In this document: positions 1-39,958 of the stretch, in pieces
How the letters are laid out: every line of letters begins with the position of its first letter
Numbering within the stretch: position 1 is the stretch's first letter
Assembly: GCA_039832905.1 (NCBI GenBank)
Contig: JBDOLX010000051.1
Coordinates: forward strand, 1-39,958
DNA length: 39,958 nt
Direction of reading: 5' to 3'
Origin: Desulfurobacteriaceae bacterium
Lineage (GTDB): Bacteria > Aquificota > Aquificia > Desulfurobacteriales > Desulfurobacteriaceae
The notes under the pieces: generated by a model
Seen by the model: only the letters and a program-made list of their open reading frames with translations
What the model was told of the DNA's origin: nothing
Databases searched by the model: none
Made by a program: the position numbers and the translations under genes

Positions 1-310
1 CTTTTACAAAAGGAGAACCTTTCACAAGAATATTTAGAGATATCTTATTGTCTTTTAAAAACTCAAGAACCTTTTCCTTCAATAAAGAGGCAGGTAAAAC
101 CCGCTCCTTACAGGGAGAAGGCGCAGGTAAAATGTTGATATCAGAAAGAACTAACTTTTCTACTTGTGTTCCTTTAATGACTGCTACGTCTTTTAGAGTA
201 ATTCTTTCACTTTCAATATTTGCTTCTGGCTTTACAAAAATCGTAGCTCCAAAAGAATTTGTAAAAAAAAATACAAAAAAAAGTAAAAGCTTAAGACTTA
301 AGCGTTGCAA
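1..310 (-). CDS. flgA: FlgA, flagellar P-ring assembly chaperone (N-terminal part; cut by window edge)
   Basis: FlgA is a periplasmic chaperone for assembly of the flagellar P ring. Only the first ~100 codons lie in the window. Read from 310 downward they give a hydrophobic, Phe/Leu-rich signal peptide followed by a mature region with ITLKDVAVIKG and VLPASLLKEKVLEFL, which fits the SAF-type N-terminal domain of FlgA. The only plausible start in this frame is TTG at 310-308, inside the end of flgG, so the two genes would overlap by about 20 bases and be translationally coupled. No strong ribosome-binding site precedes it. The identity rests on this motif pattern and on position directly after flgG, the usual place for flgA; the start is less sure. 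Confidence 0.72.
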   Translation of the reverse strand, partial: MQRLSLKLLLFFVFFFTNSFGATIFVKPEANIESERITLKDVAVIKGTQVEKLVLSDINILPAPSPCKERVLPASLLKEKVLEFLKDNKISLNILVKGSPFVK

Positions 311-1091
311 CAGTTCTAAGCATTTCATCTGCTGTTATTATTCCCTTAGAGTTAATTTCATAAGCTCTTTGGGCAACGATTAGGTTAACCATTTCCTCTA
401 CAATATTCACGTTTGAAGCCTCAAGAAAACCTTGTGTAAGCTTTCCAAATCCGTCGGTATTAGGATCCCCTTCTATCGGATCACCGGAAGCTTCAGTTTT
501 TACAAGGAGATTTCCACCAATAGCCTTTAGTCCTGCGGGATTTATAAATCTATAAAGCTTTATCGTTCCAGCTTCTTCAGTTGTCTGTTCTCCTCCTGTG
601 TTCCTAACAACGTAAACCTCTCCATTAGGACTTATTGAAATGTTTACAACAGTTTCAGGAGCTGCTATCTGTATATTTGGAGAAAGCTTATAACCTTCCG
701 GGGTAACTATAAAACCTTCTTCGTTAAGCTGAAAGTTTCCTGCTCTTGTGTAAGCTTCTCCTCCACCAGGAAGTTCTACCTTAAAGAATCCTGCTCCCTG
801 AATCGCAACATCTAAAGGCTTATCTGTCTTTATGAGGCTTCCCTGAGTAAATATTTTACTAACGTCAGATACCTTTACACCAAGACCTATTTGAATTCCT
901 GATGGAACCCTATTCTCCTCTGAACTCATTACACCAGGATCTCTAATATCTTGGTAAATTAGGTCTTCAAAGTTAGCTCTAGACTTTTTAAAACCTACTG
1001 TGTTAACGTTTGCAATATTGTTAGAAATAACATCAAGATTGGTCTGCTGAGCTTCCATTCCCGTAGCTGAAGTCCATAAAGCTCTTAACAT
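291..1091 (-). CDS. flgG: FlgG, flagellar distal rod protein
   Basis: FlgG builds the distal rod, the drive shaft that crosses the periplasm. The 266-aa product has family length. It opens with the rod/hook/filament signature NNIANVNTVGFKK (about residues 24-36), has the internal FlgE/F/G-like stretch around GSLIKTDKPLDVAIQGAGFF, and ends with the C-terminal FlgG block NVNIVEEMVNLIVAQRAYE, which forms the coiled coil with the N-terminal helix. It follows flgF by nine bases and runs into flgA, so it is co-transcribed with both. ATG start with a G-rich ribosome-binding site overlapping the flgF stop. Confidence 0.96.
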   Translation of the reverse strand: MLRALWTSATGMEAQQTNLDVISNNIANVNTVGFKKSRANFEDLIYQDIRDPGVMSSEENRVPSGIQIGLGVKVSDVSKIFTQGSLIKTDKPLDVAIQGAGFFKVELPGGGEAYTRAGNFQLNEEGFIVTPEGYKLSPNIQIAAPETVVNISISPNGEVYVVRNTGGEQTTEEAGTIKLYRFINPAGLKAIGGNLLVKTEASGDPIEGDPNTDGFGKLTQGFLEASNVNIVEEMVNLIVAQRAYEINSKGIITADEMLRTVATLKS

Positions 1092-1100
1092 AACATCCCC

Positions 1101-1817
1101 CTAAACCTTTCCTATCTCATTGCTCTTGGTGTTAAGTTCGTCAAGTCCTCTTATAAGGGTTCCATACATCTCAAACCTTCTTTGGGCGTTTATTAGTTCA
1201 ACCATCTCTTTAACAGGATCTACATTTGAAGATTCTAAATATCCTTGCAGAACATCTGCAACAGAAGGTTGAGGATCTTCTGAAGACTCGTAGTAGCTGT
1301 CCCCAACAGGCTTTACAGAGTTAAAGTTAACTATTTTTAAAACTGCTACTTTTCTATTCCCTTGATATACAGTACCGTCTTTTGAGACATAAACAGACTC
1401 TTCTGGATCTAAAACTATTTCTTTATCAGTTATATCAAGTACAGGATTTCCTTTGGAATCGACAAGCCTTCCCTTAGAGTCAATAAAAAAATGCCCATTT
1501 CGTGTATAAACCTCTTTATCTTTCACTTTTACTGTAAAGAAGCCTTCACCTTTTAAAGCTAAATCCAAAGGATTATCCGTTTTTCTAAGACTCCCCTGTT
1601 CTAATATAACGTGAGTAGTTTTAAACCTCGGAAAAATCAAAAGATTATTGGCATCTCCTTTATTTTCTGGAATATGCTGAGACATCTCTTCTTCAAAAAT
1701 CTTTTTAAAACCTGGAGTATTAACGTTTGCAATGTTGTTAGTAATAACATCAAGTTGTTCTATCGCCCTTTTACCCCCCGCTGCAAGGACGTAGAGAGCT
1801 TGAACAGTTAAAGCCAT
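1101..1817 (-). CDS. flgF: FlgF-type flagellar basal-body rod protein
   Basis: A 238-aa rod protein of the FlgF/FlgG family, forming part of the proximal rod. It has the N-terminal signature NNIANVNTPGFKK, the central block GSLRKTDNPLDLALKGEGFF and the C-terminal block VDPVKEMVELINAQRRFEMY. It is shorter than the neighbouring FlgG and lies immediately upstream of it, the usual order flgF-flgG. Its ATG overlaps the stop of fliN (TAATG), which implies translational coupling. It ends on TAG, with flgG following in the same frame after three codons; since both proteins have normal ends this TAG is taken as a genuine stop. FlgF rather than another rod protein is inferred from size and order. Confidence 0.9.
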   Translation of the reverse strand: MALTVQALYVLAAGGKRAIEQLDVITNNIANVNTPGFKKIFEEEMSQHIPENKGDANNLLIFPRFKTTHVILEQGSLRKTDNPLDLALKGEGFFTVKVKDKEVYTRNGHFFIDSKGRLVDSKGNPVLDITDKEIVLDPEESVYVSKDGTVYQGNRKVAVLKIVNFNSVKPVGDSYYESSEDPQPSVADVLQGYLESSNVDPVKEMVELINAQRRFEMYGTLIRGLDELNTKSNEIGKV

Positions 1818-2323
1818 TACTCTTCCTCTAAGAGTTTTATTCTTTCTTCTGGAGTTATTATCTGTACTATCTTTATACCATAGTTCTCCTTTACTGTGTA
1901 CAACTCTCCCTTTGCTACCAGTTTACCATTAATTTTTATATCTACCGGTTCTTGGATATACCTATCAAGTTCAACTATACTATTTGGATGGAGTTTCAAA
2001 ATCTCTTCTAAGGTCAAGCTTGTGCTTCCTATTTCCACACTTATCTCTAACGGAATATCTCTCAGGAGTTTTAACTTTTCATCTCCCTCGGTTTCTGTGT
2101 CGCTACTATCACTGTCGCTAACCTTATCTGAATCTCCAGCTCCTTGTCCTTCTTGCTGTTTAAGTGCCTCTTCCCAGGCACTCATAATGTCTTCTTGGGA
2201 AGAATCACCTTCCTGTTCTTGTCCCTGTTCTTGTTGCTCCTTAAGAGCTTCTTCCCACTCCTTCGCTAGAGCTTCCTGATCTTGATTCTGATCCTGATTC
2301 TGGTTCTTTTCCTCTTCCGCCAT
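1817..2323 (-). CDS. fliN: FliN, flagellar motor switch / C-ring protein
   Basis: FliN forms the base of the cytoplasmic C ring and docks the export ATPase complex through FliH. The C-terminal half (about residues 85-165) is the SpoA/FliN domain with IPLEISVEIGSTSLTLEEIL and IIKINGKL-type and IITPEERIKLL motifs. The N-terminal half is a low-complexity Gln/Glu/Asp-rich linker, making the protein 168 aa against about 137 in E. coli. This linker holds two copies of a W-E-E-A-L-K motif (near residues 23-28 and 50-55), similar to the single LWAEAL motif of enteric FliN. The start lies 83 bases inside fliM. A later ATG at about 2185 would avoid the overlap but would drop one copy of the motif and has a weak ribosome-binding site. 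Confidence 0.94.
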   Translation of the reverse strand: MAEEEKNQNQDQNQDQEALAKEWEEALKEQQEQGQEQEGDSSQEDIMSAWEEALKQQEGQGAGDSDKVSDSDSSDTETEGDEKLKLLRDIPLEISVEIGSTSLTLEEILKLHPNSIVELDRYIQEPVDIKINGKLVAKGELYTVKENYGIKIVQIITPEERIKLLEEE

Positions 2324-3275
2324 TACTTTCCCCGTTTACGTAGTCAACTATAAGTGCAGCGAATTTCTCCTTGAGTTTACCTAACTTGGCTATAAACTTA
2401 GGTTTATCCTCTACATAAAAGGATAGCAAATCTCCCTTAGAAACGTTAAGCATAATAGTATCACCAACTTTCCACTCTAAAACTTCTCCTAGCTTTACCC
2501 TTTTTTTAGCAAGCTCCAAAGATAAACGAAGTTTTGTCTTTAAAAGTTTCTTTTCAAGGTGACTTTCCCAAACTGGATCTTTCTCTGCAAACATGTTTTC
2601 GGAAAAGATAAGTTCTTTGATAGGCATAAATAGTCCCTGCGGAAAACAGAAAAAGAAAGGAGCTTCATATCCATCTATATCCATAGAACACTCAACAACA
2701 ATAACTTTTTCATTTCCTGAAACAATCCTAGCAAGAGCAGGGTTTAACTCTATTGAGCGAAGCTCTAGTTCTACAGGAAATGCATCCTGCCAAACCCTTT
2801 CAAACGTTGATAGAGAAATATCCACTAAATCCTGGATTACTCTCATTTCCAGCTTTGTAAATTCTCTACCTTCTATCTTAAAGGGTTGAGCAGGACCACC
2901 AAAAATTACGCTTATTACAACAAAAACAAGACGTGAATCCAGAACAAAAAGAAAGTTATCTTTTAGAGGTTTCATGGAAACGATACTATAACTGGCAGGC
3001 ATGGGAATCTTTACCATAAAATTGTTGAAACGGGTGATATAAACCGATTCCTTCGAAATCATACTTACCTGAGGAACAAGTCTCCTTACCTCTTCTCCAA
3101 ATATCTTCACCCATCTTTCAAGAAGAAGCTCTAAACCAGGAACACCACCTTTCTTTATATGTTCAAGCTGAGAAAAGTCAAAAGGTCCTACTTCCGACTT
3201 TTTCTCTTTCTCACCAGGAGAACTATCCCCCAAAAGAGCGTCTATTTCTTCTTGTGAGAGGAACTCTTCTGCCAC
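2241..3275 (-). CDS. fliM: FliM, flagellar motor switch protein
   Basis: FliM links FliG to FliN in the C ring and receives the chemotaxis signal CheY-P. The 344-aa protein begins with the CheY-P-binding peptide SQEEIDALL (residues 7-15), continues with the CheC-like middle domain containing FGGPAQPFKIEGREFTKLE, and ends with a SpoA domain (KVGDTIMLNVSKGDLLSFYV). After the natural end of that domain, near IVDYVNGES, comes a Gly/Ser/Glu/Arg-rich tail of about 25 residues encoded in the region that overlaps fliN in another frame. The tail is probably disordered and may be a by-product of the overlap. Gene order fliG-fliM-fliN matches the three switch proteins acting together. Confidence 0.96.
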   Translation of the reverse strand: MAEEFLSQEEIDALLGDSSPGEKEKKSEVGPFDFSQLEHIKKGGVPGLELLLERWVKIFGEEVRRLVPQVSMISKESVYITRFNNFMVKIPMPASYSIVSMKPLKDNFLFVLDSRLVFVVISVIFGGPAQPFKIEGREFTKLEMRVIQDLVDISLSTFERVWQDAFPVELELRSIELNPALARIVSGNEKVIVVECSMDIDGYEAPFFFCFPQGLFMPIKELIFSENMFAEKDPVWESHLEKKLLKTKLRLSLELAKKRVKLGEVLEWKVGDTIMLNVSKGDLLSFYVEDKPKFIAKLGKLKEKFAALIVDYVNGESNGGRGKEPESGSESRSGSSSEGVGRSS

Positions 3276-3291
3276 CTATCCTCCAGCTAGA

Positions 3292-4344
3292 TTAAACAAA
3301 TTCCTCAGAACCACCTAACTCTATTTTTCCTTCTTCTGCAAGCTTTTTAATTATAGCAATAACTCTTTTCCTTGCTTTCTCTACGTCCGATTTTTTCACA
3401 GGACCAAGAGCTTCTAAATCCTCTAAAAACATCTGTGATGCACGTTTAGACATATTTGAGAGGAACTTATTAAGAATTTCTTCAGGTGCTCCTTTAAGGG
3501 CAAGAATAAGGTCATTCTTATCAACCGCTTTGAGAATTTCAATAATAGCTCTGTTATCAAGCTTGATAATGTCTTCAAATTTAAACATCCTCTCTTCAAT
3601 TGCATCTGCAAGAGATGGATTTTCTTTTCTTACATCGTCCAGAAGTTCTTGGGCAACTTCTTTAGGAAGGTTGTTAACAATTTCAGCAGCTATGTCTATA
3701 CCACTTAGAGTTTGCTCCTTGCCAGCTCCAACAGAAGCAAGTTCCTCTTCTAATGCATCAGTAACAATTTTGAGAGTTTTAATGGAAACCTTTTCAAGCA
3801 TTGCAAGTCTTTTTATAACTTCCTCTCTTACGTTTGTAACTCCAAGTCTTTTTGGTAAGTACTGGACCACCTCTGCAGCTTTCATAGGTTTTAGTTGAGA
3901 GAGTATTATCGCTATTATTTGGGGGTGTTCTTTCTCTATAAGTTTAGCAATGAACTTTGCGTCCATTTTTTGAAGTTCATTAAATATCTCTTTACCAGAT
4001 TCAGTCATTATGGTTTCTTCAAGGAGCTTTTGAAGCTTCTCAGGTGGAAGAGCTTTCTCAAGAAGTCTCTTAAGCTCTTCAGGAGCAGTTCTCAAAGGAG
4101 CAATTTCAACAAGCTCTTGATAAGCCTCTTTTAAAACAAGCTGAACCATATCTTTCTTTATGGTTCCTAAAGTCAAAATTGTTTTTGCCAATTTGTTAAG
4201 TTCATGTTCTTTTAAATTCTTAACAACGTTAACTGCTACATCCTCCGGCAAAGTCAAAACCAGTATAGCAGCCTTCTGAGCACCTGTAATTCTTTCCGTC
4301 TTCCGTTTTTCCTTCTCTTGCTTTTGTTCTTTTTCTTCCGGCAT
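3292..4344 (-). CDS. fliG: FliG, flagellar motor switch protein
   Basis: FliG is the rotor protein that touches the stator and sets the direction of rotation. The 350-aa product has a charged N-terminal extension of about 20 residues rich in Lys and Glu, the FliG N domain (ITGAQKAAILVLTLPEDVA), the middle domain with the conserved EHPQ motif (residues 139-142, FliM contact), and the C-terminal torque domain ending in a block like SKRASQMFLEDLEALGPVKK with alternating charges. It is the first flagellar gene of this run, 17 bases after the YqhA-like gene, so transcription may enter from upstream; no separate flagellar promoter was recognised. Confidence 0.97.
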   Translation of the reverse strand: MPEEKEQKQEKEKRKTERITGAQKAAILVLTLPEDVAVNVVKNLKEHELNKLAKTILTLGTIKKDMVQLVLKEAYQELVEIAPLRTAPEELKRLLEKALPPEKLQKLLEETIMTESGKEIFNELQKMDAKFIAKLIEKEHPQIIAIILSQLKPMKAAEVVQYLPKRLGVTNVREEVIKRLAMLEKVSIKTLKIVTDALEEELASVGAGKEQTLSGIDIAAEIVNNLPKEVAQELLDDVRKENPSLADAIEERMFKFEDIIKLDNRAIIEILKAVDKNDLILALKGAPEEILNKFLSNMSKRASQMFLEDLEALGPVKKSDVEKARKRVIAIIKKLAEEGKIELGGSEEFV

Positions 4345-4361
4345 ACCTTATCCCTTAAAGT

Positions 4362-4868
4362 TCAGTGATGCTTGTGGCTAAAGTAGAGTGCTAAAGCAAG
4401 CATTAAAACTCCTGCAGCTAAGTATAAGGTTTCAACTGGAGTATCGTACTTTATGTGTATAGCATACTTAAAGAAAGTAACAATGAGAACCATTAAAACA
4501 ACTTTTGCAAGCTTTTCCTTTAGATCATCAAGAGTGTGAATTGCAAGAAGTTTTGAAGATCTTTCATCATTTTCAGCTTCATCTATTTTACTTACGAAAA
4601 GTTCATATAGACCTAAAGAGAAAATTATTAAAACGGTTGCTATGAGGTAAAGGTCAACGGCTCCTATGATTGATCCAACAAGTTTCTTATGATCTTCTGC
4701 TGAAATGTGGAAATTATTATGGAAAAGGTGTTCTACAGGTTCCAATATCTCAAAAGAAGCAACTATGAAAAGAGATAATGCTGCAAGGAGAGAAAATATT
4801 ACTGCAAAGAGAACCATTAGTCTCGTTCGCCATAAAAAACCTTCAAAAACTCTTTCAATTAGCTTCAT
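4362..4868 (-). CDS. YqhA/UPF0114 family membrane protein
   Basis: A 168-aa inner-membrane protein with four predicted membrane segments: an N-terminal pair after a short cytoplasmic arm, a central pair around YLIATVLIIFSLGLYELFVSKID, and a C-terminal segment ending in a His-rich tail (SHKHH). The stretch GLYELFVSKID and the following acidic loop match the UPF0114 (YqhA) family, whose function is not settled. It starts three bases after the nhaD TAG stop, in the same frame, and precedes fliG. Nothing in the sequence gives a specific job. Confidence 0.82.
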   Translation of the reverse strand: MKLIERVFEGFLWRTRLMVLFAVIFSLLAALSLFIVASFEILEPVEHLFHNNFHISAEDHKKLVGSIIGAVDLYLIATVLIIFSLGLYELFVSKIDEAENDERSSKLLAIHTLDDLKEKLAKVVLMVLIVTFFKYAIHIKYDTPVETLYLAAGVLMLALALYFSHKHH

Positions 4869-4871
4869 TTT

Positions 4872-6257
4872 CTAGATACCTCCAAATAGGGTATGTTCCA
4901 CGTAGAATAAAAGTAAAGCAACAACAACTGTAACTACTGCAACCGGTGTTCCATATTTCATAAATCTGAAGAAGTCTATTTTGTACCCGTTTCTTTCTGC
5001 AATATCAGCAGTAACGATGTTAGCAGAAGCTCCAATAATTGTGAGGTTTCCACCGAGACACGCTCCAAGAGCTAACGACCACCACAGTGGATCCATTACA
5101 TTTCCCATTTGGGTTTCCATACCCTTTAGAACGTAAGCCATAGACATAGTAAATGGAATATTATCTACAAATCCAGAAATAATAGCTGATGAGAACCCTA
5201 CAATTAGAATCCCTTGATGGATATTATCGCCAATCTCTTTAATCAACCAATTGGCTGCTGTTTCAAACACTCCATTAACTTCTAAAGCCCCAACAACCAT
5301 AAAGAGCCCCATAAAGAATATGAGAGTAGTCCACTCAACTTTTTCAAGTATCCAAGCGGGCGATAGACCACTGATTAGAGCCAAAATCGTAGCCATAAAT
5401 AGAGCAATTACTCCTGGTTCCAATCCCAAATTATGTCCAACAATAAATAGAAGAATTGTTATTACAAAAATTCCAACAGATTTCTTCATTAATTTTCTAT
5501 CAAGCAAAGACTCATCAACTTTACCAGATAAGATCTCTTTAAGTTCCTCAGGAGAGGCCTTTGCTTCTAAAAATCCTCCTTTAGCCATCATAAAGTGCAT
5601 AACAATAAGACCAAGTATAAAGGCAATCGTAGCGTAAGGTGCTACTTCTATTAAGAAGTCATTAAAGGTTTTACCTGCAATACTTCCAATTATGATGTTT
5701 GGTGGATCTCCAATCAAAGTTGCAGTACCACCAGTGTTTGAAGCAAGAACTATAGCGATTAGGTAAGGAATAGGATTGAGTCTTAACTTTTCAGCAATGT
5801 TAATCATTACAGGTGCCATGAATAAAACCGTTGTAACGTTATCAAGGAATGCAGAGAAAACAGCGGTTAAAAGAGAAAACACCCAAAGAACCTTTGTTGG
5901 AGAACCTTTCGTAATCTTTACAGCTTTTGCAGCTACAATGTGGAAGAAACCACTTTTACCCATAACTGTAACTATGTTCATCATTCCAAAAAGGAGCAAA
6001 ATAGTATTCTGGTCAATAGCTTCCCAAGCTTTTTCTGGAGTAATTACTCCTATTACCAAGACTAATGATGCTCCAACCAAAGCAGCAATAGTCCTGTGAA
6101 AGAACTTCTCAAGAAGTATCATCGCGTAAGTGGCTACAAATAGTAAGATGGAAAGTTCAGCAAGCTGAGTTTGTGTTAGGTGAATGTTTAAGGCTTGTAA
6201 CAGTCCTCCCACTGTTTCGTGGCCACTTTCCATTCCGTGTCCCATCACTCCTCCCAT
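4872..6257 (-). CDS. nhaD: NhaD-type Na+/H+ antiporter (ArsB/NhaD superfamily)
   Basis: A 461-aa polytopic membrane transporter with about 11-12 hydrophobic segments in two inverted halves. The first half carries FLDNVTT (about 137-143) and NTGGTATLIGDPPN (about 174-187); the second carries FVDNIPF and LGGNLTIIGASAN (about 400-410). These paired motifs are typical of the ArsB/NhaD ion transporter superfamily, and NhaD antiporters fit best; anion transport by an ArsB-like protein cannot be excluded. The first ATG is at 6257, but the fifth codon (ATG at 6245, overlapping the recN TGA as TGATG) has a better-placed GGAGG and is an equally likely start. Ends on TAG. In a thermophilic marine setting it would exchange Na+ against H+ built up by respiration (inference). 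Confidence 0.85.
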   Translation of the reverse strand: MGGVMGHGMESGHETVGGLLQALNIHLTQTQLAELSILLFVATYAMILLEKFFHRTIAALVGASLVLVIGVITPEKAWEAIDQNTILLLFGMMNIVTVMGKSGFFHIVAAKAVKITKGSPTKVLWVFSLLTAVFSAFLDNVTTVLFMAPVMINIAEKLRLNPIPYLIAIVLASNTGGTATLIGDPPNIIIGSIAGKTFNDFLIEVAPYATIAFILGLIVMHFMMAKGGFLEAKASPEELKEILSGKVDESLLDRKLMKKSVGIFVITILLFIVGHNLGLEPGVIALFMATILALISGLSPAWILEKVEWTTLIFFMGLFMVVGALEVNGVFETAANWLIKEIGDNIHQGILIVGFSSAIISGFVDNIPFTMSMAYVLKGMETQMGNVMDPLWWSLALGACLGGNLTIIGASANIVTADIAERNGYKIDFFRFMKYGTPVAVVTVVVALLLFYVEHTLFGGI

Positions 6258-7807
6258 GCCCTTAGTAAATCTTTAGCTGCACTTAAACTTCCTTCAGTAA
6301 CCTTCCCAGAAATCATTATAGCAATTTCTTTTTCAATTTCATCTTTGCAAATCTCCTTTACATTCACTATCCCAGTCTTTTCTTTTTCTACTTTGAAGAC
6401 TTTATCGGCTACTGCTACAACTTGTGGAGAATGGCTTACAGCAACTACTTGAAGTCTTTTAGAGATTTCTTTCAATTTTTTAGCAACCATTGAAAGAACT
6501 TTCCCAGACATACCGGTATCTATCTCATCAAAGATAGTTGTTCTCTTATTTTCTCCAATCAAGCTTAAAACAGAGAGAAGAAACCTTGAAAATTCACCTC
6601 CTGAAATAGATTTATCTAAAGGTGAAAGAGGAAGCTTTGGATTTCCAGAAAAGAGAAATAGAACGGAATCTATGCCAGTAGGGCTGAAGTCTTCCAGTTT
6701 TGAAAACTCTATTTCAAACCTTGCAGAGTCCATTCCAAGCTGAGAAAAGGAGAAAGCTAGATATTCTTTTAGTTTCTCGGCCCCTTTCTTTCTACGATCC
6801 GAAATCTCTAAAGCAAGCTTTTCAAGTTTCTTTTCTAATATTTTCTTTTCTCTTTTTAATTTTTCTATTTCAAAGTCAAGATTTTCCAAAGTTTCTAGTC
6901 TTTTTTTAGCTTCTAGCAAAAACTTTTGTATATCTTCATAAGAACTGCCCTACTTTCTCTTAAGCTTTTCTATCTCGTAAAGTCGGCTTTCAATTTCCTC
7001 TAAAGAAATTTCCTCTTCTGGAACTTGAAAACCTTCTTCTATTTCAGTGTAAACGCTTTCTATTTCATAGTAGATATTATTCAGCTTCTCTAAAAGGTCT
7101 TCTCTATGTTCTAAACGTTCAAGCTCCCTTATCAAAGCCCCAAGCCTTTCAAGGACAGAAAACTCTCCCTCATAGAGAGAAACTTTTGCAAACTCCTTAA
7201 ACGCCTTTATTTTCTCAGCGTTAGAAACCAGTTCCTTTAGCTTTAAAAGTTCTTCTTCTTCTTCTGGAGAAAAATTTACTGCTTCTATTTCTTCGACTTG
7301 AAAACGTAGAATGTCAATTTCCCTATTCTTTGACTGTTCTTCCAGCATCAGTTTTTCAAGTTCTTCCTTTTTCTTCTGATATTCAGAATAAAGTTTTTTA
7401 TACTCTTCAAGTAACCCTTTAGTTCCAGAAAAAAAGTCAAGAAGCTCAAGCTGATATGAAGGTTTCAAAAGTTCTATTGATTGTCTTTGGGACTGAAAAG
7501 CCAAAAGCTCTGAAATTTTTTCCTCTACAATTTTTTGAGGGACTCTCATGCCGTTTAGGAAATACCTTGAACGTCCCCCTTTCATTTCTCTTCTTATAAA
7601 GACTTCCTCATCGCCTAGCCTAAATACAGCTTCAACGAAAGTCCCATCAGTTGCAAATTTTGCTTTCTCTCCTTTAAGAAAATTTATAGAGGAAAGGAGC
7701 AAGGACTTTCCTGCTCCAGTTTCTCCAATTATAACGTTAAGACCTTTTGAGAATAGAAGTTCTGCCGAAATACCACCAAAGGAAAAAAGTCTTAACTCCT
7801 CTATCAT
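6245..7807 (-). pseudogene. recN: RecN DNA repair ATPase, interrupted by one in-frame TAG
   Basis: RecN is an SMC-like ATPase acting in recombinational repair of double-strand breaks. The N-terminal part (7807 down to 6953) has Walker A GETGAGKS (residues 28-35) and the start of the long coiled coil. The C-terminal part has the rest of the coiled coil, the ABC signature SISGGEFSR, Walker B TIFDEIDTGMSG and the switch His in VSHSPQV. Between them a TAG at 6952-6950 interrupts a single continuous frame: the codons after it read GSSYEDIQKFLLEAKK and join directly to the second half. Upstream residues KRK and downstream G show that the TAG replaces the Tyr of the family motif KRKYG, a one-base change. 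With that codon read the protein would be 520 aa, near normal length. As written it encodes a 285-aa N-terminal fragment; a restart at TTG 6919 has no good ribosome-binding site. Confidence 0.93.
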
Positions 7808-7810
7808 AGT

Positions 7811-8398
7811 TTAAGCTTTTAAGAAGTTATCTATCTCCTTGAGAAGTTCTATCCTTCCTTCTCTAGTTTTTGCCGAGAAAGGAATTATTTTAAGGCTTTC
7901 ATCCTTAAATCCTTCTTCTATTCTCTTTTTAAGTTTCTGCCTTTCTGAAGTTTTTAACTTATCCACTTTGGTAGCAACTACTACGTAAGGAATACCATAA
8001 AAATCTAACCAGTCCTTCATTTGCATATCTTTCTCTGTAGGTCCTATCCTACTATCAACAAGAAGAAAGATACCTTTCAGAGTATCCCTACTCTTGAGAT
8101 ACGTTTCTATTAACTCTCTCCACCTCTTTTGCTCTTTTAAAGGGACTTTCGCAAAGCCGTATCCAGGTAAGTCAACCATAAAAAACTTATCATTAACAAG
8201 AAAGAAGTTTATGGAACGAGTCTTTCCTGGTTCAGAGCTGACTTTGGCAAGTTTAAAATTGTTTGCGAGAGTGTTCAAAAGAGAAGACTTACCAACGTTT
8301 GACCTACCGACAAAAGCAACTTCCCTATACGGGGTTTGAGGTAAGTCTTCTGGAACATAGACAGTTTTATAAAGCTTTACTTTCCTTATCCTCATCAC
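7811..8398 (-). CDS. engB: EngB/YsxC ribosome-biogenesis GTPase
   Basis: A 195-aa small GTPase of the TrmE-Era-EngA-EngB family, needed for assembly of the large ribosomal subunit. Motifs are complete: G1 GRSNVGKSS (residues 31-39), G2 Thr in GKTRSINFF (about 59-66), G3 DLPGYG (76-81), G4 TKVD (143-146) and a G5-like FSAKT near the C terminus. The start overlaps the stop of the thioredoxin-like lipoprotein gene by four bases (ATGA), so the two are coupled. The following recN starts three bases after this gene ends. Confidence 0.96.
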   Translation of the reverse strand: MMRIRKVKLYKTVYVPEDLPQTPYREVAFVGRSNVGKSSLLNTLANNFKLAKVSSEPGKTRSINFFLVNDKFFMVDLPGYGFAKVPLKEQKRWRELIETYLKSRDTLKGIFLLVDSRIGPTEKDMQMKDWLDFYGIPYVVVATKVDKLKTSERQKLKKRIEEGFKDESLKIIPFSAKTREGRIELLKEIDNFLKA

Positions 8399-8949
8399 TT
8401 CTCGCTTAAAAGTTCCTCAACTGCTTTTTCAAAAAGGTAATCGTATTGAGGAGTATATCCAACGTTAAAGTATCTAATATAACCTTCCTTATCTATAATG
8501 AAAGTTTGAGGAATTGCATCGGTTTCTGTAATGTAGGCGTATTGATACCAAGTATTTTCATCAGGAATAACAACCGGATAGGATATTTTCATTTCCTTCA
8601 CAAAACTTTTAAGTTCAGATGGAGACTTCCCAATATAATCAACACACAAACCTATAACTTCTATTTTTCCATTGTACTTCTTGTAAAGATTCTCAAGGAA
8701 AGGCATCTCTGCTTTACAAGGATCACAGAAGGTACCGAAAAACTGCAATATTACAACTTTCCCTTTAAAGTCTGAAAGTTTAATATTTTTCCCATCTACA
8801 CTTTTAAAAGAAAAGTCGTGAGCTTTTAACCCTACTGTTTCATTTGAAGAACTCTCAGCTACTTTCTGAGGACCCTGAGCTTTCTCTTTTCCACATCCAA
8901 TAAAAGAAACGAGAGAAAAAATTAAAGCAGCAGCTAGGAGTTTCCTCAT
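8395..8949 (-). CDS. TlpA/ResA-type thioredoxin-fold lipoprotein
   Basis: A 184-aa envelope thiol-disulfide protein of the TlpA/ResA/AhpC-TSA class. The start is placed at ATG 8949, one base after the trxB stop, because it is preceded by GGAAGGA at good spacing and opens a typical signal peptide; an upstream ATG at 9006 would give a non-signal-like extension inside trxB. The signal ends in SFIGC, a plausible although imperfect lipobox, with Cys19 as the lipidated residue. The thioredoxin domain has the active site FCDPC (Cys75, Cys78), preceded by KLSDFKGKVVILQFFGTF. It probably reduces or repairs periplasmic thiols, for example in cytochrome c maturation, fed indirectly by the neighbouring Trx system (inference). 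Confidence 0.88.
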   Translation of the reverse strand: MRKLLAAALIFSLVSFIGCGKEKAQGPQKVAESSSNETVGLKAHDFSFKSVDGKNIKLSDFKGKVVILQFFGTFCDPCKAEMPFLENLYKKYNGKIEVIGLCVDYIGKSPSELKSFVKEMKISYPVVIPDENTWYQYAYITETDAIPQTFIIDKEGYIRYFNVGYTPQYDYLFEKAVEELLSEK

Positions 8950-8950
8950 C

Positions 8951-9877
8951 TTATCCTTCCTTTTCCTCAAGGTATTTTGTAGCAGACATTGCAGCAACAG
9001 CTCCATCAGCAGCAGCTGTTACGACCTGCTTTAAAGGTTTATGTCTTACATCTCCAGCAGCAAATAGTCCTGGGGTTTTTGTTTTCATTTCTTCATCAGT
9101 AATAATGAAGCCCTGATCTGTCGTATCAACAAGGTGAGCAACAGGCGCAACGTTAGGCTCATTACCAATAAAGATAAATACTCCGTCAACTTTTAACTCA
9201 GAGAGTTCTTGAGTTTGAGTGTCCTGTAGTGTAAGAGATTCAACAAACTGCGTACCGTTGATGGAAACCACCACTTTATTAAGAACTGGTTCTATTTTCT
9301 CGTTATTCTTTACTCTATCCTGAATAATTTTTACAGCTCTAAACTTATCTCTTCTGTGGATGAGGTAAACCTTTTTAGCAAACTTTGTTAGGTACAAAGC
9401 TTCTTCAAGAGCAGAATCTCCACCACCAACAACAGCCACTATCCTGTCCTTAAAGAAAGCTCCATCGCAAACTGCACAGTAGGAAACACCTCTTCCGATA
9501 AACTCATTTTCACCTTTAACGTTTAATTTCCTTGGAGTAGAACCAGCAGCCCAGATTAACGTTTTACCTTTAATTTCTTCACTTTCTGTTTTAATGACAA
9601 AAAGATCCCCTTCAACCTCTACACCTGAGACTACTTTTCCACTTTCTATAACAGCTCCAAACTTTTCAGCATGTGCTTTAAATTTCTCAGAAAGTTCAAA
9701 ACCTGTAATACCATCAAGAAAACCTGGATAGTTTTCTATCGCTTCTGTAATAAGAAGTTGCCCTCCTGGCATCATCTGATCAAGTATCAAGGTCTCAAGC
9801 TGTGAACGACCGGCATAAATGCCGGCAGCCAGTCCTGCAGGACCAGCCCCAACAATAATAACATCCCAAACTTTCAT
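8951..9877 (-). CDS. trxB: Thioredoxin reductase
   Basis: TrxB is an FAD enzyme that passes electrons from NAD(P)H to thioredoxin. The 308-aa protein has the N-terminal FAD Rossmann motif GAGPAGLAAG (10-19), the redox-active pair in CAVCDGAFF (Cys134, Cys137), the NADPH motif GGGDSALEEA (151-160) and the C-terminal FAD motif GLFAAGDVRHKPLKQ. Length and domain order are those of the low-molecular-weight bacterial class. It lies three bases after trxA and just before the TlpA-like gene, so substrate and enzyme are made together. Confidence 0.96.
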   Translation of the reverse strand: MKVWDVIIVGAGPAGLAAGIYAGRSQLETLILDQMMPGGQLLITEAIENYPGFLDGITGFELSEKFKAHAEKFGAVIESGKVVSGVEVEGDLFVIKTESEEIKGKTLIWAAGSTPRKLNVKGENEFIGRGVSYCAVCDGAFFKDRIVAVVGGGDSALEEALYLTKFAKKVYLIHRRDKFRAVKIIQDRVKNNEKIEPVLNKVVVSINGTQFVESLTLQDTQTQELSELKVDGVFIFIGNEPNVAPVAHLVDTTDQGFIITDEEMKTKTPGLFAAGDVRHKPLKQVVTAAADGAVAAMSATKYLEEKEG

Positions 9878-9880
9878 TGA

Positions 9881-10207
9881 TTACTCCCCTAAAACTCTCT
9901 CAATCATACTTTCAAAAACAGCTTTTGGTTGAAGTCCTACCTTAACGTCAGCCACATCTCCGTTTACAAAGAGCATAACTGTTGGAATTCCTCTAATACC
10001 GTACTGCATAGCAAGCATTGGAAGTTCATCTGTGTTTACTTTAAAAACTTTTATCTTCCCTGCATACTCCTCAGCAAGTTCATCAATCGTTGGAGCAAGC
10101 ATTCTACAAGGTCCACACCAAGGTGCCCAAAAATCTACAAGAACTGGCACATCAGAAGCCAAAACTTCCCTTTCAAACTCTTCCATAGATTTAATTTCTT
10201 GAGCCAT
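9881..10207 (-). CDS. trxA: Thioredoxin 1
   Basis: A 108-aa cytoplasmic thioredoxin with the classical active site APWCGPC (Cys31, Cys34), the cis-Pro motif [11 protein letters not shown] and the buried Asp in VLVDFWA. No signal peptide. It is the reduced-thiol carrier for ribonucleotide reductase, peroxiredoxins and similar partners. It starts one base after the arsR stop and sits directly before trxB, so the three genes form a compact unit. Confidence 0.97.
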
Positions 10208-10208
10208 A

Positions 10209-10478
10209 CTAACCCTCCTCTGATAAAAGTTTGATTATTTCTACAACCCTAGGATTTTCCACTTTATAACAAGTTTTTACTCCATCCTTTCTGAAAGAAA
10301 TAATTCCTGCGTTTTTCAAGATATTAATATGCTGAGAGACTGTTGGTTGGGGAATTCCAAGCTTCTGCCAAATTTCCTTTACACACTTTTCGCCGTCAGA
10401 AAGATACTTAACAATCTTAACTCTTGTAGGATGTCCAAGAGCTTTTAGTATCTCAGCTACCCTCTCGCAATCCGTCAC
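10209..10478 (-). CDS. ArsR/SmtB-family transcriptional regulator
   Basis: An 89-aa winged-helix repressor of the ArsR family. It has the leader [16 protein letters not shown], a recognition helix region [12 protein letters not shown] and a wing with [11 protein letters not shown]. Start is GTG at 10478, preceded by GAGGAGGG. Cysteines are Cys4, Cys32 and Cys70. Cys32 sits where arsenic-sensing ArsR proteins have a Cys-x-Cys, but the second Cys is a Lys here (EKCVKEI), so a classical metal site is incomplete. As the first gene of a trxA-trxB-tlpA operon it is a candidate thiol or redox sensor of its own operon (inference). Metal or metalloid sensing remains possible. Ends on TAG. Confidence 0.9.
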
Positions 10479-10514
10479 GCTAAATTTCCCTCCTCAGAAT
10501 TTATAGTGAATTGT

Positions 10515-10533
10515 ATCATAATTAATATATGAT
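10515..10533. promoter_or_regulatory. Inverted repeat upstream of arsR (possible operator)
   Basis: The arms ATCATA and TATGAT are separated by seven AT-rich bases. The repeat overlaps the last bases of memo and lies about 40 bases upstream of the arsR GTG. A weak -10-like TATAAA follows it on the minus strand near 10505. An ArsR-family autoregulator would be expected to bind a short palindrome in this position. The region is AT-rich, so a chance palindrome is possible. Confidence 0.3.
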
Positions 10534-11325
10534 TATGCCAGCATAACCTACTACTTGGGAGTAATCACCATTTACATCTCCAGAAGTTCTATACATAACA
10601 AGCTCTGCACTTTTTGCCCCGAGAAGCTTAGCAGCAATAATTCCAACTGTTGCAGGAATAACTCCACACATAGAAATGTTGTAGTTTAAAACTCTACTGT
10701 AAAGCTCTTTCTCATTAAGCTCCAAGATTGCTTCTATAGCTAAAGAATCCTTTTCTTTTGCCTCCTCTTGAGAGACATAATGTGAAAAGTCTGTACTTAT
10801 AACTATTAAAGCATCCCTATTCTTAACGGCTTTTGCAAGGACTTCTCCAGCTACTAAACAGTCCTCAAAAGAGATATACTGATAAACTATAGGAACAATG
10901 GATAAGTCTTCACGAAAGTTTGAACAGTATTGTAAAAAGGGAACTTGAACCTCTAAGGAATGCTCGTATATGTGAGCATCGGTATTAATTGAAAAGGGAT
11001 TGTTTTCTGATAGATAAGAGGTTATTTCTTCATTTACCGGAACTTCACCTAAGGGCGTTAACCAGAAACCTCCAGGATATACAGAAACTGGATCCCCCAG
11101 TCCTGTATGATTTGGTCCCATGATAACGTTTAAAGGAGGAATTTCCACTCTACTATAAGTTTCCCCTGCAACTTTTCCAGAGAAAATGTACCCTGCATGA
11201 GGAACAACAATTGCCTTTGCCTTAACCCTCAAGGTATCTTTTCGGCAAAAGGAATCTAAATACATTAAAAGTTCATCCTTTGTTCCTGGATAGAACTGTC
11301 CTGCTGCCGCCGGATATCTAACCAT
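10522..11325 (-). CDS. MEMO1-family protein (AmmeMemoRadiSam system protein B)
   Basis: A 267-aa protein of the MEMO family, related in fold to LigB-type extradiol dioxygenases. It starts with the family opening [13 protein letters not shown], followed by [48 protein letters not shown] and [11 protein letters not shown], the usual conserved His/Asp/Ser clusters. In many genomes it travels with an AMMECR1 protein and a radical SAM enzyme; neither is visible here. The biochemical role is unsettled, with iron or copper handling and radical SAM partnering both discussed for the family. It is the first gene of a minus-strand run, divergent from panD, and is preceded by GGAGGGAGG. Confidence 0.92.
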
Positions 11326-11397
11326 TTCCTCCCTCCAAGCAAAACTTCAATTTTTAAACTATATTTACCCTTGACAAATTTCAAAAGAGGTACGGCG
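11326..11397. promoter_or_regulatory. Divergent memo/panD promoter region
   Basis: Seventy-two bases separate the two divergent starts. On the minus strand a TTGAAA-like -35 (11384-11379) and TATAGT -10 (11363-11358) with 15-16 bases between them would serve memo. On the plus strand the overlapping TATATT (11360-11365) could serve panD but lacks a good -35. AAGAGG (about 11385-11390) is the panD ribosome-binding site. Confidence 0.35.
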
Positions 11398-11781
11398 ATG
11401 AAAAGGATTATGTTTAAATCAAAAATCCATAGAGCTACTGTAACAGGTGCCGACCTTAACTATGAAGGTAGTATTACAATAGACTCAGAACTTTTAAAGC
11501 TATCAGATATTCTTCCTTACGAGAAAGTTGATATTTATAACATCACAAACGGCGAAAGGTTTTCTACATACGTGATACCAGGCGAACCTGGAAGTGGAGA
11601 AATATGTCTTAACGGGGCTGCAGCAAGAAAGGTACAAAAAGGGGATAAAGTAATAATTGTTTCCTACTGTGAAGTTGATGAGGAGGAATTAAAAGACTTT
11701 TCTCCAATTGTGGTTTTAGTAGATGAAGAAAACAAACCTATGAAGATAACACGAACAAGCGGTCAAACACTAGAGTTTTAA
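11398..11781 (+). CDS. panD: Aspartate 1-decarboxylase (pyruvoyl enzyme)
   Basis: PanD makes beta-alanine from L-aspartate for pantothenate and coenzyme A. The 127-aa proenzyme cuts itself at Gly24-Ser25; here YEGS places Gly24 and Ser25 exactly, and the catalytic region [11 protein letters not shown] and [18 protein letters not shown] are conserved. The start at ATG 11398 follows AAGAGG and gives the family N terminus [16 protein letters not shown]; a longer reading from TTG 11371 is less likely. It is the only plus-strand gene in the first 33 kb and stands alone, between a divergent memo and a convergent ino1. Confidence 0.95.
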
Positions 11782-11800
11782 AAAATTGTGAAGAAGAAAG

Positions 11801-11823
11801 AGGAGGAAAAGAGAATTCCTCCT
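11801..11823. terminator. Hairpin between convergent panD and ino1
   Basis: Perfect 8-base arms AGGAGGAA (11801-11808) and TTCCTCCT (11816-11823) enclose a seven-base loop. It lies 20 bases after the panD stop and four before the ino1 stop, so it could end transcription from both sides. On the plus side the tail is pyrimidine-rich but not a clean T run. On the minus side a T-rich stretch follows at greater distance. Confidence 0.55.
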
Positions 11824-11826
11824 TCC

Positions 11827-12924
11827 TTATCTTTCTATTTCTCCTTTAATAAACTTCTCAACGAGCTCTTTCGCCTTCCAATCAGGATATTGAATTGGTG
11901 GATGTTTCATAGTGTAAGCAGAAATTGAGTAGAGAGGTCCACCTATACCCCTATCAAGGGCAAGTTTTGCACATCTTATAGCATCTATAGCAGAGCCAGC
12001 ACTGTTTGGAGAATCTTCAACAGAAAGTTTTAACTCTATGTACATAGGAACATCACCAAACAGTCTTCCTTCAAGCCTTATGTATGCAATCTTGTTATCT
12101 TTAAGCCAAGGAACGTAATCACTTGGTCCAATATGAATATTGTTATCCTCTATCTCGTACGGAATTAAGGATCTTACAGCTTCTGTCTTTGATACTTTCT
12201 TTGTCTTTAATCTTTTCCTTTCAAGCATGTTTAGGAAATCAGTGTTCCCTCCAAAGTTCAACTGATAAGTCCTATCTATTGGAACTCCTCTATCACTCAT
12301 TAAGGTGGCAAGGACTCTGTGAGTAATTGTAGCTCCAACCTGAGATTTTATGTCATCTCCTACAATTGGTATTCCTTTTTCTTTAAACTTTCTAGCCCAC
12401 TCTTCGTCAGATGCTATAAAAACGGGAATACAGTTCACAAAAGCACAACCGGCTTCAAGGGCACACTGTGCGTAAAACCTTGTAGCTTCCTCTGAACCTA
12501 CCGGTAGATAGTTAACGACAACCTCTGCTCCACTTTCCTTTAAAACTTTTACAACATCAACAGGTTCTTTATCTGCAGGAACAAATCGTTGGTCTTCCGG
12601 ATAATCAAGCATATGCTCAGCAAAACCATCCATAATAGGTCCCATCTGAACTTCAACACCCATCTTAGGAACGTCCTTACAGAAAACAGTCGTGCAGTTA
12701 GGTTTTTCAAAGATAGCTTCACTCACATCTTTACCTACTTTTCTCGCATCTATATCAAACGCTGCAACAACCTCTATATCCCAAGGTTTATAACCACCAA
12801 TATCGTAATGCATTAAACCTGCAATTTCTTCTTCTTTTTTTCCTTGATAGTAATAAATCCCCTGTACTAAGGAACTTGCACAGTTTCCAACCCCAACTAT
12901 TGCTAACTTTACTCTTTTAGACAT
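11827..12924 (-). CDS. ino1: Myo-inositol-1-phosphate synthase
   Basis: Ino1 converts glucose 6-phosphate to inositol 1-phosphate (1L-myo-inositol 1-phosphate) using bound NAD. The 365-aa protein is the short prokaryotic type. It has the NAD-binding motif [12 protein letters not shown] (residues 11-22), the conserved [34 protein letters not shown] and [11 protein letters not shown] motifs that line the active site. The product could feed phosphatidylinositol-type lipids or the thermophile solute di-myo-inositol phosphate; no downstream enzyme of either route is adjacent. It abuts an unknown 127-aa gene (TAG directly followed by ATG) and is the last gene of its run, ending at the hairpin after panD. 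Confidence 0.94.
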
Positions 12925-13308
12925 CTATTCTCCTCCCTTTTTATACTTATCAGCAAGATGCTTAAACTCTTTTATTTTACCACCGATATCTTCAAGAATT
13001 TTTACCATTTCATCCACTATCTTAGGATAGTTTTCTGCCAAACTCTCTACAATCTCCTGTATTATCTTCTCCCTTTCTTCTTCTGAAAGGTAATGCTTGT
13101 TCTTTAAAGCATCTTCTATTAAAGCCATTTCAAGAAGTCCTAAGGTTAAAAGTAAAGGGTTTAGATTCTCCGCCTTAAACCTTTGCCTTAAGAAACTGTT
13201 TATCTGATCATAATTACTGTCTGGACGGTACTTAGAAATTTCTAAGTTAATCCAAAGATCAACTCCCCTGTATGCTAATCCTTTTATAGCTCTTTCATCT
13301 ATATTCAT
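12925..13308 (-). CDS. Unknown 127-aa helical protein
   Basis: I do not recognise this protein. It is predicted to be soluble and almost fully alpha-helical. The N-terminal half has RAIKGLAYRGVDLWINLEI and a short loop with RPDSNYDQINSFL. The C-terminal half is strongly charged, with repeated Glu/Lys spacing (EEEREKIIQEIVESLAENY) that suggests a coiled coil or helical bundle. There is no signal peptide and no cysteine. It lies between a YbgF-like gene (one base upstream) and ino1 (directly abutting), ends on TAG and is in the same frame as ino1. Co-expression is clear; a functional link to inositol phosphate synthesis is only a guess. Confidence 0.75.
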   Translation of the reverse strand: MNIDERAIKGLAYRGVDLWINLEISKYRPDSNYDQINSFLRQRFKAENLNPLLLTLGLLEMALIEDALKNKHYLSEEEREKIIQEIVESLAENYPKIVDEMVKILEDIGGKIKEFKHLADKYKKGGE

Positions 13309-13309
13309 C

Positions 13310-14053
13310 CTATTTCTCCATTTCCATAAGTTTAGCTTTTGCTATTCCAGCTTCTGGAGTATTTGGATATTTATCTATAACTTCCTGAAGAGTTTCTTTA
13401 GCTTTTTCTATTTCACCTAATCCTTTATAGCAAAGGGCAAGTTTCAAAAGAGCAGCAGGAACTTTGTTTGCATCAGGGTACCTATCTATAACCTGTTTAA
13501 AGTAACTAGCTGCCGTTTCATAGTCGTTATGGGAATAGTAGATTTCCCCTATCCAGTAAAGGGCATTATCTGCCAACGGACTATCAGGGTACTCCTTAAC
13601 AAGACGGTCAAAGATTTGTTTAGCAGTTTCTAAATCTCCCGACTCCATCGCGTTAAAAGCTTGCTTGTAAAGATCCTTATCTGAAACTTGAACAACTTCT
13701 CGTGGTTCTGAAACTTCCTCAGTTGTAGTAGTAGTTACCGTAGGCTTAAGTGTTACCAAAGGAGAAACAGTTATTGTAGATACTACATTCTTTACCTCTT
13801 CCAACTCTGTGGACAAACTATCTACTTTCCTCTTTAATTCAAAAGTTTCCTGTTCATCTTTTGCTACCTTGTCTTCAAGTTTTGCTACCCTTTCCTCTAC
13901 GGAAGATATCTTTTTCTCGTTCATATTCGCTTGTACCTTGAGAACATCTATCTCTTTTTTGAGCTCTGCTATCTGAGCTTTTAATAGTCCCGTATCCTGA
14001 GAACAACCAACAATTAAGAAAGATAAGGGAATTATCAATAACTTTTTCATCAA
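13310..14053 (-). CDS. ybgF: YbgF/CpoB-like TPR lipoprotein
   Basis: A 247-aa envelope protein of the YbgF/CpoB type, which in other bacteria links Tol-Pal function to peptidoglycan synthesis. It has a signal peptide ending in the lipobox LIVGC (Cys17), a coiled coil from about residue 25 to 95 (heptads of Leu/Val with Lys/Glu), a Thr/Val-rich linker, and three TPR repeats from about 125 to the end, for example YKQAFNAMESGDLETAKQIF. Classical YbgF is a soluble periplasmic protein, so the lipobox is a variation. No tolQRAB or pal is seen nearby. The start overlaps the preceding gene's TGA (ATGATGA); either Met may be used. Ends on TAG. Confidence 0.85.
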   Translation of the reverse strand: MMKKLLIIPLSFLIVGCSQDTGLLKAQIAELKKEIDVLKVQANMNEKKISSVEERVAKLEDKVAKDEQETFELKRKVDSLSTELEEVKNVVSTITVSPLVTLKPTVTTTTTEEVSEPREVVQVSDKDLYKQAFNAMESGDLETAKQIFDRLVKEYPDSPLADNALYWIGEIYYSHNDYETAASYFKQVIDRYPDANKVPAALLKLALCYKGLGEIEKAKETLQEVIDKYPNTPEAGIAKAKLMEMEK

Positions 14054-15126
14054 TTCCCCCCAAAGTCTAAATTTTTCACCCCTAGTTCCTCCTCACATTC
14101 AGTTACAAGTTCATTTATAAGTTCATCAACGTGATACATCCTGTTAACTTTTCCAACGTTGCTACCAGAGAATACAAGTCCATCTACAACGTCTCCTGCT
14201 GCAGATTTTAAAAGAGCTTCTGCTATGCAGTAAATAGAATCAGGACCTACACAGGTTTTTAAACAATTGTAAGGACAACCATGAGGAATTCTTCCTTCTT
14301 TTTCCAATCTTTCTGTAAATGGATTTCTTACTGCATGGGCTGGCATGCCAACGGGACTTTTTATGTAAATAGAATCTTCTGGTTTTGCCTGTATTATGTA
14401 ATCCTTAAATCCTTGTGCTACATCACATTCATAGGTAGCAATAAATCTTGTTGCTAGTTGAACACCCTTAGCCCCCATTTCAAAAGCTTTAGCCATGTCC
14501 TTCCCATCAAATATGCCACCTGCAGCTATTACAGGAATGTTTTTAACAGCTTTAACAATATCCGGTAAAACTTTCCACAAGTTATCCATAGTTCCAAGAT
14601 GACCACCGGCTTCTCCACTTTCAACGATTATTGCTGCTGCTCCAAGCCTTTCTGAAAGGACTGCTCCTTTTGGAGTAGCAACTATTTCAATAAGTGGAAC
14701 ATCAAAAAGATTACAGATCTTAAAAACATCTTTCCCAAAACCTGCTCCTTGAATAATTACATCTGCTCCTGCATCAATAGCTGTCATCAAGAGTTCGTAA
14801 AAGTGGGTAAGAGCGTACATAATGTTAACGCCAATAATTCCATTTGGAGCGAGCTCTTTTGCTTTCCTTATCTCCTCTGCAAGTTCCCAAGCATAGTGAT
14901 AAGGCTTTAAACCTAGTTTTTCTACTTCTATTCCTTTACAGGTGGTTTTCTTTGGCTTTGACCTATCCTTTTCGTGAAGAAGAACTGCAGAAATTACTCC
15001 AATACCTCCCGCATTCGCAACAGCAGCAGCAAGTTTATGAAGGGAGACTTTTGATCCCATCCCGCCTTGAATGATTGGATATTTGGACTTTAAGTTTTTG
15101 ATCTGTAGCTGTGGCAACCTGCTCAT
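14050..15126 (-). CDS. Flavin oxidoreductase of the nitronate monooxygenase / FabK family
   Basis: A 358-aa FMN-dependent TIM-barrel protein. The family is shown by YPIIQGGMGSKVS, GIIGVNIMYAL, the flavin/active-site motif ESGEAGGHLG with His176, and VIAAGGIFDGKDMAKAFEMG. Members are nitronate monooxygenases or enoyl-ACP reductase II (FabK), and the sequence alone does not decide. Unusual for either is a cysteine cluster near the C terminus, GCPYNCLKTC followed by YC (Cys284, 288, 292, 300), which could hold a metal or Fe-S cluster. It abuts the DUF523 gene on one side and overlaps the YbgF-like gene on the other. A role as FabK in fatty-acid synthesis is possible but not shown by the operon. 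Confidence 0.8.
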   Translation of the reverse strand: MSRLPQLQIKNLKSKYPIIQGGMGSKVSLHKLAAAVANAGGIGVISAVLLHEKDRSKPKKTTCKGIEVEKLGLKPYHYAWELAEEIRKAKELAPNGIIGVNIMYALTHFYELLMTAIDAGADVIIQGAGFGKDVFKICNLFDVPLIEIVATPKGAVLSERLGAAAIIVESGEAGGHLGTMDNLWKVLPDIVKAVKNIPVIAAGGIFDGKDMAKAFEMGAKGVQLATRFIATYECDVAQGFKDYIIQAKPEDSIYIKSPVGMPAHAVRNPFTERLEKEGRIPHGCPYNCLKTCVGPDSIYCIAEALLKSAAGDVVDGLVFSGSNVGKVNRMYHVDELINELVTECEEELGVKNLDFGGN

Positions 15127-15618
15127 TTAGTACTCCCTTAACATTTTTTTTATAAGCTCGATATCTTCTGAGCTCATAATTTTAAACCCTTCTTTTTCTA
15201 AGAGGGCAGCAGTAACTCCCATTCCCTCTTTTAAAGAATCTTCCTCGAATCTATAAATTTTTTTTACACCACAAGAAGGACTTTTTTCTTTTAGTATACA
15301 CGCTTTAATCTTTCCTTTCAAAAGTTTTGCCAACTTCAATGTCTCTTTTGCTCCTCTTAGAAAATTCTCTGTTACATCCAATCTTTCTCCAACAACTGTA
15401 AAAACTTTTCCCTCTCCCTTCAAAACACTTCTTCCATCCTTACCAAAGATTTTTGCTGGAGGTCTTGGTGTTGGTAGTCCTCCAAGCTGTTCAGGACATA
15501 CAGGTATAACCTTTCCTTCTTTAAAAGCTTTTACCAAAATATCACACTCATTATTCTTACCGTTATACTTACAGTTAATTCCAACAAGACAAGCACTTAC
15601 TAGAAAAAGTTTACCCAT
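15127..15618 (-). CDS. DUF523 family protein (TudS-like)
   Basis: A 163-aa protein of the DUF523/YbbK family. Conserved features are SACLVGINCKYNG near the N terminus (Cys10, Cys16), VIPVCPEQLGGLPTPRPP in the middle and KEKSPSCG near residue 110-117. Some members are [4Fe-4S] enzymes (TudS) that remove sulfur from thiouracil; three cysteines in these motifs would be the cluster ligands. Whether this protein is a desulfidase cannot be told from the sequence. It overlaps the M16 peptidase homologue by eight bases and is co-transcribed with purine and envelope genes. Confidence 0.85.
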   Translation of the reverse strand: MGKLFLVSACLVGINCKYNGKNNECDILVKAFKEGKVIPVCPEQLGGLPTPRPPAKIFGKDGRSVLKGEGKVFTVVGERLDVTENFLRGAKETLKLAKLLKGKIKACILKEKSPSCGVKKIYRFEEDSLKEGMGVTAALLEKEGFKIMSSEDIELIKKMLREY

Positions 15619-16831
15619 CCTTTACAACCACCATGTGGTAAGGTTCAGATGCTATTCTTTCTGCTACTTCCTTTAGTTTAGACACAGAAACCGAATCTAT
15701 AAGTTCAAGAATTTCCTTATCAAAAGAAGCTTTTTTACCCATTACTTCCCAGAAACCAAGATACCAAGATTTTTTCATTCTCGTTTCGTGGTCAAGTCCA
15801 AAGTTACCTTTAAAAAACTCTTTCGCTCTCTTCACACTCTCAGGAGTTATAAACTTTACAAGGTTTTCTTTTAATTCTATTAGAGCTTTTTTGACCTCCT
15901 CTTCCTTTTCTTTTGAAGTTCCAATATAGAAGAAAAGTCTTCCTGCACACTTTCTTGATGGAAAAAGAGAACCTGTCGAGTATGCAAACCCTCTTTTCTC
16001 CCTTAGCTCTTGAAAAAGAACAGACCCTATACCTTCTCCAAGCAAAGTATTTAAGAGTTTATAGGCAGCATAATCTTTACCAAAAACTGACGGAGCATTA
16101 ACAGCAATCATAATAAAGCTTTGATGTGAACCTTCCCTCTTTACAGTAACCTCTCGGTTAGACTCTATCTTTTTTTCAAAGTTCAAACTTTCCTTTTTCT
16201 CCTTTGTCTCCAAGTTCTCTAAAAATTCAACTATTTTTTCTTTTTCCTTTTTGTTTAGTTTTCCACTAAACGAAAAGACAGTCCCCTTTAGTAAAAAAAG
16301 ATTTTTAAACCAACTTTTAACATCTTCAAGGTTTATGTTTTTTACACTTTCTTCTGTTCCATACGCTAAAGCTTCGTAAGGTGTTCCTCCATAGGTCAAA
16401 AAGGTCATCCTTTCAAAAGCAAGGGCAAAAGGATTTTCCTTCCTCGACCTAATTGCTGCTAAAAGAGTTTCTTTCTCAACGGAAAAACTATCTTCCACAA
16501 AGCCAGGAGCTTCTAAAACTTCCTTAAAAAGCTCTAAATATTTATCCAACCCTTCAGGAACAATCTGAAACCTTACATTTAGGTAATCGTTAGAAACATC
16601 AGGAACAAAAGGTGTTCCGTAAACTTCCTGTATCTTAGAAAATTCCAGTGTGTTTCTTTTTAAACTCCTCTTAAAAGCAGTTTTCAAGGAAAGAGAAGTT
16701 ATTCCTGCTTTTTCTACCGGTTCAAAAGCACTTCCTCTTGGAACAAAAACGCTACATGCCAAAATATTTACCCCTTTTAGCTGACTAAAAATTACCTTTA
16801 GACCATTTCGAAGTTCTAAAACTTCCATCAA
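15611..16831 (-). CDS. M16 peptidase homologue lacking the zinc motif
   Basis: A 406-aa two-domain protein with the M16 (pitrilysin/MPP) fold. The N-terminal domain aligns at GITSLSLKTAFKR (from residue 43) with the usual G-x-x-HxxEH motif, but the three zinc/catalytic residues are replaced by Ser46, Leu49 and Lys50. The C-terminal domain keeps the substrate-binding Arg/Tyr motif LREKRGFAYSTGS. This is the pattern of the non-catalytic partner in heterodimeric M16 pairs, so the protein probably works with a separate HxxEH subunit encoded elsewhere. No signal peptide is evident. It overlaps purN by four bases (ATGA). Confidence 0.88.
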   Translation of the reverse strand: MMEVLELRNGLKVIFSQLKGVNILACSVFVPRGSAFEPVEKAGITSLSLKTAFKRSLKRNTLEFSKIQEVYGTPFVPDVSNDYLNVRFQIVPEGLDKYLELFKEVLEAPGFVEDSFSVEKETLLAAIRSRKENPFALAFERMTFLTYGGTPYEALAYGTEESVKNINLEDVKSWFKNLFLLKGTVFSFSGKLNKKEKEKIVEFLENLETKEKKESLNFEKKIESNREVTVKREGSHQSFIMIAVNAPSVFGKDYAAYKLLNTLLGEGIGSVLFQELREKRGFAYSTGSLFPSRKCAGRLFFYIGTSKEKEEEVKKALIELKENLVKFITPESVKRAKEFFKGNFGLDHETRMKKSWYLGFWEVMGKKASFDKEILELIDSVSVSKLKEVAERIASEPYHMVVVKDG

Positions 16832-17478
16832 AAATCCTCTAAAGCAGGAACTACTGGTAGTTTTGTGTAATCAGCATCTTTTACGATAACTTTTCTACCC
16901 TGAATCTCTATTCTACCGTCAACAAACCACTTAACGGCTTGTGGATAGATTTTATGTTCAAGTCTTAGTATTTTTTCCGACAAGGTTTCTTTAGTGTCAT
17001 TGGGAGAAACAGGAACAGCCGCCTGAATTATTATAGGACCAGTATCTACTCCATTATCTACAAAATGGACAGTTGCCCCTGAAACTTTTACCCCAAACTT
17101 TAAAGCCTTTTCGTGAGGTTTTAGCCCGGGAAAAGAAGGTAAAAGAGTAGGATGGATATTCATTATTTTATTTTGAAAATTATCAACAAAAATTTTAGAA
17201 ACCACCTTTTTGTATCCAGCCAAACATACAAGTTCCACGTCAAGATATTTCAATATAGACACAACTTTTCTGTCGTAATCCTCCCTTGAAGGAAAACTAT
17301 AAGGGTCTACGTATATCCAGTTAATGCCTAGTTTCTCAGCCCTATCTATAGCCTCTATGTTTTTCCTATCAATTATAAGAACAGCAACTTTAGCATCTAT
17401 CTTTCCGTCAATACATGCTTTTGCAATTGCTTCAAAGTTCGTTCCTCTTCCAGAAGCTAAAACAGCAATATTCATCAT
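16828..17478 (-). CDS. purN: Phosphoribosylglycinamide formyltransferase
   Basis: PurN transfers a formyl group from 10-formyl-tetrahydrofolate to GAR, the third step of purine synthesis. The 216-aa protein has the N-terminal IAVLASGRGTNFEAI phosphate-binding loop, the catalytic region KIMNIHPTLLPSFPG (Asn and His of the active site) and the folate-binding motif GATVHFVDNGVDTGPII containing the catalytic Asp. It overlaps purM by four bases (ATGA), and the two enzymes act close together in the pathway. Confidence 0.96.
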   Translation of the reverse strand: MMNIAVLASGRGTNFEAIAKACIDGKIDAKVAVLIIDRKNIEAIDRAEKLGINWIYVDPYSFPSREDYDRKVVSILKYLDVELVCLAGYKKVVSKIFVDNFQNKIMNIHPTLLPSFPGLKPHEKALKFGVKVSGATVHFVDNGVDTGPIIIQAAVPVSPNDTKETLSEKILRLEHKIYPQAVKWFVDGRIEIQGRKVIVKDADYTKLPVVPALEDF

Positions 17479-18509
17479 ACAATTACCACCTTACCAGAAC
17501 CTTCCCTTATCTCCCCTATAACGTAAACGGTTTCTCCTTCTCTTTCTAAAATCTCCTTGGCTTTGTCAACATTTTCCTTGGATACGACAAGACACAAACC
17601 TATTCCCATATTGAAAGTCTTAAACATCTCATTCTCTTCTACGTTCCCCTTCTCCTGAATGAACTTAAAGATAGGTAGCACTTTCCACGTTCCTTTCTTT
17701 ACTACAGCATCAACGTTCTTTGGCAAAATTCTTACTAAGTTTCCAGGTATTCCTCCTCCAGTAATATGAGCAATTCCCTTAACTTCAACTTCTTCTAAGA
17801 GTTTAAGAATCGGTTTTACATAAATCTTTGTAGGAGTTAAAAGAACTTCGTAAACTTTCCCGTTAAGTTCCTCAACAAAGCCATCCACTTTTAGCTTCAA
17901 AATTTCAAAGAAAAGTTTTCTAACAAGTGAATAACCATTACTGTGAATACCACTTGAAGCAAGACCTAAAATAACATCTCCAGGTTTTACCTTTTCTCCT
18001 GTTATGAACTTTTCTTTATCAACAATTCCAACAACAAAACCTGCAAGGTCATATTCTCCATCATCATAAAAATCTGGCATTTCTGCCGTTTCACCACCTA
18101 TTAAAGCACACCCAGCAATCTCACATCCTTTGGCAATTCCTTTTATTACAGTTGCTGCTGTTTCTACAGAAAGTTTCCCGGTAGCAAAGTAATCAAGAAA
18201 GAATAAAGGTCTTGCCCCTACCGTAAGGATATCGTTAACGCACATTGCAACAAGGTCTATACCAACCGTATCATGAACATCGGCCATCTGTGCTACTTTT
18301 AGCTTAGTTCCGACTCCATCTGTTCCAGAAACAAGAACTGGTTCTTTAAATCCTTGTGGAATAAGGTATCCAGCCCCAAAGCCACCTATTCCAGCAAGAA
18401 CATTTTCATCAAAAGTTTTTTTCGCAAAAGGTTTAATCAAATCAACAAGCTTCTCTCCAGCTTCTATATCCACCCCTGAATCTTTGTAGGTAAGACCTCT
18501 CTTCTCCAT
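17475..18509 (-). CDS. purM: Phosphoribosylformylglycinamidine cyclo-ligase (AIR synthetase)
   Basis: PurM closes the imidazole ring, converting FGAM to AIR with ATP. The 344-aa protein has the family opening LTYKDSGVDIEAGEKLV, the ATP-binding segment SGTDGVGTKLKVA, GIDLVAMCVNDI, and GGETAEMPDFY. Normal length. It is preceded by AAGGAG and follows the YhaM-like gene by 12 bases. Together with purN it forms a two-gene purine unit inside a mixed operon. Confidence 0.97.
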   Translation of the reverse strand: MEKRGLTYKDSGVDIEAGEKLVDLIKPFAKKTFDENVLAGIGGFGAGYLIPQGFKEPVLVSGTDGVGTKLKVAQMADVHDTVGIDLVAMCVNDILTVGARPLFFLDYFATGKLSVETAATVIKGIAKGCEIAGCALIGGETAEMPDFYDDGEYDLAGFVVGIVDKEKFITGEKVKPGDVILGLASSGIHSNGYSLVRKLFFEILKLKVDGFVEELNGKVYEVLLTPTKIYVKPILKLLEEVEVKGIAHITGGGIPGNLVRILPKNVDAVVKKGTWKVLPIFKFIQEKGNVEENEMFKTFNMGIGLCLVVSKENVDKAKEILEREGETVYVIGEIREGSGKVVIV

Positions 18510-18521
18510 GAAACTTCTCCT

Positions 18522-19493
18522 TTAGTCGTAGTTAAATTCTCCGTCAAAGTAGATAGGAACTTCAAAGGCAAAGTGTTTCCTTGTCCAGCCCTTACTTTCT
18601 CCAAGTTCTCTTTCTATATGTTCTTCAAATCCTTTAACCCTTGAGTCAAGAGCATCTGCAAAAGCTAAAGTCACGGCTTCAAGAGTTTTTGGTTTCTTCG
18701 GGGAACCGTGCTCATACTCACCGTGGTGGGCCAAAATACAATGAAGAAGCTTTACCTTTAAATCCTTTGGAAAGCCTTCTATTTTGTCTATTGCTTTTGA
18801 TACAAGTTCACAGCTTATGTAAAGATGTCCAAGGAGAATTCCTTCAGTTGTCCTTAAAATAGAAACATCAACATCGTATTCGTAGACTTTTCCAACATCG
18901 TGAAGGATTGCAGCAGAAATCAGTAGGTCTCTATCTATACTTTTATACCTTTTGGCAACGGTTTCACAAACTTCAACTACCCCCAAGGTGTGCTCCAAAA
19001 GTCCACCAATACAGGCATGGTGAATCGTCTTCCCTGCCGGAGTTTTTAAGAACTTCTCAACAAACTCATTATCATAAAAGAAATTCTCTAAAAGCTTTTT
19101 TAGGTATGGGTTCTGAATACTTTCTATAATCTCCAAAAGCTTTTCAAACTGTTCATCTATATCAAAGCGGCTTTCGGATATAAACTTTTTCGAATTAAAT
19201 TCTCCAGACTCGGCTATTCTAACTTCTTTAAGTTTTGGTTGAACGTTTCCTTGAAATATTTCAACATGTCCTGAAACAAAAACAACATCTCCCTTCTTGA
19301 AAACTGTAAGGTCTGCATCTTTTGGAGGTTTCCACCAAAGGGCAGTTAAAGCTCCTGTTTTGTCTGATAGAACTACCCTTAAGTAAGGTTCTCCCGTTCT
19401 GTGTCTTTTAATTTCAACATGTTCTACCACGTAATATCCTTGGAACTCGGTTCCTACCGGTAAACTCAGGAGGTCTCTTACGTAGACGTCCAC
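18522..19493 (-). CDS. YhaM-like OB-fold/HD-domain 3'-5' exoribonuclease
   Basis: A 323-aa protein with an N-terminal OB fold (about residues 1-95, nucleic-acid binding) and a C-terminal HD phosphohydrolase domain. The HD domain has conserved histidines in TIHHACIGGLLEHTL, the metal motif ILHDVGKVYEY (His198, Asp199), and LAHHGEYEHGS further on. This is the domain order of the YhaM exonuclease, which trims RNA (and in some cases ssDNA) from the 3' end with Mn/Co. Start is GTG 19493 after AAGGAG, 32 bases from the nuoN stop. No terminator is seen in that gap, so transcription may continue from the nuo operon. Confidence 0.88.
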   Translation of the reverse strand: MDVYVRDLLSLPVGTEFQGYYVVEHVEIKRHRTGEPYLRVVLSDKTGALTALWWKPPKDADLTVFKKGDVVFVSGHVEIFQGNVQPKLKEVRIAESGEFNSKKFISESRFDIDEQFEKLLEIIESIQNPYLKKLLENFFYDNEFVEKFLKTPAGKTIHHACIGGLLEHTLGVVEVCETVAKRYKSIDRDLLISAAILHDVGKVYEYDVDVSILRTTEGILLGHLYISCELVSKAIDKIEGFPKDLKVKLLHCILAHHGEYEHGSPKKPKTLEAVTLAFADALDSRVKGFEEHIERELGESKGWTRKHFAFEVPIYFDGEFNYD

Positions 19494-19525
19494 TTTTTCT
19501 CCTTATTGTTTTTTTCGTAAGGGAA

Positions 19526-20941
19526 TTATAACCCTACTTTCAGGAGAAAATCACGGGACACATCAAGGACTGGATTTATGAAGATACCAAGAACAATCAA
19601 TATAACAGCCATTATAGATAAGGGGATTACTATAAATTTCTTAGATGAAAGATTATTTATTGGTTCTTTCAAAGTAGGTTCCTCTAAATACATCTGTTTA
19701 GCAATCCATATATAGTAAGCAACAGAGAAAGCACTATTTAAAAGACCAATCAGTGCAAGCCAAACCATTCCGGCATCGACTGCTGCAGCAAATACAAAAA
19801 CTTTACTGATAAACCCTGCCATTGGAGGGACACCTGCTAAAGAAAGGAGAAATATTAAAAACAAAGCTGCCAAAATGGGTTCCCTTTTCCCAAGTCCTTT
19901 GTAGTCATCCATTGTCCTTGCACCCCAAACGTAAAGAAAAACAGCAAAACACAAGAAAGCTGCTGTTTTCATGAAAATGTAAGCTACTGAGTGATAGACA
20001 ATACCCGTTACACTTAGAGGAACAGATAAAGCAGCAAAGGCTATAAGTGTATAGCCTGTATGGGCAACTGAGGAGTAAGCTAAAATTCTTGAAACCCTTT
20101 TCTGAGCAAGGGCTAAGAGGTTACCAACCGTCATCGTAATAGCTGCAAGAAGCGCAAAGATAAAAGTCAAATTGTTAGAAATTGCTGGAAGAGCTTCATA
20201 AATAACTCTCATAAGAGCTATAAAAGCTGCACTCTTTGATATACCTGTAAGAAGAGCTACCACTCCAGGGCAAGCTCCATCGTAAACATCCGGTCCCCAA
20301 AAATGGAAAGGAAAAACAGTAAGCTTAAATCCAAAACCTGCTAAAATAAAAATAGCTGCTAAAAGTATTAAAGGATCCTTAAACAAGTTGTTTGCTAGTA
20401 CCTCAAAGTTAAAGCTTCCTGTAATTGCATAAAGTAGGGAAACTCCAAAAAGCATTACACCTATTGCCAAAGCACTACTGAAAAAGTACTTAACTCCAGC
20501 TTCTAAAGATTTGTCATCAAAAGAAAAGAGAACCATTAGATACGTAGGCATAGCCATAAGTTCCATGGCAATAATTAGTGAAACAAAGTTGGTACTTGAA
20601 ATTAACAGAAGAGCTCCTGCAGTTGAAATAAGAAGGGAGGCAATAAGTTCATTTACGAATCTATTCTTTTGCAGAACCCAATAGATGACCAGCATTGTCA
20701 TCCAAGAAGCAATAAGTATTAAAAATCCGATGAACCTTGAAACTGCGTCTGTAGTGAAAAATTCCACAAGGATTTTTCCACTGTCTTGGGATAGGCAAAT
20801 CAAGAAACCGGCCAGTATATAACCAACACTTGAGATGATAGATCCTAAAATTCCAGAAATCTTAAATATCCTATTAATTACTGGCAAGAAAGCTCCTGTA
20901 AGGGCAAGTATTAAAACCCCAGCTAAAAAGTTTATATTCAC
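19526..20941 (-). CDS. nuoN: Complex I subunit N (antiporter-like)
   Basis: NuoN is one of three antiporter-like membrane subunits that translocate ions in complex I. The 471-aa protein has about 14 membrane segments, the conserved Glu region AMELMAMPTYLMVLFSF, a broken helix with Lys around AGFGFKLTVFPFHFWGPDVYDGA, and LAYSSVAHTGYTLIAF. Start is GTG at 20941 with GGAGG. It is the last gene of the nuo operon and is in the same frame as nuoM across a TAG stop. Confidence 0.96.
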   Translation of the reverse strand: MNINFLAGVLILALTGAFLPVINRIFKISGILGSIISSVGYILAGFLICLSQDSGKILVEFFTTDAVSRFIGFLILIASWMTMLVIYWVLQKNRFVNELIASLLISTAGALLLISSTNFVSLIIAMELMAMPTYLMVLFSFDDKSLEAGVKYFFSSALAIGVMLFGVSLLYAITGSFNFEVLANNLFKDPLILLAAIFILAGFGFKLTVFPFHFWGPDVYDGACPGVVALLTGISKSAAFIALMRVIYEALPAISNNLTFIFALLAAITMTVGNLLALAQKRVSRILAYSSVAHTGYTLIAFAALSVPLSVTGIVYHSVAYIFMKTAAFLCFAVFLYVWGARTMDDYKGLGKREPILAALFLIFLLSLAGVPPMAGFISKVFVFAAAVDAGMVWLALIGLLNSAFSVAYYIWIAKQMYLEEPTLKEPINNLSSKKFIVIPLSIMAVILIVLGIFINPVLDVSRDFLLKVGL

Positions 20942-20950
20942 CTGAACCTC

Positions 20951-22396
20951 CTATTTAAAAAGTTGTGAAAGGGTATCAACACTTAGGTTATAGACATCAA
21001 AGACAACAGAAGGAACAATTCCAACAAGGATAAAGGCAAGTATGTACATTGCAAGGGGTATATTTTCTATTAGGCTAAGTTCTTTTAGGCTACTTAATCC
21101 CTTAAAAGAGTCTTTGAGAGGACCAAAAACAGCTCTTTGAAGCATCCACATAAAGAACCCAGCACTTAAGGCACTCGCTAGGGGAACGATAATCATAATC
21201 CACCCGTAGTATTCAAATGCAGAAACCATTACGGTAAGTTCCCCAACAAAACCTGCAGTTCCAGGGAGTCCAACAGCTGCAAGAACTCCAATTACAAACA
21301 TTGTCATAAGAACAGGAATCTTTTTCATAAGTCCACCAAGCTCAGAAATGTACCAAGTATGGGTTTTGTGGTGGATATAACCAGCAACCATAAAAAGAAG
21401 AGAAATTATCAAAGCGTGTCCTACCATTTCGTAAATTGCTGCAGATATTCCGCTTGCCGTAAGAACAGAAAGTCCCAACAGAACAAATCCCATATGGTTG
21501 ATACTTGAATAAGCAACCATTCTTTTAATGTGATCCTCGGCAAGCGCTCTAAATCCCGCGTAGAAAATTGTCAAAACAGCTATAAAAGCCATAAGAGGGG
21601 CAAAAAATTTAGATTCTTCAGGTAGAACAAATAATTCCCACCTCAAAAGACCATAAGCTCCCATTTTCAAAAGAAGTCCTGCCAAGAAAACGGAAATTGG
21701 AGAGGGGGCTTGAACGTGAGCATCGGGAAGCCAAGTATGAAAAGGAACAATAGGCATTTTTACAGCAAACCCTATGAACATTAAAATCCAAACAAGCTTT
21801 GCAACACTTGTATCTAAAGAAACCCCTGCTAAGTTTAGAAAGTCAAATGTGTGTGTATTCAGAAAAAGAACAACTATTCCAAGAAGGAGGAAAACGCTTG
21901 CAAGATGGGTGTATATGAAAAACTTCATAGCTGCGTAAATTCTGTTTTCTGCTCCCCAAATACCAATGTGGAAGAACATCGGAACAAGAGTAAATTCCCA
22001 AAAAATAAAGAACCAAAGAAGATTAAGAGAGACAAAAACTCCAACCATAGGTCCAAGGAACAATAAAATTAGGAAAAAGTAAGCTCCACTCTTTTCTACG
22101 TTCCAAGAGGAAAGGGTCACTGTAATAGCTAAGAAAGAAGTAATCACTAAAAGAACTAAGGAAATGCCATCAACTGCAAGGTGGAGATTAAAGTCAAGAG
22201 GAGGATAAATAGGATAGAATTCTTCGAAAGCAAAACCACTACCCGGGTATTTTACTACCAAGTATGTAGTGCAAAGTGCCAAAAAGAAGGAAACAGCAAG
22301 AGAAATGTATTTTGGAAGGTCTTTACTTATCTTCTCTGCTAAGTAAGCAAATGGCGCTGCAATGACTGGAACTAAAATCATACTAAGAAGAACCAT
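20951..22396 (-). CDS. nuoM: Complex I subunit M (antiporter-like)
   Basis: A 481-aa polytopic antiporter-like subunit. The catalytic Glu lies in FFIFWEFTLVPMFFHIG and the Lys/His of the second half-channel around GFAVKMPIVPFHTWLPDAHVQ; RMVAYSSINHMGFVLLG is also conserved. Length is normal. Ends on TAG, 12 bases before the nuoN start; since the protein is full length this TAG is a real stop. Gene order L-M-N is canonical. Confidence 0.97.
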   Translation of the reverse strand: MVLLSMILVPVIAAPFAYLAEKISKDLPKYISLAVSFFLALCTTYLVVKYPGSGFAFEEFYPIYPPLDFNLHLAVDGISLVLLVITSFLAITVTLSSWNVEKSGAYFFLILLFLGPMVGVFVSLNLLWFFIFWEFTLVPMFFHIGIWGAENRIYAAMKFFIYTHLASVFLLLGIVVLFLNTHTFDFLNLAGVSLDTSVAKLVWILMFIGFAVKMPIVPFHTWLPDAHVQAPSPISVFLAGLLLKMGAYGLLRWELFVLPEESKFFAPLMAFIAVLTIFYAGFRALAEDHIKRMVAYSSINHMGFVLLGLSVLTASGISAAIYEMVGHALIISLLFMVAGYIHHKTHTWYISELGGLMKKIPVLMTMFVIGVLAAVGLPGTAGFVGELTVMVSAFEYYGWIMIIVPLASALSAGFFMWMLQRAVFGPLKDSFKGLSSLKELSLIENIPLAMYILAFILVGIVPSVVFDVYNLSVDTLSQLFK

Positions 22397-22407
22397 TTAC
22401 TCCCCCT

Positions 22408-24237
22408 TTAGAAGACTAAGATAAGAAGTGAAAGTGCTATAACACCCATGGCAAAGTAAGTAAGGTAGTGAATTAGATCTCCAGTCTGTATCTTTCTAAA
22501 CCTGTCCCAACACCACAAAGAAAGTCTCGCAGTGCCGTTTACCGCTCCATCAACCACTTTAGTATCAATCCACTCAACAGCCTTAGCAATCGAACCGTAG
22601 AATATGTTTCTACAAATCCACTTTATCGCATCATCTACCATCCAGCCCTTGTAAAGGAAAGTGTTTATAGCCTCTCCCATTGGGTGGGATAGAAACTTTT
22701 GGGTCGTAACTGCCCTTTTGAAGTAGATGAAGTAGGTAAGCACGAAAAGGACAAACATTGCAACCATCGTGGCAACAAATAGGTTTGCGTAGAATGGTTC
22801 ATGGACGTTTTCAAACAAGAAATGAACTATGTCTTCCTTATAGAAAGCTGTTAGGATAGTTAAAGTTGCAAGAACGTAAAGAGGAAAAAGCATTATTGGA
22901 TAACTTTCTTTGGCTCTTTGGGAAAATTCAGAAGGATTTCCTGTAAAGATGACAAACCACAGTCTAAACCCGTAAGCTACAGAAAGAACAGCTGCTACAA
23001 AAGTAAGACCAAAAAGAAATGGATTACCGAAACTGAAAGATTCTGCAAGTATCCAGTCTTTACTGAAGAAACCGTTGAAAGGAGGAATTCCCGAAAGAGC
23101 CAAGATACCTACCAAGAAAAGAATAGCAGTTTGGGGCATAAACTTGTAAAGTCCTCCAAGCTTGAAAGCATCCTTAGTGTGGTGAGTCATATGAATTACA
23201 GCACCTGCTGAAAGGAAGAGAAGTGCTTTAAAAATAGCGTGATTCATAAGATGAAAAATTCCCGCAGCAGCCGATCCAACCCCTAAGGCAACAAACATTA
23301 AGGCTAAGTGTTCCATAGTGGAAAAAGCGAGAACTTTCTTTATTTCCCTATGAGCTAACGCCCCAGTAGCAGCTATAAAAGCGGAAATAGCACCTACAAA
23401 AGCAACGATTATGAGAACGTTGGAATAGTCAAAGAATGGAAACATCCTTGCAACAAGGTAAATTCCAGCATTAACCATAGTAGCAGCGTGAATAAGAGCA
23501 GAAACGGTCGTTGGACCTTCCATTGCATCTAGAAGCCAAGGAAAAAGAGGAAATTGAGCTGACTTTCCAATGGCTCCAATAAAAAGGAGTGTTGCTATTA
23601 AAAATCCAAGTTCTACACTGAATGCATGAATAACACTTAAAGCATTAAGCTCTAGGAAGTTAACCGTTCCAAGCAAAACCCAAGCAACAATAATTCCTGC
23701 AAACATAAAAACATCGGCAAATCTCGTCATAACAAATGCTTTAAGGGCAGCCTCTGCTGCACTTCTTTTCCAATACCAGTAACCAATAAGTAAGTAGGAA
23801 CAAAGTCCCACACCTTCCCAAAAGATGTAAAGACCTATAAGATTACTTGCAAAGACCAATCCAACCATAGAACCGATGAAAAAGAGCTTTTCGAAGTAAT
23901 ACCTGTGGGGAGAACTGTCTTCCTCCATATATCCTTTCGAAAAGATAATGTCCAAAAGCCCTATTCCTGTAGCTATCAAAGCCATAAGTATGGCCAAGTT
24001 ATCAACATAAATACCGAGAGGAACAGAAAAGCTTCCAAATTTAAACCACTCAAACTCATGTACAACAGGAGATTCCCCTATGTTAAGGGCTATATATGTA
24101 GATATTCCAAAGCCAATTAATCCTGTAACAACCGCTACATAAAACGAGTTCCATCTATTTGTAAACTTCCCTACAAGGAAAGCTAAAATACTTCCAAGAA
24201 AGAAAATTCCTATATTTAGGTAAGCAAACTTTTCCAT
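22408..24237 (-). CDS. nuoL: Complex I subunit L (antiporter-like, with lateral helix)
   Basis: A 609-aa protein, the largest antiporter-like subunit. It has FWEGVGLCSYLLIGYWY with the conserved Glu, GAIGKSAQFPLFPWLLDAMEG with the channel Lys, STMEHLALMFVALG, and a C-terminal part long enough for the amphipathic helix that runs along subunits M and N. Length is typical. It sits 1 base from nuoK and 11 from nuoM. Confidence 0.97.
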   Translation of the reverse strand: MEKFAYLNIGIFFLGSILAFLVGKFTNRWNSFYVAVVTGLIGFGISTYIALNIGESPVVHEFEWFKFGSFSVPLGIYVDNLAILMALIATGIGLLDIIFSKGYMEEDSSPHRYYFEKLFFIGSMVGLVFASNLIGLYIFWEGVGLCSYLLIGYWYWKRSAAEAALKAFVMTRFADVFMFAGIIVAWVLLGTVNFLELNALSVIHAFSVELGFLIATLLFIGAIGKSAQFPLFPWLLDAMEGPTTVSALIHAATMVNAGIYLVARMFPFFDYSNVLIIVAFVGAISAFIAATGALAHREIKKVLAFSTMEHLALMFVALGVGSAAAGIFHLMNHAIFKALLFLSAGAVIHMTHHTKDAFKLGGLYKFMPQTAILFLVGILALSGIPPFNGFFSKDWILAESFSFGNPFLFGLTFVAAVLSVAYGFRLWFVIFTGNPSEFSQRAKESYPIMLFPLYVLATLTILTAFYKEDIVHFLFENVHEPFYANLFVATMVAMFVLFVLTYFIYFKRAVTTQKFLSHPMGEAINTFLYKGWMVDDAIKWICRNIFYGSIAKAVEWIDTKVVDGAVNGTARLSLWCWDRFRKIQTGDLIHYLTYFAMGVIALSLLILVF

Positions 24238-24238
24238 C

Positions 24239-24547
24239 TTACCACCTCAAGTTTTTAATTTTGGATGGTATAACTTCCCCAAAACGTTTATAGAAGACGA
24301 TGACTATCGCTAGTCCAACAGCAGCTTCAAGAGCAGCAAGACCTATTGTGAAAAATGTAAAGATTTGACCCTCTATACCTCTTTGGGCCGAAAAGATCAC
24401 AAAGTTTAAGTTTGCTGCATTGATAATCATTTCTACTGAGAAGAGCATTCTTATTACCGACTTTCTTGATAAAAGCCCATAGACTCCAACAGCAAATAGT
24501 GAAAAAGACAGGAAAAGATATGCATGAACATCAGCCTCAAGTAACAT
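24239..24547 (-). CDS. nuoK: Complex I subunit K
   Basis: A 102-aa, three-helix membrane subunit homologous to MrpC. The two conserved membrane glutamates lie in MLFSVEMIINAANL and GLAALEAAVGLAIV, both needed for ion translocation in other species. The ATG directly abuts the TAG stop of nuoJ and the two frames are in register. Confidence 0.96.
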   Translation of the reverse strand: MLLEADVHAYLFLSFSLFAVGVYGLLSRKSVIRMLFSVEMIINAANLNFVIFSAQRGIEGQIFTFFTIGLAALEAAVGLAIVIVFYKRFGEVIPSKIKNLRW

Positions 24548-25024
24548 CTACTTTTCCTCCTTCTTCTTCGTAATAATTGCATTTGCCATGTAAAGAATTG
24601 CAGAAACAATAAATCCAAGAACTATTGTGAAAAACGAGTACTTTTCTACAAAAACGGTTCCAAGATACTTAGTTGAGTAAACGGCATAAGGGAAAGTGTC
24701 TATTGCGCTTAAAAAAGAAAGAACCGTTCCAATGGTAAGTATTAAAAGACTTAAGACAATAGCACCTATTGCTTTCCCCTTAGGTTTTTTATAACTTTCC
24801 CCAATCATCATAATTGCAAAGAGAACAAGAATAGTAACTCCACCAGCATATATGGCAAGTTGAACGCTTCCAAGAACTGGCATTCCTATTCCAAAGTAGA
24901 CAAGAGCTATTTCCGATAGAAGAACGACAAAGGCTATTGCAGCCCAAAGGAGAGAAGTAGCTTCTAAAGCAACAATTGCGGAAGCTATGATTACTGCGTA
25001 GATAATCCAAAAATAGACATTCAT
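24548..25024 (-). CDS. nuoJ: Complex I subunit J
   Basis: A 158-aa membrane subunit with five predicted helices. The conserved third helix, with Tyr and Gly around GSVQLAIYAGGVTILVLFAIM, forms the pi-bulge seen in complex I structures. The start overlaps the nuoI stop (ATGA). Ends on TAG directly followed by the nuoK ATG. Confidence 0.95.
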   Translation of the reverse strand: MNVYFWIIYAVIIASAIVALEATSLLWAAIAFVVLLSEIALVYFGIGMPVLGSVQLAIYAGGVTILVLFAIMMIGESYKKPKGKAIGAIVLSLLILTIGTVLSFLSAIDTFPYAVYSTKYLGTVFVEKYSFFTIVLGFIVSAILYMANAIITKKKEEK

Positions 25025-25533
25025 TTTTCCTCTCCCTTTTCCTGCTTTTTCAAAGCTTCAAGCTTTTTCTTTTCCATTTTTTCTTCAAAAAGCTTTGCTT
25101 TCTCTATTGTTTCTTCTAAATTTTCCGGTTCAAAAACAAACTGCGATAGGTTTTCCCAAATAGCCGGTTCAACAAACATCCTGTAATCTTTTGTTAGCCT
25201 TATAGCTTTTTTAGGTTTCACAGGACAAGCATCTTCACAGAAACCGCAGAAGATACATTCATTAGCTCTCACACGGGGAACAGCTCTTGGTTTCTTTACT
25301 CCAGTCGGTATCATTTCTATACAGTTGACAGGGCAAGCTCTTGCGCAAAGGCTACAACCAATACAAAGGTCAGCTCGTATAATGTGCTTTCCTCTGTAGT
25401 TATACTCCCTTTCTATTCCCTTGTCCCACCAAATTTCTGTAGCTTTTGGTTCAAAAATTGCTTTCGTTATTCTGATTACCTTTTTAGTAATCTCTATTGG
25501 TAACTTAACAGCGTTTTTTAACTCCATGTTCAC
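25021..25533 (-). CDS. nuoI: Complex I subunit I (two [4Fe-4S] clusters)
   Basis: A 170-aa ferredoxin-like subunit that carries clusters N6a and N6b. Two full motifs are present: CIGCSLCARACP (Cys57, 60, 63, 67) and CIFCGFCEDACP (Cys93, 96, 99, 103). An additional Cys71 follows the first motif. With NuoEFG absent, this subunit is a likely entry point for electrons from an unknown donor such as ferredoxin (inference). Two start codons (ATG at 25533 and 25527) are possible. Confidence 0.96.
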   Translation of the reverse strand: MNMELKNAVKLPIEITKKVIRITKAIFEPKATEIWWDKGIEREYNYRGKHIIRADLCIGCSLCARACPVNCIEMIPTGVKKPRAVPRVRANECIFCGFCEDACPVKPKKAIRLTKDYRMFVEPAIWENLSQFVFEPENLEETIEKAKLFEEKMEKKKLEALKKQEKGEEK

Positions 25534-25540
25534 TCCTTCC

Positions 25541-26485
25541 TTAAGAAAGAATCATCTTTACAGCAGTAACAAAGACAAGGTTAAGTAGCGCTAAAGGAGT
25601 TAAAATCTTCCAACAGAACTTGAGAAGTTGATCCATTCTTATCCTTGGTGTAGAAGCTCTTACAACAAAAGTGAAGAGGTATAAAAGAACCATCTTTGCA
25701 ATAAGCCAGAAAACTCCTGAAAAGAAAATTCCTTTATATCCCCCCAGGAAAAGAGTTGCAGCAAGGGCATAAAGAGCAAAAAGTTCTATAAGCTTTGATA
25801 GAACAAGAATTGCATAGTTAAATCCTCCAAACTCCGTTAAGAAACCGTAAACTATTTCCTGTTCTGCCTCTGGAATATCAAAGGGAGGTCTATCTGTAAC
25901 TATTAAAGCTGCTGTGATAAAAATTAAAAAAGCAGGAAAAAGGATCAAAAAGCTTATTAGAGAACTTTTTTCTACTATTTCCATGTGGTTTAGCGTTCCG
26001 TAAAAGACAGCAGCAGAAAGGGCAGAAAGCCAAAGGGGAATTTCTCCAGAAATCATTTGATTAACAACTCTTAATCCACCGATGAAAGGATACTTACTCT
26101 TTGACGCCCAACCTGCGTAAAAGAAGATTGGGGGCATACTTGTAACGATTGCTAAAGCGATGAGAAGATCAAAGCTTGTACTGACTATAAAAGAACTATC
26201 GGAAAAAGGAATAAAGGCTATTAAAATTGCAACCATTAGGAAAGCAACGAAAGGAATAAGAGAAAAAAGGAGTTTATTTGCCCTTCGCTGAATTATGAAT
26301 TCTTTCTGTAAAAGCTTAAAAACATCTGCTGTTGTCTGTAGTATTCCCCTTTTTCCAACGTAGTAAGGACCAACTCTAAGATGAACATCTGCAAGTATCT
26401 TTCTCTCCATGTAAAAGACTATCAAGAACACGACAAGTAAGAAGAGAAAACCGGGAAATACAAGTGCTTTAAACCAAGCTTCCAT
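25541..26485 (-). CDS. nuoH: Complex I subunit H
   Basis: A 314-aa membrane subunit with eight helices that forms the floor of the quinone cavity and the start of the proton path. Conserved features include ADVHLRVGPYYVGKRGILQ near residue 33, the acidic loop PFDIPEAEQEIVYGFLTEF, and FTFVVRASTPRIRMDQLLKF near the C terminus. Normal length. It lies ten bases from nuoD and seven from nuoI. Confidence 0.96.
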   Translation of the reverse strand: MEAWFKALVFPGFLFLLVVFLIVFYMERKILADVHLRVGPYYVGKRGILQTTADVFKLLQKEFIIQRRANKLLFSLIPFVAFLMVAILIAFIPFSDSSFIVSTSFDLLIALAIVTSMPPIFFYAGWASKSKYPFIGGLRVVNQMISGEIPLWLSALSAAVFYGTLNHMEIVEKSSLISFLILFPAFLIFITAALIVTDRPPFDIPEAEQEIVYGFLTEFGGFNYAILVLSKLIELFALYALAATLFLGGYKGIFFSGVFWLIAKMVLLYLFTFVVRASTPRIRMDQLLKFCWKILTPLALLNLVFVTAVKMILS

Positions 26486-26495
26486 TTTTCCTCCT

Positions 26496-27650
26496 TTACC
26501 TATCTATATCCCCATGACACATATAAAGGGAAGCAAAAATGACAGGAACATCGGCAAGCTTTACTCCTTTCATTATTTCCGGCATTGCCCAAAGATTTGC
26601 AAAGGAAGGAGCTCTCATTTTAAGTCTATAAGGGCCTGTTCCTCCATTACTTATAAGGTGAAAACCGAAACAGCCCCGTGCCCATTCAACGTTGACGTAA
26701 GCTTCTCCTTTTGGAAGCTTTATCGGAAACTTTGTTCTATATTCCCCTTCAGGAAATCCCTCTATTGCCTGTCTTATTATCTTCGCAGACTCTTTAATCT
26801 CATCAAACAAAACACAGTATCTTGCGTAAGAGTCCCCTTCTTCCCTTGTAACTACTTTAAACTCAAAATCTCCATAGGCAGCGTAAGGATAGTCCTTTCT
26901 TATATCTGAAGCTACCCCAGAAGCCCTTAAAGCAGGACCTGCAAGTCCAAGTTCAACAGCTTTTTCTTTTGGAACAACGCCAACACCTACCGAACGAAGT
27001 TTTAAAGTGGGGTTATCTATGAAGACTTCTTCATAGCGAGGGATAAACTCCTTCTCAAGGTAATCTATTGCTTCAACCATTTTTTCTATAAACTTCCCCG
27101 TTGGTTCATATCTCACTCCACCTGGAATAATGGAAGATGTAGCTATCCTCTGCCCTGAATAAACTTCAAAAGCATCTAAGAACTTTTCCCTTGCCACAAG
27201 AGCCCACTGGGAAGGAGTATGAACTCCTAAAACTCCTACAAATCCTCCAAGACCAAGTAGGTGGCTTACAATTCTTCCACCCTCGCAAAGGATTACCCTC
27301 ATGTAATCTGCTTTCTTGGGAACTTCTATTCCAGCAATCTTTTCAGCAGCTATTGAATATCCTGCCATTGTTCCAAAGTTGTCTATAAAGCAAGCCCTCT
27401 CTACATTAACAATCGCGTTAATCCAATTTCTATACTCAACAAGTTTCTCTAGAAGTCTTAAAACGTATCCAATATCGGGGTCAACTTTTACAACCTCATC
27501 TCCATCAATCCAAACCTTTAATCTCATAGGACCGCTGGCCGGGTGTTGAACTCCCCAGTTAAGCTGAAGAAGTTTCTCTTGTAAAAGCCCTAGATCACTG
27601 CCACTTACTTCTTTTTTCTCTTCAAGAATAAACTCGTATCCAAACTCCAT
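26496..27650 (-). CDS. nuoD: Complex I subunit D (49-kDa type), atypical quinone site
   Basis: A 384-aa peripheral-arm subunit derived from [NiFe] hydrogenase large subunits. It is clearly NuoD: DPDIGYVLRLLEKLVEYR, VPKKADYMRVILCE, LGLAGPALRASGVASDIRKDYPY in pieces, and the C-terminal RAPSFANLWAMPEI. However, the family motif HPxxHG, whose His (His38 of Thermus Nqo4) binds the quinone head group, reads HPASGP here (residues 37-41) with one residue missing and no His. The partner Tyr (Tyr87 in Thermus) is Phe88 (RACFID). Electron acceptor or binding mode may therefore differ. Start overlaps the nuoC stop (TAATG). Confidence 0.95.
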   Translation of the reverse strand: MEFGYEFILEEKKEVSGSDLGLLQEKLLQLNWGVQHPASGPMRLKVWIDGDEVVKVDPDIGYVLRLLEKLVEYRNWINAIVNVERACFIDNFGTMAGYSIAAEKIAGIEVPKKADYMRVILCEGGRIVSHLLGLGGFVGVLGVHTPSQWALVAREKFLDAFEVYSGQRIATSSIIPGGVRYEPTGKFIEKMVEAIDYLEKEFIPRYEEVFIDNPTLKLRSVGVGVVPKEKAVELGLAGPALRASGVASDIRKDYPYAAYGDFEFKVVTREEGDSYARYCVLFDEIKESAKIIRQAIEGFPEGEYRTKFPIKLPKGEAYVNVEWARGCFGFHLISNGGTGPYRLKMRAPSFANLWAMPEIMKGVKLADVPVIFASLYMCHGDIDR

Positions 27651-28108
27651 TACTTAGTCCCCTTGCGATGCTTTTTAAACTGGTAAGACTTTCTCAAAGG
27701 AAATGTTCCTTCTGCCCACTCTGGTAAGAGCATAACTTCAAGCCGAGGATTTCCTACAAACTCAACTCCAAACATTTCCCAAGCTTCTCTCTCATGGGGC
27801 TGTAAAGCTGGAAAAATATCTGAAACACTAGGAACTGCTAGATTATTTTCAGAAAGTTCTATTCTGACTATTACGAACTTCTTTATGTAGATATCTTCCA
27901 AGATGTAGTTAATCTCAAAACCTCTACCTTCTGGGGTATAGTCAACAACAGATATAGTATGAGGATAGCTAAAACCGAAGTCTTTTAGAAATTTCAATAA
28001 ATCCCTTATTTTTTCCTTCTCTCCAAAGATTAAAAGCATATTTGTATCGTAGCTCTCGGTTTTGAACCCAAAAAGTTCATCCACTTTTTTCTTAACATCC
28101 TCTAACAT
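27650..28108 (-). CDS. nuoC: Complex I subunit C (30-kDa type)
   Basis: A 152-aa peripheral-arm subunit. The family core is near the end: PALQPHEREAWEMFGVEFVGNP followed by RLEVMLLPEWAEGTFPLRKSY in shorter pieces, the site where other NuoC proteins have the ERE-DMFG motif and the PLRKDF motif. It is a separate gene, not fused to nuoD. Length is slightly short but complete. It is coupled to nuoD by a TAATG overlap and follows nuoB by nine bases. Confidence 0.94.
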   Translation of the reverse strand: MLEDVKKKVDELFGFKTESYDTNMLLIFGEKEKIRDLLKFLKDFGFSYPHTISVVDYTPEGRGFEINYILEDIYIKKFVIVRIELSENNLAVPSVSDIFPALQPHEREAWEMFGVEFVGNPRLEVMLLPEWAEGTFPLRKSYQFKKHRKGTK

Positions 28109-28117
28109 TTTCTCTCC

Positions 28118-28588
28118 TTAATACTCTATTTGCTCCATTTTGTTTGGATACTTTTTGGCTGCATTTTCCCTATCTTTGAGAATTATTTTTTTAAGTCTTA
28201 AAAATCCTTCCAAAATCGCTTCAGGATTTGGAGGACAACCTGCAACAAAAACATCAAAAGGAATGTACTGGGAAACATCAACAGCTACAAAGTCAGAATC
28301 CCAGTAAGGTCCTCCACCAGCTGCACAAGCTCCCATACCAAAAACATAACGGGGTTCCGGCATTTGTTGGTAAGTTCTTAAGAGAACTGGAAGAACTTTT
28401 TTTGAAACAAGTCCTGTAACTATGATAAAGTCTGCCTGTTTTGGACTTGGGGTCATCATAAAGCCGTACCTTTCCCAATCAAAACGGGGTCCCACGAGGG
28501 CTAAAATCTCTAAGGAGCAACAACCACTACAAAAGTGCACTCCCCACGGAGAATTAGCCCTTGCCCAGTCAAAGAACTTTAAGATCAT
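28118..28588 (-). CDS. nuoB: Complex I subunit B (cluster N2)
   Basis: NuoB holds the terminal cluster N2, which hands electrons to the quinone. The 156-aa protein has CSGCCSLE (Cys23-Cys24 pair plus an extra Cys20), GMGACAAGGG (Cys86) and VAGCPPNPEAI (Cys116), giving the four N2 ligands. The start is placed at ATG 28588, which overlaps the nuoA stop (TAATG) and follows GGAGG. An earlier ATG at 28660 lies deep inside nuoA and would add a non-homologous extension. Confidence 0.95.
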   Translation of the reverse strand: MILKFFDWARANSPWGVHFCSGCCSLEILALVGPRFDWERYGFMMTPSPKQADFIIVTGLVSKKVLPVLLRTYQQMPEPRYVFGMGACAAGGGPYWDSDFVAVDVSQYIPFDVFVAGCPPNPEAILEGFLRLKKIILKDRENAAKKYPNKMEQIEY

Positions 28589-28920
28589 TATTTCCTTCCT
28601 CCAAGCATCACGTAGGATAGGGGAATCATTAGAAGAAAGGAGAACAGAATAAACACCCACCCAAAAGCGGGATCTCCCTTTCCAATAGCATAAAGACCGA
28701 AAAAGACTCCAGCTATGTCCATAGCTATAAAGATGATCGCATAGAAGTAATATTGAAAGTTAACACTTGAGATTATTGGTTCTGGAGCTGGAAGCCCACA
28801 CTCGTATGTATCTTCTTTAACAGGGTGAGGATTTCGAGGGGAAATTGCTACCGATAAAAGCCATAGCGAGAGTCCTGCTATTGCCATAACAATAACAAAA
28901 ACTATGAAGTTGTAAAGCAC
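28588..28920 (-). CDS. nuoA: Complex I subunit A
   Basis: A 110-aa membrane subunit with three helices. The conserved loop KEDTYECGLPAPEP (with Glu and Cys of the TM1-TM2 loop) and the region around FYAIIFIAMDIAGVFFG with its membrane acid are present. Start is GTG at 28920, preceded by GGGAGG at five bases. It is the first gene of nuoABCDHIJKLMN. The 205-base gap upstream holds the promoter and the phased repeats. Confidence 0.95.
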   Translation of the reverse strand: MLYNFIVFVIVMAIAGLSLWLLSVAISPRNPHPVKEDTYECGLPAPEPIISSVNFQYYFYAIIFIAMDIAGVFFGLYAIGKGDPAFGWVFILFSFLLMIPLSYVMLGGRK

Positions 28921-28947
28921 TCTAACCTCCCTTCATATTCTTCTTCT

Positions 28948-28976
28948 ATCCTACCACATTGTTAAAAATTTGTAAA
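28948..28976 (-). promoter_or_regulatory. nuoA promoter
   Basis: On the minus strand a TTTACA hexamer (28976-28971) lies exactly 17 bases before TAGGAT (28953-28948), a good sigma-70 layout, with a TG two to three bases ahead of the -10. The predicted start is about 20 bases before the nuoA GTG. The -35 is itself one unit of the phased repeat array. Confidence 0.6.
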
Positions 28977-28998
28977 CATTTTGTAAAAGATTCGTAAA
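28960..28998 (-). promoter_or_regulatory. Four 11-bp-phased TTTACA/TTAACA repeats (Pho-box-like)
   Basis: Read on the minus strand the hexamers are TTTACG (28998-28993), TTTACA (28987-28982), TTTACA (28976-28971) and TTAACA (28965-28960), each separated by five bases. This spacing and sequence match the direct-repeat binding site of PhoP/PhoB-type response regulators (TTAACA repeats in Bacillus). The array covers the -35 and spacer of the nuoA promoter. The other 120 bases of the 205-base pstB-nuoA gap show no clear signal; no convincing terminator follows pstB. Confidence 0.55.
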
Positions 28999-29125
28999 TT
29001 CAAACTCTTTATTAATTTTACAACAAAAATGTTATGTACTTCAAAGGATTAAGAAAAGCTTATAAAGTTAGTAACAAAACAGAAGTAAAATAAGTAGGTG
29101 GAGAAAAAGGGAGAGAAAGAAAAAC

Positions 29126-29905
29126 TTAGCCGAACCTTCCGGTAATGTAGTCTTCAGTTAGTTTTTCTTTCGGTTTTATAAATAGGTCTTCGGTTTTATT
29201 GAACTCTATAAGCTCTCCAAGGTACATGAAGGCAGTATAATCTGAAACTCTCGCAGCTTGTTGCATGTTATGGGTAACTATTATTATTGTCAATCTGTCT
29301 CTAAAACTAACAACAAGTTCCTCTATCTTTGCAGTTGAAATAGGGTCTAAAGCAGACGTTGGTTCATCAAAGAGGAGAACTTCAGGTTCTACCGCAATAG
29401 CTCTTGCTATACAGAGTCTTTGCTGTTGCCCTCCAGAAAGTCCAGAAGCAGGATCCTTTAATCTGTCTTTAACCTCATCCCAAAGGGCAGCATCCTTTAA
29501 AGCTTTTTCTACTCTGTCTTCAAGTTCCGATTTATTTTTTATTCCTTTAAGTTTTAACCCGTAAGCAACGTTATCAAATATGGACATAGGAAAAGCTGTC
29601 GGTTTTTGAAAAACCATTCCAACTCTACTTCTTAATTTAATTAAATCATAATCTTTATCTAGGATATTTTCTCCATCAAGTAAAATTTTTCCTTCGTATC
29701 TATTTCCAGGGTAAAGATCGTGCATTCTGTTAAAACACCTTAAAAGCGTTGTTTTTCCACATCCAGAAGGACCAATAAGAGCAGTTATTCTCTTTTCAGG
29801 AACTTTAAAGGATATGTTCTTTAGAGCATGTTTACTTCCATAATAGAAATTAAGGTTCTCTACGCTAATTTTTGCATTCTCTTCTATTTCAATTATGAAC
29901 GCCAT
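29126..29905 (-). CDS. pstB: Phosphate ABC transporter ATPase
   Basis: PstB powers high-affinity phosphate import. The 259-aa protein has Walker [10 protein letters not shown] (from residue 45), the Q-loop [20 protein letters not shown] with the Pst-specific FPMSI, signature [16 protein letters not shown], Walker [14 protein letters not shown] and the switch His in IVTHNMQQA. It follows pstA by 17 bases and is the last pst gene; phoU, often next, is absent. Confidence 0.97.
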
Positions 29906-29922
29906 AAACTCACTCCTCCAAG

Positions 29923-30765
29923 TTACTTTTTGAACTTCCAGCTAGCTAAAACTCTACCTAAAATGTTTGCTCCCAAGACGCTAACTGTGAGAATTAGAGC
30001 TGCTGCCCAAGCAAGTTCTTGCCAGTACTCATAAGGGCTCATAGCGTAATCGTACATAGTAACAGTTAAAGATGCCATAGGTTGAGTCATATCAAGAGTG
30101 AAAAAGTTATTGTTAAAGGATGTAAAGAGTAAAGGCGCTGTTTCCCCTCCAATTCTTGCCACAGACAAAATTACTCCTGTTAAAATTCCTGTAATGGCAG
30201 ACCTATAAACTATGTCCTTAATTACCTTAAACTTTGTAGCTCCTAAAGCGTATCCAGCTTCCCTAAGTTCTGGAGGAACAAGCCTTAACATGTCGTCTGT
30301 TGTTCTTAAGATAATTGGAATCATCATAATTGCTAAAGACACAGCTCCAGCAATTCCCATAAAGTGTCCAACCGGCTTTACCAAAATGGCATAAATGAAA
30401 GTACCCACTACTATGGAAGGAATACTCATCATTATATCTGAAAGGTCTCTAACAACTTTTGCTAGTCTACTGTTTTGTCCGTATTCAGCAATGTAAGTTC
30501 CTGCTAAAATTCCAAGAGGAATACCAATAACTGTAGCCGTTAAAACTATTAGAGCCTGACCAACTATTGCGTGTTTAAGCCCTCCGCTATTTTCCCCAGG
30601 AGAAGGTGGATCTCCTATAAACACATCTAAAGAAATGGCAGAGAAACCTTTATAGGCAAGAGTTCCCAATATCCAGAAAAGCCACACAATTCCAAAAATT
30701 GCTGCAAAAGTCGAAAGGACGAGAATAATGTTGTTTACGATCTTTCTCCTTTTAACTGCGTCCAA
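29923..30765 (-). CDS. pstA: Phosphate ABC transporter permease PstA
   Basis: A 280-aa permease with six predicted membrane helices. The ABC permease EAA-type loop is at [20 protein letters not shown], followed by the PstA-typical [15 protein letters not shown]. The N-terminal helix and the periplasmic segment after it, [19 protein letters not shown], are characteristic. Start is TTG at 30765, three bases after the pstC stop and preceded by GAGAGG; no ATG or GTG is available that keeps the first helix. Confidence 0.95.
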
Positions 30766-30768
30766 CTT

Positions 30769-31692
30769 TTACCTCTCAACCTTTTTCAAGAATACAAACT
30801 TTCCAATTGCTATTATTAAAAAGCTCATTACAAAGAGAATTAAAGCTAAGTAGAAAAGGCTTGAAAGGTAAAGGTCTGTATCGGCTTCTGTAAACTCGTT
30901 AGCAAGAGTAACGGTAATTGAAGTAGCAGGTTCCAGTATTGAGTGAGGTATTATTGGTTGATTACCCATAACAAACGTAACAGCCATTGTCTCACCAAGA
31001 GATCTACCAAGAGAAAGAATTATTCCTCCAATTACTCCAAGCTTAGCGTAAGGAATAACAACATCTTTCATAACATCCCATTTAGTTGCCCCAAGTGCAT
31101 ATGCGGACTCTTTTAAGATATTTGGAACCATATTAAATGAATCTCTTGCAATAGCAGCAGTAAAGGGCAGAATCATTATTGAAAGAACAATAGAAGCTGT
31201 AAGGAGACCTATTCCGGGAGTAAAGCCTGAGAACCATTCGCCTATTACGGGAATTTTCCCTAAGGTTGCATGAATTATAGGTTGAACTTTATCCCTCATA
31301 AAAGGAGCAAAGTAGAAAAGTCCCCACATACCGTAAATAATACTTGGAATAGCTGCTAAAAGCTCGACTGCAACCCCTACTGGAGTTCTCAAAAAGTGTG
31401 GTGCAATTTCTGTTAAGAAAATGGCTATGCCAATCGCAACAGGTACAGCTATCAGAATAGCAATAAAGGTACTTACAATCGTTCCAAAGATTGCAGGAGC
31501 TCCCCCGAATTTTTCAAGTGGAGGATTCCAAGTAGTTGATGTAATAAACTCCCAAATACCAAAAGTGTTTATAGAAAGGGATGACTCCTTGTAAAGAACT
31601 ATTGCAAGAAGTCCTAAGATTATGACAACAAGTAGAGTGGAGAATAGAGCTACCTTACTAAAAAGCCAGTCAAAAACTCTTGCCTTTTTCAC
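30769..31692 (-). CDS. pstC: Phosphate ABC transporter permease PstC
   Basis: A 307-aa permease with six membrane helices. Conserved features are the TTWNPPLEKFGGAPAIFGTI periplasmic segment, LLAAIPSIIYGMWGL, the cytoplasmic coupling loop KESAYALGATKWDVMKDV, and SLGRSLGETMAVTFVMG. Start is GTG at 31692 after GGAG. It is the first pst gene; no pstS for the phosphate-binding protein lies in the window. A Pho-box-like pair sits about 50 bases upstream. Confidence 0.96.
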   Translation of the reverse strand: MKKARVFDWLFSKVALFSTLLVVIILGLLAIVLYKESSLSINTFGIWEFITSTTWNPPLEKFGGAPAIFGTIVSTFIAILIAVPVAIGIAIFLTEIAPHFLRTPVGVAVELLAAIPSIIYGMWGLFYFAPFMRDKVQPIIHATLGKIPVIGEWFSGFTPGIGLLTASIVLSIMILPFTAAIARDSFNMVPNILKESAYALGATKWDVMKDVVIPYAKLGVIGGIILSLGRSLGETMAVTFVMGNQPIIPHSILEPATSITVTLANEFTEADTDLYLSSLFYLALILFVMSFLIIAIGKFVFLKKVER

Positions 31693-31722
31693 CTCTAACT
31701 CCGTTCAGCCTACTTTTCAGGC

Positions 31723-31757
31723 AGTATATTACCATTTTTAAGTAAAAATTTTGTTAA
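31723..31757 (-). promoter_or_regulatory. Pho-box-like repeat pair and -10 upstream of pstC
   Basis: On the minus strand TTAACA (31757-31752) and TTTACT (31746-31741) are separated by five bases, the same 11-bp phase as in the nuoA array. A -10-like TATACT follows at 31728-31723. No good -35 lies at 17 bases from it, as expected for an activator-dependent promoter. The pair begins one base after the stop of the DUF2225-like gene. Confidence 0.5.
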
Positions 31758-31758
31758 G

Positions 31759-33030
31759 TTATTTCATTTGTGCCTCATATTTATGGAGGTAATAAATATG
31801 CTTTTTATGTATCCAGCAGTAAAACTTCCAATCTCTTTTGTCTATTAACCGTTCTGCATATTCTATGGCTTTTTTATAACGGGCACGCATAGGAGGGTCA
31901 AACTCTGAATCCATTTTATTAAAAGCTTCTTTCGTTAACATCAAAAATTGCTCTGCTAGTTCAAACTCCTTAATTTGACGTGCAATTTCGGTTAGAGTTA
32001 ATCCTTCTAGTACAGAATTATCTCTGAAAGTTTCTTCTTCAAGAATCGCTTTAACAAGGAGAGATAGAGCTCTCTTTCTCATCCAATCGCCCATTATCCT
32101 GTAGTATTTGTAAACGCTTAAATGATGTGGATAATCCTCCAGGAATCCCTATACTGAATCGGCTTCTAAGAAGTAGTCGGAAACACTTAAAGCATTTATC
32201 CCAGCAGAAGAGTAGAAACCTGTTTCCTCATTTATAACAGAAGCCCACAAATAGGCAAGCTCCTTCCAATTCCGAATAGCATCCTCTTTTAGATAAGAAA
32301 TTATCAACTCATATTTACCTTCTTTAAGTAATTTTTTAAACACCTCTACTTTCAAGCTCTTTTTATTTTTCTCTTTTTCCTCTTTTCTCCTTCTTAAGGA
32401 AAAGTTTAAAAATTTTACTCTGAAACTCTCATCTAACACAGGAAGCGTTACCGGCAAAATGTTGGTTTCTATTAAGTAATCTTTTCTCAAAGGAAAATTA
32501 TTTTCCAAGTAAAAACATCTAACAATTTCTTCCATAAACTCGTCTTCAGTAATCATTCCAGCGCTAAGTCCTTCATATAACGCAGAAGCCTCGCACTTTT
32601 CAACATCTTCAAAAGAAATATTTTTTGACTCTTGAGATGATTCCCTTTCAGTTTCTGCCTTCTCTTCTTTCTCTTTCGAAATTGCTTTTTTTAATCTTTT
32701 CACTTTTGATTCCTCTATTTCCTCTCCTTCCTCCTCTTCCCCTTCTTCATCTTCTTCCTTTAGTCTTCGTAGTAACTCTTTTATCTCTGTTCCTAATTCT
32801 AATTCTTCGTACATTTCTTCTATCTCAGGATCTTCATCTTCTATTTCGATAGATCCTATTTCATAATCCGTATAAGTGCAATTTGGACAGACTTGAAGGT
32901 TGAAAAAAGGAGGAATCTTTCTGAAATCCAAAGAAGGATTCCCAAAGTATGAGAAACTCATTACAGATCTTTGTGTACTTACTGCTCCACAAACGTCACA
33001 CTTTACACATCTGTGAACTACGTATGTCAT
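31759..33030 (-). pseudogene. DUF2225-like zinc-ribbon/TPR protein, interrupted by one in-frame TAG
   Basis: The N-terminal part (293 aa) has a zinc ribbon, RCVKCDVCG (Cys8, 11, 14) and VCPNC (Cys48, 51), as in DUF2225 proteins, then a long Glu/Lys-rich low-complexity stretch (about 60-150) and a helical region ending SDYFLEADSV. A TAG at 32151-32149 follows. The same frame continues as GFLEDYPHHLSVYKYYRIMG and on for 111 further residues with TPR-like helices (EIARQIKEFELAEQFLMLTK), without another stop until TAA at 31759. With the TAG codon read the protein would be 423 aa. An independent start at ATG 32094 is possible but only weakly preceded by AGGA, and would ignore the protein-like 18 codons between. 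Function of the family is unknown. Confidence 0.75.
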
Positions 33031-33067
33031 CTCTTTCGCCTCTATCTATTTTTCCCTCATCTAACGC

Positions 33068-33073
33068 TATAAT
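33068..33073 (+). promoter_or_regulatory. Consensus -10 box upstream of the nuclease-like gene
   Basis: A perfect TATAAT lies 33 bases before the ATG at 33106, in the 75-base gap between two divergent genes. No good -35 is present at the usual distance. The reverse complement (ATTATA) could also contribute to the divergent DUF2225-like promoter. Confidence 0.4.
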
Positions 33074-33092
33074 AAACGAAAGTTATAAGAAG

Positions 33093-33100
33093 AAGGAGGA
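33093..33100 (+). promoter_or_regulatory. Ribosome-binding site that fixes the start at 33106
   Basis: AAGGAGGA lies five bases before ATG 33106. This near-perfect site shows that translation begins upstream of the in-frame TAG at 33163 and not at a codon after it, and so supports one continuous gene. Confidence 0.7.
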
Positions 33101-33105
33101 TCAAA

Positions 33106-33729
33106 ATGCCACTAAACGCCAGTATGGATGCAATTTTAAAAAATTGCGTAAATGGAGTAAACTAGCCGCGGAAAGCTTACTATAAAGCAAGTGGCGGAGA
33201 ATGGTTATGGGCTGCTCCTGAATACTTCATAACAACAAAAATTTTTGAGGAGCTATCCAAATTGAATCTACTATTAGAACTGGAGAGTAACATAGGAGAA
33301 ACTATTCACAACGCTGCTATACAGTATCCAGGACGCTACCCAAAATTCCTAAACTTGAACGGTAGATTTGACATAACGGTTTGGTGGAAAGATGGTTCTC
33401 CACGAGGAGCCATTGAAGTAAAGGTTATGAAAAATAACTCTTTAAAACCTATAAAAGATGATTTAAAAGAGATAAAGGAATTTTTGAAATTGGCAAAAAA
33501 GAAAGAAAATTCCAAAATCCAGTTTGGATCAATTGTTGTTTATACAGATTACTACGATGAAGAAGGTAAAGCGGACGAGACAGTTAAGAGAAGGATTAAC
33601 AACATATTAAAAGAATGCACAACCATTGCCAGAGAAAATGGATTCATCATTAGAAAATGGGATGAAGTTATAAAGATAAGTGATGAGGAAAGTGCATACG
33701 GAATAGCTGCTTGTATGTTTAGCATTTAA
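33106..33729 (+). pseudogene. Nuclease-like (PD-(D/E)xK-type?) hypothetical gene, interrupted by one in-frame TAG
   Basis: From ATG 33106 the frame reads 19 codons (MPLNASMDAILKNCVNGVN), then TAG at 33163-33165, then continues without a further stop to TAA at 33729, for 207 positions in all. Directly after the TAG comes PRKAYYKASGGEWLWAAPEY, clearly protein-like, and later NGRFDITVWW and GAIEVKV. Asp89, Glu104 and Lys106 are spaced as in PD-(D/E)xK nucleases, which is why I call it nuclease-like; no family was identified with certainty. A strong ribosome-binding site and a TATAAT support the upstream start. If the TAG is a true stop, the remaining part could only start at a weak codon such as TTG 33262. 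It is divergent from the DUF2225-like gene and 53 bases before dnaE. Confidence 0.6.
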
Positions 33730-33747
33730 ACTTACATTAACTATAAC
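33719..33747 (+). promoter_or_regulatory. Possible dnaE promoter
   Basis: TTAGCA (33719-33724) and TATAAC (33742-33747) are 17 bases apart and precede dnaE by about 35 bases. The -35 overlaps the last codons of the nuclease-like gene. The match is moderate and the region AT-rich. Confidence 0.3.
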
Positions 33748-33782
33748 ATAACTCAGAATTTCTCTGCTGAAGGAGTTTCCAA

Positions 33783-36700
33783 ATGGCAAATAAAGGTGAT
33801 TTTGTTCACTTACACCTTCATTCCCAGTATTCATTACTCGATGGAGCAATAAAAATTAAAGACCTTGTTAAGAAAGCAAAAGAATATGGAATGCCTGCTG
33901 TTGCCGTTACAGACCACGGTAATATGTATGCATCTTATGAACTTTACACACCCTGCAAGGAAGAAGGAATAAAACCAATAATTGGACAAGAGTTCTATAT
34001 AGCCAAAGGGTCAAGGCTTGATAAGAAAAAGGGAGATGAAGGAGAAAAAGGAAGTTACCACCTTGTCCTCATTGCCAAAAATGAAATAGGACTTAAAAAC
34101 TTAATGAAGCTTAGCACTATAGGTTTCGTTGAGGGCTTTTATTACAAGCCTCGTATAGATAAAGAAGTTTTAGAAAAGCACCGTGAAGGACTTATAGCAC
34201 TTTCAGCTTGTATCCAAGGAGAAATACCGCTTCTTTACCTTCAAGGAAAAGAAGAAGAAGCTGTAAAAGTTGCCAAGTGGTATAAGGAACTTTTTGGAGA
34301 GGACTTTTACCTTGAAATACAAGACCATGGACTAGAAGAGCAGAAAAAAGCCAACAGGTTCTTAATTGAACTTTCTAAAAAACTTGATATTGAACTTGTT
34401 GCGACAAACGATGCCCACTACTTAGACAAAGAAGACTGGGAAGCCCACGATGTTCTCTTGTGTCTTCAAACTGGTAAGAAACTCCAAGACAAAGAAAGAA
34501 TGAGATTCCCAACGAAGGAATTTTACTTTAAAGATGCAAATGAAATGCTTAATGTTTTCAAAGAAGTCCCTCATGCTGTCTTTAACACCTTAAAGGTTGC
34601 AGAAAAGGTAGAAGACACTTTACCCCTTTTTGAATCTTCGGAGTATCTGCTTCCTAAGTACAACGTTCCCGAAGGATATACTTATGAGTCCTTCTTAAGA
34701 GAACTTGCAGAAAAAGGACTTGAGAGAAGGTTTAAAGAGCAAGGTATTACCGACAGCGAAACAAAAAGAAAATACTACGAAAGACTCAACCATGAACTAA
34801 AAATAATTTCCCAAATGGGATTTCCAGGATATTTCTTAATCGTTTGGGACTTTATTAACTGGGCAAAGAAAAATGGAATTCCTGTTGGCCCTGGAAGAGG
34901 TTCTGCTGCAGGTTCACTCGTCGCCTATGCGATAGGTATTACAGATATAGACCCCCTAAAGTTTAACCTCCTGTTTGAACGTTTCCTTAACCCAGAAAGG
35001 GTAACAATGCCCGATATAGACGTTGACATATGTCAGATAGGAAGGGATAGGGTAATCCAATACGTTAGAGAAAAGTACGGAGAAGATAAGGTTTGCCAGA
35101 TAATCACCTTTGGAACTATGAAAACAAAAATGGTTGTAAGAGATGTAGGAAGAGTCCTTGGAATTCCTCCAAAAGAGGTTGATAAGTTTGCAAAGCTTAT
35201 TCCAAACGATGCCAAGTCCATAGAGGATGCAATAGAGAAAGCTCCAGAAATTAAAGAAATGGCAGAAAAAGATGAAACAATAAAGAAGCTTTTAAACATT
35301 GCTTCAAAACTTCAGGGACTTGCAAGACAAACCGGTGTTCACGCTGCAGGAGTTGTTATCGCCCCTGAAACTCTAACCAACTACATTCCTCTTGCAAAGA
35401 GTAAAGATGGTGATATTACTACCCAGTATGATATGGGACAGGTAGAAGCATTAGGACTCTTGAAAATGGACTTTTTGGGTCTTAAGACCCTCACAATTAT
35501 TGATAGAACAATAAAACTTATAGAAGAAAGACACGGAGTAAAGATCGACATAAACAAACTTCCACTTGATGATGAAAAGACCTTTAAACTCCTCCAGGAA
35601 GGAAACACAATTGGAGTATTCCAGCTTGAATCTCAAGGAATGAGAAATTTAATGAAAAGGCTAAAACCTTCTGTGTTTGAAGACATAATAGCCCTTGTTG
35701 CACTTTACCGTCCAGGACCTTTAAACTCAGGAATGGCAGAAAGTTATATAAAACGTAAACACGGTCAAGAAGAGGTTGATTACATATTCCCAGAGCTTGA
35801 GCCGATCCTAAAAGAAACTTACGGGCTTTTCATCTATCAAGAACAGATCATGCAAATAGCAAACGTTCTTGCTGGATATTCTCTCGGAGAAGCGGACCTT
35901 TTACGCCGTGCGATGGGTAAGAAAAAGAAAGAGATAATGGAGGAGCAGAGAGAAATTTTTGTTTCAAGAGCAGTAGAGAGGGGATATCCAAAGGAGAAAA
36001 TAGAAAAGCTTTTTGATGATATTGCAAAGTTTGCAGAATACGGATTCAACAAATCCCACTCAGCAGCTTACGGGTTTTTGGCCTATGTCACAGCTTATCT
36101 TAAAGCCCACTATCCAAAAGAACTGATGACAGTAATGCTATCTCTTGACTTTGATAAAACTGACGAAATCGTTAAACTAATAAAGGACTGTAGAGAAAAT
36201 GGAATTCCTGTTTATCCACCAGACATAAACAAAAGTAATGCTTTCTTCTCCATAGAAGGCGAGGGAATAAGGTTTGGACTTGCAGGAATAAAAGGGGTTG
36301 GAGAAAAGGCTGCTAAGCATATAGTTGAAGTAAGAGAAAAGGGAGGAGAGTTTAAAGACATTTACGACTTTTGCGAAAGAGTGGATCTAAAACAGGTAAA
36401 CAGAAAAGTTATTGAATCCCTTATAAAAGCAGGAGCTTTTGACTCAACGAAAGTTTCAAGAGCTGCAAACTTAGAAGTTCTTGATAAAGCTATGTCTTTA
36501 GCACAAAGCCTTCAAAAAACAAAAAGCAAAGGACTTATGAGCTTGTTTGGAAACGAAACAGAAGTAATACCCAAGGAATTCCCAAAGGTCAAAGAGTGGC
36601 CAGACAGAATAAAACTTGAGTATGAAAGACAAGCAATAGGTTTCTATCTTTCTGGACATCCTCTTTTAGAGTATGAAGAATTTATTCAGTTTGGATTTAA

Positions 36701-37235
36701 CAAAACCTCCGAAAAAGAAGAGTGGAAAGACGAACAGGAAGTTAGACTTGCAGGAGCAATTACAGACGTTACAACAAAGAGAACTCAAAGAGGAGATCTT
36801 TGGGCTACAGTAGAAATATCCGACCTTGAAGGAACAGTTTCAATTTTGGTCTTTCCAAACGTTTATAAAGAAAAAATGGAATTCCTAACAGAAGGAAATG
36901 TCGTTGTAATAGAAGGAACCGTTAGGGAAGAAGAGGAAACAAAGTCTATAATTGCAAAAGAAATATATCCACTAAACGACAAGCTTCTAAAAGAAATAAA
37001 TAACATCATTATAAGAATAAACGAAGAAGAAATTAACGACGAATTCTTAGGACGTTTAAAAGAGTTCATAGAGAAAAACAGAAGTTCAAAAGGAAGACCT
37101 ATCGTGATAGAAGCAAAACTAAAAGACTGTTTTGTAAAATTGCAAACGCATCCAGACTATACTTTGCCTGTTGACCCTGCAGTTTTAAAAGAACTACAAG
37201 GGATAATTCCCAAGGAAAGAATCCTTTTACAGTAG
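33783..37235 (+). CDS. dnaE: DNA polymerase III alpha subunit
   Basis: DnaE is the replicative polymerase catalytic subunit. The 1150-aa protein has normal length and no intein. An N-terminal PHP domain carries FVHLHLHSQYSLLDG and VTDHGNMYASYEL, with metal-binding His residues kept, so proofreading-like or structural metal binding is possible. The polymerase core has GPGRGSAAGSLVAY, the catalytic PDIDVDI (about 409-415) and the later TGVHAAGVVIAP and FNKSHSAAYGFLAY. A C-terminal OB fold is around residues 985-1065 (LAGAITDVTTKRTQRGDLWA). ATG is preceded by GAAGGAG. Ends on TAG, with a TGA two codons later in the same frame. First gene of dnaE-accA-PAP2-lepB. Confidence 0.98.
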   Translation: MANKGDFVHLHLHSQYSLLDGAIKIKDLVKKAKEYGMPAVAVTDHGNMYASYELYTPCKEEGIKPIIGQEFYIAKGSRLDKKKGDEGEKGSYHLVLIAKNEIGLKNLMKLSTIGFVEGFYYKPRIDKEVLEKHREGLIALSACIQGEIPLLYLQGKEEEAVKVAKWYKELFGEDFYLEIQDHGLEEQKKANRFLIELSKKLDIELVATNDAHYLDKEDWEAHDVLLCLQTGKKLQDKERMRFPTKEFYFKDANEMLNVFKEVPHAVFNTLKVAEKVEDTLPLFESSEYLLPKYNVPEGYTYESFLRELAEKGLERRFKEQGITDSETKRKYYERLNHELKIISQMGFPGYFLIVWDFINWAKKNGIPVGPGRGSAAGSLVAYAIGITDIDPLKFNLLFERFLNPERVTMPDIDVDICQIGRDRVIQYVREKYGEDKVCQIITFGTMKTKMVVRDVGRVLGIPPKEVDKFAKLIPNDAKSIEDAIEKAPEIKEMAEKDETIKKLLNIASKLQGLARQTGVHAAGVVIAPETLTNYIPLAKSKDGDITTQYDMGQVEALGLLKMDFLGLKTLTIIDRTIKLIEERHGVKIDINKLPLDDEKTFKLLQEGNTIGVFQLESQGMRNLMKRLKPSVFEDIIALVALYRPGPLNSGMAESYIKRKHGQEEVDYIFPELEPILKETYGLFIYQEQIMQIANVLAGYSLGEADLLRRAMGKKKKEIMEEQREIFVSRAVERGYPKEKIEKLFDDIAKFAEYGFNKSHSAAYGFLAYVTAYLKAHYPKELMTVMLSLDFDKTDEIVKLIKDCRENGIPVYPPDINKSNAFFSIEGEGIRFGLAGIKGVGEKAAKHIVEVREKGGEFKDIYDFCERVDLKQVNRKVIESLIKAGAFDSTKVSRAANLEVLDKAMSLAQSLQKTKSKGLMSLFGNETEVIPKEFPKVKEWPDRIKLEYERQAIGFYLSGHPLLEYEEFIQFGFNKTSEKEEWKDEQEVRLAGAITDVTTKRTQRGDLWATVEISDLEGTVSILVFPNVYKEKMEFLTEGNVVVIEGTVREEEETKSIIAKEIYPLNDKLLKEINNIIIRINEEEINDEFLGRLKEFIEKNRSSKGRPIVIEAKLKDCFVKLQTHPDYTLPVDPAVLKELQGIIPKERILLQ

Positions 37236-37245
37236 AGGTGAAAAA

Positions 37246-38178
37246 ATGCAAACACTCTTTGAATTTGAAAAGAAGGTTGATAAACTGAGAAAAAAGATAG
37301 AGGAACTAAAAAGTATGGGCAAACACGATAAAGAAGTTATAGAGGAAATAGAAAAGAAGTTCCAGAAGAAAATAAAAGAATTTTACGAAAACCTCTCCTC
37401 GTGGGATAGAGTCCAAATAGCAAGACATCCAGATAGACCCCACGCAATAGACTATATAAATAACGTTTTCACAGACTTTATAGAACTTCATGGAGACAGA
37501 CACTACGGAGATGGAAAGGCAATCATTGCAGGATTTGCAAAGTTTTGCGGAAAACCTGTTTGTGTTATAGGACAGGAAAAAGGAAGAGATACAAAAGAAA
37601 AGATAGCAAGGAACTTTGGAATGCCCCTTCCTGAAGACTATAGGAAAGCTTTAAGAGTTATGAAACTTGCTGAAAAGTTTGGAAAACCGATAATTACTTT
37701 GGTTGATACTCCCGGAGCTTTCCCTGGGATTGAAGCAGAAGAACATGGACAGTCTGAAGCAATAGCAAGAAACCTTTTTGAAATGGCAAAACTGAAAGTT
37801 CCTATCATTAGTGTTGTTATTGGAGAAGGAGGTTCTGGAGGAGCTTTAGCAATAAGTGTCGCTAATAAACTCTTAATGCTTGAAAACGCCATATACTCGG
37901 TTATATCTCCTGAAGGTTGTGCTGCGATCCTTTGGCAGTCTCAAGAAAAGGTTAAAGAAGCCTCAGAAGCTTTAAAACTTACGTCAAAAGACCTCCTAAA
38001 ACTTGGAATAATAGATGAGATAATCCCAGAACCTCTTGAAGGAGCCCATAGAGATTGGGATACAACGTTTAAAAACTTTAAAGAACATGTTCAAAAAGCC
38101 TTAGAAGAACTTGAAAAGCTTTCACCTTCTCTCCTTGTAAAGCAAAGGTACGAAAAGTTTAGAAATATTGGAGTATAA
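37246..38178 (+). CDS. accA: Acetyl-CoA carboxylase carboxyltransferase alpha subunit
   Basis: AccA is one half of the carboxyltransferase that makes malonyl-CoA for fatty acids. The 310-aa protein begins with a Lys/Glu-rich coiled coil (about 5-45), then the conserved SWDRVQIARHPDRPHAIDYI, FIELHGDRHYGDGKAIIAG, TLVDTPGAFPGIEAEEHGQ, the oxyanion-hole region VIGEGGSGGALAIS, and NAIYSVISPEGCAAILW. It follows dnaE by ten bases with its own GAGGTG. The dnaE-accA order also occurs in other bacteria. Confidence 0.97.
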   Translation: MQTLFEFEKKVDKLRKKIEELKSMGKHDKEVIEEIEKKFQKKIKEFYENLSSWDRVQIARHPDRPHAIDYINNVFTDFIELHGDRHYGDGKAIIAGFAKFCGKPVCVIGQEKGRDTKEKIARNFGMPLPEDYRKALRVMKLAEKFGKPIITLVDTPGAFPGIEAEEHGQSEAIARNLFEMAKLKVPIISVVIGEGGSGGALAISVANKLLMLENAIYSVISPEGCAAILWQSQEKVKEASEALKLTSKDLLKLGIIDEIIPEPLEGAHRDWDTTFKNFKEHVQKALEELEKLSPSLLVKQRYEKFRNIGV

Positions 38179-38195
38179 AAAGGAGAATAAAATCA

Positions 38196-38936
38196 ATGAA
38201 GATAAGAATGTTCCTTTTTATTTTTGTATTTCTTTGTTTTCCACTAAAATCCTTTGGGGGAATTCTTAACGAGTACTACAAAGATGTCTCTTACACATTT
38301 CAAGAAGTGAAAAAAAATAAAAAAGCTCTTACCATTTTTGGAAGTGCTTTAGGATTAAGTTTTCTCCTTGATGAAAAGGTAAGGGAGCTAGTAGCTAAAA
38401 ACCAAAGTAAATTCCTTACAGATTTTACGGACTTCACTAATAACTTTGGTGAATATAAACTTTTATTTCCTTCAATAGCATTCTTAGGAACTACAGGATA
38501 TTTAACGAAAAACAAAAAATTGGCTGAGGCTTCCTTAACATCATTAGAAGCTGGATTTACTGCCGGTCTAATCACCGTTGGAATAAAAGTTGCAATAGGT
38601 AGACAAAGACCTTACTGTTCAAACGATCCTTTTACGTTTAAACCTTTTGATGGAACTTTTGACTGTATGTCCTTTCCCTCTGGTCACACAACTTTAGCGT
38701 GGTCAATGATAACACCTTTTGCTGTATACTACGATAAACCAATTCTCTACCTAATTCCAATTTCTGTGAATATCGCAAGAATTTATAAGAACAAACACTG
38801 GTTATCCGACACAGTAATGTCAGCAGGTCTTGGTTTCTCAATAGGATACTTTTTCTCCAAAAGACATTTAACTAAGAAACAAAAGGTTGTCTTTAATATA
38901 ACTCCGAATAGTATTATGGTTGGATTCAGGTTCTAA
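38196..38936 (+). CDS. PAP2-family phosphatase (exported or membrane)
   Basis: A 246-aa acid-phosphatase-like protein. The three PAP2 motifs are complete: KVAIGRQRP (131-139), FPSGHTT (PSGH at 161-164) and ARIYKNKHWLSDT (Arg195, His201, Asp205). A signal peptide of about 20 residues precedes the mature protein, and further hydrophobic stretches suggest membrane association. The C terminus ends in a Phe (IMVGFRF) after a beta-like stretch, reminiscent of outer-membrane proteins but not sufficient proof. Substrate could be undecaprenyl pyrophosphate, lipid A or another lipid phosphate. It lies between accA and lepB, both lipid- or envelope-related. Confidence 0.85.
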   Translation: MKIRMFLFIFVFLCFPLKSFGGILNEYYKDVSYTFQEVKKNKKALTIFGSALGLSFLLDEKVRELVAKNQSKFLTDFTDFTNNFGEYKLLFPSIAFLGTTGYLTKNKKLAEASLTSLEAGFTAGLITVGIKVAIGRQRPYCSNDPFTFKPFDGTFDCMSFPSGHTTLAWSMITPFAVYYDKPILYLIPISVNIARIYKNKHWLSDTVMSAGLGFSIGYFFSKRHLTKKQKVVFNITPNSIMVGFRF

Positions 38937-38947
38937 AGGAGGAATCT

Positions 38948-39592
38948 ATGGACACAGAAAAGATAATAGAGAACTTAAAATCATTTGCCATAGCCCTTAT
39001 ATTGGCTTTAATAATAAGAGCCTTCATTGTTCAGTCTTTTCACATTCCATCAGGTTCTATGATACCAAGCTTGCTTATAGGAGATTTCATCTTAGTTGAC
39101 AAGATAACTTACCACTTCAGAGAACCTGATAGAGGAGATGTTGTGGTTTTTCATTTTCCATTAAATGAAGATATATACTACATCAAAAGGATTATTGGTA
39201 TCCCAGGAGACAAGATAGAAATTATTAATGGCAAGGTTTATATAAATGGTAAACCATGTAAATACGAGTTTGCAGGATTCTATACTTACAAAGAGAAAGG
39301 TGAAACAAACAACGGAAAAATTTTCTACGAGTCCCTACCAAGGTCAAAAGATGGAGAAAAGAAACATATGATCCTAAAGACAGGCATTCAAGGAGACAAT
39401 GTAGGTGTTTTAGTTGTTCCTAAAGGAAAGTATTTTGTTATGGGTGATAACAGGAACAACAGCTACGACAGTCGTTTTTGGGGATTTGTAGACAGGGATA
39501 AAATAGTTGGGATAGCAAGAATTATCTTCTTCTCTTGGGATAGAGAAAAACACCTACCAAGACTAAACAGAATTTTCAGGATGGTAAATTAA
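38948..39592 (+). CDS. lepB: Signal peptidase I
   Basis: LepB cuts signal peptides from exported proteins at the periplasmic face. The 214-aa protein has one N-terminal membrane helix (about 12-30), the catalytic Ser37 in HIPSGSMIPSL, the general-base Lys80 in YYIKRIIGIPGD, and box E MGDNRNNSYDSRFWG. ATG is preceded by AAGGAGG. Its stop overlaps the stop of the convergent dprA by four bases. Confidence 0.97.
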   Translation: MDTEKIIENLKSFAIALILALIIRAFIVQSFHIPSGSMIPSLLIGDFILVDKITYHFREPDRGDVVVFHFPLNEDIYYIKRIIGIPGDKIEIINGKVYINGKPCKYEFAGFYTYKEKGETNNGKIFYESLPRSKDGEKKHMILKTGIQGDNVGVLVVPKGKYFVMGDNRNNSYDSRFWGFVDRDKIVGIARIIFFSWDREKHLPRLNRIFRMVN

Positions 39593-39958
39593 ACAACACT
39601 ATAAAAGTTTCCGTCTCTCTTTATTATTCCTGCTACTTCCATTTCAAGGAGTTTTGCCATTATTTCCGCAGTATTTTCTTTTAAAACTTCCGAAAGTTCA
39701 TCAACACTCATAGGCTTTTCTTTTAAAACAGAATATATCTTTTTGAACTCTTCAGGAATTTTTTGTTCCCTTTCTAAAACTTCTCTCTTTAAGAAAGGTA
39801 ACTCCTCAAATATGTTATCAAAGGATAAAAGAGGAATAGCCCCTTCTTTGATTAACTTGTTTGTTCCTACGCTATAAGGAGAATCTATATTTCCTGGAAT
39901 CGCAAAAACAACTCTTCCCTGTTCTAAAGCAAAGTTAGCAGTAATTAAAGCGTTACAA
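39589..39958 (-). CDS. dprA: DprA (Smf) DNA-processing protein, C-terminal part; cut by window edge
   Basis: DprA loads RecA on single-stranded DNA during natural transformation. The last ~122 codons lie in the window. They contain the end of the Rossmann-like domain, ALITANFALEQGRVVFAIPG and GTNKLIKEGAIPLL, and a C-terminal winged helix of about 60 residues (KPMSVDELSEVLKENTAEIM). The stop TAA at 39591-39589 lies inside the last codons of lepB on the other strand. The N-terminal part is beyond the right edge. Confidence 0.92.
   Translation of the reverse strand, partial: CNALITANFALEQGRVVFAIPGNIDSPYSVGTNKLIKEGAIPLLSFDNIFEELPFLKREVLEREQKIPEEFKKIYSVLKEKPMSVDELSEVLKENTAEIMAKLLEMEVAGIIKRDGNFYSVV

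What the first reader, a model, noticed from the sequence alone, without database searches (positions are those of the whole stretch)
28960..28998. Pho-box-like array with perfect 11-bp phase on the nuo promoter
Seen: four hexamers TTTACG, TTTACA, TTTACA, TTAACA start at 11-base steps and cover the -35 and spacer of a good promoter (TTTACA-17-TAGGAT). Known: OmpR-type regulators such as PhoP and PhoB bind tandem repeats with this phase, and Bacillus PhoP uses TTAACA-like units. Inference: the nuo operon may respond to phosphate, an unusual link of respiration to phosphate supply. The pst genes lie just upstream.
Basis: partly seen in the sequence, partly recalled or inferred. Interest (0 to 1): 0.62.

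Follow-up and report, generated by a model that had tools for sequence, protein, structure and literature searches.

The report
Switch array on hydrogen-autotroph energy genes
The four evenly spaced repeats in front of the complex I genes are real, and the same array sits in front of the reverse-Krebs-cycle, acetate and other energy genes across a family of vent bacteria, so it looks like the control site of an undescribed CO2-fixation and energy regulon rather than a phosphate switch.

Summary
In detail: four TTWACR hexamers at exact 11-base steps on the minus strand, 28998..28960; shuffles of the window give none. The phosphate reading is not supported. In 22 Desulfurobacteriaceae genomes the three-unit pattern gives 71 matches at 61 distinct sites, against 0 for the reversed control. 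By my annotation all 61 lie at energy or central-carbon loci: nuo, sucCD, aclBA, acn, idh, frd, nfnAB, acetate uptake. None is at a phosphate gene. Phosphate promoters here carry a related but different box: two TTAACA units, mostly 15-16 bp before a -10. In nuo arrays TTTACA is the -35 and the last unit lies in the spacer, 12 bp before the -10. In the sister family the three matches fall at sucC, idh and an orphan OmpR/PhoB-type response regulator gene whose ortholog is in 20 of 22 family genomes. Published proteomics of Desulfurobacterium shows most array targets shifting together with H2 supply, regulator unknown (PMC12724263). Best model: that orphan regulator binds the arrays and tunes rTCA and electron-flow genes to H2 or redox state, probably by blocking core promoters. 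Binding, sign and signal are inferred.

The parts
28960..28998 (-). Array of four 11-bp phased units: TTTACG 28998-28993, TTTACA 28987-28982, TTTACA 28976-28971 (also the -35), TTAACA 28965-28960 (inside the promoter spacer)
   Evidence: conserved upstream of nuoA in 16 further family genomes (one with TTTGCA as first unit)
28948..28953 (-). -10 hexamer TAGGAT, 17 bases after the third unit and 12 bases after the start of the last unit
   Evidence: same 12-base spacing in most nuo arrays of the family
28588..28920 (-). nuoA, first gene of the nuo operon that the array controls
19526..28920 (-). nuo operon (nuoA to nuoN), target of the array
   Evidence: naming by sequence inspection
29126..31692 (-). 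pstC-pstA-pstB, upstream neighbours on the same strand; neighbourhood not conserved in G002
31741..31757 (-). Two-unit Pho-box-like pair TTAACA-N5-TTTACT upstream of pstC; related but distinct site type, not part of the array regulon by my reading

Best explanation
The array is an operator for tandem binding of an OmpR/PhoB-family response regulator. It belongs to a regulon conserved in Desulfurobacteriaceae that covers complex I, the reductive TCA cycle (sucCD, aclBA, acn, idh, frd), NfnAB, a hydrogenase operon and acetate uptake/activation. The most likely regulator is the orphan response regulator called class A here (own contig C64); a paralog, class C, shares its recognition helix and sits beside one type of array. 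Protomers would line up head to tail on one face of the DNA, over the -35 and spacer (nuo, acn, gltD-like) or over an extended -10 (sucC, nfnA), competing with RNA polymerase. Phosphorylation, perhaps by the orphan NtrY-like kinase on contig C18, would link occupancy to H2 or redox state. Shown: array, phase, conservation, targets, promoter geometry, an array in front of the regulator gene in the sister family. Inferred: binding, identity of the regulator, kinase, repression rather than activation (about 60:40), the H2/redox signal.
For: 71 matches at 61 sites in 22 genomes against 0 reversed-control matches, all at energy/carbon loci by annotation. Up to 5 phased units kept at nuo in G002 while the flanking gene differs. 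Class A is in 20 of 22 genomes with a near-invariant recognition helix; class C, whose gene is divergent from an array, groups with it and has DVYIxRLR(K/R)KLG in common. In the sister family an array lies about 30 bp upstream of the class A type gene, others at sucC and idh. The geometry relative to the -10 differs from that of the Pho boxes. The H2-responsive proteome of D. thermolithotrophum HR11 contains most of the targets (PMC12724263).
Against: No binding or expression data for any regulator. Class A has no array at its own gene in the home family. G020 and G011 (incomplete genomes) have no class A gene found. NuoA-N itself was not quantified in the proteome; NuoGFE moves opposite to the rTCA enzymes. 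Own aclB carries only one unit. The match with the proteome was made by eye and across strains. Malate dehydrogenase, which has a one-mismatch array in G004, did not change with H2.
Confidence: 0.62

Rival explanations
1. One reading: PhoB binds the array and ties complex I to phosphate supply.
For: Same 11-bp phase as the Pho boxes of the family; the pstC promoter in the window has a two-unit relative; the own genome has PhoB and PhoR; pst genes lie upstream in many relatives.
Against: No three-unit array at any phosphate gene in 22 genomes. Pho boxes have two units, A at letter 3 in 19 of 21 units against T in 80 of 95 direct-array units, and a different -10 spacing (not corrected for relatedness). 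PhoB has a different recognition helix (VDVHxKHLRDK). The targets make sense as energy genes.
Confidence: 0.12
2. The array is bound by the same orphan regulator but as an activator, in place of good -35 contacts.
For: PhoB-type regulators often activate from boxes over the -35; reversed arrays lack a clear -35.
Against: At nuo the units themselves give a fair -35 (TTTACA), and the last unit fills the spacer, 12 bp before the -10, where a bound protein should block polymerase; the family's Pho boxes sit at 15-16 bp.
Confidence: 0.3
3. A regulator outside the OmpR family binds the direct repeats.
For: No binding data; some other families also bind tandem repeats.
Against: Phase and unit match OmpR-family boxes (WalR TGTWAH-N5-TGTWAH); arrays lie at OmpR-type regulator genes in two clades.
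Confidence: 0.1
4. Chance repeat in an AT-rich promoter.
For: The promoter is AT-rich and TTTACA resembles a -35.
Against: Zero in shuffles, zero reversed-control matches in 22 genomes, control-level counts in other Aquificota families, same target genes in genus after genus.
Confidence: 0.02

Closest known systems
WalR/YycF/VicR box (TGTWAH-N5-TGTWAH) of Firmicutes
   Same: Read on the other strand the units are TGTAAA/TGTTAA at 11-bp steps, fitting the published consensus (PMC4168254; the first unit, CGTAAA, misses one letter).
   Different: 3-5 units instead of 2; targets are rTCA and respiration genes, not cell-wall genes; class A scores 172 bits against a cut-off of 340 for YycF.
RpaB HLR1 box ((G/T)TTACA(T/A)(T/A), two repeats) of cyanobacteria
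   Same: Same TTTACA core; RpaB is a redox-responsive OmpR-type regulator of energy genes (PMC9241938), so it may work alike.
   Different: HLR1 is described as two repeats 2 nt apart, i.e. about a 10-base step; class A scores 192 bits against the RpaB cut-off of 330.
PhoB/PhoP Pho box
   Same: 11-bp phased direct repeats over the -35; class A's best curated model is PhoB.
   Different: Class A is below the PhoB cut-off (234 against 296 bits); Pho boxes of this family have two TTAACA units, another -10 spacing and other genes.

Membership tests
Pho regulon (PhoB/PhoP box) | Same box at phosphate genes of the genome | tested here: not met
   No three-unit array at pst/phoB/porin promoters; they carry two-unit TTAACA boxes
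Pho regulon (PhoB/PhoP box) | Box spacing to the -10 as at the family's phosphate promoters | tested here: not met
   12 bp at nuo in most genomes against mostly 15-16 bp at Pho boxes
Pho regulon (PhoB/PhoP box) | Response to phosphate starvation | not testable with these tools
   needs expression data
OmpR/PhoB-family operator | Direct repeats of about 6 bp at 11-bp steps | tested here: met
OmpR/PhoB-family operator | Binding by an OmpR-family protein | not testable with these tools
   only indirect: arrays beside class A and class C regulator genes
WalR/YycF system | Unit fits TGTWAH-N5-TGTWAH | tested here: met
   three of the four nuo units; consensus from PMC4168254
WalR/YycF system | Regulator reaches the curated YycF cut-off | tested here: not met
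   172 bits against 340
RpaB/HLR1 system | Regulator reaches the curated RpaB cut-off | tested here: not met
   192 bits against 330

The most novel reading that the evidence does not exclude
A single orphan response regulator is a main transcriptional governor of reductive-TCA carbon fixation and electron flow in Desulfurobacteriales. It reads H2 or redox state and acts through arrays whose repeat units are themselves the -35 or the extended -10, so that array orientation goes with promoter type.
Probability: 0.42. Interest if true: 0.82.

Novelty: new variant of a known kind. Interest (0 to 1): 0.68.

Why it matters
How autotrophs that use the reverse Krebs cycle switch it up and down is largely open; my paper searches found no named regulator for Aquificota. 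[quoted passage not shown] This analysis supplies an operator, a target list and a candidate regulator, all testable with simple binding assays, in a phylum often used to think about early carbon fixation.

Tried and rejected
Phosphate regulon: rejected as the main reading (see rival). Chance: rejected by shuffles and the reversed control. Inverted-repeat regulators such as Rex or FNR: considered; the units are direct repeats, so not pursued. Dependence on pst neighbours: rejected, since G002 has the array without pst. An array at the class A gene within the home family: looked for in seven genomes, none seen. The one-mismatch hit on contig C111 lies inside a reading frame and is taken as chance. 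Paper searches for a known rTCA regulator in Aquificota found none (most subscription journals are not covered). The letter-3 test ignores relatedness of the genomes and is only descriptive. My -10 picks are consensus scores, not mapped transcription starts. nuoF was not found in the own genome, perhaps an assembly gap, so the nuoEFG promoter was not examined.

Full report
What was claimed and what is there. The minus strand 28998..28960 holds TTTACG, TTTACA, TTTACA, TTAACA at exact 11-base steps. The third hexamer is a -35 with a 17-base spacer to TAGGAT, and the fourth lies inside that spacer. NuoA starts at 28920, with pstCAB upstream on the same strand. The four-unit pattern is unique in the window and absent from 100 shuffles. 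The genome belongs with Desulfurobacterium: its genus mate G001 is a record titled uncultured Desulfurobacterium sp..

Where else it occurs. In the own genome the three-unit pattern with at most one mismatch gives eight matches, against zero for the reversed control. Besides nuo they lie at sucC, between two divergent fumarate reductase genes, at a gltD-like gene, upstream of a hydrogenase operon (hyd-ech type, by inspection), and between rtcB and a contig end, where relatives have aconitase. One hit is inside a reading frame.

Family-wide. In 22 genomes of the family, exact three-unit matches number 71 at 61 distinct sites in 21 genomes, with zero control matches. I read the genes around each site, naming representatives by NCBIfam or by sequence inspection: nuo 16, sucCD 15, aclBA 9, a response regulator divergent from a porin/acetate transporter/acetyl-CoA synthetase locus 6, aconitase 5, nfnA 3, fumarate reductase 2, isocitrate dehydrogenase 2, a second nuo operon 2, acetate symporter 1. 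None is a phosphate gene. Orthologous sites are not independent, so the weight lies in about ten target groups and in the clean control.

Other Aquificota. In 136 genomes of the phylum, matches outside the order are at control level (5 matches, 5 control matches in 112 genomes). The sister family (two genomes) has three matches: upstream of sucC, between idh and an aminotransferase gene, and about 30 bp upstream of a response regulator gene (argF-like gene divergent) whose recognition helix reads VVDVYVSRLRKKLGEKGKLIKTVPRLGYKL, the class A type.

Phosphate contrast. PhoB and PhoR are encoded together, near a porin and PstS in the own genome and in several relatives. The porin/PstS promoters, and pstC of several relatives, carry two units, YTTAACA-N4-YTTAACA. 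The -10 lies mostly 15-16 bp after the start of the second unit, whereas in nuo, gltD-like and several acn arrays it lies 12-13 bp after the start of the last unit. Letter 3 is A in 19 of 21 Pho units and T in 80 of 95 direct-array units; reversed arrays are mixed, 50 T of 86. The window's own pstC has TTAACA-N5-TTTACT, so the two site types are close and cross-talk is possible.

Regulator candidates. The own genome has two OmpR-type genes: class A, an orphan beside a cytidine deaminase-like gene and a hisD-like gene, and class B, the PhoB. A tree of 53 family members puts class A in 20 of 22 genomes and groups class C, the one adjacent to arrays, with class A. A and C share DVYIxRLR(K/R)KLG; class B mostly has VDVHxKHLRDK. 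Class A scores highest against PhoB models but under every curated cut-off shown, so it is not filed as PhoB, WalR or RpaB. Of four HisKA kinases found in the own genome, three have a response regulator beside them; the fourth, NtrY-like, on contig C18, has none and is a possible partner. Other kinase classes were not searched.

Promoter architecture. In direct arrays (nuo, acn, gltD-like) TTTACA is the -35 and the last unit fills the spacer. In reversed arrays (sucC, nfnA) the gene-proximal unit forms TGTTAAAAT or a near form, an extended -10. A bound regulator would cover core promoter elements, which favours repression by occlusion; this is inference.

Physiology. In a chemostat proteome of D. 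thermolithotrophum HR11, low H2 raised fumarate reductase, succinyl-CoA synthetase, ATP citrate lyase, aconitase, isocitrate dehydrogenase, acetyl-CoA synthetase, HydBCDA and Ech; NuoGFE fell; NuoA-N was not quantified; malate dehydrogenase, fumarase, pyruvate oxidoreductase and ATP synthase did not change (PMC12724263). The overlap with the array targets is striking but was compared by eye, across strains. The authors name no regulator and leave the question open.

Verdict. Observation confirmed; OmpR-type reading supported; phosphate reading not supported. Most likely this is the operator of an undescribed energy and rTCA regulon.

Noticed in passing
window 31741-31757 (-): Two-unit pair TTAACA-N5-TTTACT in front of pstC, the Pho-box type of the family; its first 16 bases equal those of the sucC array of the same genome.
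   Followed up: yes
L277 1087-3057 (-), own contig C18: Orphan NtrY-like histidine kinase (656 aa) with similar kinases in G001, G002 and G013 and no response regulator beside it; candidate partner of the orphan class A regulator.
   Followed up: partly
L088 about 1975-2060 and the equivalent aclB upstream regions: The aclB arrays sit directly before a G/C-rich hairpin with a T run between idh and aclB, so the promoter or terminator arrangement there is unclear.
   Followed up: no
window 6245-7807 (-): Two adjacent reading frames look like the two halves of one RecN protein separated by about 30 bases: possible frameshift or assembly error.
   Followed up: no
window 31759-33030 (-): Two frames upstream of pstC read on as if one protein (DUF2225-like by inspection) were interrupted near 32150.
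   Followed up: no
L107 1990-2075 and L263 1971-2025: In genus g7, which lacks class C, an array of four units lies between a promoter and the start codon of a UspA-ActP (acetate symporter) operon.
   Followed up: partly
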